Source: Syntrophus sp. PtaU1.Bin005
Lineage (GTDB): Bacteria; Desulfobacterota; Syntrophia; Syntrophales; Syntrophaceae
Length of the DNA stretch: 64,000 nucleotides
NCBI GenBank assembly: GCA_002067745.1
Contig: MVRU01000007.1
Coordinates: 1-64,000, forward strand
Direction of reading: 5' to 3'
Each line of letters begins with the position of its first letter. Position 1 is the stretch's first letter. This document shows, piece by piece, positions 1 to 64,000 of this stretch. The notes under the pieces are model-generated. The model worked only from the letters and a program-made list of their open reading frames with translations. It was not told the DNA's origin and did no database searches. The translations under genes were made by a program, and so were the position numbers.

Positions 1-1179
1 GATTCCATGGGCCTCTCGAAAAGGGACGCCTTTCATGACGAGATACTCGGCCAGATCCGTCGCCGTCGAAAAGCCGCCCTGGGCTTCCTGAACCATCTTT
101 TCCCGGTTGAAGTTCAGATGCCGTACCATTTCCGCCAGGATGTTCAGGCAGGCTTTGACCGTATCAACGGTATCGAAAAGGGGCTCCTTATCCTCCTGGA
201 GATCCCGGTTGTAGGTCATGGGAAGCCCCTTCAACAGGGTCAGCAGAGCCACAAGATTGCCGTATATCCGGCCCGTCTTTCCCCTGATGAGCTCTGCCAC
301 GTCCGGGTTCTTTTTCTGGGGCATAATGCTGCTGCCCGTCGTGAAAGCATCGGAAATTTCCACAAAATGAAATTCCCCGGTGGACCAGAGAATGAGATCT
401 TCGCAGAAACGGCTCAGATGCATCATGATCAACGAGGCGTCAAAAAGGAACTCCGCGATAAAATCCCTGTCGGAAACCGCATCCATGCTGTTGTGGGCTA
501 TTTCGGGAAACCTCAGCAGGCGGGCGACGTAGGCCCGGTCAATGGGAAGAGAGGTGCCTGCCAGGGCGGCAGCCCCAAGAGGCATCACATTGACCCGGCG
601 ATGGCAGTCCCGCAGACGCGACTCGTCACGGTCGAGCATTTCCCGGTAAGCCAGGAGATAATGGGAAAGAAGGACCGGCTGAGCCTTCTGCAGATGCGTA
701 TAACCGGGGAGGATCGTTTCCGCCTCCTCCCCGGCGAGATCAAGAATGACCGCCTTGAGGGATGCCACACCATCGAGGATCGCCATGATTTCGGCCCTGA
801 GATAGAGCCTGACATCCAGTGCGACCTGATCGTTGCGGCTTCGGCCAGTATGAAGCTTTGCCCCTGCCTCTCCCGTTCGCCCAATCAGGGCTTTTTCAAT
901 CGCCATGTGAATGTCTTCGTCTTCAGGTGAAAATTCGAAAACACCCTGTTCGATCTCCCGCAGAATGTCCTTCAGGCCGGTCTCAATGGAACGGGCCTCG
1001 CCGCGGCTGACGATCCCCTGGCGGGCCAGCATCTTTGCATGTGCGATGCTGCCTTCGATATCATAGCGAAAAAGCCTGCGATCATAGGAGATCGAAGCCG
1101 TAAACGCCTCGACAAGCTCATGGGTCGGCTCCTGGAAACGCCCTCCCCAGGGCTTGCTCCGCTCCTTTTTATCCTTCAT
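1..1179 (-). CDS. argH: Argininosuccinate lyase, 3' end outside window
   Basis: Catalyses the last step of arginine synthesis, argininosuccinate to arginine plus fumarate, in the cytosol. The first 393 codons are present; family members run to about 460 residues, so the C-terminus lies beyond the left edge. Visible landmarks are the N-terminal KPWGGRF, the [11 protein letters not shown] segment near residue 110, and the superfamily signature [12 protein letters not shown] with its catalytic serine loop near residue 285. The ATG at 1179-1177 follows a purine-rich stretch and lies 43 bases after the argG stop, so it is the last gene of an argBDFGH run. Identity is very clear. Confidence 0.96.
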
Positions 1180-1222
1180 GGCCCCTACCCGATATTCCCA
1201 TTTGCAGCGGAAGCCGGCCGCC

Positions 1223-2428
1223 TTATTTCTTCATTGCCGCAATGCGCAGCCTCAGGGCATTGAGGCGAATAAATCCCGTTGCGTCCATCTGATTGTAGAC
1301 TTCATCCTTCTCGAAGGTGGCAAAGTCCTCACTGTACAGGGAATAGGGAGACTTTCGACCCACGACGATGCAGTTGCCCTTGTAGAGCTTTATCCGGGCT
1401 GTTCCCGTTGCCTTTTTCTGTGTTTCATCGATCAGGGCCTGCAGGGCTTCCATCTCCGGGGCGAACCAGAATCCGTTGTAGGCCAGCTGGGCATACTTCG
1501 GGATCAGGGAATCCCTCAGGAGCATCACCTCCCTGTCCATGGTGATCGATTCCAGGGCCCGGTGGGCCGCCCAGAGCACCGTTCCCCCGGGTGTCTCGTA
1601 AACCCCCCGAGACTTCATGCCGACGAACCGGTTCTCTACCATATCGACGCGGCCGATCCCGTTCGCACCGGCAATTTCATTGAGCTTTTCCATCAGAGTC
1701 GCCGGACTCAGGCGCGTGCCGTCAAGCGCCACGGGATTGCCCTGCTCAAAATCAATCTCCACGTAGGTCGGCTTGTCCGGTGCGGCTTCGGGAGACACGG
1801 AGATGGTAAAGATGTCTTCCGGAGGCTCCGCCCATGGATCTTCCAGAATGGCCCCCTCATGGGAAATGTGGAGAAGATTCCGGTCGCTGCTGTACGGCTT
1901 TTCCCGGGTAAGCGGCAGGGGAATGCTGTGCTTCTCCGCATAATCGAACATATCCTCGCGGGATTTGAAGTGCCAGTTGGGATCCTTCCAGGCGGAGATG
2001 ATCCGGATGTTGGGCTCCAGGGCCATGTAGGTCAACTCGAAGCGGACCTGATCGTTTCCTTTTCCTGTCGCCCCGTGACACACGGCATCGGCCCCCTCGG
2101 CCCGTGCGATCTCCACCTGGCGCTTGGCAATCAGAGGCCTGGCCAGCGATGTCCCCAGAAGATAGGTTCCCTCATAGATGGCATTGGCTCTCAGAGCGGG
2201 AAAAACAAAATCCCGGGCAAATTCTTCGCGAAGATCATCGATGTAGATCTTGCTCGCCCCGGTTTTAACCGCCTTCTCCCGGAGGCCTTCCAGCTCTTCC
2301 TTTTGACCCACATCCGCCGCAAAGGCAATGACTTCACAACCATATGTTTCAATCAGCCATTGAACGATAACGGATGTATCCAACCCGCCGGAATAGGCGA
2401 GGACAACTTTTCTGATCCCGGTGTTCAC
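1223..2428 (-). CDS. argG: Argininosuccinate synthase
   Basis: ATP-dependent ligation of citrulline and aspartate to argininosuccinate. The 401-residue length is typical. The PP-loop ATP-binding motif YSGGLDTS is at residues 11-18, followed by GQKEELEG and the citrulline-binding region with [11 protein letters not shown]. The start is a GTG (2428-2426) preceded by a clear AAGGAG, which explains why no ATG is found in front of the conserved [11 protein letters not shown]. It lies between argF (15 bases upstream) and argH, in pathway order. Confidence 0.97.
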
Positions 2429-2443
2429 TGTTTTTCTCCTTTC

Positions 2444-3352
2444 CTACATCAATAGTTCCATGATCGCTTTCTGAACATGCAGCCGGTTTTCGGCCTGATC
2501 GATAACAATCGACTGGGGACCGTCAATGACTTCCTCTGCTATTTCTTCTCCCCGATGGGCGGGAAGGCAATGCATCACGACGGCATCCTTCCCTGCCAGG
2601 GACAGCAGATCGCTGCTGATCTGATAGGACTGAAAGGCTTTGACGCGCTCCTCCTGCTCCTCCTCCTGTCCCATGCTGGCCCACACGTCCGTATAGAGTA
2701 CGTCGGCGTTTCTGGCCGCTTCAGCCGGATCCCGGTGGAGAACGATCCCCTCCTGTGCCTCCCTGATCCCCCTGGCGAGAATGGATTCGTCCGGATCATA
2801 GCCTTCCGGGCAGGCCAGCGCCAGGTGAAAAGGGAGCCGCGCGGCGGCATTGATCCAGGAATTGGCGATGTTGTTCCCATCGCCGATGTAAGCGATTTTT
2901 TTCCCCTGGAAAGTTCCCTGCTTCTCCATGAGGGTAAAAAGGTCGCTCAGGATCTGACAGGGATGGAGAAGATCCGTCAGCCCGTTGATCACCGGAATGT
3001 CGGCGAAGGCGGCAAAGTCTTCCACCATCTGCTGGGAATAGGTCCGGATCATGATTCCGTCCAGATAACGGGACATGACCTGGGCCGTATCGCTCACCGG
3101 TTCGCCCCGGCCGAGCTGCGTATCGCGCGAGCTGAGAAACAGCGCCAGACCGCCGAGCTGGTAGATGCCGACTTCAAAGGACACCCTGGTCCGCGTCGAC
3201 GATTTATCAAAGATCATCCCCAGCGTCTTACCCTTCAGGGGAGCGTAGGCGACCTTCTCTTTGTACAGCGACTTGAGATGGCGGGCTTTTTCAAAAATCT
3301 CTTTGAAATCCTCAAGACCGAGATCATAAACGCTTAACAGATCCTTCTTCAT
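2444..3352 (-). CDS. argF: Ornithine carbamoyltransferase
   Basis: Forms citrulline from ornithine and carbamoyl phosphate. All three family signatures are visible: the carbamoyl-phosphate loop STRTR at residues 52-56, HPCQ at 130-133, and the ornithine-site HCLPAHRGEE near residue 262. The 302-residue length is normal for the anabolic enzyme. Its ATG overlaps the argD stop as ATGA, showing translational coupling. It is the anabolic form judging by its place in a biosynthetic arg operon without arginine deiminase genes. Confidence 0.97.
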   Translation of the reverse strand: MKKDLLSVYDLGLEDFKEIFEKARHLKSLYKEKVAYAPLKGKTLGMIFDKSSTRTRVSFEVGIYQLGGLALFLSSRDTQLGRGEPVSDTAQVMSRYLDGIMIRTYSQQMVEDFAAFADIPVINGLTDLLHPCQILSDLFTLMEKQGTFQGKKIAYIGDGNNIANSWINAAARLPFHLALACPEGYDPDESILARGIREAQEGIVLHRDPAEAARNADVLYTDVWASMGQEEEQEERVKAFQSYQISSDLLSLAGKDAVVMHCLPAHRGEEIAEEVIDGPQSIVIDQAENRLHVQKAIMELLM

Positions 3353-4542
3353 GGCATCTCTCCCATCGCCCTGTCCAGAATGTCGACCGCCCGGTCGATG
3401 TCGGATTCCGATAGAATCAAAGGGGGAACGAAGCGCAGCACGTTTTCGTTCGTGCAGTTGATCAGCAACCCCTTTTCCATACAGGAACGGACAATGTCGC
3501 CCCCCTGTATCGTCAACTCCATTCCAAGGATCAATCCCCGTCCACGAATTTCCTTGACGAAGGAATATTTCCCCTTTAATTTTTTCAGGCCCTCACGAAA
3601 ACAGGCTCCCTGCCGGCGGCAGTTCTCCAGAACACCCTGCCGCAGCATGGTATCCAGTACCGCAAGCCCCGCAGCCATGGCCAGGGGGTTTCCGCCGAAC
3701 GTGGAGGCGTGAGTGCCCGGGACGAAGGTGGAAGCAACCTTTTCTGTCGCCAGAACCGCCCCGAGAGGAAAACCGTTGCCCATGGCCTTGGCCAGCGTCA
3801 TGATATCGGGCTTCACCGAATCATGCTCATGGGCAAAGAGATAGCCGGTGCGCCCCATCCCGACCTGCACTTCGTCGAGGATCATCAAAATACCCTTCTC
3901 ATCGCACAGCTCCCGGACCTGCCGCAGGTAGTCCTTATCGGGAACCCGGACTCCCCCTTCCCCCTGGATGGGCTCCAGGAGCACGCCGCAGGTCCGCTCC
4001 GTCAGGGCGTCCTCGAGGGCCGCCAGATCGTTGAAGGGAACGTACTTGAACCCCTCCGGCAGCGGCCCGAAACCGACCTGAAATTTATTCTGGCCCGTGG
4101 CGGCTATCGTGGCCAGGGTTCGACCATGGAAGGAATCCTTCATGGTGACCAGCTCACGACGTTCCGGCGCCATATGCTCAAAGGCATACCTGCGCGCCAG
4201 TTTGATTGCACCCTCATTGGCTTCGGCGCCGCTGTTGCAGAAAAACACCTTGTCCGCAAAGGAGTTTTCCACCAGCCGGCTGGCAAAGTGGATCTGGGGC
4301 TCAATATGGTAAAGGTTCGACACATGCATGAGGGTTTCTGCCTGCCGCTTGATGGCCGCGACGACCGCAGGGTGCGAATGTCCCAGGCTGCAGACGGCAA
4401 TGCCGGCCACGAAATCAAGATATTCTTTTCCGTTGCTGTCCCAGACCCGGACTCCCTCCCCTCTGGTCAAAACCACGGGGAACCGCCGATAGGTCCCCAT
4501 AAGCGTCTTTTCTGAAAGGGCAATCAGTTCTTCTGTCGTCAT
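3349..4542 (-). CDS. argD: Acetylornithine aminotransferase
   Basis: PLP enzyme that transaminates N-acetylglutamate semialdehyde to N-acetylornithine. It is a class III aminotransferase of 397 residues. Visible features are the CNSGAEANEGAIKLAR phosphate-binding segment, the ILDEVQVGMGRTG motif with the PLP-binding aspartate, and TLAKAMGNGFPLGA carrying the Schiff-base lysine. It sits between argB and argF and overlaps argF by four bases. Such enzymes often also serve as succinyldiaminopimelate aminotransferase; the sequence alone does not tell. Confidence 0.95.
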   Translation of the reverse strand: MTTEELIALSEKTLMGTYRRFPVVLTRGEGVRVWDSNGKEYLDFVAGIAVCSLGHSHPAVVAAIKRQAETLMHVSNLYHIEPQIHFASRLVENSFADKVFFCNSGAEANEGAIKLARRYAFEHMAPERRELVTMKDSFHGRTLATIAATGQNKFQVGFGPLPEGFKYVPFNDLAALEDALTERTCGVLLEPIQGEGGVRVPDKDYLRQVRELCDEKGILMILDEVQVGMGRTGYLFAHEHDSVKPDIMTLAKAMGNGFPLGAVLATEKVASTFVPGTHASTFGGNPLAMAAGLAVLDTMLRQGVLENCRRQGACFREGLKKLKGKYSFVKEIRGRGLILGMELTIQGGDIVRSCMEKGLLINCTNENVLRFVPPLILSESDIDRAVDILDRAMGEMP

Positions 4543-4610
4543 CTCTTTTCCATTTCTGCCGGCGCCCGTTTTTTTCCCTCGGGCGAAACACTCTCGGGAC
4601 TTTTTCCGAA

Positions 4611-5501
4611 TTAAACCACCAGCTCCGTTCCGATTCCCTTATCGGTAAACATTTCCAGGAGAATGGCATGCTTCTGCCTTCCATCAACGATGTGAGCCTT
4701 GCGTACGCCCTCCCGGAGGGCCTTCAGGCAACACTTGACCTTTGGAAACATCCCCCCGTCAATGGTGCCGTCTTCGATCATTCCAAGGGTTTCCTGGTTG
4801 GTCATCGTGTTGATCAGTTCTCCCTGCCTGTTCAGAACTCCCGGCACATCGGTCAGCAGAATGAGTTTTTCCGCCTTCAGGGCGGAAGCGACGGCGCCCG
4901 CCACGAGGTCCGCGTTGATGTTGAACGTCTCTCCGTTGTCACCGGCGCCCGTAGGGGCGATCACGGGGATGAACCCGTCACGGACCAGTACGTTGATCAA
5001 ATCGACATTAATCTCCCTGACCTTTCCGACCAGGCCGATGTCGATGATCTCCGGCGGCGTGTCCTTGGCCTTCTCGTCGCTGAGGTAATACTTGACCGCC
5101 GAAATGAGATTGCCGTCCTTGCCGCTCAATCCCACGGCCTTTCCGCCCTCGCGGTTGATGAGGCCAACAATCTCCTTGTTGACCATGCCCACCAGAACCA
5201 TTTCCACGATGTTCATCGTTTCCTCGTCGGTTACCCGCATCCCCTGAACGAACCTGGCGTCCTTCCCCAGTTTTTTCAGAAAGGCGCCGATCTGCGGACC
5301 GCCTCCATGGACGACGACCGGGTTGATCCCGATATATTTCATCATGAGGACATCCCTGGCGAAGGATTGCTTCAGCTCTTCATCCACCATGGCATGGCCG
5401 CCGTATTTGATCACGACGGTCCGGTTATAGAAACGTCGAATGTAGGGAAGGGCTTCAAGCAGAATCTCCGCCTTCTCCATGGGCTTTTCAATGCTGTTCA
5501 T
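4611..5501 (-). CDS. argB: Acetylglutamate kinase
   Basis: Phosphorylates N-acetylglutamate, often the arginine-controlled step. The amino-acid kinase fold shows [11 protein letters not shown] near residue 31 and [10 protein letters not shown] near residue 64, both nucleotide/substrate glycine loops, and a C-terminal GIGTELVV. The roughly 20-residue N-terminal extension ([28 protein letters not shown]) resembles the N-helix of arginine-inhibited hexameric NAGKs, so feedback inhibition by arginine is likely (inference). It is the first arg gene of the run, 86 bases after hslU. Confidence 0.96.
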
Positions 5502-5587
5502 ACCAACCTCATGACCTCGTAAAATCCGTCAACCGATTTCTGTTTCAGCCGCAGGAACCAGGGGTGCCCGTTCCTCCCGAAGGTTCG

Positions 5588-6970
5588 TTAAAGAATGTAA
5601 CGGCTGAGATCTTCATCTTCAATGATGTCGCAAAGCTTGTCCTCTACGTATTGCGCATCAATGACCACTTCCTGTCCCGAGAGCTCCGGGGCGTCGAAGG
5701 AGATGTCCTCCAGCAGAATTTCCATGATGGTATAGAGTCTCCGTGCGCCGATATTTTCCGTTCGTTCATTGACCACTGCCGCGACATCGGCGATTTCGGC
5801 GATGGAATCCTCCTTGAAAACGAGCCGGACGCCTTCCGTGGCCAACATTTCCGTGTACTGCCTGAGAAGCGCGTTGTTGGGCTCCTGGAGGATGCGGATA
5901 AATTCCTCCTTCCCGAGGGAATCAAGCTCCACACGGATGGGGAAGCGCCCCTGAAGTTCAGGGATCAGATCCGAGGGCTTTGACGAGCTGAAGGCCCCCG
6001 CGGCAATGAAGAGGATATGGTCGGTTTTGACCATGCCGTAACGGCTGTTCACATTCGACCCCTCCACAATGGGCAGGAGATCGCGCTGCACCCCTTCCCG
6101 GGAAACATCCGGCCCGGAGGGCGTGTCGCTTCCCACGACTTTGTCGATTTCATCGAGAAAAATAATCCCCGACTGCTCCACTCGCTCAATCGCATTGCGG
6201 GTCACCTTGTCCATGTCGACCAGGCGCTGCGCCTCTTCCTCCTTCAGTATTTCCATGGCCTCGGAGACGTTTACCCGGCTGATCTTTTTCTTCTGCGGCA
6301 GGAAATTCCCAAACATTTCCTTCAAGTTGAGGCCAAGGTCCTCGATGCCCGACGCGGAGAAGACCTCAATCATCGGGCCGCTGCGCGATTCGGTCAATTC
6401 GAGATCCACGTGGCGGTTGTCGAGTTTGCCTTCATGGAGAAGACGCCTCAATTTTTCTCGCGTCGAATCATAGGTCTGGGGCTTATCGTTCTCCTCCGTC
6501 AACCGGGTGTGGTTCCCCATCATCTCTTCAACGTTCCGCTCGACCGGTTTTGGAGGGAGCAGGAGATCCAGGAGCCGTTCCTCGGCAATCTCAGCCGCCC
6601 TCGCGCCGACCTTTTCCTGCTCTTCCGCTTTGACCATGTTCACAGCCAGATCCACGAGATCCCGGATCATGGATTCAACGTCCCGGCCGACATATCCCAC
6701 TTCCGTAAACTTCGATGCCTCCACCTTGAGGAAGGGGGAATTATCGATTTTGGCCAGCCTGCGGGCAATCTCCGTTTTTCCCACCCCCGTGGGTCCGATC
6801 ATGATGATATTCTTGGGGGCGATTTCATCACGGAGCTCGTCGGGCACATTCTGCCGCCGCCAGCGGTTTCTCAAGGCAATGGCTACCGCGCGCTTGGCAT
6901 CATCCTGACCAATGATGTGCTGATCCAGCTTTTCAACGATTTCCGCAGGTGTTAATGAATTTGATGACAT
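5588..6970 (-). CDS. hslU: ATP-dependent protease ATPase subunit HslU
   Basis: AAA+ unfoldase that feeds substrates into the HslV peptidase. The 460 residues carry Walker [10 protein letters not shown] near residue 54, the family-specific I domain in the middle (about 110-240), Walker B IIFLDEID, and the sensor/arginine region near the end. The C-terminal tail DLSRYIL matches the tail that docks into HslV pockets to activate it. It lies 24 bases after hslV; the pair forms the bacterial HslUV proteasome-like complex. Confidence 0.97.
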
Positions 6971-6994
6971 GCAGCGTCTCCTTCCAGCAGCTTC

Positions 6995-7579
6995 TCAGCT
7001 CCGAGCCCTGGTCTTGCGAGCCTTCTTTCCTTCTCCTTCGTTATCCTCTTCGATCTCCAGCTCTTCCACCGTGATGCGGTCGTTTGTATAGATGCAGATT
7101 TCGGAAGCGATCTTGACCGCTTCCCGGGCAATATCCGTTGCCGGCAAGTCGGTATAACGGACCATGGCGCGGGCTGCAGCCAGGGCGTAGGGTCCCCCTG
7201 AACCGATCGCCATGACGTCATCGTCGGACTCGATAACGTCTCCATTTCCGGAGATGATGAGAAAATGCTCTTTGCTCACGGCGATCATCAGGGCTTCAAG
7301 ATGGCGAAGCACCCGGTCCGTCCTCCAGTCCTTTGTGAGTTCCACCGCTGCCCGCAGCAGATTTCCGCTATACTGCTCCAGCTTGGAATCGAAACGGTCG
7401 AAAAGGGTGAAGGCGTCGGCCGTTGTTCCGGCAAATCCGACGATCACTTCATCATGATACAGCCTCCTCACCTTCCTGGCTCCGTGCTTCATGACCGTTA
7501 TGTCCAGAGTGACCTGCCCGTCACCGGCCACAGTCACCTTGCCCTTGTGCCGAACCGCCAGTATGGTCGTTCCTCTCAT
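6995..7579 (-). CDS. hslV: ATP-dependent protease peptidase subunit HslV
   Basis: Threonine peptidase of the HslUV complex. The mature N-terminal nucleophile threonine should be the first T of RGTTILAV after removal of a short propeptide. I therefore prefer the ATG at 7579 (product starting MRGTT, 194 residues, AGGA eight bases upstream) over longer in-frame starts at 7588 and 7633, which overlap or abut xerC. Conserved segments include [29 protein letters not shown] and [13 protein letters not shown]. It is followed directly by hslU. Confidence 0.95.
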
Positions 7580-7598
7580 TTTTCCCATCCTGTCCTCA

Positions 7599-8528
7599 TC
7601 AACCTCCCCGGGCTTTTGGATGTGCCCTGTCATACACGGCCATCAGCTGATTTACACTGACCGCCGTGTATTTCTGCGTCGTCGAAAGACTTTCATGGCC
7701 CAGGAGCTCCTGGATCGACCGCAGATCCGCCCCCGCATCCATGAGGTGCGTGGCGAAACTGTGACGGAGCATGTGAGGGCTCACCCTTTTTTGAATGCCG
7801 CTCCGGGAGACATGCTTGCTCAAAATTCTGGCGACGCTTCGTGTCGACAATCGTCCGCTCCGGCGGTTGACAAATACAGGGACAGGCAATGGGGCTCCCC
7901 GGTCCTCCGCCGGCCTCTGCCCCTGCTTTTCCCCGAGGTAACTCTTAAGCGCCGCCTTGGCCGTCCCTCCCACGGGCACAATCCGCTCTTTCCTCCCCTT
8001 CCCGCGGATCTTGACAAGCCCTTGGGACAAATCAAGATCCTCCTCATTGATCCCCGCCAGCTCACTGAGGCGGATACCGCTGGAGTAGAAGAGCTCCAGG
8101 ATGGCCTTATCCCGCAAGCCGAAGAGATCCCTGCTGAAGGGAAGATCCAGCAAGGCAAAGACTTCATCGACAGAAAGAACGGAGGGGATGTATTTCTCCC
8201 TCCGTGGGGATTGAATGGCCTCCAAGGGATTTTGACGGATCTCTCCGCAAGACACCAGAAATCTGAAAAATGCCCTCAGGGACGCCAGTTTTCGAGCGAT
8301 CGTCACCTTTTTGAGTTTGTTCCGGAAGAGACTCCCCAGAAAGGATCTCACCGTTAAATAATCCACCTGATCCCAGGAAGCGGCCGATGAGACCTGCGCC
8401 TCAGGGCAATTCTCCTGAAAATATCTTTTAAATTGCCTCACATCATCCAGGTAATTTCTCCGCGTGTGGGCCGAGAGGTTTCTCTCCAGGTCCATATAGC
8501 GATCAAACCCCTCGATCCGTTTATCCAT
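7599..8528 (-). CDS. xerC: Tyrosine recombinase XerC
   Basis: Site-specific recombinase that resolves chromosome dimers at dif with XerD. It has an N-terminal SAM-like DNA-binding domain (about 1-100) and a C-terminal catalytic domain. The catalytic residues are visible: Arg in SSGIRLSEL, Lys in [11 protein letters not shown], HxxR in SPHMLRHSF, and the His and nucleophile Tyr in [15 protein letters not shown]. The 309-residue length is typical. Assignment to XerC rather than XerD rests on the xerC-hslV-hslU context, which is conserved in many bacteria. Confidence 0.92.
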
Positions 8529-8579
8529 TCTCAGCGCCTCACGGAGCGTTCCCGGATTTTCTCCCTGGAAAGAAAAACA

Positions 8580-9080
8580 TTACATTTTATATTTGCCGAA
8601 ATCGTCATTGGACAGATTTTCAAGAAACTCCTTCATCTTTTCCTGCTTGAGCTCATCCACATCACTGGCGTTCGGATCAAAGTCGATACTCCTCGCTTTT
8701 TCAATAACCTTGTCATGGACAAAAATAGGCGCGTTCACCCGCAGAGCCAGGGCAATGGCGTCACTGGGCCGCGAATCCACGGTATAGTCCTGGTTGTCCC
8801 TGGTGAGGATAATGCTCGCGTAAAAGGTATTGTTTCTGACATCATGTATTTCAACCCGGGTGACCACGGCTTCCAGGGTCGTCAGCACATCCCGCAGCAG
8901 GTCGTGAGTCATGGGGCGGGAAAATTTGATCTTCTCCAGTTCCGTCGCAATGGCGCTGGCTTCGAATATACCGATCCAGATGGGGATGGCCTTTTTTTCC
9001 TGAAAATCCTTCAGGATGACGATCGGGGTGTTTGTAATCGGATCAATCGTTAATCCGGATACTTTCATTTCAATTTGCAC
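8580..9080 (-). CDS. Bifunctional nuclease (BFN/DUF151) family protein
   Basis: A 166-residue member of the BFN family, which carries a conserved domain of uncertain cellular role; some homologues have reported nuclease activity. Signature stretches are PIWIGIFEASAIATELE near residue 33 and VDSRPSDAIALALR near residue 100. The C-terminus after residue 135 is charged and probably disordered. The start is a GTG at 9080-9078 placed eight bases after AAGGAG; the next ATG, four codons in, is too far from any ribosome-binding site. It lies 14 bases after miaB and is probably co-transcribed with it. Confidence 0.88.
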   Translation of the reverse strand: MQIEMKVSGLTIDPITNTPIVILKDFQEKKAIPIWIGIFEASAIATELEKIKFSRPMTHDLLRDVLTTLEAVVTRVEIHDVRNNTFYASIILTRDNQDYTVDSRPSDAIALALRVNAPIFVHDKVIEKARSIDFDPNASDVDELKQEKMKEFLENLSNDDFGKYKM

Positions 9081-9094
9081 GAAGGTATCTCCTT

Positions 9095-10414
9095 TCAGAG
9101 CATTTCTCCCCGGAGGGAATGCAGATAAGCTTCTTTGATGCGCACAGGAACAATCGTTCCAACCAGATCCCCGTGACCAGTGAAATTTACGATTTTATTC
9201 GTACTTGTCCGTCCCATGACATCCGACCGGCAATTCTTGCTGAAGCCCTCCACCAGGACTTGTTCTATGTGCCCCTCCATCGCCTTGTTTTTCTCCAGTG
9301 TATGCAACTCCTGAAGGGACTGCAAGATCCGAAGCCGCTCCTTTTTAAGAGGCTCGCTGACTTTTCCTTCCATTTTCAAGGCTGCCGTTCCCTGCCGTTC
9401 CGAGTATTTGAACGAAAAAAGAGTATCAAATCTGATTTCTTCCATCATGTCAATTGTTTCTTGAAAATCCCCGTCCGTTTCACCGGGAAATCCTACGATC
9501 ACATCCGAAGAAATGCTGATTTCCGGGCAGGATCTTCTCAACTTTTCCACTTTTTCGAGATAGTCGTTTTTCGTATACCGCCTGTTCATCAGGGAAAGGA
9601 TGCGATCCGAGCCCGACTGGACAGGCAGATGAATGTGCTTGCACAGCTTGCCCAATTGAGAAAAGGCTTCAATAAGGGAATCCGAAATATCCTTGGGATG
9701 TGAGGTGGTAAAGCGGATCCGTTTTATCCCTTCAATCTTTTCAATTTCGCTGAGCAGTTCGACAAAACCCGTCGCCCCTTTCGTCGACCTGCCGTAAGAG
9801 TTGACATTCTGCCCCAGGAGAGTGACTTCTTTCACGCCGGACCGGGCAAGACCGGCAATCTCCTCCAGGATATCTTCCAAGGGTCGGCTCTCCTCCCGCC
9901 CCCGCAGGTAAGGAACCACACAATAGGCGCAAAAGTTGTTGCACCCCTGCATAATCGTCACAAAGGCCGTCACCTTGCTCTTCCGAGGCGGGGTCAGGAT
10001 TCCCAGGGACGGTGTTTTTTCGGAAAGCGACGTTTCCACGATCTTTTTTCCGGTTTTTTCTATTTCGGAGATGAATTCCGGAAGCCTGTGAATATTGTGT
10101 GTGCCAAAAACAAGATCGAGATCCGGTACTTTCAGCAAGAGCCGCTCGCCGAGCTGTTGAGCGACGCAGCCGCCCACCCCGATGATCAGGCTCGCCTTTT
10201 TTGTTTTCAGCCTCCGGTATCTTCCCAGTGTGCTCATGACCTTCTGGGCCGCTTTTTCCCGGATGCTGCAGGTGTTGAGAAGGATCAGATCCGCCTGGCC
10301 GACGTCATCCGTACAGACGTATCCTTCCTTTTCCATCAGCGCCGCCATCTGCTCAGAGTCGTGAACGTTCATCTGGCAGCCGATCGTGGAAATATAGAGA
10401 TTCTTCTTATCCAA
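9095..10414 (-). CDS. miaB: tRNA-2-methylthio-N6-dimethylallyladenosine synthase
   Basis: Radical-SAM methylthiotransferase that modifies A37 of tRNAs reading UNN codons. The N-terminal UPF0004 domain supplies three cluster cysteines (STIGCQMN, NTCSIREKA, GVGGCVAQ). The radical SAM CxxxCxxC is in GCNNFCAYCVVPYLRGRE near residue 160, and a C-terminal TRAM domain follows from about residue 375. The 439 residues are the usual length. The exact CQMNxxDSE start is typical of MiaB rather than MtaB or RimO. Confidence 0.96.
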   Translation of the reverse strand: MDKKNLYISTIGCQMNVHDSEQMAALMEKEGYVCTDDVGQADLILLNTCSIREKAAQKVMSTLGRYRRLKTKKASLIIGVGGCVAQQLGERLLLKVPDLDLVFGTHNIHRLPEFISEIEKTGKKIVETSLSEKTPSLGILTPPRKSKVTAFVTIMQGCNNFCAYCVVPYLRGREESRPLEDILEEIAGLARSGVKEVTLLGQNVNSYGRSTKGATGFVELLSEIEKIEGIKRIRFTTSHPKDISDSLIEAFSQLGKLCKHIHLPVQSGSDRILSLMNRRYTKNDYLEKVEKLRRSCPEISISSDVIVGFPGETDGDFQETIDMMEEIRFDTLFSFKYSERQGTAALKMEGKVSEPLKKERLRILQSLQELHTLEKNKAMEGHIEQVLVEGFSKNCRSDVMGRTSTNKIVNFTGHGDLVGTIVPVRIKEAYLHSLRGEML

Positions 10415-10452
10415 TCGAACTTGTGATCCCGAATATTTATGAATATTTTTAA

Positions 10453-10481
10453 TTACTAATATGCACCTTATGGTTAGTCAA
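10453..10481 (-). promoter_or_regulatory. Candidate sigma-70 promoter for miaB
   Basis: TTGACT (10481-10476) and TAGTAA (10458-10453) are separated by 17 bases, reading on the minus strand about 40 bases before the miaB ATG. The -35 is good and the -10 is only fair, in an AT-rich stretch. Confidence 0.4.
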
Positions 10482-11061
10482 CACATTTTTATCTGCAAGG
10501 TGTTTCAGCCTCAGACCGTCTTCGAATCCGGACAGACGGGGATATGAAATTCCGCCGCTGGGGAACTTCAGGCTCGATTGACGGGATTCAGATCCGTCAC
10601 AACGGCCTCTTTTTATATCCGATTGCAGGATGAACGATGTCCGGCTGATAACCCCATCGCCTTTACGCTCAGGAAAATCAGGCTTTCCAAACGCTCTCCA
10701 GAACACTCTTTTTGTGTTGACCCCCGAAAACAGAGGGGGCAAAATATAGGAACATCGTAAAATAAGCAAGAGGGAAAAGCGGCTCGAGTAAAACAAGAAT
10801 TGGAAATTTTTTCACCGCATTTCCGGCCGTCGCGTCTCCAGGGTATACGTCCCGGCGGCCGATCTTCCAACCGAAATTCATCTTTATTTTCTAATACATA
10901 AACAGCATGAAGGCTGCTTCGCCCCCCTCTGCGATCCTGGAAGGGCGGTCCTGATTGTTACAGAGCTCACCGGGCAGACGTTATTTATCATTTGCATACA
11001 CAGATATTTCCCTTATAATCTCTTCTATTACTACTATATATGGAAAGGAGGATGGCTTCGC
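10482..11061. other. Intergenic stretch without a recognisable gene
   Basis: Between the divergent miaB and OTR genes. Open frames of 60-115 codons exist on both strands, but they lack good ribosome-binding sites and resemble no family I know. The only supported elements are the promoters at either end. A CCCCC/GGGGG hairpin with a nine-base loop at about 10722-10740 has no U-tract. Confidence 0.6.
10992..11019 (+). promoter_or_regulatory. Sigma-70 promoter for the octaheme cytochrome
   Basis: TTGCAT (10992-10997), a 16-base spacer, then a perfect TATAAT (11014-11019). It lies 42 bases upstream of the OTR start codon, which has its own AAGGAGG. Confidence 0.65.
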
Positions 11062-12495
11062 ATGAAGATTTTCGGAATCATTTCCACGGCCGTCGTGACG
11101 TTGCTGCTTGCCTTGTCGCCGGTCGCCGAGGCGGACCACAGCGCCCTCGTCGGTAAAGGGCCTTTCAAGAACGGCCCTGAGGTCACCAAGCGGTGCATAG
11201 AATGCCACGAGAAGGAAACCAGGGACTTTATGAAGACCGTTCATTGGACATGGTCCAAAGTTCAGTTCGACAAAAAAGGCAGAAAGGTCGACATCGGCAA
11301 GGTCAATGCCCTGAATAACTTCTGCGTGGGACTTCCCGGAAACTGGCCCCGCTGTACGAGCTGTCACGCCGGGTACGGCTTCAAGGATGCCAGTTTCGAC
11401 TTTTCCAAGGCGGAAAATGTCGATTGCCTGGTCTGCCACGATACAACGGGCACGTACAAGAAATTCCCCACCAGTGCGGGCCATCCTGTTTATGAAGGGG
11501 AAAAGAAAGAATTTCCCAAGGGAAAGCTGTGGCTGCCCGTCGACCTCGTCAAGGTGGCCCATTCCGTCGGCCCCACCTCACGGGCCACTTGCGGCTCCTG
11601 CCATTTCTATGGAGGCGGGGGCGACCATGTAAAGCATGGTGATCTGGACACATCCCTGATCAATCCGACCCCGGAGATCGATATCCACATGGGTGGTGCG
11701 AAGAAAATGGAGTGCCAGGAATGCCACCAGGCCAAGGACCACCTCCTGAAGGGCGAAGCCGCCTCCGTTACCATCTCCCATGCCGCCCCCACCCACATCG
11801 ACTGCAGTGATTGCCACACGGGCAGCGTTCATAAAAACGCCCTGGTCAACAAGCACACCGAGAGGGTGGCCTGCCAGAGCTGCCACATTCCGACGTTTGC
11901 CAAGTCCATGCCCACCAAGGTCTGGTGGGACTGGTCCACGGCGGGCCGTGAGGTTAAGCCTGAAGACGCCCCGAAGGACCAGTACGGCCAGAAGACCTAT
12001 GACCGGATGAAGGGAGACTTCAAATGGGAAAAGGACGTCGTTCCCACCTACATGTGGTTTAACGGAACCTTTGATCGCTACCTGGCGGGAGAAAAGATCA
12101 ACCCGGCCGAACCGGTCCGGCTCGCCACCCCGATAGGCAGCCGAAACGATCCCAAGGCAAGGATATACCCCTTCAAGATCATGAAAGGAAAGCAGCCCTA
12201 CGACAGCGGGAACAACACGATCGCCTTTGTACAGGTCTTCGGTGCGCCGGACAGCAACGCCTACTGGGTGAAGTACGACTGGAACGCCGCCATCGCCTCC
12301 GGCATGAAGGCAGCCGGCCTGCCCTACAGCGGCAAGTACGGTTTCGTGGAAACCGACATGGCCTGGCCGGTCCATCACATGGTGGTACCCAAGGCGAAAT
12401 CGCTCAAGTGCCTTGACTGCCATAGCGAGAAAGGCCGCCTTGACTGGAAGGCCCTGGGCTACAAGGGGGATCCGATGAATGCGAAAAACCGTTAG
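11062..12495 (+). CDS. Octaheme c-type cytochrome, tetrathionate reductase (OTR) family
   Basis: A periplasmic cytochrome of 477 residues. A 24-residue signal peptide ending PVAEA is followed by eight CXXCH motifs (CIECH, CTSCH, CLVCH, CGSCH, CQECH, CSDCH, CQSCH, CLDCH). The family segments DFSKAENVDCLVCHDTTGTY and VWWDWSTAGRE match the OTR type. Shewanella OTR reduces tetrathionate, nitrite and hydroxylamine in vitro, but its physiological substrate is unsettled, so the function here is open. It has its own promoter and an intrinsic terminator at 12624, so it is monocistronic. It probably accepts electrons from a quinol-linked periplasmic cytochrome pool. Confidence 0.9.
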   Translation: MKIFGIISTAVVTLLLALSPVAEADHSALVGKGPFKNGPEVTKRCIECHEKETRDFMKTVHWTWSKVQFDKKGRKVDIGKVNALNNFCVGLPGNWPRCTSCHAGYGFKDASFDFSKAENVDCLVCHDTTGTYKKFPTSAGHPVYEGEKKEFPKGKLWLPVDLVKVAHSVGPTSRATCGSCHFYGGGGDHVKHGDLDTSLINPTPEIDIHMGGAKKMECQECHQAKDHLLKGEAASVTISHAAPTHIDCSDCHTGSVHKNALVNKHTERVACQSCHIPTFAKSMPTKVWWDWSTAGREVKPEDAPKDQYGQKTYDRMKGDFKWEKDVVPTYMWFNGTFDRYLAGEKINPAEPVRLATPIGSRNDPKARIYPFKIMKGKQPYDSGNNTIAFVQVFGAPDSNAYWVKYDWNAAIASGMKAAGLPYSGKYGFVETDMAWPVHHMVVPKAKSLKCLDCHSEKGRLDWKALGYKGDPMNAKNR

Positions 12496-12623
12496 TCAGG
12501 AAGAATTGCCGGCATGGCGCAGATCCATGAACGGAACAGTCCGCTTGCTCTTTAAAAATCAGCTTTTAGGGAGAAGATTTCAGCAGAGGGGAAAGGGCTG
12601 AAGTTTCGATGCTGAAGACACGA

Positions 12624-12664
12624 TGACCTCTGAAAAGCATCGATTTTTCAGAGGTCACTTTTTG
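12624..12664 (+). terminator. Intrinsic terminator after the octaheme cytochrome
   Basis: A perfect 13-base stem (TGACCTCTGAAAA at 12624-12636 with its complement at 12645-12657), a short loop, then CTTTTT. It lies 129 bases after the cytochrome stop and just before the convergent tRNA-Arg gene. Confidence 0.85.
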
Positions 12665-12696
12665 TTGGGTACGTGCTTTGCCGCAATGCGGAATTA

Positions 12697-12773
12697 TGGC
12701 GCGCCCGGTAGGATTCGAACCTACGACCAACAGATTCGAAGTCTGCGACTCTATCCAGCTGAGCTACGGGCGC
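12697..12773 (-). tRNA. tRNA-Arg (anticodon TCG)
   Basis: A 77-base cloverleaf with acceptor stem GCGCCCG/CGGGCGC, anticodon loop CTTCGAA reading TCG (codon CGA), T-loop GGTTCGAATCC and an encoded CCA. Discriminator is G. All stems pair without mismatch by eye. Confidence 0.96.
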
Positions 12774-12911
12774 AAGCTTGTTGGTTACACATGTCTCTGT
12801 TCCGGGATAAGCGAGTCAGGACTTTTCCCATTCAGAGCCCATGTTTTGAGATCCTGTTGAACGTCAGGGGGTCCTGGCTTTGAACGGGCACCCGGAAACA
12901 CAAGGGAACCG

Positions 12912-12938
12912 TATATATGAGGTTCTTGATGTTGTCAA
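12912..12938 (-). promoter_or_regulatory. Candidate promoter for tRNA-Arg(TCG)
   Basis: TTGACA (12938-12933) and TATATA (12917-12912) with a 15-base spacer on the minus strand. Transcription would begin about 130 bases before the tRNA. The spacer is shorter than ideal. Confidence 0.5.
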
Positions 12939-13212
12939 GGATCAAAACGGGAAAGGATCTTCCTGAAAGGATGTATCCTTGACTTTTCATGGAATGAAGG
13001 GCCGAAGTAAGAGCCATGAGGTTGTCGGTGGCTTGTCAACCCGCTTGAACCCTGGTTAAAAGGTGACGCCTTGAAAAGCTTATGAAAGCCCTGTTTCTGG
13101 TGGGAATAGAAATGGGGCTTTCTTGTAGCAGGGGATTCGTTGTACAGGGAAAATGGGGTTCTTTTTTGACATTGTGTAAATTCAATATCGTTTAACGAAA
13201 GGAGGTTACACT
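12939..13212. other. Intergenic stretch with a hairpin upstream of the flavoprotein
   Basis: No credible gene. GAAAGCCC (13084-13091) pairs perfectly with GGGCTTTC (13115-13122), with an inner TTTC/GAAA, about 90 bases before the flavoprotein ATG. TTGACA at 13166-13171 could be a -35, but no convincing -10 is placed 17 bases after it. Confidence 0.5.
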
Positions 13213-14775
13213 ATGAAACCAGAAAAGGAAAGTATGGAAGGCAACGGCGTAAGCAGGCGATCGGTCCTCAAGGGGGCTGTCGCCATGGGCGCTGTGGCGG
13301 TGGGCGGCGGCCTGGCGCTCAACATGTCCGCACCCGATAGGGCAGAAGCGGCCGTCAAAAAGCTTCCCTCCAAATGGGATGAAACGTGGGATGTTGTCGT
13401 GATCGGTTCAGGCTTCGCTGGACTCGCAGCGGCGGCGGAAGCGGCCGGCGGAGGCGCCAAGGTCATCATCCTCGAAAAGATGCCGACTTACGGGGGGAAT
13501 TCCATCATCAACGGCGGTGAGTACAATTCCTGGGACGACCAATTGCATTTAAGGGAAAAACTGCAGTTGGGAGAGGACAGCGTTGAACTGCACAAAAACG
13601 ATACGTTGAAGGGTGGAGACTTCTACAGTTTTCCTGAACTGGTCGAGGTCTTCGTCAACGGGGCGACACCCGCCCTGAACTGGATGATTGAGGAGGGGGG
13701 ATGCAAGCTCAGGAATATCCTGAACCGCACGGGCGGTCATTCCGCCTATCGAACCCACACCAACGTCGAGGGTGTCGGTCGGGGCTACACGGAACCCCTG
13801 AAAAAAATCGCTGAGAGCCGCGGCGCTAAAATCCGCCTCAACACAAAATTAACCTGGATTTGGAGAAGGGATGCCGATTCCCAGAGCCCCATCGAAGGCG
13901 TGGAGGTCGTAACGGGAAGAAAAACGGTTAACATCCGGATCGGCAAGGCGCTGATCATGGCTTCCGGCGGCTTTGGCAGAGACAAGAAGATGTTGAGAGA
14001 ATACAATCCCGGCATTCTGGACGAGTACAACTGCACGAATCACCCCGGCGCAACAGGGGAAACCATCCGGATGGCCCAGGCCATCGGCGCTGATTCCCTT
14101 CAGCTTGCGTTCATTCAGTTGTACCCCTATGCGGCACCCGACACGGGAATTCTCGATGTCCCCGCCATCTATCCCTTCCGGGGCCCTGGTTACGGCATTG
14201 TTTACGTGAACAAGCTCGGTAAGCGTTTCGTCAATGAAATGGAGCGCCGCGACGTTGTTTCCATGGCCCAGATCAAAACCAAGATGAAACCGACCTATTC
14301 TCTGTTCTGCGAGGCGATGATTCCAAAAATGGGAACAAAGGAGGAAGTGGAAAAGGGAATCGCCAAAGGCCGCTTCATCAAAGCCGAGACAATCACGGAG
14401 CTGGCTCAAAAGCTGGGAATTCCGGCAGACAGCCTGGGGGAAACCATCAGGAACCACAATCGGTACATGGCCGAAGGTAAAGACCCCGAATTCGGCCGCC
14501 AGTTCACGAAGGTGATGATTCCCCTGACGGAAGGCCCCTTCTATGCCGTAGCCCAATGGCCCGCTGTGCATCACACCATGGGGGGGCTCCGCATCAACAA
14601 GGATGCCCAGGTCATTGATATCTGGGGAAAGGTCATCCCCTGTTTTTATGCGGCAGGAGAAGTCACCGGCGGAGTGCACGGCGCGAACCGCCTGGGTGGA
14701 AATGCGATTCCCGATGCCATTGCCTTTGGACGGATGGCCGGTACCAATGCGGCAAAAGAGAAGAGGAGAACATGA
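13213..14775 (+). CDS. Tat-exported FAD-dependent reductase, fumarate/urocanate reductase family
   Basis: A periplasmic flavoprotein of 520 residues. A twin-arginine signal SRRSVLKG (residues 14-21) and an alanine-rich stretch ending RAEA are followed by the FAD-binding GSGFAGLAAAAEAA near residue 64. The C-terminal VHHTMGGLRI and GGVHGANRLGGNAI match the catalytic and FAD segments of flavocytochrome c fumarate reductase, and the proton-donor arginine is kept in NEMERRD. The substrate-binding His of FccA (IQAHP) is Tyr here (IQLYP), as I recall for urocanate reductase, so fumarate is doubtful as substrate. It has no heme or FMN domain; the heptaheme cytochrome 66 bases downstream probably supplies electrons. 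Confidence 0.88.
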   Translation: MKPEKESMEGNGVSRRSVLKGAVAMGAVAVGGGLALNMSAPDRAEAAVKKLPSKWDETWDVVVIGSGFAGLAAAAEAAGGGAKVIILEKMPTYGGNSIINGGEYNSWDDQLHLREKLQLGEDSVELHKNDTLKGGDFYSFPELVEVFVNGATPALNWMIEEGGCKLRNILNRTGGHSAYRTHTNVEGVGRGYTEPLKKIAESRGAKIRLNTKLTWIWRRDADSQSPIEGVEVVTGRKTVNIRIGKALIMASGGFGRDKKMLREYNPGILDEYNCTNHPGATGETIRMAQAIGADSLQLAFIQLYPYAAPDTGILDVPAIYPFRGPGYGIVYVNKLGKRFVNEMERRDVVSMAQIKTKMKPTYSLFCEAMIPKMGTKEEVEKGIAKGRFIKAETITELAQKLGIPADSLGETIRNHNRYMAEGKDPEFGRQFTKVMIPLTEGPFYAVAQWPAVHHTMGGLRINKDAQVIDIWGKVIPCFYAAGEVTGGVHGANRLGGNAIPDAIAFGRMAGTNAAKEKRRT

Positions 14776-14841
14776 CCGGAAGGTAGGTGCGGTTATTTCA
14801 TCATCCACTTTCCTTTTTCTTCACATCAATGAAGGTGACGT

Positions 14842-15561
14842 ATGAAAAAATTACTGTTTCCAGCGTTTTTGATTGCATCGCTGTTCTTCCTGCCCTATGT
14901 CCTGGTGGGGGATTTGAGTGTCGAAGCGGCCAAACCTGAAGCGGTTTCCTGCAAGACCTGCCATGCCGATCTGGCCTCCGTTCTTCCCAAGGGACACCCG
15001 CCCGTCGCAGAGAACAGCCTGGCCTCCTGCATGCCCTGCCATCCGAGTGATTTCGAGGGGAGGGCGGAGAAGAATCTCTTTGCGACGCGGATGCACATGG
15101 CCCATCTTCCCCCCAGGGGATCTCTGGACTGCACGGCCTGCCATGAATGGATGCCGGGCAAAAGCTTTGGGCTGATCGGCCGGGAGGGATCCTGGGGAGC
15201 ACCGGATGCGAAAGACATGGATTTTTTGCGGACCATATTCAAGTCCTGGGCAGGCTCCGGCTATATGGACCATCTGCATGCCGCGGCAGGGATCGGTTGT
15301 ACCCAATGCCACGGCAAAGGATTGCCCAGAGCCGATGACACGGTAGAGAACGATCGCTGCCTTGTCTGTCATGGTCCCATGGACCGGCTTGCCCAGAAAA
15401 CGGAGCCGAAGGAGTTTAAAGACCGCAATCCCCACAAGTCGCATCTGGGAGACATCGCCTGTACAGTCTGTCATAAAGGACATGCGGAATCCAAGGTCTA
15501 TTGCCTGGAATGCCACAAATTTGACATGAAGATCATGGGGGCCGGTGAAGCCAAAAAATAA
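14842..15561 (+). CDS. Periplasmic heptaheme c-type cytochrome
   Basis: A 239-residue protein with an N-terminal signal peptide (about 29 residues, ending SVEA) and seven CXXCH motifs (CKTCH, CMPCH, CTACH, CTQCH, CLVCH, CTVCH, CLECH). Histidine-rich stretches between them could supply distal ligands. It directly follows the Tat flavoprotein and is followed by a terminator, so the two form a transcription unit. It is most likely the electron donor of the flavoprotein, in the way the heme domain serves FccA in fused flavocytochromes. Its tetraheme relatives are shorter; the extra hemes may extend the wire. Confidence 0.88.
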   Translation: MKKLLFPAFLIASLFFLPYVLVGDLSVEAAKPEAVSCKTCHADLASVLPKGHPPVAENSLASCMPCHPSDFEGRAEKNLFATRMHMAHLPPRGSLDCTACHEWMPGKSFGLIGREGSWGAPDAKDMDFLRTIFKSWAGSGYMDHLHAAAGIGCTQCHGKGLPRADDTVENDRCLVCHGPMDRLAQKTEPKEFKDRNPHKSHLGDIACTVCHKGHAESKVYCLECHKFDMKIMGAGEAKK

Positions 15562-15590
15562 ACGCAACAGGCTTCGGGTCTGACTTCTCG

Positions 15591-15632
15591 AAGGGGGGAA
15601 AAGGTGACGGTCGTTCCCTCCCCCCTTTTTTC
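15591..15632 (+). terminator. Intrinsic terminator after flavoprotein-cytochrome unit
   Basis: AAGGGGGGA (15591-15599) pairs with TCCCCCCTT (15619-15627), followed by a run of Ts, 30 bases after the heptaheme cytochrome stop. Confidence 0.75.
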
Positions 15633-15790
15633 CTTCGGCGGGGAATCCCCGGATCCCGACATTCCCCGCGTGTCGATGCCCCCGGGACGGAGCATCTCCC
15701 TCCAGGAGATCAGCGCTTCTCCAGGCGAGGGAGCCGTCGATGCTGAGTCACCTGGATGAACCTACTTGAAATGAAAGGAAAGGAAAGGCT

Positions 15791-16231
15791 ATGAAGACGA
15801 TCCCCTCGATGATTTGCTCCTTTTTTCTGATCCTCCTTCTGCTTCCAGACCCGGCGGTCGGCTCATCGGACTGGGTGGAATATGGAAGGTCCGATCAGGG
15901 GGACATTTACCTGTATCACCCGGCGACCATGAAACAAAAAACGAAGGATATCATGCAGGTGTGGGTCAAGGTGGTGTTCTCCGATAAAGGGAAAAAGCAT
16001 TACGCTCAGTGGTTGAAAAATAAAGGTGAGCCGGTCGAAGGATATGAAAAGCTTTCTCACACGCTGTCCTTGATGGAAATCGACGCGAAATCCCCGAGAT
16101 TCCGTATTTTATATGGCTCTGAATACGATATGGATGATAAAGAACTCTTCAGGGGATCTCGTGATGCCCCCTGGAAAGACATCCTTCCCCGTTCCACCCA
16201 GGAGCGTTTAAAAAACAATATCTTGAAATAA
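15791..16231 (+). CDS. Small secreted protein, surface-adhesin E-like
   Basis: A 146-residue protein with a signal peptide (hydrophobic core FFLILLLL, probable cleavage after AVGS). The mature part starts with WVEYG and continues with a hydrophilic IMQVWVKVVFSDKGKKHYAQW stretch resembling the adhesin protein E family, judged by eye only. It contains no heme motif or lipobox. It has its own ribosome-binding site (GAAAGGAAAGG) and a terminator downstream. Role unknown; its place in the cytochrome island may be incidental. Confidence 0.7.
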   Translation: MKTIPSMICSFFLILLLLPDPAVGSSDWVEYGRSDQGDIYLYHPATMKQKTKDIMQVWVKVVFSDKGKKHYAQWLKNKGEPVEGYEKLSHTLSLMEIDAKSPRFRILYGSEYDMDDKELFRGSRDAPWKDILPRSTQERLKNNILK

Positions 16232-16273
16232 GAACGTTGCCCTTCCTCAACACAGGGCATTCCTCAACATCAG

Positions 16274-16317
16274 GACGGCGCTGCGATCCTTGCACAGAAG
16301 AACGGCGCCGTCTTTCT
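16274..16317 (+). terminator. Intrinsic terminator after the small secreted protein
   Basis: GACGGCGC (16274-16281) pairs with GCGCCGTC (16305-16312), followed by TTTCTA, 43 bases after the stop. The loop is long (23 bases), so efficiency may be modest. Confidence 0.55.
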
Positions 16318-16500
16318 ATATGGAAGCCCTGAAGGGCCGCCGTGTCATCCCCCTGCGGTCAAAAAAGGACAGAGCAACCCTCCCGTCCAGCCGGCGGATT
16401 TTTGCGCACGACGGTGCGCTCCGGGCGCCTCCGCCGCCAGGCAGCCGCCCGGCAAGTGCACCACTGCAGACCCTTGGCGTACCTCTCTGATCCTCACCCA

Positions 16501-19278
16501 TCACAACGTGAACACCGCCCAGAAAATGAGGACCGTCAAGAGCAGCCCAAGAAGAACGCTTGCGATTCCGAATATGCCGGCAAAGAGCTGGATGCCCGTT
16601 CCCGGCCCCTTGCAGGCAACCTCCTCCAGTCGGTTTTCCCGAAGGATCCGTTCGTATTCCTGCGGCCGCTCTCTCCTGAGCGCCTCCAGGGTGTAGCTTC
16701 CCGTGAAGATGTTCTTCTCCAGGGGAAATTTGTCCGGAATCAGGTGGTTATTGAAAAAGTGAATGGTGAAGATGAAGACCGACGCCAGGAACGCCTCTTC
16801 TGAATGAGCCAACGATACGATGTTGATCATCCAGCCCGGCATGACATAGGAGGAAAGCTCCGGTATCCACATGATAATGCCGGAGAGCCCGATGAGGAAC
16901 ATCCCCCAGAAAACAGCCATGAAATCGAATTTTTCCCAGTACGTCCAACGATCGAACTGTGGCTTTTCGCCCCGGTTGAAGAACCATTTGAACATCCCCC
17001 CGATATCCTGGACGTCTTTGAGGCGCGGGAAAAGAGAATCCGGGCCGAAGAGCCTTCCTAACCAGCCCTCGAACCTGAAGCCGGGAAACAGGAATTTAAG
17101 GGACAACCAGCAGGTATAGAGGAATAGCAGCCACATGACGACCGCGCTGACACGGTGCACGGTGCCTGCGTTCTCCACGCCTCCCAGGAGGCCGACCAAG
17201 GTCCTGGCCCATGCGGCATCGGGATACTTCAACGGAAATCCTGAAATCACGACACCGAAGAATGAAAGGATCAGCACAATGTGCATCAAGCGATCCCGCG
17301 TTGAAAAACGCCTGACGTACTGGCGGCCCAGATCTCCGGGCACGGCCGTCTCGACGTTCAGACCTTCCTTGATACGACAGCTCTGCTCCACATAAACCTT
17401 ACGGCACCAGAGAAGAGAATGAACCCAGAAGAAGGCAAAGACCGATACCAACAGGCCGATCATGAATTTCTCCGTCAGGTAAAGGGAAAGAAACTTCTCG
17501 GGATTCCCGGGGTCCGGGTGCGGTACATAAGAAACGAATCTGGGGTGAAAATCAGAATGGCACTTTCCGCAAGTCCCGACCAGCACCCGGGGATGCAGGG
17601 CAGAATCGGGATGGTCGGCCGGAAGAATGTTGTGCCCCGTATGACAGTCCTGGCAGCCCGCCACTTTTTCATAGCTTCCCAGCCGTCTCGCTTTTCCATG
17701 ATACGTCTCTCCATAGCCGCTCACCGCATGGGGAAATGCCCCATACTTGCCGGCAATGCCTCCCTCACGGTGACACGAAACGCACAGGTTCGTATAGTGT
17801 TCTCTCTTATCGGCCAGGCCTTCCGCCGTCGCCGGAAAGACGGGAACGTCATGAACGCCGTGACAGTCGCCGCAGGAAGCGGCCTCCTTACTTCCGGCAA
17901 GAAGCCGGGCCCCATGACCCTTTGTCAGGTATGTGCTCTGGTCATGGCACTTCGTGCAGGTCTGCATTGCCGCAGCTTCGTCCTTCCCCGCCGATGCGGA
18001 TTCTGAAGGATGGATGTCGGTATGGCAATCGAGACAGGTGAGTTTGGCCTTCACGGCATGGGCGCTCTTGGAATATAAGCCGTCCGTGTCCCGATGACAG
18101 ACGGCGCAGGAAATCGACTTTTGGGGTTCCTTTCCGGACATGTGCCGATTCAGATCCTGGATGCCCTGATGACAGGCGGCACAGCCCAGTACCCCATGGG
18201 ATGTGGAGGCAAAATGCTCCTTGAACTTGGAGTCCGAATGGCAGGAGGTGCAAGCTGCAAGCGACAAGGGGGGCGGCGCTTCGACTTTGGCCTTCACAAT
18301 CATTTTCCCGGGTGCTTCCTTGGGATGGATTCCCGAATGGCACTGTACGCAGGAAAATTTTTTGACCGTCGCATGGAATCCCGTTTTCGAGATATCCCCG
18401 TGGCACGATGCGCAGGAGGCCGTTTTGACGGGTTCAGTCCTTTTCATGTGCTTGGCGATATCTGTTACACCCTTGTGGCAGGCGGCGCAGCTGAGCTTCC
18501 CATGCTTTGTCTGGGAAAAATACTGGCGATATTCCGGTTTGGAATGGCAGGTGATACAGCTCGGACCTGCAGCCTCCTTTGCCGTTGCGGCTTTTTCCGA
18601 AGAAGAGGGTGGTCGTGCGGCGGTCTTCGGGCTTTTGCCGTCTGCGGCCGGAGCTTTTTCCGTCGCGGTTTTGCCTCGATTTTCCGCCGCCTTGCCCGCA
18701 TCGGGCTTTGGGGCAAAGCTCAGGGGGAGCAGCGGCGATGGAGTTACATTGCCGAATTGGTGGCAGTTGGAGCACATGAACTCGGATTTTTTGTGCTGGA
18801 AATGGCAGAGAAGACAGTCCACGTCAGTGCCTAAATGCGAGTTGTGAGGGTTCGGCAGCGAAGGCCCTCTGGCCGGCGCCTTTGCAAGCCCCTCCCTGCT
18901 GTGACACTTGATGCAAACCTCTTGACCGATTTTTCCGTAAGGGGTTTTCGGGCCGTGGCATTGTTCGCAGGAAATGCCTGAAAGCATGTGGACATGACTT
19001 GTCGGCATCTTGGATTTAATGGAAACCTTGTCCCTTGCATGACATGGCATGCAGCCCTTGAGCGTCATGCTCCTTGTGTCCATGTGGGTCCCGGGAAGGA
19101 CTTTTTCCTCGCCATGGCAGGCCTGGCAGTCTCCGGGCGGAACATTGGACAGGCGCTTCGGCATCCCGGAAGCGGCGCCAGAAAGGGCGAAGAAACAAAA
19201 AACACCGATAAAGGATAGGATGGTGAGAGAAAGAAAGGGCTTGATACTTCCTGACAGAGACTTCCGTTGTGTTTTCAT
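16501..19278 (-). CDS. 19-heme cytochrome c fused to membrane cytochrome b domain (CbcL-like)
   Basis: A 925-residue inner-membrane protein. A signal peptide/anchor (FLSLTILSFIGVFCFFAL) is followed by a periplasmic part of roughly 590 residues with 19 CXXCH motifs. A low-complexity Ala/Lys/Pro linker (about residues 195-240) separates a first group of six hemes from thirteen more. The C-terminal 330 residues hold about six hydrophobic segments with histidines in LMHIV, TVHRV, LAHSEE and FTIHFFNNH, as in the HydC/FdnI-type cytochrome b of Geobacter CbcL, which has nine c hemes. The expected role is quinol oxidation and electron delivery to periplasmic or extracellular acceptors. I chose the ATG at 19278 (GGAG nine bases upstream, followed by a proper signal sequence) over 19314. 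Confidence 0.9.
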   Translation of the reverse strand: MKTQRKSLSGSIKPFLSLTILSFIGVFCFFALSGAASGMPKRLSNVPPGDCQACHGEEKVLPGTHMDTRSMTLKGCMPCHARDKVSIKSKMPTSHVHMLSGISCEQCHGPKTPYGKIGQEVCIKCHSREGLAKAPARGPSLPNPHNSHLGTDVDCLLCHFQHKKSEFMCSNCHQFGNVTPSPLLPLSFAPKPDAGKAAENRGKTATEKAPAADGKSPKTAARPPSSSEKAATAKEAAGPSCITCHSKPEYRQYFSQTKHGKLSCAACHKGVTDIAKHMKRTEPVKTASCASCHGDISKTGFHATVKKFSCVQCHSGIHPKEAPGKMIVKAKVEAPPPLSLAACTSCHSDSKFKEHFASTSHGVLGCAACHQGIQDLNRHMSGKEPQKSISCAVCHRDTDGLYSKSAHAVKAKLTCLDCHTDIHPSESASAGKDEAAAMQTCTKCHDQSTYLTKGHGARLLAGSKEAASCGDCHGVHDVPVFPATAEGLADKREHYTNLCVSCHREGGIAGKYGAFPHAVSGYGETYHGKARRLGSYEKVAGCQDCHTGHNILPADHPDSALHPRVLVGTCGKCHSDFHPRFVSYVPHPDPGNPEKFLSLYLTEKFMIGLLVSVFAFFWVHSLLWCRKVYVEQSCRIKEGLNVETAVPGDLGRQYVRRFSTRDRLMHIVLILSFFGVVISGFPLKYPDAAWARTLVGLLGGVENAGTVHRVSAVVMWLLFLYTCWLSLKFLFPGFRFEGWLGRLFGPDSLFPRLKDVQDIGGMFKWFFNRGEKPQFDRWTYWEKFDFMAVFWGMFLIGLSGIIMWIPELSSYVMPGWMINIVSLAHSEEAFLASVFIFTIHFFNNHLIPDKFPLEKNIFTGSYTLEALRRERPQEYERILRENRLEEVACKGPGTGIQLFAGIFGIASVLLGLLLTVLIFWAVFTL

Positions 19279-19982
19279 GGATGGCATCTCCGAGGTAATG
19301 AGGAAGCGGTTCAACTTTGTTCCTGCCTGGGGTTACCCGCTTCAGGCCAGGATATGAAAAATCTTCGATACGGCCTCATGGACCGTTGACGGGAGCAGCA
19401 GGGGCGTCCCATCCCGTATCCTTCGGTTGCAGCTTTTTTCACTGCATCGTTTCCAGTGATGCACCCGAAGGCAACACAGTCTGCCATGGCCACCGTTTCT
19501 TTAGAGGCTTCGATTCCCGCGTTTGCCACGCCCGTGAGCATCCGTCGCCGGACCACTGCTGTTTTCTTTGCGGGATGGGCGCTCTTTTCATTGCCAGAAG
19601 AGATCCTCCAGGAAGATTTTCCCTGTCAGAGGGTTCGTCAGGAATATCCGGCCACACGGATCCTTATGGAACTATAAAAGCACGAATTTTCCATGTCAAG
19701 CGTATTCTGGCCGGTTCTATCCTGAAAGAAAGGTCGCAACTCCTGTAACTGCAGGCATGAAGAGAGCTTTTTCCTGCGGGAGATACACGTTTTCATCGTC
19801 CGGGGCGCTGCGTTGCTCTTTTTCCCCGGATAAAATTCAGAAAGAGCGCCACAGACAGAATCGAGTCCCGCACGGAAGATCCCCTGTGTACGAAATCTGA
19901 TGGTCTGGAGACCTGGAGAACAGTCAGTGCAGGGCTGCACACGTTATGGGGATTATAACAATTGACAGGGGAGTCAGAGTGC
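19279..19982. other. Intergenic stretch without a supported gene
   Basis: Upstream of the giant cytochrome. Open frames below 145 codons overlap on both strands without ribosome-binding sites or recognisable motifs. A minus-strand frame at 19311-19556 is alanine-rich but runs into the cytochrome start and matches nothing I know. No strong promoter was found for the cytochrome. Confidence 0.55.
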
Positions 19983-20010
19983 GAGAAAAGCCCTTTTCAA
20001 GGGGCTTCTC
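19983..20010 (-). terminator. Terminator of the tRNA-Arg/tRNA-His unit
   Basis: On the minus strand, GAGAAGCCCC (20010-20001) pairs with GGGCTTTTCTC (19993-19983) around a short loop, 36 bases after tRNA-His. The U-rich part is within the 3' arm, so it is a moderate candidate. Confidence 0.5.
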
Positions 20011-20045
20011 TTCATCTTGACAGGTTGGAATTCTGAATTTGTATA

Positions 20046-20122
20046 TGGGGTGAGTGAAGGGACTTGAACCCTCAACCTCCGGGGCCACAACCCGGCACTC
20101 TGACCATTTGAGCTACACCCAC
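20046..20122 (-). tRNA. tRNA-His (anticodon GTG)
   Basis: Cloverleaf with acceptor GTGGGTG/CACTCAC, anticodon loop TTGTGGC, T-loop GGTTCAAGTCC and encoded CCA. The base before position 1 (20123) is G and the discriminator is C, matching the G-1:C73 identity pair of tRNA-His. Confidence 0.96.
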
Positions 20123-20131
20123 CACACAATA

Positions 20132-20208
<77 letters not shown>

Positions 20209-20243
20209 ATGAAGACATGCGATCCATCAATCAGGGAGGTGAG

Positions 20244-20272
20244 TATCTAAACTGCTTTTCCTGTTTTGTCAA
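20244..20272 (-). promoter_or_regulatory. Promoter of the tRNA-Arg/tRNA-His unit
   Basis: TTGACA (20272-20267), a 17-base spacer and TAGATA (20249-20244) on the minus strand, 36 bases before tRNA-Arg. Geometry is ideal for sigma-70. Confidence 0.7.
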
Positions 20273-20621
20273 GGCCGAATATATCATAGTTTTATATGTT
20301 TAATTTCATATCATTTCTTTTCCCCGATCCGCTGGCCGCACCGGCGGCCTGTCCGATGTATCCCGGAGCGGAAGCAGGATGCATTGCCTCGTCTTCTTGC
20401 TAAAAAGACTTGACACCATGCTATTATTCTATAAAGTACAAAGCCTTTTATCCGCTCATTCGATGGCGCACGGATATTGCACCGGCATGATCATGGATCC
20501 GCAGAGTTCAGCAGCATTCGCTCTGTTCAACTCCTGTTCCGGCGGCACTCCGCTTTCCGATCCATGAAGTGATTCTTTTGCCTTGACCACATGAATCTGG
20601 ATGTTCGGAAGAACTTTAGTC
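20273..20621. other. Intergenic stretch upstream of dprA
   Basis: No credible gene. TTGACA at 20410-20415 with TAAAGT at 20432-20437 (16-base spacer) is a possible plus-strand promoter for dprA, giving a leader of about 180 bases. Nothing else stands out. Confidence 0.45.
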
Positions 20622-21806
20622 ATGGAGAACAATGAGCTCTTATATTGGCTGGCCTTGAGATCCGCAAGCGGCATCGGGAACGTTACATTTAAGTCCCTTC
20701 TTGGATTCTTTCCATCCCCCTACCACGTCTTTCAGGCCGCCTATCCGGAACTCCTGAGGATTCCGGGTATCGGCCCCAAAACGGCATCAGCGATCAAAGG
20801 GTTTCATCAGTGGCAGAAGCTTGAAAATGAGTTGAAAGAGCTGAAAAAATTTCATATCCATCTGGTGACTTTACATGACAGAGAGTATCCGGGTATCCTG
20901 AAGAACATTTTTGATTATCCCCCCCTCCTCTATGTCAAAGGAACACTGGAAGAGGGTGATCTGAATATTGCCATGGTCGGATCACGGATGGCAAGCACCT
21001 ATGGTGTCTATACGACGGAAAGGCTCGCCAGGGAGCTGGCCATGAATGGAATGACCATCGTCAGCGGAATGGCCAGGGGCATTGATTCTGCAGCCCACAG
21101 AGGGGCGCTTGCCGGCAGGGGCAGAACGATCGCGGTTCTGGGCTGCGGTCTGGATGTAATTTATCCTCCTGAAAACAAGGATCTTTATAAGAAAATTTCG
21201 GAAAACGGCGCGGTGATCTCCGAATACGCCCCGGGCACACCACCCAACGCCCCGAATTTTCCCATGCGCAACCGGATCATCAGCGGCCTGTCCCTGGGTG
21301 TTGTGGTCGTTGAAGCGAACGAGCGCAGCGGCTCTCTGATCACGGCGCGCATCGCCATGGAGCAGGGACGTGAGGTTTTTGCGGTTCCGGGAAGCATCGA
21401 TTTTCACGGATCGCGTGGAAGCCACAGGCTGATAAAGGAGGGGGCGAAATTGATCGAGAATGTCGATGACGTTCTGGAAGAAATTCTGCCCCAGATAAGG
21501 CGAACACGAAGGGAGCTCCTCCCGGGCGAGAAAAAGGGGAGCACGGATCTTCGGGAAATGAGGCAGCCGGACCAGGAGACTTCCGTTTCCCATCCTTCAT
21601 CAGAGCGTTCATTCAGCGAACATGAAACAATGATTTTGAATCTCCTGGCATCCGGAACCGTTGACATTGACACGATCATCGCTAAATCAGGACTCAGTGT
21701 CAATGAAACGATGAATTGCCTTTTAAATCTGGAACTGTACGATGCCATTCTGCAGTTGCCAGGAAAGCTTTATAAACGTAAGGAGACTCCATGCCCGATT
21801 CCCTGA
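20622..21806 (+). CDS. dprA: DNA processing protein DprA
   Basis: Binds incoming single-stranded DNA and loads RecA during transformation. The N-terminal SAM/HhH-like part (PELLRIPGIGPKTASAI) is followed by the Rossmann-like DprA core: MVGSRMASTYG near residue 120, SGMARGIDSAAHRGAL near 150, GCGLDVIYPPEN, and RNRIISGLS. A C-terminal winged-helix (about 330-390) is present. I take the ATG at 20622, with GGAAG ten bases upstream, rather than 20601. It overlaps topA by 16 bases. Transformation itself cannot be inferred from dprA alone. Confidence 0.94.
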   Translation: MENNELLYWLALRSASGIGNVTFKSLLGFFPSPYHVFQAAYPELLRIPGIGPKTASAIKGFHQWQKLENELKELKKFHIHLVTLHDREYPGILKNIFDYPPLLYVKGTLEEGDLNIAMVGSRMASTYGVYTTERLARELAMNGMTIVSGMARGIDSAAHRGALAGRGRTIAVLGCGLDVIYPPENKDLYKKISENGAVISEYAPGTPPNAPNFPMRNRIISGLSLGVVVVEANERSGSLITARIAMEQGREVFAVPGSIDFHGSRGSHRLIKEGAKLIENVDDVLEEILPQIRRTRRELLPGEKKGSTDLREMRQPDQETSVSHPSSERSFSEHETMILNLLASGTVDIDTIIAKSGLSVNETMNCLLNLELYDAILQLPGKLYKRKETPCPIP

Positions 21807-24076
21807 TCATCGTCGAATCGCCGACGAAGGTAAAAACCATCAAAAAATATCTCGGAGCGGATTATGATGTCCTGGCTTCGAAAGGGCACATCAAGGATCT
21901 GCCCAAAAAGACGCTCGGGATTGATCCGCAAAACGAGTTTCAGCCCACTTACAGCATCCTCGATGACAAGAAAAAGGTCATCGCCGATTTAAAAAAGGCG
22001 GCGAAACATGCGAGCCGGATTTATCTTGCCCCTGATCCCGATCGTGAAGGCGAGGCAATCGCCTGGCACATCGCGGAGGAGTTAAAGGCCAAGAACAAGG
22101 AAGTGTATCGTGTTTTGTTCAATGATCTCACAAAAAACACCGTTCTGGACGCACTAAGCCACCCGGGAGAGCTGGATTTCAACAAATACGAAGCTCAGCA
22201 GACAAGACGCATTCTAGACAGGCTGGTCGGCTATCAGATCAGTCCGATTCTGTGGGAAAAGGTAAAAAGGGGGCTCAGCGCGGGGCGTGTCCAGTCCGTC
22301 GCCGTCCGGATGATCTGTGATCGCGAAGAGGAAATCAAGGGATTCAACCCCGAAGAGTACTGGAACATCTCCGTGCAACTCAAAGGCGAGAACCCTCCTC
22401 CCTTCGAAGCCAAACTGGTCAAGATCAACGGCAGGAAGGCCAAAATCGCCAATTCGACACAGGCCGAGGGCATCGTAACGCTCTTGTCCGCTCCGATTTC
22501 TGCGGGAGGCGACCCGTCTTCACCTCCCCGGTTTGTCGTCAGCAAGCTGGAGAAGAAAGAAGTCAAGAAGGCCTCCCTGCCTCCCTTCACGACGAGCAAG
22601 CTGCAGCAGGAAGCATCCCGGTTGCTTCGCTTTTCGGCCAAAAAAACCATGATGACGGCCCAGAAGCTTTATGAGGGGATTGAGCTGGGAGAAGAGGGGC
22701 CCGTGGGACTGATCACCTACATGAGGACCGATTCCGTGCGGATCGCCGACGATGCCCTCCAGGAGGTCCGCTCTTATATCCGGGAAAATTATGCCCCTGC
22801 TTTTCTGCCTTCAAAAGCACATACCTATAAAAATAAAGGAAAGACCCAGGATGCCCACGAAGCGATCCGGCCGGCCTCGCTGAATTACAAGCCTCAGGAT
22901 GTCAAAAAATTTCTGACGCCCGATCAATTCCGCCTATACTCCCTGATCTGGAATCGCTTCGTCGCAAGTCAAATGAACCCGGCCCTTTACGATCAAACAA
23001 CGATCCATGTATCGGCCGATCCCTATCTCTTCCGCTCCCAGGGGGCGATTCTGAAATTCGCCGGTTACACCATCGTGTACACCGAGGGAAAGGAGGAGAA
23101 GGAGCAACCCGAGGACGCGGAAGCGGAAGGCATTCTTCCCGATGTCAAGGAAGGGGAACAGCTTACCCTTTTGAAGGTCAAGTCCGACCAGAAATTTACT
23201 CAACCTCCGCCGCGGTTTTCCGAAGCCTCACTGGTCCGTGAGCTTGAAGAAAAAGGCATCGGGCGGCCCAGCACCTATGCGAACATTCTGAGCACCATTC
23301 AGGACCGGAATTACGCAAGGCTGGAACAGGGAAAGTTTCACCCCACCGAACTGGGAATGATCGTCACGGAACTCCTCGTCAAGAACTTTCCCAAGGTGCT
23401 GGATATTTCTTTTACGGCTTCAATGGAAAACCAGCTCGACCTGATCGAAGAGGGAAAACAGAAGCGTCTCGATACCCTGCAGGAATTTTACGCCCCTTTT
23501 GAGGAGGATCTGAGCAAAGCCAAGATCGAAATGAGGAACATCAAGCGGGAGGAGACGCCGACGGATCTGATCTGCGACAAATGCTCGAGCCCCATGGTCA
23601 TCAAATGGGGAAGAAACGGCAAATTCCTTGCCTGTTCAAACTACCCCGAGTGCAGGAACACCATGAACATTCCCCAGGGCGACGGCACCGAAAAAAGGAG
23701 CCCCGGGGGGGAGATGACAGAGACCCTCTGTCCGCAATGCGGCAAGAACATGTTGATCAAATTCGGCCGATTCGGCCGTTTTCTGGGATGCTCCGGCTAT
23801 CCTGACTGCAAAGTTACCATGCCGATCAGCCTCGGGGTCAAATGCCCACAGGAAGGCTGCAACGGCGAGATCATCGAAAAGCGGACCAAGAAGGGACGAA
23901 GTTTCTTCGGATGTTCCAACTATCCCGACTGCACGTTTGCCCTGTGGGACAGGCCCGTGCCCGAATCCTGCCCCCGATGCCATTCCCCCTTTCTGGTTGA
24001 AAAGTACTCCCGCAACGAGGGAACCTACAAAGCCTGTCCCAACAAGGAGTGCGGATACACGGACAAGGACCAGTAA
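21791..24076 (+). CDS. topA: DNA topoisomerase I
   Basis: Type IA topoisomerase that relaxes negative supercoils. The Toprim domain starts at [17 protein letters not shown], with the [12 protein letters not shown] metal motif near residue 80, and the nucleophile tyrosine lies in [12 protein letters not shown] near residue 310. The C-terminus holds four zinc ribbons, three of the CxxC...CSxYPxC type and a last CPRC...CPNKEC. The 761 residues are normal. It overlaps dprA, and trmFO follows closely. Confidence 0.97.
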
Positions 24077-24105
24077 TTTCAGTGGGCATTTTTAAAAAGA
24101 AGGAC

Positions 24106-25431
24106 ATGCACGAAGAGGACCCCGTCACCATTATCGGCGCAGGTCTAGCGGGATGTGAAGCGGCTTGGCAGCTCCTCAACCGGGGGCATTCTGTTGTCCT
24201 TTATGAGATGAAGCCGGAAAAATTTTCTCCGGCCCACCGGTCCGGGTCTCTCGCAGAGCTCGTCTGCAGCAATTCGCTCCGCTCCAACGTGTCGGATCAT
24301 GCAGCAGGTCTTCTGAAGGAAGAAATGCGCAGGATGGACTCGCTGATCATGAAGGCGGCGGATGAAACCTCCGTTCCCGCCGGAAAGGCATTGGCTGTTG
24401 ATCGCCATGCCTTCTCCCGCGTTATTGAAAACCGCCTCAACAGCTTTACCAACCTGACGATCATCCGCAAAGAAATGATCGAAGTCCCTTCTGAAGGCAT
24501 TGTGATCATCGCCACGGGGCCGCTGACTTCCGATGGCCTGTCTCAGGAGATCGCCAGACTCACGGACAGCTCCTATCTCTATTTTTACGATGCGATTTCG
24601 CCGATCATTGAAGGAGATTCCATCGATCTCGAAAAGGTTTTCAGAGCTTCTCGATATGACTCCACAGGACAGGGTGACTACCTGAACTGCCCCATGGAAA
24701 AAGAGGAATACGAAAACTTCTGGCGGGAACTGATGGGCGCACAGACCGTACCCCTTCGGGATTTCGAGGATCCGAAGTATTTTGACGGCTGCCTTCCCAT
24801 CGAGGTGATTGCCTCTAGAGGCATATCCACGCTGGTCTTCGGCCCCATGAAACCGGTGGGAATTCTCAACCCGAAAACAGGGAAAATCCCCTATGCCGTG
24901 ATACAGCTCCGCCAGGAAAATCGGGAGGCGACCCTTTTCAACATCGTCGGGTTTCAGACCAAGCTGACCTGGCCGGAACAGCGCCGGATATTCCGGAAGA
25001 TCCCCGGCCTTGAAGAGGCGGAGTTTGCGAGATACGGGAGCATTCACAGGAACACCTTTATCAATGCTCCGGCACTGTTGAAACCAACCCTTCAATTAAA
25101 AAAGAATGAGCACATCTTCTTCGCCGGGCAGATCTCCGGCGTTGAAGGATATATCGAATCCACGGCCATGGGACTGATCGCCGGATTGAGCGCGTCCGCA
25201 TTTCATCGCGGCAAGGCCTTCCCTCCGCCGCCGCCGGTCACCGCCATGGGTGCGCTTGTCAACCACATCACGTCCGCAGAGAGCCGGAATTTCCAGCCGA
25301 TGAACATCAATTGGGGATTATTTCCAGCCCTGCCTCAGAAATTGAAAAAAAGAGAGCGCGGCGCCTGCCACGCCCTCCGCGCCCTGACATCGCTGGATCG
25401 GTGGAAATCGGAGACGTTGCGTGAGCTCTGA
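24106..25431 (+). CDS. trmFO: Methylenetetrahydrofolate-tRNA-(uracil-5-)-methyltransferase TrmFO
   Basis: Folate- and FAD-dependent enzyme that makes ribothymidine at U54 of tRNAs. The FAD-binding [11 protein letters not shown] is near residue 10, followed by [13 protein letters not shown] and the catalytic-cysteine segment [11 protein letters not shown] second conserved cysteine is in [13 protein letters not shown]. The start is uncertain: the ATG at 24106 gives the family's usual N-terminus, but GTG codons at 24082 and 24049 are in frame, the latter overlapping topA. Length from 24106 is 441 residues, as expected. Confidence 0.95.
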
Positions 25432-25452
25432 AGGTGGGTTTCGCAGTCTGAT

Positions 25453-26280
25453 TTACACTTCCGTTGCCCTGGAGTAGTTCGCCGTGACCCGGGCCACGTA
25501 ATTCCGGGTTTCCGGTGGCATCTTCCCGGGGTTTTTCTCGACGTTTCCCATTCCCCAGTTATAGGCGGCAAGGGCGAGTTTCACATTGCCCTGATAACGG
25601 TCCAGAAGCCCCTTGAGGTATCGCGTACCGCCCATGATGTTTTCTTCGGGATTGTAGTAATCTTTCACCCCGAGTTCCCTCGCCGTTGCCGGCATTAACT
25701 GCATCAGTCCCATGGCCCCCTTGGGTGAGGTACTGTCCGCCTTGAAATTGCTTTCCACCTTGATGACACTTTTTATCAACTCAGCATCCACTCCATAGGT
25801 TTCGGAAGCCTTCCGGATGAGGGTATCGTAGTGGCCGTTCGAAGAGGGTGTGTCAGGCTTTTGTTCCTTTGATACGGGAATTGACGTTTCTTCGCTCCCC
25901 TCCGGTTCCGGAACATAACCGGAAAGCACGCAGCGCACCTCCTCGAAGATCTGGGCCGCCCCTTCGGTCTCTGTTTCCCCTGACAAAATCCTTAACAGAT
26001 GACCGTTCATTCTGAGTTCAATACGCTTCAGCAGCAATTCAATCGCCGCCTTGGAGGACGGTGGCGAATCTTCTGAAACGGGCTGAGCGGCCGGCGAGGA
26101 ACGTGCGGCCTCGTCAAGCATCCCGCGGAACACAGTACCGGAATCCTCACCGTCTTGGTCCTGGCTGCCGGCCTGCTCTTTTTGAAGATTCCGCAGAAGG
26201 GCCTGATTCCGTTGCGCGATCTCCATCATGGAATACGGTGTTGTCATAAACTGGATCGATGCCTCGTTTCGAAGTTTCAT
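25453..26280 (-). CDS. Lytic transglycosylase domain protein without signal peptide
   Basis: A 275-residue protein whose C-terminal third is an SLT (goose-lysozyme-like) domain: IKSVIKVESNF with the catalytic glutamate near residue 167, SPKGAMGLMQLMPATA, and ALAAYNWGMGNV. The first 140 residues are polar and low in complexity, with no signal peptide or membrane segment. A peptidoglycan-cleaving enzyme must leave the cytosol. A flagellar type III route, as for FlgJ-like rod enzymes, is possible (inference). It follows the HD-GYP regulator gene by 22 bases on the same strand. Confidence 0.85.
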   Translation of the reverse strand: MKLRNEASIQFMTTPYSMMEIAQRNQALLRNLQKEQAGSQDQDGEDSGTVFRGMLDEAARSSPAAQPVSEDSPPSSKAAIELLLKRIELRMNGHLLRILSGETETEGAAQIFEEVRCVLSGYVPEPEGSEETSIPVSKEQKPDTPSSNGHYDTLIRKASETYGVDAELIKSVIKVESNFKADSTSPKGAMGLMQLMPATARELGVKDYYNPEENIMGGTRYLKGLLDRYQGNVKLALAAYNWGMGNVEKNPGKMPPETRNYVARVTANYSRATEV

Positions 26281-26302
26281 GTTGGAATGGATTCATCAAT
26301 GC

Positions 26303-27784
26303 TTACAGGCTTTGCAAAAAGCATTCAACAAGAGTGCCGTCAAACTGCTTTCCACTGTTCTTCTTGAGTTCCTGAATCGCGCGATCCACGGACATGGACT
26401 TTCGATAAGGCCGATTGCTGGTCATTGCGTCAAATGAATCGGCAATGGCCAGCAATCGGGACAAAAGCGGAATTTTGTCTCCTGAGAGCCCGTGAGGATA
26501 CCCCTTGCCGTCGTACCGCTCGTGATGGTGCAGAATGATTTCCCTTTCCCGGTCCAGAAGCATGACCGACTTCAGGATGCTTTCCCCGATCCCCGGATGG
26601 CTTTGAATGACTTTATATTCATACTCGGTAAGCCGGTCAGGCTTCAGGAGGATTCTGTCCGGTATGGCAATCTTGCCGATATCGTGCAGCATGCCCGCAA
26701 TCCGGACACTTTCAACCTCCTCATTGGAACGCCCCATATGCTTTGCCATGGTGATGACTTTATCCATGACCCGGTAGGAGTGCTCCTCCGTATAGGAGTC
26801 GCGAACCTGTATCGAAGCCACAAGGGATTTAAACGTGTCGATGAGATTGCGATAGAGACTTTCGTACAACACCTTGTTTTCAACATTCAGGGACGCCCTT
26901 TTGGTCAAAGTCTGGATATAATCCAGTTCCCTCTTTGAGAAGGCGATCCCCCGTTCCTTTTTCCGGATCGTCAGTACCCCGAAAACCTGGTTTCTGATCA
27001 TTAAAGGCGCACAGATCACGGAGGGAAATGCCTCAGAACATTCGTCCGAGGTGATGATCATGGCTTCGCGGCTGTGGGCCGCCTTCTCCAGCGCACCTTC
27101 GATCTGCGGGAAGATTTTTGTGCTGTAAGTCTCAGAATTTATCCCCTTGATGATGTGGGGATGAAACCGGCGCTCCTCGACATCATAGAGCAGCAGCTCG
27201 CAATCCCTGCCCCCGACGACCTTCATGGCCAGTTCAACGACATCTTCAAAGATATAGTCATTGTCACCGAAGGAGTTTTCGATAGTGTCGTAAATGTAGT
27301 TTCGAAGCGATAAATCCTCGCAATGACCCTGCAGCCGGCGGGTTCTGGAATTCCTTTCCAGTTCCTGGGCGGACAAAGCCTCCCTCTGCCGCAGGGATAC
27401 ATCGACTTTAAAGAGCAGCTCATCGATACGAAACGGCTTCCGGATGAAGTCAACGGCACCTTTTTTCATCGCGGAAACAGAGGTTTCGATCTCCGGATAG
27501 GCGGTCATCATGATCGTGAGGACCGTAGGCTGAACCTCCTGAATGCTCTCCAGCAAATCAAGCCCGCCCATGATCGGCATCATCACATCGCTGATAACGA
27601 TGTCATAGGTCTTTTGCCGGAGAAGATTCAGAGCCTCCAACCCGTTTTCCGCCTCGCTGACTTCATAATGCCCCTCTGTCTCCAACGCTTCTCGAATTAA
27701 ATCTCTAATGTGGGGATAATCATCAACAACGAGAATTTTTTTCTGGTTCATGAAGGTATTTTGCATTTCAACGGCACTGTCCAT
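26303..27784 (-). CDS. Response regulator with GAF and HD-GYP domains (c-di-GMP phosphodiesterase)
   Basis: Receiver domain at about residues 15-130 with the phosphorylatable Asp in IVISDVMMP and the PF lysine region FIRKPFR. A GAF-like domain lies at about 185-310, and an HD-GYP domain at about 320-485 with LHDIGK and HHERYDGKGYP. It should hydrolyse c-di-GMP in response to a partner kinase that is not in this window. The start is uncertain: in-frame starts at 27835 (GTG), 27784 and 27751 all precede the conserved KKILVVDDYP; 27784 has GGAG very close by. Confidence 0.88.
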   Translation of the reverse strand: MDSAVEMQNTFMNQKKILVVDDYPHIRDLIREALETEGHYEVSEAENGLEALNLLRQKTYDIVISDVMMPIMGGLDLLESIQEVQPTVLTIMMTAYPEIETSVSAMKKGAVDFIRKPFRIDELLFKVDVSLRQREALSAQELERNSRTRRLQGHCEDLSLRNYIYDTIENSFGDNDYIFEDVVELAMKVVGGRDCELLLYDVEERRFHPHIIKGINSETYSTKIFPQIEGALEKAAHSREAMIITSDECSEAFPSVICAPLMIRNQVFGVLTIRKKERGIAFSKRELDYIQTLTKRASLNVENKVLYESLYRNLIDTFKSLVASIQVRDSYTEEHSYRVMDKVITMAKHMGRSNEEVESVRIAGMLHDIGKIAIPDRILLKPDRLTEYEYKVIQSHPGIGESILKSVMLLDREREIILHHHERYDGKGYPHGLSGDKIPLLSRLLAIADSFDAMTSNRPYRKSMSVDRAIQELKKNSGKQFDGTLVECFLQSL

Positions 27785-27873
27785 ATCTCCAGGGAGGATT
27801 TCTGTCGTCTCGTCAATCGGTTGGTTGCTGCGCACGTTGAGTCCATTTCAAAGGGCTGTGATCTTCTGGACCA

Positions 27874-28083
27874 TTACGCACTTTTTACAATGATATCGCG
27901 GATGTTATAAGAGATTTTTTCAAAGGTGATCGCTTTGTTTTCAGGCGAGGGAGAGATTGTTACGCAGTCACGATAGTGTGAACCGGCATCGGCGGCACCA
28001 TGATTTCTGTTTTCTACTTTCGTTCGGACGTGCTTATTGTAAGCCTTAATGACGCTGTCAACTTGATAAACGGATACCGGCAT
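27874..28083 (-). CDS. Small protein of unknown function, possibly flagellum-linked
   Basis: A 69-residue polar protein with a good AAGAGG seven bases before its ATG and a position at the head of the HD-GYP/transglycosylase unit. The N-terminal pattern DSVIKAYNKHV and the later DCVTISPSPENKA recall small FlgM-like or flagellar-cluster proteins of Desulfobacterota that carry a D-x-V-x-I-S motif. This resemblance is by eye only. It has no membrane segment or signal peptide. It could be an anti-sigma-like peptide. Confidence 0.5.
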   Translation of the reverse strand: MPVSVYQVDSVIKAYNKHVRTKVENRNHGAADAGSHYRDCVTISPSPENKAITFEKISYNIRDIIVKSA

Positions 28084-28297
28084 AATACAACCTCTTGCTT
28101 TTGATTTCCTGTTGACCCATCTATTGAATCGGTAGAAACAAGAAAATCTTTAGGGACATTTCCATTTTGAATTTCATGATATTTTTTCCTCGGAACGGAG
28201 ACTTTTTTTATTTCTGGAATTTTTCTTGCAATTCTCTATACATAAATATTCACAGCCGTGTTGTTGAGGCATCACAAAACACCTCCGGGGAATTCAA

Positions 28298-29056
28298 ATG
28301 AAAAATACCATCAACAGGGAAGAAGTGGGGCGAATCGAAAAAAAATTGAACGAGGCCAGGGTTCTGCTGCAGCAGAACAAACTGCATTCTTCACTGGTCA
28401 AATTCAAGGAGTCTCTGGAAACGCTGCTCAGGACAAAAATGCTGCCCTCAGATTCAAAGGATCTGAACGATAAGTTCAATCATTTTCAGGCACTCATATC
28501 GAATACCCCGGCTTTTACAGAGATGTACGGTGCCGTGGCGTTCCGTGACAACGACGCCGCAACGACTCTGGAATTCGTCAAGCAGCTGCTGATCATCAAG
28601 GATGAGGAAATAAAGGGGTATATGGAAGAGCAGGCCGGCGGATCGAACGAAAACCATCACGAGACAGATCCTTCCGACGAGCCTGAAGAATCCAGAATCG
28701 AGAATCTTGCAAAAGAAGCAAAAAGCTTCATCGACAGCGATGATTATGAGACCGCAAAAGACATCATCGGCGGCAACGATGAAATCCTCTGGTGGCTTCT
28801 CCAATGTTACAACACGTCAGGCATTGAACACCGTCGGCAGGGGCGTTATCGGGACGCTCTTCACGACTTCAAGAAAGCCCTCGCCCTTCAATCCGACGAT
28901 GAAGGATTGTATTACAACATTGCCCGGATCCATATTGAACTGAAGGATTGGAAAGAAGCCCTGGGCGCCATTCAGGAGGCCTTGAAAATTAATCCCGAAT
29001 TCCAGGAAGGAAAGCTTCTGGAATCATTCCTTAAAAGGACAGCCCCTCCGGCCTAG
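28298..29056 (+). CDS. Tetratricopeptide-repeat protein
   Basis: A 252-residue cytosolic protein. The C-terminus holds two clear TPR units (GIEHRRQGRYRDALHDFKKALALQ and YYNIARIHIELKDWKEALGAIQEALKINP, about residues 170-240). The N-terminal half is helical with KLNEARVLLQQNKLHSSLVKFKESL, a weaker TPR-like pair, and a charged linker around 110-130. There is no signal peptide. It is divergent from the HD-GYP unit across a 214-base AT-rich gap. Probably a protein-protein interaction scaffold; partner unknown. Confidence 0.8.
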   Translation: MKNTINREEVGRIEKKLNEARVLLQQNKLHSSLVKFKESLETLLRTKMLPSDSKDLNDKFNHFQALISNTPAFTEMYGAVAFRDNDAATTLEFVKQLLIIKDEEIKGYMEEQAGGSNENHHETDPSDEPEESRIENLAKEAKSFIDSDDYETAKDIIGGNDEILWWLLQCYNTSGIEHRRQGRYRDALHDFKKALALQSDDEGLYYNIARIHIELKDWKEALGAIQEALKINPEFQEGKLLESFLKRTAPPA

Positions 29057-29079
29057 GCGCCGTCCTTGATCCCGATCTT

Positions 29080-29101
29080 GTATCTCCCGGAGATCTTTTT
29101 T
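29080..29101 (+). terminator. Weak terminator between the TPR gene and tyrA
   Basis: A short inverted repeat ATCTC/GAGAT (29082-29094) followed by seven Ts. The stem is only five bases, so support is limited. Confidence 0.35.
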
Positions 29102-29895
29102 CAGGACGGATTTCTTTTGACCATTTCCGGGAAGCGGCTCCCTGCCGTTTCAAGTCGCTTCTGGAGGGTCCGGGCATCGCGTTTCTCAATGAGATTCTTC
29201 AATTCCTTCATGGTTTGTTCATAGGAGTCCAGAATGGCGGGCAGATAGGGATTCCGGGTGAGGATTTCCGAATACATGCGGGCATTGTGACTGAACACTT
29301 CTTTGATAATCCTGATTTTCTCCTCAAATATCGGTGTCATGTAGGGCTTCAGGGTTTCGATATCCGTCTCCATCGCATTCATGGCAAGGCCGAAGGTCAT
29401 GGTGTTGAAATGGTTCAATCCCTGGATGATGCTCATGAACCGATCATGCTCCTCCGGAGATGTCTCTACAATCCTCGCTCCATTGTCCTTCAAAAGCGTG
29501 CGCAGCCAGGCAAGCCATCTCCCGCTTCCGGACCGGGCCGGGCAGATCACGAAGGAATATCCCTCCAGTGAAGGAACTTCCGGGCCGAAGAGGGGATGGC
29601 ATCCGATCACATCGCATTCGGCGCAGCGCAGCATGTCCTTTACAGGCTCCGCCTTGAGGGAGGTGATATCCATCAGCAGGGCATCTTTTGCCATGAGCGG
29701 TCCGATCTGTTCGATCACCTCCGTCGTAACACCCACGGGCACGCTCACGATCACAACGGAACACCGTTTGCCCATCTCGGCCAGGATCGTTCCTTCATTT
29801 CTTCCCGCGATCAAGACCGAATAACCCAGGCTTTTGAAAAATTTCTCAAACCACCTGCCCATGTCCCCTTTGCCGCCAATAATACCAATATCCAT
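29101..29895 (-). CDS. tyrA: Prephenate dehydrogenase
   Basis: Oxidatively decarboxylates prephenate to 4-hydroxyphenylpyruvate for tyrosine. The NAD-binding start is DIGIIGGKGDMGRWF, followed by VIVSVPVGVT, MDITSLKAEPV and GCHPLFGPEVPS with the conserved histidine. The short 264-residue form lacks the ACT domain, so tyrosine feedback on the enzyme itself is less likely. A GTG 24 bases upstream is an alternative start. It is the last gene of the aro unit, 34 bases after aroC. A cyclohexadienyl/arogenate specificity cannot be excluded. Confidence 0.88.
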   Translation of the reverse strand: MDIGIIGGKGDMGRWFEKFFKSLGYSVLIAGRNEGTILAEMGKRCSVVIVSVPVGVTTEVIEQIGPLMAKDALLMDITSLKAEPVKDMLRCAECDVIGCHPLFGPEVPSLEGYSFVICPARSGSGRWLAWLRTLLKDNGARIVETSPEEHDRFMSIIQGLNHFNTMTFGLAMNAMETDIETLKPYMTPIFEEKIRIIKEVFSHNARMYSEILTRNPYLPAILDSYEQTMKELKNLIEKRDARTLQKRLETAGSRFPEMVKRNPS

Positions 29896-29929
29896 GTATC
29901 CTGCCCGCCTTTCGTTCACTTTATCCCGG

Positions 29930-30997
29930 TCACGGCGTCACCGCCTTCTGCCGCAGCAGATGGTCCGCCAGAACGATCTGCACCATGGCCTCACACACGG
30001 GAACGATTCGCGGGATCACGCAGACATCGTGTCGACCACCGATTGAGAGCGTCGTCGGATGGCCCTCCGCGTCAATCGTCTGCTGTGACCTGGAAATGGA
30101 CGGAATGGGCTTGCAGGCCACCCGCATCACGATTTCTTCTCCGCTGGTAATCCCGGCCAGAATCCCGCCGGAGGTGTTGGACAGGAATCCGCCGGGACTC
30201 AGGGGATCGTTGCTCTCCGATCCCAGCATGTCCGCCACGGAAAACCCTGCTCCGATTTCCACTCCTTTGACGGTTCCGATGCTCATGAGGGCACTGGCCA
30301 GGTCAGCATCCATCTTGTCGAAAACCGGCTCTCCCAGCCCTGCCGGACAGCCCCGCACCACGATTTCGACGATTCCTCCCAGGGTATCCCCCTGCTGCCG
30401 GATCTCAGCCAGCCGATCCAGCATTCTGGCTGCAGCTTCCGGATCAGGGCAGTACAGGGAATTTTCAAGGGATTCCCTGCGGATCCTCCCCGGGCTGCCC
30501 CGGGAGATACAAATGCCCCCCAGGGCCACCGTATAGGCCAGGACCTGGATCCCCGCGGCTTCCGTCACCAGCGAAGCCACAGCCCCGGCCGCCACGCGGG
30601 CCGCCGTTTCCCGTCCAGAGGCCCTTCCTCCCCCGCGATGGTCCCGGAGTCCGTACTTTCTGTAGTACGTGTAATCTCCATGCCCGGGTCGAAAAACGGA
30701 CCGCAGGTGCTCATAGGCTCCGCTGTCCGCATCGCGATTTCGAATGAGGAGCGCAATCGGCGTCCCCGTGGTTTTTCCCTCAAAGACGCCGGAGAGGATT
30801 TCCACGCGATCCGCCTCCTGCCGGGGGGAGGCAAAACGTTGCCCGCCCGGTTTTCTTCTGTCGAGGACGGCCTGGATCTGCCCTTGGGAGAGCGAAAGCC
30901 CCGGCGGGCAGCCATCGATAACGGCGCCGAGAGCCGCTCCATGAGATTCCCCCCAGGTGGTTATCCGAAAGACCCTTCCAATGGTGTTCCCTGACAT
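29930..30997 (-). CDS. aroC: Chorismate synthase
   Basis: FMN-dependent conversion of EPSP to chorismate. Conserved segments are the N-terminal FRITTWGESHGAALGAVIDGCP, RQEADRVEILSGVFEGKTTGTPI, and FRPGHGDYTYYRKYGLRDHRGGGRASGRET near residue 110, plus the C-terminal RHDVCVIPRIVPVCEAM. The 355 residues are normal. It lies between aroK (92 bases upstream) and tyrA. Confidence 0.97.
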   Translation of the reverse strand: MSGNTIGRVFRITTWGESHGAALGAVIDGCPPGLSLSQGQIQAVLDRRKPGGQRFASPRQEADRVEILSGVFEGKTTGTPIALLIRNRDADSGAYEHLRSVFRPGHGDYTYYRKYGLRDHRGGGRASGRETAARVAAGAVASLVTEAAGIQVLAYTVALGGICISRGSPGRIRRESLENSLYCPDPEAAARMLDRLAEIRQQGDTLGGIVEIVVRGCPAGLGEPVFDKMDADLASALMSIGTVKGVEIGAGFSVADMLGSESNDPLSPGGFLSNTSGGILAGITSGEEIVMRVACKPIPSISRSQQTIDAEGHPTTLSIGGRHDVCVIPRIVPVCEAMVQIVLADHLLRQKAVTP

Positions 30998-31089
30998 CGC
31001 TGCCTTCCCTTCTCCTCTGCCTGTGGCCCTCTGGGCTGTTCATCCCCGGACCGGTCAGCCATTTCCAGGATCCGAGGCGGAACGCTCAT

Positions 31090-31650
31090 TCACTCCCCGA
31101 AGGAGAAATGTCTGAGAATGCGATCCGCGACCTCCCCCGGCGACACATTGGCGGTGTCGATGACCAGATCGGCCAGAGAGCGATAGATAGGCATTCTCTG
31201 CGCCAGAATCTCCTTCGTTTCCTCTATCATGGACTCCATCGATTGTTCAGCGGATTCCGTCCCGGAAAAAGACGGCCGCTTTTCAAGGCTGGCCGGATCC
31301 TGCAGAATCCGCCGGACAAGGATCCCTTCCCGGGCCGTCAGCAAAACGATCCAACCCATGGATATCAGCAATCGCGCATTGTCCGGATCCAGGACTGCGC
31401 CGCCCCCCGTGGCTACGACACAGCGGTGCATGGTACGAAGGGAACGAAGGGCGGCTTTTTCGCGCTCCCGGAAATACGTCCAGCCCTCCTGCTCCACCAT
31501 GTCCCGGATGGATCGCCCTTCACGCGCTTCAACCAGGACATCGGTGTCGTAAAAAGGACGGTTCAGCCGCCGGGCCAGTTCCCGGCCCACAGAGGTTTTG
31601 CCGGTTCCGCGGTATCCGATCAGGATGATGGTTCGGTCATCACGGGTCAT
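31090..31650 (-). CDS. aroK: Shikimate kinase
   Basis: Phosphorylates shikimate. P-loop GYRGTGKTS near residue 11, the DTD shikimate-binding motif (FYDTDVLVE), and the GGGAV loop are visible in a 186-residue protein. I choose the ATG at 31650, preceded by GGAGGGGG five bases upstream and overlapping the end of aroA by 11 bases. The longer open frame to 31776 lies inside aroA and adds no family residues. Confidence 0.93.
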   Translation of the reverse strand: MTRDDRTIILIGYRGTGKTSVGRELARRLNRPFYDTDVLVEAREGRSIRDMVEQEGWTYFREREKAALRSLRTMHRCVVATGGGAVLDPDNARLLISMGWIVLLTAREGILVRRILQDPASLEKRPSFSGTESAEQSMESMIEETKEILAQRMPIYRSLADLVIDTANVSPGEVADRILRHFSFGE

Positions 31651-32932
31651 TCTTTCCCCCTCCAGGCGCGCCCTGTGACAGCTTCTGCAACTCGTTCCAG
31701 AATCCGGGAAAGGATTTGCCGACACAGTCCTGGTCCGCAATCCTGATTCCCGGAACGGCCAGGCCGGCGACGGCAAAGCTCATGGCGATCCGGTGGTCGT
31801 TGTAAGTCTCGATGTCCCCTCCACAGGGACGCCCGCCGTTGATGATCAGGCCATCCGGTGTTTCCCTCGCTGAAATGCCGATTTTATGCAGCTCTGCTGC
31901 AAGGGCCGCCAGGCGGTTGCTTTCTTTGATGCGCAGGTGGGCCGATTCCGTGATGACGGAGCGACCAGGCCGGAACGCCGCCAGGACGGCCAGCGAAGGG
32001 ACCATGTCGGGAATGTCTCCCATGGGGAACTCCATATCACCGCCGTGGAGCTGACCGCAGGCGACTTCTACGTCCCCGTCCCTCCATGCCACGGTGCATC
32101 CCAGGTCTTCGAGAATCTTCAAAAAGCGTGCGTCTCCCTGCAGGCTCGCAGCCGTAAGGTGCGGCACCCGGACCCGGGCCAGCCCCAGGGCCGCGGCCAG
32201 AAAGAAGTATGAGGCGCTGGAATAATCCCCTTCGATGGTGAAGGAGCGGGCCCGATAGGCTTGGCCTGACGGGACGCAGAAGGTGTTGGCGGCTGGCTTT
32301 TCAACGGCAACGCCAAACTGCTCCATCACCTGGAGCGTCATGGCGATGTAAGGTTCTGAGACCGTCCGGCCGGCAAGCTGAATCCCGACATTGCGTGCAG
32401 CGTAGGGAGAGCTGAGGAGCAGCGAGGATACATACTGGCTGCTGTCCAGATCCTCAAATACGACTTGCCCGCCCGGAAGTCCGCGCGATTGGATCAGAAC
32501 CGGGGGGCATCCCGGATTTTCCGGCGTTTCGACGGACACCCCCATGGAGCGCAAAACCCGAAGAAGCGGCTCAACGGGCCTCTCGCGAAGACGGGGCGAG
32601 CCATCCAGGACAAAGCGGCCCTCTCCCAGGCAGACCAGGGAGGTCAGAAACCGCAGCGCCGTCCCGTTGTTTCCTACGAAGATCCTCTCGGGCGGAACGG
32701 AAATTTTTCCCCCTGTCCCGCCAATCCGGAGTTCACCCTCCTCCACCTCAATCTCAGCGCCAAGAAGCTCCAGGGCTTTGATGAGATACAAGGTATCGTC
32801 GGCCAGCAGGGCATTGCGCAGCCGGGATGGTCCTTTCGCGAGAGCAGCGGCAATCAACGCGCGCTGGGTGATGCTCTTTGAACCGGGGACCTCAAGGGTT
32901 ACCTCCCGGTCGGATCGGCCCATGGGGATCAT
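31640..32932 (-). CDS. aroA: 3-phosphoshikimate 1-carboxyvinyltransferase (EPSP synthase)
   Basis: Transfers enolpyruvate from PEP to shikimate 3-phosphate. PGSKSITQRALIAAALAKG near residue 18, GNNGTALRFL near 90, and the C-terminal HLRIKESNRLAAL and YNDHRIAM are all present. The start ATG at 32932 overlaps the aroE stop as ATGA; the longer frame to 33013 lies within aroE. The NNGTALRF segment replaces the NAGTAMRP of glyphosate-sensitive class I enzymes, so class II-like glyphosate tolerance is possible (inference). Confidence 0.95.
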   Translation of the reverse strand: MIPMGRSDREVTLEVPGSKSITQRALIAAALAKGPSRLRNALLADDTLYLIKALELLGAEIEVEEGELRIGGTGGKISVPPERIFVGNNGTALRFLTSLVCLGEGRFVLDGSPRLRERPVEPLLRVLRSMGVSVETPENPGCPPVLIQSRGLPGGQVVFEDLDSSQYVSSLLLSSPYAARNVGIQLAGRTVSEPYIAMTLQVMEQFGVAVEKPAANTFCVPSGQAYRARSFTIEGDYSSASYFFLAAALGLARVRVPHLTAASLQGDARFLKILEDLGCTVAWRDGDVEVACGQLHGGDMEFPMGDIPDMVPSLAVLAAFRPGRSVITESAHLRIKESNRLAALAAELHKIGISARETPDGLIINGGRPCGGDIETYNDHRIAMSFAVAGLAVPGIRIADQDCVGKSFPGFWNELQKLSQGAPGGGKNDP

Positions 32933-33777
32933 GCCTGCTTCCCTTCCCTTCTTTCCAACTCCTGCTTCACAACCTGCCGCATCCGGTCCACAGGGGGCTC
33001 CAGCCCGGTCCACAGCCGGAACTGCGCCGCACCCTGTTCCACAAACATATCCATCCCCGACAGAACGGCGCAGCCCGCCTCTTCCGCTTCGCGGAGAAGC
33101 CGCGTTTTCATGGGATTATAAATCACGTCGGCGACAAGGCGGAAGCGGCGGAGCGCGGCGGCGGGTACGGGTGAAAAATCGATCTCCGGGACCATTCCGA
33201 CCGGTGTCGCATTGATCAGGATATCGCCTGCTAGGTCCCCTATTTCCGCCAGAGGATAAAAAGGGCAGCCGAACTCCTCGGCAAGCCCCCTCCCCTGCTT
33301 CTCCGTCCGATTGACCACCACAGGGACCCCGCCCTCGGCAAGCAGGCCGTACAGGGCAGCCCGTGCCGTTCCTCCGGCTCCGAGAACAACGATCCGCTTT
33401 CCGAAAAGATCCGTCACCTTTCGCAGGGCCCGAAGCAGCCCCTCCCAATCGGTGTTTGTGCCCTGCAGGCGCCCCTCTCGAAGGAACACCGTGTTCACGG
33501 CTCCGATGCGACGGGCCTGATCATCGAGATCGTCGAGAAAGGCCATGACATCCCTTTTGAAAGGAATGGTTACGCTGGCCCCCCGGTATCCCTCCCGTCT
33601 CAGTTTTTCCACGGCCTGCTTCAGGTCGGACACGTCCCAAGCCTCATAACGGCCGGCAAGGCGCAGGAGTTTCAGGGCGGCCGAATGCATGAGGGGCGAA
33701 AGGCTATGGCCTATCGGATGGCCGATGAGGGCAAGGAGAATGGGGCTGCGGAATTGATCAGTCATTGGATTCGACAT
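32929..33777 (-). CDS. aroE: Shikimate dehydrogenase
   Basis: NADPH-dependent reduction of 3-dehydroshikimate. The substrate-binding N-terminus has ALIGHPIGHSLSPLMHSAAL and the catalytic lysine in GASVTIPFKRDVM. The cofactor domain has VLGAGGTARAALYGL, and NATPVGM follows. Length is 282 residues. The start overlaps the end of the upstream fusion gene by about 20 bases; a second in-frame ATG at 33765 is also possible. Confidence 0.95.
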   Translation of the reverse strand: MSNPMTDQFRSPILLALIGHPIGHSLSPLMHSAALKLLRLAGRYEAWDVSDLKQAVEKLRREGYRGASVTIPFKRDVMAFLDDLDDQARRIGAVNTVFLREGRLQGTNTDWEGLLRALRKVTDLFGKRIVVLGAGGTARAALYGLLAEGGVPVVVNRTEKQGRGLAEEFGCPFYPLAEIGDLAGDILINATPVGMVPEIDFSPVPAAALRRFRLVADVIYNPMKTRLLREAEEAGCAVLSGMDMFVEQGAAQFRLWTGLEPPVDRMRQVVKQELERREGKQA

Positions 33778-34906
33778 CCCCGGTGCCGCGTTCTGAAAAG
33801 GGCTCCATGCCCCTTCCCCCTGGGCTCCGTTCCCCCCTTTCCTCTTCCGGTGACCTCACCGTCCCGGAAAGGCCGCCGGATGCCTTTCGGCCCAGGAGTT
33901 CAAGGATACGGAACAGTTCTGCGGCAGTCAATTGTCCCGGCGCTGTGGCGGTTTCTTCCCCCAGCGACGCGAAGGTAAAATGCGCCCCCAGCATGGGGGC
34001 CATGATCCGGCTGATTTTTCCCTGGTCCCCCATGGAAAAGGCGACGATCTCCTGCCCTTTACCCAGGGACCACGGAATGAGCCGCAGAATCCGCAGGTTA
34101 TCGGTCATCGTCCTGGCAAAGGTCACGATCTTGATGACGCGGGCACCCGCCTCCCGACAGGACTTCCAGAGGTCCTCCAGGGCCGCGTCAGAGGGAGTCT
34201 CCTGAAAATTGTGGCAGGAAACGATGAGCTGCGTCCGCCCCAGGTAATCCGCGATGAGCTCTTTCAACGAATCCCTCAAGGCAGCTTGTGTGCCGAGTTC
34301 AAGATCCACATAATCGGCACCCAGCAGGATGGCCTTTTTCAGAACGGAGACCCGTTCCTCTTCGTTCTCATCTTTTTCTGCAGACGGCCGGCGGCCGCTT
34401 TCTTCCGGCTTTCTGCAGGTCACCACAATTTTTACGGGAAAGGGATTCTTCCGGATTTCCCTGATCAACTCAGGCAGACGATCCCCGCTGATCAGGTCCA
34501 TCCTCAGCTCCAGCAAATCCGCCATCGGTGCAGCGTCACGAATCTGCCGGGCCGCCTTGTCCATTCCGGGGCCCACAATGGGAATGCAGACCCTGATCCG
34601 GCCCCGCCCCTCCCGCTCGTGGGGGCGGAGCGCCGCGGTCAGGGTATTCTGCAGATAGCGGGAAGCGGCGACCACATGGCCGAAGATGGCTGACAGAATG
34701 GAGGCCGGCATGGGGCCTTTATTGTACTGCACAAGGCGGCCGTATACCTGCTCCTCCTGAACGGGGTCGTATATTTCCATTCCCAGATCGGCTTTTTTCC
34801 TGCCGATTTCAAGGGCCAACGCGGCCCTTTCATTAAGCAGCTCGACAATCCGGGTGTCCGCACTCTGAATGGATTTTCTCAGTTCGTCCAGTGATTTCCC
34901 GCTCAT
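33758..34906 (-). CDS. aroD: Chorismate mutase / 3-dehydroquinate dehydratase type I fusion
   Basis: A 382-residue bifunctional protein. Residues 1-90 form an AroQ-type chorismate mutase (LDELRKSIQSADTRIVELLNERAALALEIGRKKAD, then YDPVQEEQV). Residues about 105-335 are type I dehydroquinase with LELRMDLI, the catalytic histidine in VSCHNF, the Schiff-base lysine in ARVIKIVTFA, and FSMGDQGKISR. The last 40 residues are low-complexity and charged. It thus couples an early shikimate step with the first Phe/Tyr branch step. Overlap with aroB is ATGA. Confidence 0.93.
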   Translation of the reverse strand: MSGKSLDELRKSIQSADTRIVELLNERAALALEIGRKKADLGMEIYDPVQEEQVYGRLVQYNKGPMPASILSAIFGHVVAASRYLQNTLTAALRPHEREGRGRIRVCIPIVGPGMDKAARQIRDAAPMADLLELRMDLISGDRLPELIREIRKNPFPVKIVVTCRKPEESGRRPSAEKDENEEERVSVLKKAILLGADYVDLELGTQAALRDSLKELIADYLGRTQLIVSCHNFQETPSDAALEDLWKSCREAGARVIKIVTFARTMTDNLRILRLIPWSLGKGQEIVAFSMGDQGKISRIMAPMLGAHFTFASLGEETATAPGQLTAAELFRILELLGRKASGGLSGTVRSPEEERGERSPGGRGMEPFSERGTGDVESND

Positions 34907-35997
34907 GCCGCCATTTCCTCAAGGATCTTCTCCGGCAGGGAAAGCCCCACGTCCTTACTCATAAAGGGTATGCCGATTTTTTTCAACAGGATAAAGGGCA
35001 GTTCATTTCCCTCCTTCTTCTTGTCCATGGCGAGACGCCCCAAAACTTCCGGTCCGGCAACGTCTGACGGAATCCGGACGGGCAGGCCGAGGTCCCGGAT
35101 CAGGGCTTCGATCCGCTCCCTCTCCTCCGGCGGAAGAAAGCCGCAACAGGCGGAAATCCGTGAGGCGGCTGTCATTCCCAGGGCAACCGCCTTTCCGTGA
35201 GGCAGGGTGAACTTAGAAGCGGCTTCCAGGGCATGCCCCAGGGTGTGGCCGAAGTTCAGAATTCTCCGGAATCCCGATTCCTGTTCATCAATCTCCACAA
35301 CACCCTTTTTGATCCGGCAGGACCGTTCGATGACCGGCTCCAGGATCTCCAGGCTCCTTGCACGCAGGGCGGGAACTTCCCGCTCTAGCTGCTCAAAGAA
35401 TCCCGGTTCGTCGATGAGTCCGTATTTGACAATCTCCGCCAATCCGTTGAGATATTCCTCATCGGAAAGGGTTTCCAGAAATTTGAGATCAGTAAATATC
35501 CGCTTCGGCTGATAGAAGGTCCCCAGGAGGTTTTTTCCCTGCGGGAGATTCACCGCCGTCTTTCCGCCGATGCTGCTGTCCACCTGGGCCATGAGCGTCG
35601 TTGGAATCTGGATGAAGGGAACGGAGCGCATATAGATGGAAGCGACGAACCCCGTCAGATCCCCAACGACACCGCCGCCCAGCGCGATGAGCATCGAATG
35701 GCGGTCCGCACCCATCTCAAGTAGCCTGGCTGTCAGTCCCAGGACGGTCTCCATGGTTTTTGAACCCTCGCCGGCGGGAAATTCCAGCAGTTCCACGGGG
35801 AGCCCCAATTCTTTGAGCTTTTCAAGAAAGGTCCTTCCGTAGAGTTGCGACACATTGGAATCGGTCACGATGACATACCGGTTCGCCGGATGGTCTTTCG
35901 CGATGAGAAGACCCATCCGATCCTGGAAATCATAGCCGATGCAGATTTCATGGGACTCGGAGAGACGCTTGTCGAGATTGATCTTGATCCGGTTCAT
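34903..35997 (-). CDS. aroB: 3-dehydroquinate synthase
   Basis: NAD- and metal-dependent cyclisation of DAHP. Conserved are [22 protein letters not shown] near residue 105, [20 protein letters not shown], and the metal ligands in [13 protein letters not shown] and [10 protein letters not shown]. Length 364 residues, normal. It overlaps aroF by four bases upstream and the mutase-dehydroquinase gene by four bases downstream. Confidence 0.97.
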
Positions 35998-37022
35998 ACC
36001 AGCACCTTCGCTGTCGCACTCATGACATATTCCATCCTCCTGAGTTCATCCATCAGCTCGTAAAACGTTTCGGGTTTCAGGGACTGCGCCCCGTCGCAGA
36101 AGGCCTTTTCGGGCTGAGGGTGCATCTCCACAATCAGGCCGTCGGCGCCGACGGCCAGGGCCGCCCGGCCCAGGGGAAGGACGTATTTCCAGTGGCCCGT
36201 TGCGTGACTGGGATCGATGATGACGGGCAGGTGGGTCAGCTCCTTCAGTACAGGCACGGCACTGATGTCAAGGGTATTGCGGGTTGCCGTTTCGAAGGTC
36301 CGGATGCCGCGCTCACAAAGGATCACCTGGTCGTTTCCCGCCGACAGGATGTACTCCGCCGACATGAGAAGCTCCTCGATGGTGGTCATCATTCCCCTCT
36401 TCAGGAGAACGGGGACCCGTGAACGGCCGATTTTCTTCAGCAGGGCAAAGTTCTGGACATTGCGGGCCCCCACCTGGAGAATGTCGGTGTAGGATTCAAC
36501 AAGGTCCAGATCCTCGGGATTGACGATCTCCGTCACCACAGGAAGGCCGGTTTTTTCCCGGGCCTTTGCCAGCAGCTTCAGGCCATCCTCCTCCAACCCC
36601 TGAAAGCTGTAGGGGGAGGTTCTCGGCTTGAAGGCGCCGCCGCGCAGAATGGAAGCCCCGGCCTTTTTGACAATGTAGGCGCTTTCGAGCAACTGCTGTT
36701 CGCTTTCCACGGAGCAGGGACCGGCCATGACGGTAAAGCTTCCGCCGCCAATGCTCACATTTCCCACCTGGACGACCGTATCCTCCTCTTTCGCCTCCCG
36801 GCTGCTCAGCTTGTAGGGCTTGCGGATGGGAACGACCTTGTCCACTCCGGACAGTGCCGCCAGGTACTTGAGCTCCTCACCTCCCCGCTCTCCCCCGATG
36901 GCCTTGACGACGGTCTGTTCCGTTCCTCGAGATGGATAAGCCCTGTAGCCGATGGATTCAACCCAGTCCACGACATGATCAATCTGACGTTCCGTTGCGT
37001 TTCTTTTCATGACGATAATCAT
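35994..37022 (-). CDS. aroF: 3-deoxy-7-phosphoheptulonate synthase (DAHP synthase, type I-beta)
   Basis: First enzyme of the shikimate pathway: PEP plus erythrose 4-phosphate to DAHP. The N-terminal 70 residues ([21 protein letters not shown]) form a ferredoxin-like regulatory domain as in the Thermotoga/Bacillus group, where it mediates Tyr/Phe inhibition. The barrel contains [34 protein letters not shown] and the C-terminal DPSHATG. The start at 37022 has AAGGAG nine bases upstream; the frame stays open to 37127, but that part is leader hairpin sequence. Transcription is probably controlled by the leader at 37080-37251. Confidence 0.95.
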
Positions 37023-37079
37023 GAGATTCTTCTCCTTTGCCGGCCTTCCCAATTTACACCGGGGAAGGCACCAACAGAA

Positions 37080-37157
37080 ATGGCCATGGTGTCTGCTGCC
37101 ACCATGGCCATAAAAGAAGAAAGCCATGGGCGGCGCTTCCTGATCTGCCCATGGCTT
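37080..37157 (-). promoter_or_regulatory. Attenuator-type hairpins before aroF
   Basis: Three tandem perfect inverted repeats lie between the aromatic leader peptide and aroF. Hairpin A: 37147-37157 with 37121-37131 (11 bp), followed on the minus strand by the U-rich TTTCTTCTTTTA. Hairpin B: 37100-37111 with 37080-37091 (12 bp). Hairpin C: 37062-37069 with 37043-37050 (8 bp), just before the aroF ribosome-binding site. The 3' arm of A can pair with the 5' arm of B over about eight bases, so A and B versus A:B are mutually exclusive. In addition, leader bases 37204-37196, just after the aromatic codons, can pair over nine bases with 37150-37142 and so open A. The switching direction cannot be settled by eye. 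A also qualifies as a terminator for trpA readthrough. Confidence 0.75.
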
Positions 37158-37176
37158 GGTGTTTTTATTCGTTAGT

Positions 37177-37251
37177 TCAACCCACCCGAGACAATGGACA
37201 GATCTCCATATAAAAATACCAATAATAATAGCTAAAGTAATTGGATTTCAT
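37177..37251 (-). CDS. Aromatic-residue-rich leader peptide upstream of aroF
   Basis: A 24-codon open frame beginning ATG AAA TCC and ending TGA, containing [10 protein letters not shown]: nine aromatic residues in ten codons (six Tyr codons, two Phe, one Trp). GGAAG lies ten bases before its ATG. It sits between trpA and aroF, directly before the hairpins at 37157-37080. Its composition is that of an attenuation leader, such as the E. coli pheA leader, that senses charged tRNA-Tyr and to a lesser extent tRNA-Phe and tRNA-Trp. The same frame is open up to 37362, but the ATG at 37251 has the best initiation context. Confidence 0.8.
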
Positions 37252-37373
37252 CGTGCTTTGTCTTCCGTCCATTTCCGTTTTCTCTTCCTTCCTCTCCAAA
37301 TCCTCTTCATCGGAAAAAGAGGTGCAGAAAGGCAATCCCGTACACGTTACCGATACAACCAAACACCTGCGGG

Positions 37374-37402
37374 ATCAAAACACAAAGCAGGCATTCTGTC
37401 AA
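37374..37402 (-). promoter_or_regulatory. Candidate promoter for the aro half of the supra-operon
   Basis: TTGACA (37402-37397), overlapping the trpA stop codon, and TTTGAT (37379-37374) with a 17-base spacer on the minus strand. It would start transcription about 120 bases before the leader peptide. The -35 is perfect and the -10 matches four of six. Confidence 0.45.
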
Positions 37403-38214
37403 GAAGAATATCCTTCCTGCCTCATAGCCCCTTTGATTGTCCGGGCCAGGGCCGACACCCGGGGCACGAGGTCGGGGCTGTGGGCAAATTCGGCAATGAG
37501 GCGCACAAAAGCGCTGCCGATGACGATCCCGTCCGCCAGGGGGCCAAAGGCCCCTGCCTGCTCCGGCGTGGAGATGCCGAATCCAACGACCAGGGGCAGA
37601 TCCGTACAGGCGCGAATCCGGGCAATGTCCCGCGTCACGCTTTCCATGTCCGGCCGTGCCGTTCCCGTTACCCCGGTGATGGAGATGTAATAGAGAAATC
37701 CCCGCCCCTGGCGGGCGATCAGGCCGATCCGCTCCGCCGAAGTGGTCGGCGCAATCAGGGAAATGAAATCCATCCCCCTGGAATCGGTTTCCCGGCGGAG
37801 CTCACCGGCTTCTTCCGGGGGAAGATCGACCACGAGCAGGCCATCAACGCCGGCCGCCTTCGCCCTGTCCGCGAAACGCTCGATCCCGTATGCATAAACG
37901 GGATTGTAATAGCCGAAGAGAACCACCGGCGGCAGATCTTCCGTTTTCCTGAGGTCTTCGATCATGTCGAGAATGTTCTCCAGCGTCGTTCCCTTTTTCA
38001 AGGCCCGCTGGGCCGCCTCCTGAATGACGGGACCGTCCGCGGTGGGGTCGGAAAAGGGGACCCCGATTTCAAGGATGTCGACTCCGGCCTCTTTCAATCC
38101 GATCATGATTTCCCGGGTTTTTTCCAGGTCGGGATCTCCGGCCGTCACATAGGCAACCAGGGCCTTTTCTCCCCTCTCTTTGAGCTTTTGAAACACCTGT
38201 CCAATTCGGCTCAT
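37399..38214 (-). CDS. trpA: Tryptophan synthase alpha chain
   Basis: Cleaves indole-3-glycerol phosphate to indole and glyceraldehyde 3-phosphate. The catalytic Glu and Asp are in [22 protein letters not shown] (about residues 46-67). [11 protein letters not shown] and [10 protein letters not shown] with the phosphate-binding loop are present. Length 271. It overlaps trpB by four bases. Last gene of the trp half. Confidence 0.97.
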
Positions 38215-39428
38215 TCCTCGACCGCACCTCCTTTCTCCATCCGTCTGGCAATTTCTTCCGCGTCCTTGTCCCCCCGGCCGGAGAGATTCACCACGACAAC
38301 GTGATCCCGGTTCAGCGTGGGAACGAGCTTCATCGCATAAGCGACGGCATGGGCGCTCTCCATGGCGGGGATGATCCCTTCATAGCGGGAAAGGGCATGA
38401 AAGGCCTCCACGGCCTCCTCGTCCGTCACCGTGACATAGGAGGCCCGGCCGATTTCGGAAAAGTAGCTGTGCTCCGGGCCGACGCCGGGATAATCCAGCC
38501 CGGCGGCGATGGAGTAGGCGTCCCGGATCTGGCCGTGATCATCCTGAAGCAGAAAGGTGCGGTTCCCGTGGAGCACCCCCACGCGGCCGCCGCTGATGCT
38601 CGCGGAATGGAGGGTTGAATCCATCCCCTTGCCCGCGGCCTCGACGCCGTACATGGCCACGCCCTCATTGTGGCGGAAGGGATAAAAGAGCCCCATGGCA
38701 TTGCTCCCCCCCCCGACGCAGGCGATGAGGATATCGGGCAGACGTCCCTCCTTTTTCAGGATCTGGCGCTTGGCCTCGCGCCCGATCACGCTTTGAAAAT
38801 CCCGGACCATCATGGGATAGGGATGAGGCCCTGCCGTCGTCCCTATCACGTAAAAGGTGTCCCGGACGGCGGATACCCAGTAGCGCATGGCCTCGTTCAT
38901 GGCGTCCTTGAGGGTTGCTGTTCCCGAAGAGACGGGGATCACCTCGGCGCCGAGGATCTTCATGCGAAAGACATTGGGCGCCTGCCTCCGTATGTCCTCC
39001 TTCCCCATGAAAATTTTGCATTCCATGCCAAACAGCGCCGCCACCGTTGCCGTGGCGACCCCATGCTGACCCGCTCCCGTTTCCGCAATGACCTTTCTTT
39101 TGCCCAGCCGACGGGCCAGCAGCGCCTGTCCCAGGGTGTTGTTGATCTTATGTGAACCGGTGTGGTTCAGGTCCTCCCTCTTCAGATAGACCTTCGCTCC
39201 GCCCAGGACTTCCGTAAGCCGCTCCGCAAAGTACAGAGGCGTGGCTCTTCCTGAATAATCCTCTAAATAGCGTGCAAATTCCCTTCGAAAGCTTATGTCC
39301 CGCCGCGCCTGACGGTAGGCGGCCTCCAGTTCGATCAGGGCCGGCATGAGGGTCTCGGCGGCGTAGCGGCCCCCGAACACTCCGAAATGCCCCCGTTTAT
39401 CCGGTAACGCACCCTTCATTTTATTCAC
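38211..39428 (-). CDS. trpB: Tryptophan synthase beta chain
   Basis: PLP enzyme joining indole and serine. The Schiff-base lysine lies in [19 protein letters not shown] near residue 95, and the phosphate-binding GGGSNAMG near residue 240. [14 protein letters not shown] marks the TrpB1 type that works with TrpA. Length 405. The overlap with trpA suggests coupled translation of the two subunits. Confidence 0.97.
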
Positions 39429-39448
39429 CTTTCCGTTCTTACAGTATC

Positions 39449-40135
39449 TCAGTCCCGCGCGCGGGAAAAGATCCGGTAATTTCCCCGCTCATCTCCCGCC
39501 GGGCGTTTCTCTTCCCCTGCCGCCGAAGTCCGTAGGACCTCTCCGATCACGGCCCGGATTTTATCCGGATCCTTGATTCCGGGGGAGGATTCCACTCCGC
39601 TGTTGACATCCACGGCATGGGGAACAACCCTTCGAATCGCTTCCCCGATGTTCCCGGGGTTCAAGCCGCCGGAAAGGATCAGGGGAAAGCGCTTCCGGAT
39701 TCGTACCGCCAGCTCCCAGTTGGAAAGCCGCCCCGTTCCCCCGTAGAGGGCCCCTTCCCGCCTGTCCAGGAGAAGCGCCCGGCAGGGCCAGGTTTCAAGG
39801 GAGGGCAGGTCCTCTTCGCTCTCCGGAGAAACGGCCCGGATCAGTACCGAGGAAGGAAACTGCCGGCAATAGTCCGGACTCTCATCCCCGTGAAGCTGAA
39901 GAAGATCCAGGCCGCAGAAAGCCCGTATTTCCTTCACCCTCTCCACGGGTTCATTTACGAACACCCCCACGCGGATCACCTCGGGCGGCAGCCGGCGAAT
40001 CAGTTCTCTCGCCTTTTCGGGAGAGACATAGCGGGGGCTCCGGGGATAAAAGATGAATCCCAGGGCGTTCGCGCCGTTCTCCGCCGCGGCGAGGGCATCG
40101 CCCAGGCGGGTCATTCCGCAGATCTTGATCTCCAT
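39449..40135 (-). CDS. trpF: Phosphoribosylanthranilate isomerase
   Basis: Isomerises PRA to CdRP. KICGMTR at the N-terminus carries the catalytic cysteine, [15 protein letters not shown] follows, and [23 protein letters not shown] and [10 protein letters not shown] form the phosphate site. The ATG at 40135 overlaps the trpC stop as TGATG; a GTG one codon earlier is also in frame. Length 228, with a short charged tail. Confidence 0.96.
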
Positions 40136-40929
40136 CACGGCGCCACACCCTCGTTTCCAAGGAGCTCCCGCAACTTCTTCCCGATATCGGGGGCCGTCAT
40201 CAGGGTCTCCCCGATCAGAAAGGCGCCAATGCCGGCAGCCATCAACCGCTCAATATCCTCCCGGGAGCGGATTCCGCTTTCCGTTACGGCGATCCGGTCC
40301 CGCGGGATGAAGCCGATCAGCTCCAGGCTGGTATTCAGATCGGTCACAAAGGTCTTGAGGTCCCGGTTATTGATCCCGACAATGTCCGCACCGGCCGCCA
40401 GGGCGCGCTCCAGCTCCCCCCGGTCGTGAACCTCTACCAGGGCCGCCATCCCCAGCGCGCTTGCCAGATCCAGATACTCCTGCAGCTGGTTCTCCCCAAG
40501 CATGGCGACAATCAGGAGAATTGCGTCGGCCCCGAGCATTCTGGATTCATAGATCTGCCAGGCATCCAGGATAAAGTCTTTCCGCAGGAGTGGCAGAGCC
40601 ACGACGCGCCGGATGATGTTCAGATTAAGCTTTTCACCCCCGAAGAAGGTCCGGTCCGTCAGAACCGAGATGGCCGCCGCCCCGTTTTGCTCGTAGCTCT
40701 CCGCAATCAGGGCGGGGTCGAGGTCCTTCTTCAGCGGCCCCTTTGAGGGAGAACGGAATTTCACCTCGGCAATGACGGCACATTCCCGGCCGGCCAGGGC
40801 GCCTTTGAAATCCCCGCACGAAGGAACATCCTTCACCATTTTCCGAAGTTCGTCAACAGGAAGGGTCATTTTGAGCTGATTGACATCCCTTCGCTTCTCT
40901 TCAAAAATCTGATCCAATATCGTCGTCAT
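40135..40929 (-). CDS. trpC: Indole-3-glycerol phosphate synthase
   Basis: Closes the indole ring from CdRP. VIAEVKFRSPSKGPL near residue 50 holds the catalytic lysine. LRKDFILDAWQIYESR, LVEVHDRGELERAL and IGINNRDLKTF are all present. Length 264. It is separate from trpF, unlike the fused enterobacterial form, but overlaps it. Confidence 0.97.
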   Translation of the reverse strand: MTTILDQIFEEKRRDVNQLKMTLPVDELRKMVKDVPSCGDFKGALAGRECAVIAEVKFRSPSKGPLKKDLDPALIAESYEQNGAAAISVLTDRTFFGGEKLNLNIIRRVVALPLLRKDFILDAWQIYESRMLGADAILLIVAMLGENQLQEYLDLASALGMAALVEVHDRGELERALAAGADIVGINNRDLKTFVTDLNTSLELIGFIPRDRIAVTESGIRSREDIERLMAAGIGAFLIGETLMTAPDIGKKLRELLGNEGVAP

Positions 40930-40962
40930 GCCTTCACCTGAGTTTTTTAAACGATATCTCGG

Positions 40963-41973
40963 CTAGCTGTTGCTCAATTCGATGAGTTCCTGGAGTTTCT
41001 TCGCGGCTTTTCCACTGTCGATGCAGTCGGCGGCAACGGCAAGGCCTTCCGGGATTGTTCCGGCCTTTTCTCCGGCCATGATGGCCAGCGCGGCGTTGAG
41101 GAGAACGATGCTCCGGCAGGCCCCCTCCTTTCCTGTCAGCACATCCCTCGTAATCCTGGCATTGGCGGATGCATCGCCGCCGGCAATATCCTCCAGGCTG
41201 AACGTCCGTCCGAAGAAATCCATCGGATCAATATTGTACGTCGAGATCAGCCCATCCTTCAGCTGGGACACCCTCGTCGGCCCCGTGACCGTTGCCTCAT
41301 CGAGGCCATCGGAACCGTGAACGACGAAGGCCCGTCGCGCCCCCAGATTTTTCAGAACGCCGGCAAACATTTCCGTCAGTTTTGCATCATAGACGCCGAT
41401 GAGCTGGGCATTGGCTCCGGCCGGATTCGTAAGGGGGCCCAGCATGTTGAAAATCGTGCGTATTCCGATTTCCCGGCGGGGTCCGATGGCATACTTCATG
41501 GCGCCATGGAGTTTTGGGGCAAAGAGAAAACCGATCCCCAACTGCTGGACGCACTCTTCCACGATCTCCACGCCGGCACTGATGTTGACCCCCAGGGCCT
41601 CCAGCACGTCGGCGCTGCCGCAGGCGCTGGATACGGCCCGGTTTCCGTGCTTGGCCACGGTGATCCCGGCTGCGGCCACGACAAAGGCCGCCGTGGTGGA
41701 GATGTTGAAGGTGTTCATCCCGTCGCCGCCCGTACCGCAGGTATCCACAATGACCTGCGCCCGGGCGTCGATGCGGGTTGCCTTCTGCCGCATGCTCCGT
41801 GCGGCCCCCGTCACTTCGTCCACGGTTTCCCCCTTCATCCGCAGGGCCGTCATGAAGGATCCGATCTGAGCTTCCGTCGCCCCCCCCTCCATGATTTCGT
41901 TCATCGTTGACGTCATCTCCGATTCGCTGAGATTGACGCCTTCAACCACCTTTGCAATGGACTCTCTGATCAT
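40963..41973 (-). CDS. trpD: Anthranilate phosphoribosyltransferase
   Basis: Adds phosphoribose from PRPP to anthranilate. DTCGTGGDGMNTFNISTT near residue 78 is the PRPP-binding signature. KHGNRAVSSACGSADVLEALG and VHGSDGLDE follow. Length 336. It stands free of trpG, 71 bases downstream of it. Confidence 0.97.
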   Translation of the reverse strand: MIRESIAKVVEGVNLSESEMTSTMNEIMEGGATEAQIGSFMTALRMKGETVDEVTGAARSMRQKATRIDARAQVIVDTCGTGGDGMNTFNISTTAAFVVAAAGITVAKHGNRAVSSACGSADVLEALGVNISAGVEIVEECVQQLGIGFLFAPKLHGAMKYAIGPRREIGIRTIFNMLGPLTNPAGANAQLIGVYDAKLTEMFAGVLKNLGARRAFVVHGSDGLDEATVTGPTRVSQLKDGLISTYNIDPMDFFGRTFSLEDIAGGDASANARITRDVLTGKEGACRSIVLLNAALAIMAGEKAGTIPEGLAVAADCIDSGKAAKKLQELIELSNS

Positions 41974-42044
41974 AGAAAAACTCCTCCCTTTTTTTTAAGG
42001 TATTTGATCGTTATGTTCTTCTCCCGGCATCCGACCCAACTCCC

Positions 42045-42671
42045 TCAGGCGCAGAGAGCTGAAGGCCTCAGGACTTCGGAGCGCTGCGCCTCCTGCCTGC
42101 CTGAGGCGATGAGCTTCAGGAAATTTCTCAAAATGCGCTTGCCGTTGGGGGTAAGGATCGATTCAGGATGGAACTGTATCCCCTCCACGGGATATTCCCG
42201 ATGCCGGATGCCCATGATTTCGCCGCCTTCCGTTTCTGCTGTCACTTGGAGACAATCCGGAAGGGACCCCCTTTCCAGGATCAGGGAATGATACCGTCCC
42301 GCCGGAAAGGGGTTTGGAAGCCCCTTGAAGAGGGTCTGACCGTCATGAACGATCTCCGAGGTTTTGCCGTGCATGATCCGGCCGGCCCGGACCACCTCGG
42401 CACCGAAGGCGTATCCAATCGACTGGTGGCCGAGGCAGACCCCCATGATGGGAATCTCCCGATAAAAGGCCCGGATCACATCCGCCGTTACCCCCGCGTC
42501 TTTCGGAGCGCCCGGCCCCGGCGACAGGAAAATGGCCGCCGGTTCCATTTTTTCAATGCTCTCCAGGGAAATCCGATCGTTCCGATAGACCTCCACGTCC
42601 TCGCCCAGCTGCCTCAGATACTGAACCAGATTAAACGTAAAGGAATCATAATTGTCGATCATCAGAATCAT
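42045..42671 (-). CDS. trpG: Anthranilate synthase component II (glutamine amidotransferase)
   Basis: Supplies ammonia from glutamine to TrpE. Class I amidotransferase triad: nucleophile Cys in GVCLGHQSIGYAFG near residue 79, and His and Glu in IQFHPESILT near residue 170. The last 15 residues (GRQEAQRSEVLRPSA) are an extra tail. Such subunits may also serve p-aminobenzoate synthase. Lies 35 bases after trpE. Confidence 0.95.
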   Translation of the reverse strand: MILMIDNYDSFTFNLVQYLRQLGEDVEVYRNDRISLESIEKMEPAAIFLSPGPGAPKDAGVTADVIRAFYREIPIMGVCLGHQSIGYAFGAEVVRAGRIMHGKTSEIVHDGQTLFKGLPNPFPAGRYHSLILERGSLPDCLQVTAETEGGEIMGIRHREYPVEGIQFHPESILTPNGKRILRNFLKLIASGRQEAQRSEVLRPSALCA

Positions 42672-42706
42672 GGCATGACCTCTTCTTCTCTTTTTTTTAT
42701 TATCTA

Positions 42707-44218
42707 TTAGGTTATGATGTCCGACGGGCTCTGGCGGATTTCAAATCCCGACAGGACCAGCTCCACGGCCTGGCGCATGCCGGCCGCCTTGTTGACTGTC
42801 TCCTGATATTCCGTCCGGGGATCGGAATCGGCGACAATGCCGGCTCCCGCCTGGATATGCATCTTTCCCTCCTTCAACAGGATGGTGCGGATGGTAATGC
42901 AGAGATCCATGTTTCCGGAAAAGCTGAAATAGCCGACGGCTCCGCCATAGGGCCCCCTCCGGACCGGCTCCAGTTCCGCAATGATCTCCATGGCCCGGAT
43001 CTTGGGAGCCCCGGTCAGGGTGCCGGCGGGAAAGACGGCCTTCAGTACGTCAAAGGCATCGAGGCCCTCTTCCAACTGAGCCTGGAGAGAAGAAACGATG
43101 TGCATGACGTGCGAGTAGCGCTCAATCACCATCAATTGGGTGATCTGAACACTTCCGGTCCGGGCGATCCGCCCCAGGTCGTTCCTCCCCAGATCCACGA
43201 GCATGACATGTTCGGCCCTTTCCTTGGGATCTTCCAGCAGCTCATCGGCCAGCCGCCGGTCGTCCTGTTCCGTCGCCCCCCTTGGCCTGGTTCCGGCAAT
43301 GGGCTTGAGCTCAACAATCCCCTCTTCCAGGCGGACCATGACCTCGGGGGATGATCCGATCAGAACCGTATCGCCCAGCTTCAGGAAAAAGAGATAGGGA
43401 GAGGGATTGGTAAAGCGGAGAGCCCGGTATAGATCCACCGGATCAGGATGGATTTCACTGGTTAACCGATGAGATAGAACAACCTGGATGATATCGCCGG
43501 CCCGGATGTATTCCTTTGCCCGCTCCACGCTGTCCCGGAAAGCCTCCGGCGTCATGTTCGAACTGAAATCGGCGGATGAGGCAGCCGGGATCGATGACCC
43601 CGCCGGTACAGCCGGCTCCTGCAGCAGCTCCACCATGGCATCGATTTTCCGGGTGGCCTCCAGGTAAAGTGACGACAGGCTCTGTTCGCCATCGATATGG
43701 ACGCAGGCCACCACCTTGATCGTATGGCGGACGCGGTCAAAGAGGATCAGCGTGTCCGTCACGAGGAATACGGCCTCTTCCGTCTGCAGATCATTCTCCC
43801 CGGCACAGGGAAGCCGCTCGAAGTAATTCACCATCTCATATCCAAGAAACCCGACGGCGCCTCCGTAAAACCGCGGCAACCCCTCCACGGAAACCGGGGA
43901 ATAGCGTCGGAGAATCTCCTTGAGGAACCTGAGCGGATCGCCCTGATGGGCATGGCGGGAGGTTTCCCCCTTTTCCTCGATGACCACTTCATCCCCTGAA
44001 ATCCGGAAAACCAGGCGGGGATCCGCTCCGAGAAAGGTGTACCGTCCCCACTTCTCGCCTCCCTCCACGCTCTCCAGCAGAAAGGCATAAGCGGAATCCC
44101 GCAGCTTCATGAATACGGAAACGGGCGTTTCCACATCCGCCAGAATTTCCCTGTAAAGCGGCACCAGGTTCCCCTGTTTTGCAAGTTCTTCAAATGTTTT
44201 ATAATTCGGTGCATACAT
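42707..44218 (-). CDS. trpE: Anthranilate synthase component I
   Basis: Converts chorismate to anthranilate. The LLES motif of the tryptophan feedback site is at FLLESVEGGEKWGRY near residue 47. The chorismate-binding domain has AGDIIQVVLSHRL, IAGTRPRGATEQDD and AGIVADSDPRTEYQET. I take the ATG at 44218 (503 residues); the frame stays open to 44329 only because the attenuator region lacks a stop. Expression is probably controlled by the leader at 44356-44424. Confidence 0.96.
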   Translation of the reverse strand: MYAPNYKTFEELAKQGNLVPLYREILADVETPVSVFMKLRDSAYAFLLESVEGGEKWGRYTFLGADPRLVFRISGDEVVIEEKGETSRHAHQGDPLRFLKEILRRYSPVSVEGLPRFYGGAVGFLGYEMVNYFERLPCAGENDLQTEEAVFLVTDTLILFDRVRHTIKVVACVHIDGEQSLSSLYLEATRKIDAMVELLQEPAVPAGSSIPAASSADFSSNMTPEAFRDSVERAKEYIRAGDIIQVVLSHRLTSEIHPDPVDLYRALRFTNPSPYLFFLKLGDTVLIGSSPEVMVRLEEGIVELKPIAGTRPRGATEQDDRRLADELLEDPKERAEHVMLVDLGRNDLGRIARTGSVQITQLMVIERYSHVMHIVSSLQAQLEEGLDAFDVLKAVFPAGTLTGAPKIRAMEIIAELEPVRRGPYGGAVGYFSFSGNMDLCITIRTILLKEGKMHIQAGAGIVADSDPRTEYQETVNKAAGMRQAVELVLSGFEIRQSPSDIIT

Positions 44219-44240
44219 GATCTGCTTTTTCTCCCGGAAA

Positions 44241-44275
44241 ATAAAAAAGGCCGTGAAATCCTTCACGGCCTTTTT
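44241..44275 (-). terminator. trp attenuator terminator hairpin
   Basis: GGCCGTGAA (44270-44262) pairs with TTCACGGCC (44257-44249) around a four-base loop, followed on the minus strand by TTTTTT. It ends 23 bases before the trpE start. As in a classical attenuator, its 5' arm can instead pair with the preceding hairpin's 3' arm (44306-44297 with 44273-44264, ten pairs including wobbles). Confidence 0.85.
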
Positions 44276-44290
44276 CCCTGACTTGTCGTA

Positions 44291-44333
44291 CAAAATAAAA
44301 GCCGCGGAGGTCTCTGGGAGCGTCTCCACGGCT
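44291..44333 (-). promoter_or_regulatory. trp leader hairpin preceding the attenuator terminator
   Basis: AGCCGTGGAG (44333-44324) pairs with CTCCGCGGCT (44309-44300), one wobble, followed by TTTTATTTT. Its 3' arm is the strand that can form the antiterminator with the terminator's 5' arm. It could itself act as an additional intrinsic terminator because of its U-rich tail. Confidence 0.75.
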
Positions 44334-44355
44334 TCAGTTTTTATGTCTTAACGTC

Positions 44356-44424
44356 TTACCGGCGGACAACCCCCTGTTCTGAGGCCTGCCACCACCAGTT
44401 CATAGCGTATCGATTCGAATTCAT
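44356..44424 (-). CDS. trpL: trp operon leader peptide
   Basis: A 22-codon open frame containing MNWWWQ: three consecutive Trp codons (TGG TGG TGG at 44397-44389) and ending VVRR-stop. AAGGG lies about nine bases before the ATG. It is placed 40 bases after the predicted transcription start and directly before the hairpins at 44333-44241 and trpE. This is the standard arrangement for ribosome-mediated attenuation by charged tRNA-Trp. The Trp codons are about 56 bases before the first hairpin, farther than in E. coli. Confidence 0.88.
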   Translation of the reverse strand: MNSNRYAMNWWWQASEQGVVRR

Positions 44425-44470
44425 CTTGTTCAACCCTTTCGGAAATCCTTCAATTCCTAAATGTGGTTGC

Positions 44471-44500
44471 TTTGTATCAGGAATGCTGAACTTTTGTCAA
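44471..44500 (-). promoter_or_regulatory. trp operon promoter
   Basis: TTGACA (44500-44495), an 18-base spacer and TACAAA (44476-44471) on the minus strand, placed suitably before the leader peptide. No TrpR-like palindrome was recognised. Confidence 0.6.
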
Positions 44501-44585
44501 GGACAATTTTCTCTGTTCCCTAAAATTCCCCTTTGGTCATTCCTGCAGGCCTGCTGAAGAATTCTTTCGATAATTCAGTATGTTC

Positions 44586-44615
44586 TTGACACGATCCGGA
44601 AGCTTTTCATATAAA
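44586..44615 (+). promoter_or_regulatory. Promoter of the cdaA-corA unit
   Basis: TTGACA (44586-44591), an 18-base spacer, TATAAA (44610-44615) on the plus strand, 62 bases before the cdaA ATG. Divergent from the trp promoter. Confidence 0.65.
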
Positions 44616-44677
44616 GAAACCTCCTAAAGAATGCACCTGGAAGTTTGCCGGACTCTCGGAACGAAAAGAAGGTTACT

Positions 44678-46183
44678 ATGCTGTCTCGCATCTGGTCGAT
44701 GCTCAAAAGTATTCAGATTCAGGATGTCCTTGACATCGCGATCATCGCCATCATGATCTCTGCGTTGCTGGTCTGGTTCAAGGATCGGGCGTCGCGATTC
44801 GTCCTCTTAGGTATCGGTGTCCTCGGCGTCATCTACATGCTGGCCCGCCTTTTCCAGCTCTACCTCACCACGCTCGTTCTCCAGGGGTTTTTTGCCAGCC
44901 TGCTCTTCGTCCTTGTCGTCATCTTCCAGGAAGACCTGCGCCGTTTCTTCGAACGTCTTGCCCTCTGGGGACGCTTTAAAATCAATCTTCGAGAAAAAGC
45001 CGGCGCGACGTCACCGGCGGAGGTCATCGCCTATACCGCAGACAATCTCGCCCGCCAGCGCATCGGCGCCCTGATCGTCATCGCCGGCAAGGATCCCCTG
45101 GACAGGCATCTCACCGGGGGCGTCCGCCTGGATGGCCTGCTCAGCGAAACACTCCTCGACAGCATTTTTGACCCTCATTCCAGGGGGCATGACGGAGCGG
45201 TTGTGATTCGCGACAATCGCGTCGAACAGTTCGGCTGCCATCTCCCCCTGACAAGCAACATCCACCCCAAGCGCCGCTACGGACTGCGACACACGGCCGC
45301 CATCGGCCTGTCTGAACGTTCCGATGCCCTTTGCGTCGTCGTTTCAGAGGAACGGGGCGTCGTGTCCGTTGCCCGGAGAGAGAAATTAACCGGGGTTGAC
45401 AATGCGGCGGAGCTGAGAAACATTCTCGAAAATTTCTACGCTCAAAACGCACCCGCCCGGCCCCATCACCCGTTCCTGGCCTGGCTGAAGAAGAACCCCA
45501 AGGAAAAAGCCGTTGCCTTCGCGCTTGCCTTTATTTTCTGGCTTTCCTTCGGTTACCAAAGGGATTCGGTCCGAAGGGATTATTCCGTACCCATCGAGTA
45601 TGTCAATCTCGCGCCCGACCGCATCCTGGAAGGCTCCCGCACAACCGAAGCCATGGTTTCCCTGACGGGATCTTCCCAGACGTTCCGGCTCCTGAGCCCG
45701 AACAAGCTTCGGGTTTCAATTGATCTTGATAACATCGAAACCGGCCGACACGACATACCCCTGACCGGGAGCATGGTCACCCTGCCGATCGGCCTGACGG
45801 TCAACAACATCAAGCCGGAGCACATAGCGATAACGGTATCACGGGTTGTTGAGGCCGATGTGCCCATCGAGGCCGTCATCAACTCACCCCCTCCCGGCTG
45901 GACGCTCCAGCGGACGCTGATCTCCCCACCCTTCGTCAGGATCCTCTTTCCCGACAGGCTGCGGTCCAAGCGGCTTCGAATCAAGACGGAGCCGATCCAG
46001 GTCCAGCCTACGGCAGATTTGCAGATCTTCGACGCCAAACTTGTTTTGCCGGCGGATGTTCACATGGAAGACGGCAAAACGCCCAAAGTGACGGTCACGG
46101 TAAGACTGACCAGGAACGTTTCGGACTCCTCCTCACATTCCCGGGAACCTTCTCAAGCGGAACTGGAACATGACTCGAACTAA
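44678..46183 (+). CDS. cdaA: Diadenylate cyclase fused to YbbR domains (CdaA-CdaR fusion)
   Basis: Makes the second messenger c-di-AMP at the membrane. Three N-terminal membrane segments (about residues 15-90) are followed by a DAC domain (about 110-255) with the DGA motif in RGHDGAVVIRDN and GLRHTAAIGLSE at the RHR position. A further membrane segment (AVAFALAFIFWLSFGY near 285) leads to an extracytoplasmic YbbR-type region with roughly two repeats. In Firmicutes and many other bacteria CdaA and its regulator CdaR (YbbR) are separate genes; here they are one chain of 501 residues. The motif reads RHT instead of RHR. Start ATG at 44678 has AAGG five bases upstream. Confidence 0.9.
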   Translation: MLSRIWSMLKSIQIQDVLDIAIIAIMISALLVWFKDRASRFVLLGIGVLGVIYMLARLFQLYLTTLVLQGFFASLLFVLVVIFQEDLRRFFERLALWGRFKINLREKAGATSPAEVIAYTADNLARQRIGALIVIAGKDPLDRHLTGGVRLDGLLSETLLDSIFDPHSRGHDGAVVIRDNRVEQFGCHLPLTSNIHPKRRYGLRHTAAIGLSERSDALCVVVSEERGVVSVARREKLTGVDNAAELRNILENFYAQNAPARPHHPFLAWLKKNPKEKAVAFALAFIFWLSFGYQRDSVRRDYSVPIEYVNLAPDRILEGSRTTEAMVSLTGSSQTFRLLSPNKLRVSIDLDNIETGRHDIPLTGSMVTLPIGLTVNNIKPEHIAITVSRVVEADVPIEAVINSPPPGWTLQRTLISPPFVRILFPDRLRSKRLRIKTEPIQVQPTADLQIFDAKLVLPADVHMEDGKTPKVTVTVRLTRNVSDSSSHSREPSQAELEHDSN

Positions 46184-47237
46184 AAAATCCCGCTCGGCCA
46201 AAGTCGGCCTGCCACCGGGCTCTCTCGTTCAGGTCGGGGAAAAGCTCACAGACACGTTCAACATATTCCTGGTCTATTATGACGAAGAATCCCTTCAGGA
46301 AATGGAGATCCGCAAGATAGCCGGTTGTTCAACCTTCCTCAGAAAAACCGGCGTAACCTGGATCCATGTTCAGGGCATGCCGGAAATCCCCGTTCTGGAA
46401 GAACTCGGCCTGCACTTCGGCCTCCATCCCCTCACCCTGGAGGACATTCTGAATACGGACCAGCGGCCGAAGACGGAAGATTACGGGGACTACCTCTTTA
46501 TTGTGCTGAAGATGTTTTACAATGCCGGCTCCAGCAGGGAGGGCCTCCAGTCGGAGCAGATCAGCATCCTGTTCGGCTCCAATTTCGTCCTTTCCTTCGA
46601 GGAAAAAGAAACCGACACCTTTGAAGCGATCCGGGAACGACTCCGCAGCGTCAACGGACGGCTGAGAAAGAGCGCCGCAGATTACCTGGCCCACGCCCTC
46701 GTAGACGCCGTGGTGGATCACTACTTCCTGATCCTCGAACATATGGGCGAGAGAATCGAACAGTTGGAAGAAGAACTGGTAACAACCCCTTCGGCGGGAT
46801 TCCTCAATGCCCTTCAGGGATTAAAGAAGGAAATGATCCTTCTGAGAAAATCCCTCTGGCCCCTGCGGGAAATGATCACCAGCCTGGAGCGCTCCGAATC
46901 TCCCCTCATCAGCAAGTCCTCCATGCTTTATTTCCGGGACATTTATGATCACACCATCCACATCATCGACACCCTGGAAACCTACCGGGACATGCTGTCC
47001 GGTATTCTGGACATTTATCTGTCCAGCATCAGCAACCGGATGAACGAAATTATGAAGGTCCTGACCGTCATCGCGACGCTCTTTATGCCTCTGACCTTCA
47101 TTGCAGGAATTTACGGGATGAACTTCAAGTATATGCCCGAGTTGGAGTGGCGCTGGGGCTACGCCATGGTCTGGGTTTTTCTGCTGGCCACTGCGGCAGG
47201 AATGCTGCTGTATTTCCGCAAAAGGAACTGGTGGTAG
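46170..47237 (+). CDS. corA: CorA-type magnesium/cobalt channel
   Basis: Pentameric divalent-cation channel of the inner membrane. A long cytosolic N-terminal domain is followed by a long helix and two C-terminal membrane segments, with the selectivity motif YGMN (in AGIYGMNFKYMPE) between them, and the basic end YFRKRNWW. Length 355. It overlaps the cdaA fusion by 14 bases, so c-di-AMP synthesis and ion uptake are co-expressed; c-di-AMP controls K+ and Mg2+ transport in other bacteria. Confidence 0.93.
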   Translation: MTRTKKSRSAKVGLPPGSLVQVGEKLTDTFNIFLVYYDEESLQEMEIRKIAGCSTFLRKTGVTWIHVQGMPEIPVLEELGLHFGLHPLTLEDILNTDQRPKTEDYGDYLFIVLKMFYNAGSSREGLQSEQISILFGSNFVLSFEEKETDTFEAIRERLRSVNGRLRKSAADYLAHALVDAVVDHYFLILEHMGERIEQLEEELVTTPSAGFLNALQGLKKEMILLRKSLWPLREMITSLERSESPLISKSSMLYFRDIYDHTIHIIDTLETYRDMLSGILDIYLSSISNRMNEIMKVLTVIATLFMPLTFIAGIYGMNFKYMPELEWRWGYAMVWVFLLATAAGMLLYFRKRNWW

Positions 47238-47321
47238 GGGGCGGAACAGTGAGCAGGGCTATCGGGGAAAAGGCGCCCCCCCACGGGTGGGGGGACGCAG
47301 CGGATCGGCGTCCATCGGGTA

Positions 47322-47579
47322 TCAGGATTCAAAAACCATCTTCTGGACCTGCAGTCCCGGGACCGCCCTCAGATTCTTTTCGAGATCATTACAGGCGCCT
47401 TCATCCCCGAAAAGTTCAAGAAGAAGCAGTCCGGAGGTTGAACACGTCTTTTCGTCCACTTCATGGAGACCGAGTCTTGTCTTGATGCTGCATCCATATT
47501 CGGTGAGCACTTTCTGAACCTGCTGTGCGTTCGCAACGCGGTTTGTAACGAGAATCCCGATTACGGTTCTGTTTGCCAT
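47322..47579 (-). CDS. Small ACT-like protein (TM1266/Fe-hydrogenase regulator-like)
   Basis: An 85-residue protein with an ACT-like beta-alpha-beta-beta-alpha-beta pattern: TVIGILVTNRV, QQVQKVLTEYGCSIKTRLGLHE, SGLLLLELFGD. This resembles the TM1266 family annotated as putative iron-only hydrogenase system regulators; the resemblance is by eye. GAGGAGG lies six bases before the ATG at 47579, so the longer start at 47594 is not needed. Its neighbour is an aldehyde dehydrogenase 22 bases upstream on the same strand. No hydrogenase gene is in the window. Confidence 0.7.
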   Translation of the reverse strand: MANRTVIGILVTNRVANAQQVQKVLTEYGCSIKTRLGLHEVDEKTCSTSGLLLLELFGDEGACNDLEKNLRAVPGLQVQKMVFES

Positions 47580-47601
47580 GACTATCCTCCTCAATAAAAA
47601 T

Positions 47602-49059
47602 TTACGCCTTTCCGACGCTTACACCTTCTCGACGGAAGCCGATCAGGGCCTTGGGCTCGAGAAACGCCTCGAAGCCGAAGTCGCCGCATTCGCGGCCGTT
47701 TCCCGACCGCTTGAAACCGCCGAAGGGCGCCGCCAGATCCATGAGGTCCAGCCCCGAGCCGTTGAGGGTGACCTGTCCGGCGGGAATGCGGTCGGCAAGG
47801 ACGCGCAGCTCATCCATATCCCCTCCCTGGATGTAGGCGGCCAATCCGTACTCCGTGTCACTGGCCAGTTCAATGGCCTGCTCGACCGTGTCGTACCCCT
47901 GGATGACCAGCACCGGCCCGAAGATCTCCTCGCGCACGATGGTCATTTCCGGTGATGTGTCGGCAAAAACCGTCGGCTTCACATAATAACCCCTGTCGAA
48001 CCCTTTGACCCGTCCCGGCCCGCCCGCCACGACGGTCGCCCCTTCGGCAATGCCTTTCTCGATGTACGCCTGGATCCGCTCATACTGATTTCCATTGACC
48101 ACCGGCCCCATGAAGGCCCTGCTGTCCGGCGGGCCGGGCTGAAGCTTCTCCACCGCCTCCCTGGCGGCCTCTTTCACCTCTTCCATGCGGTCATTCGGCA
48201 CGATCATGCGAGACGGGGCCGAGCAGGTCTGGCCGGCATTGAACATCAGCCCCCTCACACCACGCTCCACGGCGCCGGGAAAATCCGCAGACGGCAGGAG
48301 AATGTTCGGGCTCTTGCCGCCGAGCTCCTGATGGACCCGTTTCACGGTGTCGGCTGCGTTGCGCGCCACGTCGACGCCGGCCCGGGTCGATCCGGTGATG
48401 GAGACCATATCGATGCCGGGATGACTGGAGAGAGCCGTACCGACTGTTGGACCATCGCCGTAAATCATGTTGAACACGCCGGGGGGGACCCCGGCATTGT
48501 GCAGCAGCTCGGCGATAACCTGAGCGGAGAAGGGCGAATATTCCGACGGCTTCAATATGACGGAACAGCCCGTTGCAAGCGCCGGAAGCACCTTTGTCAT
48601 AACCGTCACGGCAGGCCAGTTCCACGGGGTGATCAGGCCGCAGACACCGATCGGGGTCAGTCGCACCAGGGTGGTGCCCCGCAGCCTGTCGAATTCAAAG
48701 GTCCTGAGCGTCTCCACGGCGATCCGGGCATGGTGTAGAGCCCCGGCGATGTGCGCCTGCCGTGAGACCCATTTCAACGCACCCATCTCCTCGCTGACGG
48801 CCTCGCATAATTCGTCATAACGCTGCTGAATGCCGTCAACGATCCGCTCCAGCAGGGCCAGCCTCTCCTCCCGCGGCGTACGGGAATAGCTCACAAACGC
48901 CTTGCGGGCCGCAGAAACGGCGCGATCGACATCTTCTTTCTCCCCGAGACGAATTCGGCCGGCAATCTCTTCTGTTGCAGGGTTGACGACGTCGAAGGTG
49001 CGGTGTCCGCTCGGCTCAACCCACCGGCCGGCCACGTAAAACGTGAGGTGATTTCTCAT
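47602..49059 (-). CDS. NAD(P)-dependent aldehyde dehydrogenase
   Basis: Oxidises an aldehyde to the acid. The family motifs are ITPWNWPAVTVMTKVLPALATG, the cofactor site SITGSTRAG, the catalytic Glu in QELGGKSPNI, and the catalytic Cys in FNAGQTCSAPSRM. Length 485. The ATG has AAGGAG seven bases upstream. Substrate cannot be named; the overall pattern resembles medium-chain or semialdehyde-type ALDHs. It lies downstream of gatB, but the 66-base gap and a hairpin over the gatB stop make co-transcription uncertain. Confidence 0.88.
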   Translation of the reverse strand: MRNHLTFYVAGRWVEPSGHRTFDVVNPATEEIAGRIRLGEKEDVDRAVSAARKAFVSYSRTPREERLALLERIVDGIQQRYDELCEAVSEEMGALKWVSRQAHIAGALHHARIAVETLRTFEFDRLRGTTLVRLTPIGVCGLITPWNWPAVTVMTKVLPALATGCSVILKPSEYSPFSAQVIAELLHNAGVPPGVFNMIYGDGPTVGTALSSHPGIDMVSITGSTRAGVDVARNAADTVKRVHQELGGKSPNILLPSADFPGAVERGVRGLMFNAGQTCSAPSRMIVPNDRMEEVKEAAREAVEKLQPGPPDSRAFMGPVVNGNQYERIQAYIEKGIAEGATVVAGGPGRVKGFDRGYYVKPTVFADTSPEMTIVREEIFGPVLVIQGYDTVEQAIELASDTEYGLAAYIQGGDMDELRVLADRIPAGQVTLNGSGLDLMDLAAPFGGFKRSGNGRECGDFGFEAFLEPKALIGFRREGVSVGKA

Positions 49060-49125
49060 GGATCTGCTCCTTTGCCGGAATATTCCGCCGCGGCCGAAGG
49101 GTCCGTCACGATGGGGACCTGCCGC

Positions 49126-50562
49126 CTATGAGGCGGCACCCAGTTTTTTGGCAAGCAACTCCCGTATGATCTTCGGATTGGCCTTCCCGCCCGAGGCCTG
49201 CATCACCCGACCGATGAGAAATCCCATGGCTTTGCCCTGTCCGCGCCGGAAATCGGCAACAGCCTCCGCCTGTTCCTCCAGCACCCCGTCGATCATGGCG
49301 TCCAAGGCGTTTGGATCGGATACCTGCCGGAATCCAAGGGCCCCCACGATTTCTTCCGGCGCTTCATCGCCGTCGAAGAGGCGGACAAGCACCTCCCGTG
49401 CGGCGTTGGCGTTGATTTCATCCCTGGAGAGCATGTTGAGCAGCGCGGCAAAGCGGGCCGGCGTCACCGGCGTACCGGCCAGCTCCTGACACCGCTCTCT
49501 GACGGCGGGCGCCAGCTGTGTAGTCAGCCAGTGCATGGCCGTGCGCGGCGCGATTCCTTGATCGATCAACGCGTCGAAGTAGTTTGAAACCTCCGGGTCC
49601 GAACTCATGAAGGTCGCCTCTTCTCCGGTGAGGCCGTACTGCGCAACAAAACGCTCGGCCCGCTCGGCAGGCATTTCCGGAAGACGCGAACGCATCGCTT
49701 CGATCCATTCCCCTGACAGTTCAATGACCGGCACCGTGGGGTCCGGAACGCAGGGGCCCTCAAACTTCCCCCGCATCGCAAGGGTGACTTTCTTTTCCGG
49801 ATCCCAGAGGCGGGTGTGGAGGGTCACCGCCTCTCCCGCCTGCACGGCCGCACTCTGGCGGCTGATCTCGTAGGCGATGGCATCGCCCACGTGGCGGATG
49901 GAATTCATATTTTTCACTTCCACCTTGGTGTTCATCTGGCCCGTCCCCCGGGGACGGATGGAAATGTTCGCATCGACGCGCATCGTGCCGTTTTCCATGC
50001 TGCACTCGGAAGACCCGATATAACGGACCCGTGTGCGCAGCGCCTTGAGGAATTCCATCGCCTGATGGGGCGTATGAAAGTCCGGTTCCGTGACGATCTC
50101 GACCAGGGGCGCGCCGGCGCGGTTGAAATCCACCAGGCTGATGGGAGACCGCCCTTCCATTTCATGGACCAGCTTGGCGACATCCTCCTCCATGTGGATA
50201 TGATGAATGCGAAGTTTGCTGGGTTTGCCTTCTTCGTCCGTGATGGTGACGGTTCCGCCGCGCGAAAGGGGAAGATGCGCCTGGGAGAGCTGGTAGCCCT
50301 TGGGAAGATCCGGATAGTAGTATACCTTCTGGTCAAAGGCGCTTCTGGGCTGAAGATCCGCCCCAAGCCCCAGGCACAGAAGAGAAGCCTTTTCAACGGC
50401 CTCACGGCTCAGACGGGGAACGGCACCGGGAAGCCACAGGCAGGTGGGGCAGATATTGGTGTTGGGTTCGTCGCCGGGGCGGTTGGGGCAGTCGCAGAAC
50501 AATTTCGTTGCGCAATTGAGTTCAACATGAATTTCCAATCCGATGACCGCTTCAAATTCCAT
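49126..50562 (-). CDS. gatB: Asp-tRNA(Asn)/Glu-tRNA(Gln) amidotransferase subunit B
   Basis: Kinase/transamidase subunit that activates the mischarged aminoacyl-tRNA and adds ammonia. The signature FEAVIGLEIHVEL is at the N-terminus, CDCPNRPGDEPNTNICPTCLWLPGA holds zinc-type cysteines, and FDQKVYYYPDLPKGYQLSQ the active-site lysine region. A C-terminal GatB/YqeY domain (about 330-478) for tRNA is complete. Length 478 is normal. It follows the GatA-like gene by two bases, and no key residue appears lost, in contrast to that GatA. Confidence 0.94.
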   Translation of the reverse strand: MEFEAVIGLEIHVELNCATKLFCDCPNRPGDEPNTNICPTCLWLPGAVPRLSREAVEKASLLCLGLGADLQPRSAFDQKVYYYPDLPKGYQLSQAHLPLSRGGTVTITDEEGKPSKLRIHHIHMEEDVAKLVHEMEGRSPISLVDFNRAGAPLVEIVTEPDFHTPHQAMEFLKALRTRVRYIGSSECSMENGTMRVDANISIRPRGTGQMNTKVEVKNMNSIRHVGDAIAYEISRQSAAVQAGEAVTLHTRLWDPEKKVTLAMRGKFEGPCVPDPTVPVIELSGEWIEAMRSRLPEMPAERAERFVAQYGLTGEEATFMSSDPEVSNYFDALIDQGIAPRTAMHWLTTQLAPAVRERCQELAGTPVTPARFAALLNMLSRDEINANAAREVLVRLFDGDEAPEEIVGALGFRQVSDPNALDAMIDGVLEEQAEAVADFRRGQGKAMGFLIGRVMQASGGKANPKIIRELLAKKLGAAS

Positions 50563-50564
50563 TG

Positions 50565-51764
50565 CTAGTTACCTCCCTTGCCCATGGTCAGAAGATGCCC
50601 GCCCAGGTCGAGGAGACGCGCGTCGCTGAGCCTCGGGGCAACCAGTTGAACCCCCGGCTGATCTTCGCCCGTGGCCGATGGAAGGTACAACACGGGCTGA
50701 CCGGTTACATTGGCGAAAGCCGTCAGGGAAAACCGGGCGTAGAGGTCGGTTATCGACGCCGGGTCACCGGATGAGGCGCCGCTCACAGCCGGCAGGACCA
50801 GGAAGTCCACCTGCGACAGAATTCCAGCCATCTCCTTGACCAGACGGGCGCGGATGCGGCAGGCGTTTTCATAGGCGTCGTAGCGCTCAAACTGGAAAAA
50901 GGCGCCCTGAAACAGATAGCTCTTCACCAGCGGTCCAAAGGCCGCGCCGCGTGAGAGGAGATACATCTCGTTCCAGTTTCTGGCCCCCGGGATGCGCTGA
51001 CCGTAACGGACCGAGTCGTAGCGCCCGGCACAGGAAGAGGCTTCCACGGAACCGACGATGTTATGGACAAGCGAAAACAGGGGAAATTCCGGCAGGGAGA
51101 TCTCCCGTATGGCAAAGCCCGCCCGATTCAGATCTTCCACGGAGGCGCTGAAGGCGTCCTTATGCCCGCCGTTCAATTCGCCCTGAGCTTCGGCAAGAAC
51201 GCCGACGGTCGTCGTCTGCGGGTCCACCGGCCGGGGGGAAAAATCCGGGATCTCCTCTCCGGGAAGGGAAAAATCCCTGTCGTCCGGTCCGGCCACGGCC
51301 TTGAGAATCTCCCGAAGAGTCTCCAGGCTTCCGGAAAGGAGCCCGCAGCATTCCATGGACGGGATCAAACCGACCACACCGAAGCGGGACACCAGGCCGT
51401 AGCTCGGTTTGAAACCGCAGCAGGCTGCGCGCGAAGCGGCCAGGCGGCTCTCTCCCGTCAGGTCTAACACAAGCTCGGCATCGGCTTCCCTACGGGAAAT
51501 TGCCTCGCCGGCCCTGCTTCCCTCCAGGCCGAAGCCGAATTCGCTCATGCGCGTTGACCCGCACAACGAGGCCCCGGCCTGACGGAGCCGCTGCACAAGG
51601 GTTGCGTCCTCCAGCGCCGTAAAATTGGCAAGGGCCTTTGAACCTGCGTCTGTCGGCCAGGATGCCACGGAAATGTTCGGCTGAATCGCAATGTTCACCC
51701 CCTGTAACGGACCGCCCCCGGAAAGGCTGTTTTCAGGACTGCGATAGAAAAATATTGAATCCAT
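50565..51764 (-). CDS. GatA-like protein with degenerate amidase signature
   Basis: A 399-residue homologue of the GatA amidase (usually about 485). It matches GatA over DATLVQRLRQAGASLCGSTRMSEFGFG, GFKPSYGLVSRFG, SSCAGRYDSVRYG and ANVTGQPVLYLPS. The usual first 50 residues are missing. The catalytic lysine segment IAIKDN reads IAIQPN, and the Gly/Ser-rich GGSSGGSAA block with the cis-serine is gone, the remaining piece reading LTGESRLAASRA. A serine may survive at the nucleophile position, but the Ser-cisSer-Lys triad is not intact. The frame is open and well placed between aspS-gatC and gatB, so it is retained, not a fresh pseudogene. It may act as a scaffold. Confidence 0.85.
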   Translation of the reverse strand: MDSIFFYRSPENSLSGGGPLQGVNIAIQPNISVASWPTDAGSKALANFTALEDATLVQRLRQAGASLCGSTRMSEFGFGLEGSRAGEAISRREADAELVLDLTGESRLAASRAACCGFKPSYGLVSRFGVVGLIPSMECCGLLSGSLETLREILKAVAGPDDRDFSLPGEEIPDFSPRPVDPQTTTVGVLAEAQGELNGGHKDAFSASVEDLNRAGFAIREISLPEFPLFSLVHNIVGSVEASSCAGRYDSVRYGQRIPGARNWNEMYLLSRGAAFGPLVKSYLFQGAFFQFERYDAYENACRIRARLVKEMAGILSQVDFLVLPAVSGASSGDPASITDLYARFSLTAFANVTGQPVLYLPSATGEDQPGVQLVAPRLSDARLLDLGGHLLTMGKGGN

Positions 51765-51778
51765 TCAAATGTCTCCCC

Positions 51779-53896
<2,118 letters not shown>

Positions 53897-54039
53897 GAGA
53901 AAAGTCCTTTCTTATTCAACGATTAAGGTACGGAAGCACGAATTTGTACCGTGAAGGATATCAAAACTGATCCGATGTTTCAAGATTTTAGCGAGGAAGG
54001 CCGGTCGCGATCGCCCCTTTTCCCCTTCGCGCCACCCGT

Positions 54040-55509
54040 TCAACGCTTTCCACCAAGATCGAGGACATGCTGGATGCAGGGGATCATCTCCGTTTCATGG
54101 TGCGTGACATAGATCATTGCCGTCACGTGCCGTCGGCCGATCTCTTCCATCAGCGCCAGGACCATGTCCCGATTCGATGGATCCAGCCCCTGGCAGGGTT
54201 CGTCCAGGATGAGCAACTCCGGGGATTTGATCATGGCCCGTGCGACAAGGACCAGGCGCTTCTCCCCGTAGGAGAGCTGGTTGAAGGGCTTGTCGGCCCG
54301 GTCTTCCATGCCGATGCAGGCAAGCCAGGAGTCGGCCAGGGCTTTCTGCTCCGCGTCCACCTTGCGGTACAGGCCGATGGAGTCAAAAAGCCCGGAGAGG
54401 AGCACCTCCCGGACATCAACGGGTTTGCGGTAGCGGAGCTGCAGCTCGGGTGAAACCAGGCCGATCCTCCGCCGTATCTCCCAGATGCTCTCGCCGCCCC
54501 CTCTTTTGTGGCCGAAGAGCCTGACCTCGTTGGCATAAACCTGGAGGTTATCCCCGGTGATCAGGGCCAGCAGGGTTGTTTTTCCAGAGCCGTTGGGTCC
54601 GACGACGGCCCAGTTCTCTCCACGCCGGACGCTCCAGTTCAGCCGGTCCAGGACGACAACTTCGCCGAAAGCGACATGAACGTTCCTCATCTCAACCAGG
54701 ATGTCCGCAGCCGGTTCCGCCTTGCGGGCCGCTGTCGGGATCGGCCGGGGCAAGGACCTCGGAGAGATTCCTCTTTCGGAAAAGAGCTTCAACTTCTCCG
54801 TCGTACCGAGTTCTTCACGCTTTCCCGCTCCGGCGACACGGCCGTCCCGGATCACCAGGACGTGGGATATGCCGGGGATAATTTCTTCCGGGCGCTGTGT
54901 GATCAGCAGGATCTGCGTCCCCGTTGACATGAGCGCGGAGATCGCCCGGCCCAGGGATTCCCGGCTTGCCGCATCAAGACCTGCAAACGGCTCGTCCAGG
55001 ATCAGAAGTTTCGGATGAGAACGCAGGGCCCGGGTGATCAGGACTTTTCGGATCTCCCCGTTGGAGAGAACCCGGATGCTCCGGCCCAGCAGGCAGCGGA
55101 CACCCAGGAGGTCGTCGAAGGGTTCCACAGAGGCCCCATCCATGTCCCCGATTCCCAGCACCTCTCCGGCGGTCAGGCCACAGGCCTTCCCGCTGAATGC
55201 CTGGAAATCCTCCAACCGGGCTTCACGCAGCAGGATTTCCTCCTGAAGTTCAAAGGACAGGTAGCCGATCCTCTCCCCGGCCACCTCCGGTGCATGGCGG
55301 ATCAGCTCCCCCCGTACGATCGGCACATCTCCCTTGATCGCCCGCGCCAGAACGGATTTCCCCGATCCGTTCGCCCCGAGGATCGCCCAGTTCTGGCCCG
55401 TGCGGATTTCCCAGCATGTACCGGGCAGAAGCAGAACGTCCCTTCTCCGGAGTGTTACCTCCCGAAGGGTGAGGAGCGGCATTTCCCTTTCTTCGCGCCT
55501 TTGGTCCAT
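54040..55509 (-). CDS. modF: Duplicated ABC ATPase, ModF-like
   Basis: One chain of 489 residues with two ABC nucleotide-binding domains and no membrane segment. Domain 1 has GANGSGKS near residue 46, signature RVLSNGEIRK and Walker B LLILDEPFAGLD; domain 2 has GPNGSGKTT near 315, signature QLSYGEKRLV and LLILDEPCQGLD. This arrangement matches ModF/PhrA, linked to molybdate uptake in enterobacteria, though its role is not settled. No molybdate transporter gene is nearby. A start at 55482 is also possible. Confidence 0.82.
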   Translation of the reverse strand: MDQRREEREMPLLTLREVTLRRRDVLLLPGTCWEIRTGQNWAILGANGSGKSVLARAIKGDVPIVRGELIRHAPEVAGERIGYLSFELQEEILLREARLEDFQAFSGKACGLTAGEVLGIGDMDGASVEPFDDLLGVRCLLGRSIRVLSNGEIRKVLITRALRSHPKLLILDEPFAGLDAASRESLGRAISALMSTGTQILLITQRPEEIIPGISHVLVIRDGRVAGAGKREELGTTEKLKLFSERGISPRSLPRPIPTAARKAEPAADILVEMRNVHVAFGEVVVLDRLNWSVRRGENWAVVGPNGSGKTTLLALITGDNLQVYANEVRLFGHKRGGGESIWEIRRRIGLVSPELQLRYRKPVDVREVLLSGLFDSIGLYRKVDAEQKALADSWLACIGMEDRADKPFNQLSYGEKRLVLVARAMIKSPELLILDEPCQGLDPSNRDMVLALMEEIGRRHVTAMIYVTHHETEMIPCIQHVLDLGGKR

Positions 55510-55587
55510 AGGCAGGCCTTTATGGATCGTACCGGAAGCCGTCGGTTATTTCCAAAGGCGGAAAGGACTGCCGCCTGGAAGTTTCTC

Positions 55588-55614
55588 ATAAAAAACCCGC
55601 CTTTTGTTGCGGGT
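55588..55614 (-). terminator. Intrinsic terminator after the sigma-54 response regulator
   Basis: ACCCGC (minus strand, 55614-55609) pairs with GCGGGT (55600-55595), followed by TTTTT. It lies 19 bases after the regulator stop and separates it from modF. Confidence 0.8.
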
Positions 55615-55632
55615 CCGGGCAAGGGAGCCCGT

Positions 55633-57006
55633 TCAGGATTTCAATCCGTACTTCTTCAGCTTATAGCGGAGCATCCGTTCGCTCAGCCCCAGCATCTCCG
55701 CGGCCCTGGTCTGGTGGTCGCCCGTTTTCTCCATGGCCTCCTTGATCATCTGCCTTTCAAGCTGTTCCATGGCGCTGCGGAGCCTGCCGTCCCCCTCTTC
55801 CGGCATGCCTCCGCCGGACGAGGCGGCCATCGCCTCTTCCCGGAAAGGCAGGTCCTCCAGGGAAAGGACTTCATTCCTGGCGATGACCACGGCCCGCTCG
55901 ATGATGTTTTCCAGCTCCCGGACGTTTCCGGGATAGTCGTATTTCATGAGAAGGTCCCTGGCCTCGCTGCTGATGCCCACGATGTCCTTGCCGTTTTCCG
56001 CGACAAAGCGCTTCAGGAAGTGATCGATGAGGGCGGGAATGTCCTCCCGGCGCTCTCTGAGGGGCGGAATGGACATGACCACCACATTGAGCCGATAAAA
56101 AAGGTCCTCACGGAATGTTCCCTCCTTGACCATCCCCTCCAGATCGCGGTTCGTGGCGCTGATGATCCGGACATCGGCGCGGATGTTCGTGTTTCCCCCG
56201 ACGCGCTGGAATTCCCTCTCCTGGAGGAAGCGCAGAAGCTTGACCTGAACGGGCATCGTCAATTCCCCGATTTCATCGAGGAACAGGGTGCCGCCGTCCG
56301 CCTCTTCGAACCTCCCGATCCGCCGGGCCGACGCCCCGGTGAAGGCCCCTTTTTCGTGGCCGAAGAGTTCGCTTTCAATGAGGCTTTCAGGAAGGGCGCC
56401 GCAGTTGACCGTCACGATGGGCTTTGACGACCGCGGACTGAGCTGGTGGACCAGGCGGGCCAGCAGCTCCTTCCCTGTGCCGCTCTCACCCTGAAGAAGG
56501 ATCGTGGCACGGCTCGAGGCGACCCGGGCGGCCATGCTGGTGAGGGCCGCCATTTTCTGGCTTCCGTAAATGATCGAGTCGGTCGTGACTCCCTGTTCCT
56601 TGAGCTGCCTGCGGAGGATCTCGTTCTCCCGCAGCAGGGTCCTCCGCTCCGCCACCCGGTCGAGAAGAAGCAGCAGTTCATCAAATTCGAGGGGCTTGGT
56701 GATGTAGTCCACCGCGCCGGCCTTCATAGCGTCCACGGCCGTTTCAATCGTCCCGTAGGCGGTGATGATCACCACATCCGTTTCCGGGTTGAGCCGCTTG
56801 ACTTCCTGGAGGACCTGCATCCCGTCCATGCCGGGCATCTTATAATCCAGCAGGACCAGGTCAAAGGCCCCCGTTGTCATGGATTGCAGCGCTTCTTCTC
56901 CGCTGCCCGCTTCCTCAACGGTGTGGCCTTCTTTGCGCAGGAAATCACGGAGCATTTCCCGCTGTGACTGGCCGTCCTCGACGACGAGGATATTCAGACT
57001 CTTCAT
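55633..57006 (-). CDS. Sigma-54-dependent response regulator (NtrC/ZraR type)
   Basis: Receiver domain (residues 1-120) with the phospho-Asp in LVLLDYKMPGMDG, an AAA+ domain (about 140-370) with Walker A GESGTGKE and the sigma-54-contacting ELFGHEKGAFTGA, and a C-terminal Fis-type helix-turn-helix (RAAEMLGLSERMLRYKLKKYGL). Length 457. It is 20 bases after the sensor kinase gene and followed by a terminator, so the two form a closed unit. Target genes are unknown; no -24/-12 promoter was recognised nearby. Confidence 0.94.
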   Translation of the reverse strand: MKSLNILVVEDGQSQREMLRDFLRKEGHTVEEAGSGEEALQSMTTGAFDLVLLDYKMPGMDGMQVLQEVKRLNPETDVVIITAYGTIETAVDAMKAGAVDYITKPLEFDELLLLLDRVAERRTLLRENEILRRQLKEQGVTTDSIIYGSQKMAALTSMAARVASSRATILLQGESGTGKELLARLVHQLSPRSSKPIVTVNCGALPESLIESELFGHEKGAFTGASARRIGRFEEADGGTLFLDEIGELTMPVQVKLLRFLQEREFQRVGGNTNIRADVRIISATNRDLEGMVKEGTFREDLFYRLNVVVMSIPPLRERREDIPALIDHFLKRFVAENGKDIVGISSEARDLLMKYDYPGNVRELENIIERAVVIARNEVLSLEDLPFREEAMAASSGGGMPEEGDGRLRSAMEQLERQMIKEAMEKTGDHQTRAAEMLGLSERMLRYKLKKYGLKS

Positions 57007-57026
57007 GGCAATCGATACCGCCCCTT

Positions 57027-58817
57027 CTATGTCCTGGCATTTGATGGATTCTCCGTCGTTCTTTCCGACGGGAGAATCACTTCAAAGGTCGTCCCTTCCT
57101 TTTCCCGGCTCAGGACACGGATCTCCCCGCCATGTCCGCGGATGATCTCGTGCGCAAGAGACAGGCCGAGCCCCAGCCCCTTCTGCTTGGTCGTATATTC
57201 CGGGTTGAAGATTTTTTCCACCTCTTCCGCCGTCATTCCGCAGCCCGTATCGGAGATGCGTATAATCCGGGAATTGCGGCCATCGGCATGGAGGGAAATC
57301 TCGATAGAGCCTTCTCCGGAGATCGACTCCATGGCGTTCTTCACGAGGTTGAACAGCGCCTGCTGGAGCTTATCCACATCCATGGGAATGATTTCAGGGT
57401 CGTCGCTCCAATCCGTTTTCAGAACAATTCCCCGGAAGGCGGCCTCCTCCCGGATCAGGTCCGTCATCTTCCGGAGGATTTCGGTAATGGAGTAATCGCG
57501 CATTTCCAGCCGGCGGCTCTTGGAAAAGGTGAGAAACTCTTCGATAATCCCGTTCAAGCGCCGAATTTCATCCCGGATGACGCCGGCCATATTCTGGAAC
57601 TCAGCCGCTTTCTCCGGATCCGCCGGCATGAATTCCCGTTTGAGCCGCTGGCTGGCCATGCTGATGGCGTTGAGGGGATTGCGGATTTCATGGGCCACCC
57701 CGGCAGCCAACTGGCCGAGGGAGGACAGCCGCTCCGCCTTTTCCAGGCGCCGCTCCATTTCGATAATCCCGGCCAGGTGGCGGTTCTGGTTCTGATAGAG
57801 CAGCCACATGGCGAGGATCGCAACGACAAGCGTAAAGAACAGGGAAAGAAACATGCTTCGGCGGTTTTCAGACAGGATTTTTTCGGCGCTTTCCCTTTTC
57901 AGGCCGATGCGGGCGACGCCGCCCACCCGGTCGCTGAGCTGAAAGGGCGCGGTAATATCGAGAATGGGCTGCTTTCCAAAGGTCATCTTCCGCGTTTCCA
58001 TGCTTTTCCGGCCTGAGGAGACGCTGTGGAAGGCGGAGTCCAGATTCTTCCAGGGGCCGGGAAGCTTTCCCGCCTGGCCAAGCAGTTTTCCATCGTGATC
58101 CCTGATCACGAGATAGAGAAGTTCACGCCCCTCGCCAAGCTTTTCCATGGCCTTCTCAACAGAAACCCTCAGTGCCCAGTAGCGGATAGCGTCCCTCTTC
58201 AGGGCGATCACCACCGTGCCGCTGTCATCCGCCCGCCGAAGGGCCACAAAATTGATGTTCTGCTGCTGAAGGGAAGAGATCAGATTGGCGCCGCTGGATA
58301 CGGCAGGAAACCGATCCTTTTCGCCGTTTCCGCTGACAGGGGATTGGACGTACTGGCCGGAAAAAACGATGCTCCCCGCCTTGTCGATGACCGCAATCAG
58401 CCAGAGATTCTCCCGTTCGGCAATGGCATGAAGATATTCGTTGCTGATTTGATCCGTCTGCCACTTTTCATCCACATCCCGACCGATGACGGCCAGGGCG
58501 GAGGTCAGCCAGTTTTCCGGAGAGAAAGATTCTTCCCGGAGAGGGGTAAAGGTGGGTGCATTTTCATGCTGGGCAGCCTGAATCAGGGTTTTCAGGTTGT
58601 CCTCCGCCATCTTCCGCACAACGCTTATCGTAGCCAGGCCCTGGTTTTCCATGAGCCCGGTGAGTGAACGGTCGCTTCGCCGGATGTCCATAATGCCCAT
58701 GAACAGGAACAGGGCGATAAAAACGACGCAGGCGATCGCCACGGAAATGGGCTGCAGAAACGAACGCTCATGGCCGGACACGGAATCCTGCCAGATCACT
58801 TTTTCCTCATCTTTCAT
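57027..58817 (-). CDS. Membrane sensor histidine kinase
   Basis: A 596-residue kinase. An N-terminal membrane segment (ISVAIACVVFIALFLFMGI, about 24-43), a periplasmic sensor of roughly 280 residues, and a second segment (LSLFFTLVVAILAMWLLY, near 325) precede the cytosolic part. HisKA has GVAHEIRNPLNAISMASQ with the phospho-His, and the HATPase has ALFNLVKNAMESI, ISDTGCGMT and GLGLGLSLAHEIIRGHGG. The layout resembles ZraS/HydH kinases. The cognate regulator follows directly. Confidence 0.93.
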   Translation of the reverse strand: MKDEEKVIWQDSVSGHERSFLQPISVAIACVVFIALFLFMGIMDIRRSDRSLTGLMENQGLATISVVRKMAEDNLKTLIQAAQHENAPTFTPLREESFSPENWLTSALAVIGRDVDEKWQTDQISNEYLHAIAERENLWLIAVIDKAGSIVFSGQYVQSPVSGNGEKDRFPAVSSGANLISSLQQQNINFVALRRADDSGTVVIALKRDAIRYWALRVSVEKAMEKLGEGRELLYLVIRDHDGKLLGQAGKLPGPWKNLDSAFHSVSSGRKSMETRKMTFGKQPILDITAPFQLSDRVGGVARIGLKRESAEKILSENRRSMFLSLFFTLVVAILAMWLLYQNQNRHLAGIIEMERRLEKAERLSSLGQLAAGVAHEIRNPLNAISMASQRLKREFMPADPEKAAEFQNMAGVIRDEIRRLNGIIEEFLTFSKSRRLEMRDYSITEILRKMTDLIREEAAFRGIVLKTDWSDDPEIIPMDVDKLQQALFNLVKNAMESISGEGSIEISLHADGRNSRIIRISDTGCGMTAEEVEKIFNPEYTTKQKGLGLGLSLAHEIIRGHGGEIRVLSREKEGTTFEVILPSERTTENPSNART

Positions 58818-59481
58818 GTCATGTTTCCCGCTGACGGTCCCTGGAGGGGTCAGCCCTCCGGTATTTCAACTCCGCCACGATCGACATCTTAGGGTGATCC
58901 ATCAAAAAGTCAACCCCTTAAAATCGGGGCATCCAGAGGGGGGGGGATGGACCATGAGAATCACGGGAAGCCTTGGGCAGCCGGAACAAACTGGAAAATC
59001 CGCAACGGGGCAATCGGCGCGGTGCTTTCGGCCGGCAAAGTTTCCAGCGAATTCCGGCCCGGAAGAGGCTGGAGCGGATCGGAAGCCCTGCGCTTGAAAG
59101 CGCCAGAACCGGCAGCAGGCTCGAGGCAGGGAAGAACCGGCGTAGATCGCCTGGAACATCGATGGGCCGCTTTCGACAATATTGTCGAAGGGCGACATAA
59201 CGGGACACCGTTGCATCTTCTTGTTCTTTCATGGTTTTTTAAAAAGGCTGATCTCATCTGTCGACATTTCTTGCCTCTGGAAAAAAGCCTCTTTTTATCC
59301 GCCCCTGAACCAAACTAAAATATAGAATCGTCATTTCAATATGTTACAGAATTATCACGCAACTGGCACAATCGATGCTTTCTTTAACGACAAAAGACGA
59401 AAATCCGGCGAATTCAAACGGGCAGAAGGAGCCGGGTTCCATAACTGAGAAAGCAATCCCGAAATCGTCTTATCCTCCTGG
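58818..59481. other. Intergenic stretch with a possible structured RNA
   Basis: No credible gene in 660 bases; open frames lack ribosome-binding sites. Near the right end, GCTTTC (about 59374) can close with GAAAGC (about 59449) around an internal CCGGC/GCCGG pair. Just beyond is a strong terminator although no gene precedes it on that strand. An untranslated RNA or riboswitch-type leader for the amidohydrolase gene is possible. Confidence 0.4.
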
Positions 59482-59518
59482 ACTGAAGGGGAGCAAAAAG
59501 CTCCCCTTCAGTCTTTTT
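59482..59518 (+). terminator. Strong intrinsic terminator upstream of the amidohydrolase gene
   Basis: A perfect 13-base stem (ACTGAAGGGGAGC at 59482-59494 with its complement at 59500-59512), a five-A loop and CTTTTT. It lies 143 bases before the amidohydrolase start and has no gene before it on the plus strand. Confidence 0.85.
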
Positions 59519-59660
59519 GCATGGGCCAACAAATCCCCCTATCCCCCCTTGCATTTTTCCGGGGCCATTATCCCGTTGAAGGAACACTCCTCTCCGTGCT
59601 AAATTCCTGCCACCCATTCCAACCGGAAGAGGTCTCGCACCTCTTCTCCAGAGGTCGTTG

Positions 59661-60998
59661 ATGATAAAAACCGAACTGGATCTGCTGGTCTTCGGCAGTC
59701 TCCTCTTAACGATGTCGAGTCAGCAGGCCGTTGTCGAACACCCCGTCCTGGGCATCCGGGATGGAAAAATCGTTTTCGTCATGCCGAGAAAGGACTTCCA
59801 GGAAGGGGCCTATTGCGCAAAAAAAGTCCTGAACAGGCGCGATACCCTGATTATGCCCGGGCTGATCAATACCCATACCCACCTGGCCATGACCTGCTTC
59901 CGCGGCATGGCGGACGACCTCCCCCTGATGACCTGGCTTCATGAGCGCATCTTTCCCGCGGAAGCGCAGCATGTCAGCCCGCAGATGGTGTACGCCGGAT
60001 CGCTCCTGGCCATGGCGGAGATGATCCTGTCCGGTACGACGACCTTCTGCGACAGCTACTTTTTCGTGGATTCCGTCGCCCGGGCAGCCATGGACGCGGG
60101 CATGCGGGCCGTTGTCTCCCAGGGATTCATCGATTTTCCCACACCGGACACCCCCGATCCGTCCCGGCAGCTGGACACCGTGGAACGGCTGATCGCCTCC
60201 TGGAAAGGCGCCTCGCCTCTGATCCAGCCCGCCCTCTTTTGCCACTCCCCCTACAGCTGCTCTCCGGAAACCCTTCTCCGGATCAAGGCGGCGGCCTCCC
60301 GGGAGAATCTTCTCTATATGCTCCACCTGTCCGAAACCCGCGAGGAGATTTCCCTGATTCAGGAGCGCTACGGCAGAAAGCCGGCGCTCTTTCTCCGCGA
60401 TCTGGGAGTCCTCGATTCAGCGACCCTCGCCGTCCACTGCACGTGGCTCGACGAGGAAGAGATGGCGGTTCTCGCCGAATGCGGCGTCCGGGTTTCTCAC
60501 GCCCCCCAGAGCAACATGAAGCTGGCCTCCGGAATCGCCCCCATCCCGGCAATGCAGGCCCGCGGGATTCCCGTCTCTCTCGGCACGGACGGCTCCGCCA
60601 GCAACAACGACCTGGACCTTTTCCGGGAAATGGACACGGCGGCCAAGATTCACAAGATCGCCACCCTGGACCCGACCGTCATGAAAGCCCGCCAGGTGGT
60701 CCAGATGGCCACCCTCGACGGCGCCAAGGCCCTGGGACTGGAGGAGCGGATCGGGTCCATCGAGGCCGGCAAGGCCGCCGATCTCATTATCCTTGATTTG
60801 AATCAGCCGCATCTGACGCCGATGTACGACCCCTTTTCCCACCTCGTCTATGCCGCAACCGGATCGGATGTGCTCACCTCCATCATCAACGGCAACGTTG
60901 TGATGGAAAACCGGGAACTCCGTCACCTGGACCTGGATGCCATCATGAAGGAGGTCAAAGCGATTGCGAAAAGAATCAAAAAGGGTCATCGTGACTAA
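59661..60998 (+). CDS. Amidohydrolase of the MtaD/SsnA (TRZ/ATZ) family
   Basis: A cytosolic metal-dependent deaminase of 445 residues, probably acting on 5-methylthioadenosine, S-adenosylhomocysteine or another aminopurine. The metal-binding HxH is in [47 protein letters not shown] with a further His, and [13 protein letters not shown] with the metal Asp follow. The ATG at 59661 has GAGG six bases upstream; a TTG one codon earlier is less likely. It stands alone between two terminators. Confidence 0.9.
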
Positions 60999-61010
60999 GC
61001 CGGTCCTCAT

Positions 61011-61033
61011 CGGCGGGCAACGCCCGCTTTTCC
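61011..61033 (+). terminator. Intrinsic terminator after the amidohydrolase
   Basis: GCGGGC (61013-61018) pairs with GCCCGC (61022-61027) around a three-base loop, followed by TTTT, 15 bases after the stop. Confidence 0.65.
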
Positions 61034-61460
61034 TCCCTTCAAGGAGAGGAATGGCCTTCACCACGGAGACTCAATTCAACGATGCTTTCCCGGGCCACAT
61101 AAGACAGGAATGACGGCCCCCTCTTGCCCGTGCCGGAAGAGCGGCTTCGCATGGCCCCCGCACCGGAATGGATGGTGCGGAAAGGCATGACGCTGACACG
61201 AAATGTTCTGCTGAACAACCGGGACAGCCACAAAGGACCCCCATCCGGGGAAATTTCCTTGACATCACCAGAATCAGGAGTATGATGGAAGGTCTGCTAA
61301 CTACCTGATTCATTTAACTTATAAGATACTTTGGATCAAGGAGCGCCAGGCCGGGGGCGGAGACATCTCAGCCCCCGGCACGGGCGGATGCAGGACGGGA
61401 TCGTTCCCGGCGGATGAGCCGGTCCGGGAAGCCCGGCAATGAATTCAAGGGGGAGATGGA
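61034..61460. other. Intergenic stretch holding the metallopeptidase promoter
   Basis: No gene supported. TTGACA (61259-61264) and TATGAT (61281-61286) with a 16-base spacer form a good plus-strand sigma-70 promoter, leaving an untranslated leader of about 165 bases before the ATG at 61461. No clear structure was found in that leader. Confidence 0.55.
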
Positions 61461-62324
61461 ATGCGCTGGAGGGGCGAAAGACAAAGTGACAACGTTGAAG
61501 ACCGTCGAGGCATGTCCCTTCCGCGCGGCGCCAAGGTGGGCGGCCTGAGCGGTCTGGGCATACTGGCGATTTTTGTGATCAGCATGTTGTTCGGCATTGA
61601 CCCGTCCGCTGTCCTGCAGAACCTTTCGCAGCAGCAGCCTTCATCCGTCTCCGTTCCGCAGAGCGGTCAGACGGCTGGTAGTGACGACATGCGCGACTTT
61701 GTTGCCGTTGTGCTCGCGGAAACCGAAGATGTCTGGAGGAGCGAATTCCAGAAAATGGGGCGCACCTACCAGGAGCCGAAGCTGGTCCTTTTTTCAGGTT
61801 CCGTTGAATCGGCATGCGGGATGGCGGGTTCCGCCGTCGGTCCCTTCTACTGCCCGGCCGACCGGAAGGTTTATCTCGATCTGAGTTTTTTTGAGGAGCT
61901 GAGGACACGATTTGGCGTTTCCGGTGATTTTGCCGAGGCCTATGTCATTGCCCATGAGGTGGGCCACCATGTGCAGACGCTGCTGGGCATCACGGAGAAG
62001 GTGAACAGGCTGCAGCCGCAGCTGAACGCTTCGGAGAAAAACAGATTGTCCGTCATGGTGGAATTGCAGGCGGACTGCCTCGCAGGCGTCTGGGCTCATC
62101 AGACGGGGAAGAGCCGCAGGATCCTCGAAGCCGGAGACATTGAAGAGGGGCTCAATGCCGCCAGCGCGATCGGCGACGACCGGATTCAGAAAAGTTCGCG
62201 GGGCTATGTTGTTCCGGACTCCTTTACCCATGGGAGTTCCGCCCAGCGGGTGCGCTGGTTCAAGACCGGGCTCGAAAACGGAACGTTCCAGGGCTGCAAC
62301 ACCTTCAACACTGACCAGCTGTAG
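61461..62324 (+). CDS. Neutral zinc metallopeptidase (YpfJ family)
   Basis: A 287-residue membrane-anchored protein. The N-terminal MRWRGERQSDNVEDRRG and single membrane segment (LSGLGILAIFVISMLFGI) are typical of this family. The metal motif HEVGHHVQ lies near residue 168, preceded by GPFYCPADRKVYLDLSFF and followed by VELQADCLAGVWAH with the third ligand region. The C-terminal GSSAQRVRWFKTGLENG is also conserved. GGGGGAG lies before the ATG. Substrate unknown; the catalytic part probably faces the periplasm. Confidence 0.9.
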   Translation: MRWRGERQSDNVEDRRGMSLPRGAKVGGLSGLGILAIFVISMLFGIDPSAVLQNLSQQQPSSVSVPQSGQTAGSDDMRDFVAVVLAETEDVWRSEFQKMGRTYQEPKLVLFSGSVESACGMAGSAVGPFYCPADRKVYLDLSFFEELRTRFGVSGDFAEAYVIAHEVGHHVQTLLGITEKVNRLQPQLNASEKNRLSVMVELQADCLAGVWAHQTGKSRRILEAGDIEEGLNAASAIGDDRIQKSSRGYVVPDSFTHGSSAQRVRWFKTGLENGTFQGCNTFNTDQL

Positions 62325-62363
62325 GACTTCGGCGCGCGTTACAAAGGAAAAAGTGCGGAAAAG

Positions 62364-62801
62364 ATGAATCCCATGAAAATCATGGTCTCGTTGTTCAAAT
62401 ACTGCTGGGTTCTCCCGGTATCATGCATCGGCATGATACTGCTCCCCTTTGTTCTTCTCTCCGGGGGGGGCGTCTCTTTTGCGACCGGCGCCATCGAGGC
62501 GCAGGGGGGTCTGCTGCCTGCCCTGTTGTCCTCACGCCGCTTTCGATTCTCCATTGCCGCGTTGACCGTCGGCCACGTCATTTTCGGCCCGGACCGCGAC
62601 AGCCTCCGGCGTTGCCGCGATCACGAGCATGTCCATATCCGGCAATACGAACGCTGGGGGCCTTTTTTACCCCCTCTTTACCTCCTGTCGAGCGCCGCGG
62701 CCCTGCTTCGTGGCCGGGATCCATACCGGGACAACAGGTTTGAACAGGAAGCCTTTCGTCTTTCGGACCCCTCGGATGGGCCACAGGGGCAGAGAGCTTA
62801 A
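62364..62801 (+). CDS. Small membrane protein with HEHVH motif, function unknown
   Basis: A 145-residue protein. An N-terminal hydrophobic stretch (about 10-35) is followed by FGPDRDSLRRCRDHEHVHIRQYERWGPFLPPLYLLSS and a late YRDNRFEQEAF. HEHVH fits the HExxH zinc-protease pattern, and the distal Glu could be a third ligand, but I know of no proven activity. It follows the YpfJ-type peptidase by 39 bases and may be co-transcribed. Confidence 0.7.
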   Translation: MNPMKIMVSLFKYCWVLPVSCIGMILLPFVLLSGGGVSFATGAIEAQGGLLPALLSSRRFRFSIAALTVGHVIFGPDRDSLRRCRDHEHVHIRQYERWGPFLPPLYLLSSAAALLRGRDPYRDNRFEQEAFRLSDPSDGPQGQRA

Positions 62802-62906
62802 CTCATCTGAGAGTCTCAAGGTTTTTTTCTAAGAAGCAATCTCCCGTCGTAAAGGGGCGGGTGGCTCTTAAACGGAACGTTTCTTTTGGCAGGAAGGAGG
62901 AGAAAA

Positions 62907-63263
62907 ATGGACTTCAAAAAAATTGTTGATCAGGTCAAGGATGCGGCTGAGGACCTTAAGGAGAAGGCCGGGGCGAAGATCAAGGAGGCCCGTGAAAATC
63001 TGGACCAGGACCATGACAACATCCCCGATGCCCTGGAAGGCCTGACGGACAAAGCCAAAATACTGGCGGAACAGGCGGAGGCAAAGGCCAAGGAACTGGC
63101 GGAAAAAGCGGAGGACACCTTTGATGAGGCAGCGGACAGGCTGGGGAAGATGGCGGACCAGACCAAGGCCAAATTGGGCGAAGTCAAGGACGAAGCGGAG
63201 AAGGCCGTAGGCCAGGCACGCGAGAAACTGGGAATGTCGGACAAGGACGAAAAAAAGAGCTAG
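62907..63263 (+). CDS. Small highly charged helical protein, LEA-like
   Basis: A 118-residue protein made almost entirely of Ala, Lys, Glu and Asp in 11-residue-like repeats (DQVKDAAEDLKEKAG, EQAEAKAKELAEKAED, DEAEKAVGQAREKLG), predicting an amphipathic helix or coiled coil. Late-embryogenesis-abundant-like and YtxH/CsbD-type stress proteins share this composition. AGGAGG lies six bases before the ATG at 62907, better than the longer frame from 62886. A membrane- or nucleoid-associated stress role is only a guess. Confidence 0.75.
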   Translation: MDFKKIVDQVKDAAEDLKEKAGAKIKEARENLDQDHDNIPDALEGLTDKAKILAEQAEAKAKELAEKAEDTFDEAADRLGKMADQTKAKLGEVKDEAEKAVGQAREKLGMSDKDEKKS

Positions 63264-63327
63264 CTCCGGGAATCGATGTTCAAAACTTCCAGGGACGCTT
63301 CCCTCACATGAACCGAGAGGAACAACC

Positions 63328-64000
63328 ATGACGGTACAACAGCGTGTCCTCAGCCCGGAACTGAAAAGGAAATACGACTGGCTGAGGGATGTTCTCCAGC
63401 GATGCCTGTCGCTGGCCGACGCATGCGCGGAAAGCGAGTCCTCGTCGATTCTGAGGGAGCGTCTCCTGCTTCTGCAGTCGGCGGCGCTCTTTGTCATTGT
63501 CGGCGAGGTGAAGTCGGGCAAGAGCAGCTTCATCAACGCCCTTCTCGGAGAAAATGTGTGCGAGGTTGCACCGGATCCCTGCACGGCGGTCATCCAGGAA
63601 CTGGTCTATGGCGAAGAGTACTCAAAGACGGTCCTGGGGGATTTCTGGGAGAGGGTTCGTCTGCCCAGGGCGGTCCTTCAGGACATAACCATCGTCGATA
63701 CGCCCGGAACGAACTCCGTCCTCCGCAATCACCAGACGATTACGGAAAACTACATCCCCAAGAGCGATCTCGTCGTCTTCGTTTTTCCGGCCAAGAATCC
63801 CCATACCGCGACGGCATGGGAGCTTCTCTCCTTTGTGCGGCAGGACTGGCACAGGAAGACCGTATTCATTTTGCAGCAGGCTGATCTTGCCACCCAGCAG
63901 GAGCTGGCCATCAACTCGGACCGGGTGAGGCAGTACGCCCGCGAGCGCAACGTCCAGAGCCCCATCTTATTTACGGTCTCCGCGAAGCGGGAAATGGAGG
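63328..64000 (+). CDS. Dynamin-like GTPase, 3' part outside window
   Basis: The first 224 codons of a dynamin-family large GTPase. The P-loop GEVKSGKSSFINALLG lies near residue 57, a switch threonine in PDPCTAVIQEL, and the G3 motif in TIVDTPGTNSV. ILQQADLATQQEL stands at the G4 position, with Gln in place of the usual Asn/Thr-Lys context, as often in bacterial dynamin-like proteins. It begins 64 bases after the LEA-like gene, with GAGAGG before its ATG. Likely membrane remodelling or stress role. Confidence 0.85.
   Translation, partial: MTVQQRVLSPELKRKYDWLRDVLQRCLSLADACAESESSSILRERLLLLQSAALFVIVGEVKSGKSSFINALLGENVCEVAPDPCTAVIQELVYGEEYSKTVLGDFWERVRLPRAVLQDITIVDTPGTNSVLRNHQTITENYIPKSDLVVFVFPAKNPHTATAWELLSFVRQDWHRKTVFILQQADLATQQELAINSDRVRQYARERNVQSPILFTVSAKREME

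Follow-up and report, generated by a model that had tools for sequence, protein, structure and literature searches.

A conserved gene cassette encoding an AspRS–GatC fusion, a GatA homologue without the amidase triad and a GatB paralogue in Syntrophus and other genomes

The cassette and the genomes that carry it

The DNA analysed here (the window) comprises 64,000 nt of Syntrophus sp. PtaU1.Bin005, positions 1–64,000 of contig MVRU01000007.1 (assembly GCA_002067745.1). It contains a three-gene cassette (Table 1) in which aspS2-gatC lies upstream of gatA*, and gatB* downstream. The intergenic gaps are 14 and 2 nt, identical to the medians over 85 loci, and the three genes are adjacent in nearly all loci. 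The initial annotation had described these genes as an intact gat operon. A gat operon is present, but its gatC has been joined to the 3′ end of aspS, and the genome has a canonical gatCAB at another site, to which this operon is paralogous.

Table 1. Positions of the cassette genes and of the fused GatC domain in the window
Feature	Position	Strand	Description
aspS2-gatC	51779..53896	(-)	705 aa; bacterial-type AspRS (about residues 1–600) and GatC domain (634–700)
C-terminal GatC domain of AspRS fusion	51779..51997	(-)	End of the aspS2-gatC ORF
gatA*	50565..51764	(-)	GatA-fold subunit, 399 aa, without amidase triad; Lys to Gln28, cis-Ser loop deleted, Ser to Glu105; replaced glutamine site His234, Tyr283, Phe345
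gatB*	49126..50562	(-)	GatB paralogue, 478 aa; ATP/Mg/Zn residues intact; C-terminal YqeY tRNA-binding domain; DYRYF motif replaced by FEGPC

No other shared neighbour was seen, the flanking genes differing among loci on inspection of the relatives and GTDB contigs. The neighbourhoods of the loci contained neither a biosynthetic gene travelling with the cassette nor a linked glutaminase gene; no tRNA gene was found near the cassette, and no riboswitch or other RNA in the cassette region. A search for upstream sigma-54 promoters gave one in 1 of 76 loci, the same as in shuffled sequence, and thus revealed no nitrogen-regulation signal. A sub-threshold Rfam match to a CRISPR direct repeat inside aspS2 (window 53358–53393, minus strand; 27 bits, cut-off 38) was taken as chance.

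The aspS2-gatC product contains the Pfam domains tRNA-synt_2, GAD and GatC in that order. It matches NCBIfam NF009460 (PRK12820, bifunctional AspRS-GatC) over its full length with 1319 bits, just under the cut-off of 1379 bits, and the AspRS-GatC fusion is an already annotated family. The catalytic and aspartate-pocket motifs of AspRS2 match those of ordinary AspRS. AspRS2 has His33 and a Gly within RDHGG and RLEG elements, and AspRS1 carries RDHGG and EG too. We take the RDHGG and EG elements to be the signature of a non-discriminating AspRS, and aspartylation of tRNA(Asn) by AspRS2 is predicted on this basis. In the tree the 79 fused AspRS2 sequences make up one clade (support 0.69), at the base of which stand four unfused sequences, and a single origin of the fusion is therefore probable. 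The unfused relatives (L198, L199, L200 and L201) are found beside purF, and three of the four adjoin carA-guaA-carB (gene names by sequence recognition), unusual surroundings for a synthetase. Two genomes with unfused AspRS2 (G039 and G057) also carry AsnRS.

The cassette was found in 14 of 60 order-level genomes, that of the window included, and in 18 of 395 genomes of a phylum-wide sample, in one of them partially. Carriers include the isolates Desulfosarcina alkanivorans PL12, Desulfocicer vacuolatum DSM 3385 and Desulforhabdus sp. TSK, as well as a genome of the same genus assembled as a single contig of 3,179,300 bases (G003). In each of the 16 cassette genomes checked (17 entries searched, G347 and G445 being identical), the GatB genes numbered exactly two, a canonical one and a GatB*. 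Carriage of the cassette was not associated with AsnRS (5 of 18 cassette genomes versus 159 of 377 others; Fisher p = 0.33) or with strong asparagine-synthase hits (p = 0.54). There were no plasmid-borne close relatives at 60% identity or above.

Searches of the window's own assembly with Amidase, GatB_N and GatC found each domain twice, once in the window and once on contig C35. The canonical gatC-gatA-gatB on C35 encodes a GatA with the full triad, and a second, ordinary AspRS is encoded on contig C17. The tRNA(Asn) of this genome has a U1-A72 end, a recognition feature for GatCAB. The normal route to Asn-tRNA is therefore complete without the window cassette, and given the canonical gatCAB and ordinary AspRS the cassette adds a parallel system and is not the sole amidotransferase. 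The full-length catalytic gatA, present with its own gatB and gatC, supplies one half of what the initial annotation had named as refuting its idea; the cassette complex is an addition, and not the cell's own amidotransferase made ammonia-dependent. The search for a second gatA, asnS and asnB that had been recommended thus yielded the gatA; AsnRS was absent from the assembly, and asparagine synthase gave weak partial hits only.

A second tRNA-Asn(GTT) lies on contig C34 of the same genome (L268, 4287–4362, minus strand) and shares 86% identity with the main one. Its U8 and A14 have been replaced by C8 and G14, and its Rfam score is weak at 36 bits, marking it as a divergent or decaying copy. 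A tie between this tRNA and the cassette was rejected, since relatives without the cassette can also have a second copy, and the two copies in G003 are identical.

Loss of the glutaminase site from GatA* and changes in GatB*

The gatA* ORF is open and clean. Aligned with the canonical GatA of its own genome (485 residues counted from ATG), GatA* is 86 residues shorter, has IAIQPN where the canonical protein has IALKDI, and is missing the ERIPGGSSGGSAA stretch that contains the cis-Ser. In the nucleophile motif, DTGGS has become DLTGES, Glu105 replacing the Ser. Against Aquifex GatA (3h0l), Lys72 is equivalent to Gln28 and Ser171 to Glu105 of GatA*. The alignment therefore bears out the initial annotation, which had noted IAIQPN for IAIKDN, the deleted cis-Ser block, a deficit of about 85 residues and a clean frame; the replacement of the nucleophile Ser and the altered glutamine-binding residues had escaped it. 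GatA* scores 181 bits with Pfam Amidase and 224 bits with NCBIfam gatA (TIGR00132), under the latter's cut-off of 481.

These changes are general among the orthologues, as counted over 84 distinct GatA* sequences. The nucleophile Ser177 is replaced by Glu and the cis-Ser153 loop is deleted in 84/84; Lys78 is retained in none, and is Gln in 73. A Tyr contributes to glutamine binding in the S. aureus enzyme; the corresponding Tyr308 is His in 84/84. At the other glutamine-site positions, Arg357 is replaced by Tyr or Phe in 82 and Asp424 by Phe in 74 of the sequences. The roles of the Arg, the Asp and the triad were assigned in yeast GatA (PMC4027206). Thus neither the Ser-cisSer-Lys triad nor the glutamine-binding Tyr, Arg and Asp are present in GatA*. 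As the triad is gone and the glutamine-site residues have been replaced as well, use of glutamine by a complex containing GatA* is predicted to be very unlikely.

Other positions are strongly constrained. Six residues (E105, H234, G247, W264, N265 and Q291) are invariant in all GatA* sequences, and 42 of 201 canonical GatA invariants are kept at 95% or more, including the EASS and DGVRYG.R stretches. Median dN/dS between close pairs is 0.22 for GatA*, 0.10 for GatB* and 0.10 for AspRS2. By these sequence measures GatA* has been rebuilt and has not decayed. The AlphaFold model of GatA* (pLDDT 91, pTM 0.92) has as its top matches the GatA chains of GatFAB, GatCAB and transamidosomes (Z 46–48, rmsd about 2.2, up to 396 residues aligned), and the model thus indicates that the overall GatA fold is kept, as had been anticipated for the remainder of the protein. 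The earlier idea that GatA is retained as a structural, non-glutaminase subunit also fits these sequences, because there is no triad, selection is purifying, and the fold is kept along with many GatA-specific residues.

GatB* matches Pfam PF02934 and PF02637 and exceeds the cut-off for NCBIfam GatB. Its model (pLDDT 84) has a fold match to GatB with Z 30–33. The four zinc-type Cys, which in GatB coordinate zinc, are invariant in GatB*, and so are E10, H12, E125, E155, N199 and S201. Residues equivalent to these six, mapped by motif, have been assigned to ATP and Mg (PMC4027206). The Thr of the EIVTEPD stretch is also present in the window GatB*. The DYRYF motif, by contrast, is found in 33/33 canonical GatB and in 0/91 GatB* sequences, so that the description of GatB as normal holds for the ATP, Mg and Zn residues but not for this motif. 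Its loss could mean altered transamidase chemistry of GatB*. There are further consistent switches in GatB*, namely Ala77 to Asp, Arg78 to Gln, Phe82 to Tyr and Ala-Gly to Val-Ala at 128–129, which lie close in sequence to the conserved Lys88 and Glu125. All GatB* sequences fall into one clade with a long stem (0.88) and low node support (0.56).

Possible functions of the cassette

We propose that the cassette encodes an amidotransferase for Asp-tRNA(Asn) that is tethered to AspRS and, in analogy to CPS1, uses free ammonia, and estimate the probability of this reading at roughly 0.45. AspRS2, with GatC on its C-terminus, would charge tRNA(Asn) with aspartate, and the GatC domain of the fusion would hold GatA* and GatB*. 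GatB* would phosphorylate the Asp side chain with ATP and then amidate it, and GatA* would serve as a scaffold that hydrolyses no glutamine. The former GatA active site would probably be the mouth for uptake of free ammonium, comprising the invariant Glu105 and His234 and the aromatic residues at 283 and 345; the appearance of Glu, His and aromatics at the old site suggests such an ammonium-binding role. Because the glutamine chemistry is gone and the kinase/transamidase core is kept, ammonia from solution would be the simplest nitrogen source. Also in favour of this reading are the close adjacency of the three genes, the purifying selection on them, the conserved ATP, Mg and aspartate-pocket residues, and the absence of AsnRS from the window's assembly. 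Truncation of yeast GatF is known to raise NH4Cl-dependent transamidation by GatFAB (PMC4027206), and human CPS1 keeps an inactive ancestral glutaminase domain and takes free ammonia from the environment (PMC4655335).

Confidence in the ammonia reading is held down mainly by the constant presence of a canonical GatCAB and by the loss of DYRYF. Every cassette genome checked has the canonical enzyme, and there is therefore no obvious need for a second route; the AsnRS of five cassette genomes in the phylum-wide sample also counts against it, as does the lack of a nitrogen-regulation signal in the promoter search. A broader formulation is that the cassette complexes form a widespread, previously undescribed clade with a rebuilt GatA pocket (Ser to Glu, Tyr to His, Arg and Asp to aromatic), serving for ammonium capture and entry or as a site for another acceptor, and that, with the covalently attached AspRS, they provide anaerobes with a second route from Asp-tRNA that needs no glutamine. 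We advance this only tentatively, and would not expect it to hold in full.

The same features could be accounted for by a different reaction on Asp-tRNA, in which GatB* activates the side chain but a compound other than ammonia is the acceptor, or the product is used outside translation. On this view the role of the rebuilt pocket of GatA* (Glu, His, Trp, Gln, Tyr/Phe) would be to bind or prepare another substrate. Such a reaction would explain why the GatA* site has acquired new invariant residues and has not decayed at random, why GatB* has consistent switches near 77–82 and 128–129 and no DYRYF, and why the cassette is always added to the canonical system. However, no biosynthetic gene accompanies the cassette, and AspRS2 and GatB* keep the standard features for binding Asp, ATP and tRNA; we consider this reading unlikely, though worth keeping in mind.

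A further alternative is that GatA* is a scaffold only, and that a separate glutaminase or the canonical GatA supplies the ammonia in trans. A canonical GatCAB always accompanies the cassette in the cell, and the unfused AspRS2 relatives adjoin the glutamine amidotransferase genes purF, carA, guaA and carB. Set against this, the cassette itself has no linked glutaminase gene, and the Glu, His and aromatic replacements show a uniformity beyond what a pure scaffold requires, making supply in trans improbable. It is at least as hard to sustain a role in regulation or quality control, whereby the complex would bind or sequester charged or mischarged Asp-tRNA, or tune the canonical pathway, without amidating. 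Coexistence with a full pathway and loss of the GatB DYRYF motif would be in keeping with it, but the strictly conserved catalytic motifs of AspRS2 and ATP/Mg site of GatB* would be needless in a non-catalytic regulator, and we give it little credence. Finally, a decaying duplicate or an assembly or frameshift artefact (an error at 51400–51560 had been envisaged) might be suspected from the short, triad-less GatA*, but can be dismissed, because the lesion recurs in 84 distinct orthologues, which come from many assemblies, isolates and the single-contig genome of the same genus among them, and dN/dS is well below 1.

If the ammonia reading is correct, syntrophs and sulfate reducers would possess in the cassette a counterpart, at the level of tRNA, to ammonia-dependent CPS1. 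These organisms live with a low energy yield and often with high ammonium. The cassette would also share the ammonia-dependent Asp-to-Asn logic of AsnA, the ammonia-dependent asparagine synthetase, which acts on free aspartate and uses no tRNA. To our knowledge, all known GatCAB enzymes couple a glutaminase to the amidating site. The cassette resembles canonical GatCAB in the GatA fold, the GatB catalytic core and YqeY domain, the GatC domain and the order gatA-gatB. It differs in that GatA* has no triad or glutamine site, GatB* has no DYRYF, GatC is fused to AspRS, and the cassette stands beside the canonical GatCAB and does not replace it. The asparagine transamidosome of AspRS, GatCAB and tRNA(Asn) (PDB 3kfu and 4wj3) brings together the same three activities; in the putative complex of the cassette, AspRS and GatC are covalently joined and the glutaminase subunit is dead. 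CPS1 is likewise a former glutamine amidotransferase that has kept its glutaminase domain in inactive form and runs on free ammonia (PMC4655335), but its fold and reaction are unrelated to those of GatCAB, so the likeness is one of analogy, not homology. NF009460/PRK12820 has the same domain architecture as the aspS2-gatC product, and its annotation is silent on the GatA lesion of the operon partner. A limited literature search found no paper on a glutaminase-dead GatA paralogue or clade or on an AspRS-GatC fusion, an absence that is weak evidence.

A conserved clade that has lost the glutaminase, and kept a GatA subunit together with its own synthetase, makes roles of GatA beyond ammonia production directly testable. 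Annotation pipelines may label the cassette proteins as ordinary GatA, GatB and AspRS, and nitrogen metabolism would then be misstated in such genomes. Close copies of the cassette were also observed in metagenome bins labelled Chloroflexota, Verrucomicrobiota, Acidobacteriota, Planctomycetes, Lentisphaerae and Actinomycetota (L082, L083, L085, L092, L093, L094, L102, L105 and L106), and may be transfers or mis-binned contigs.
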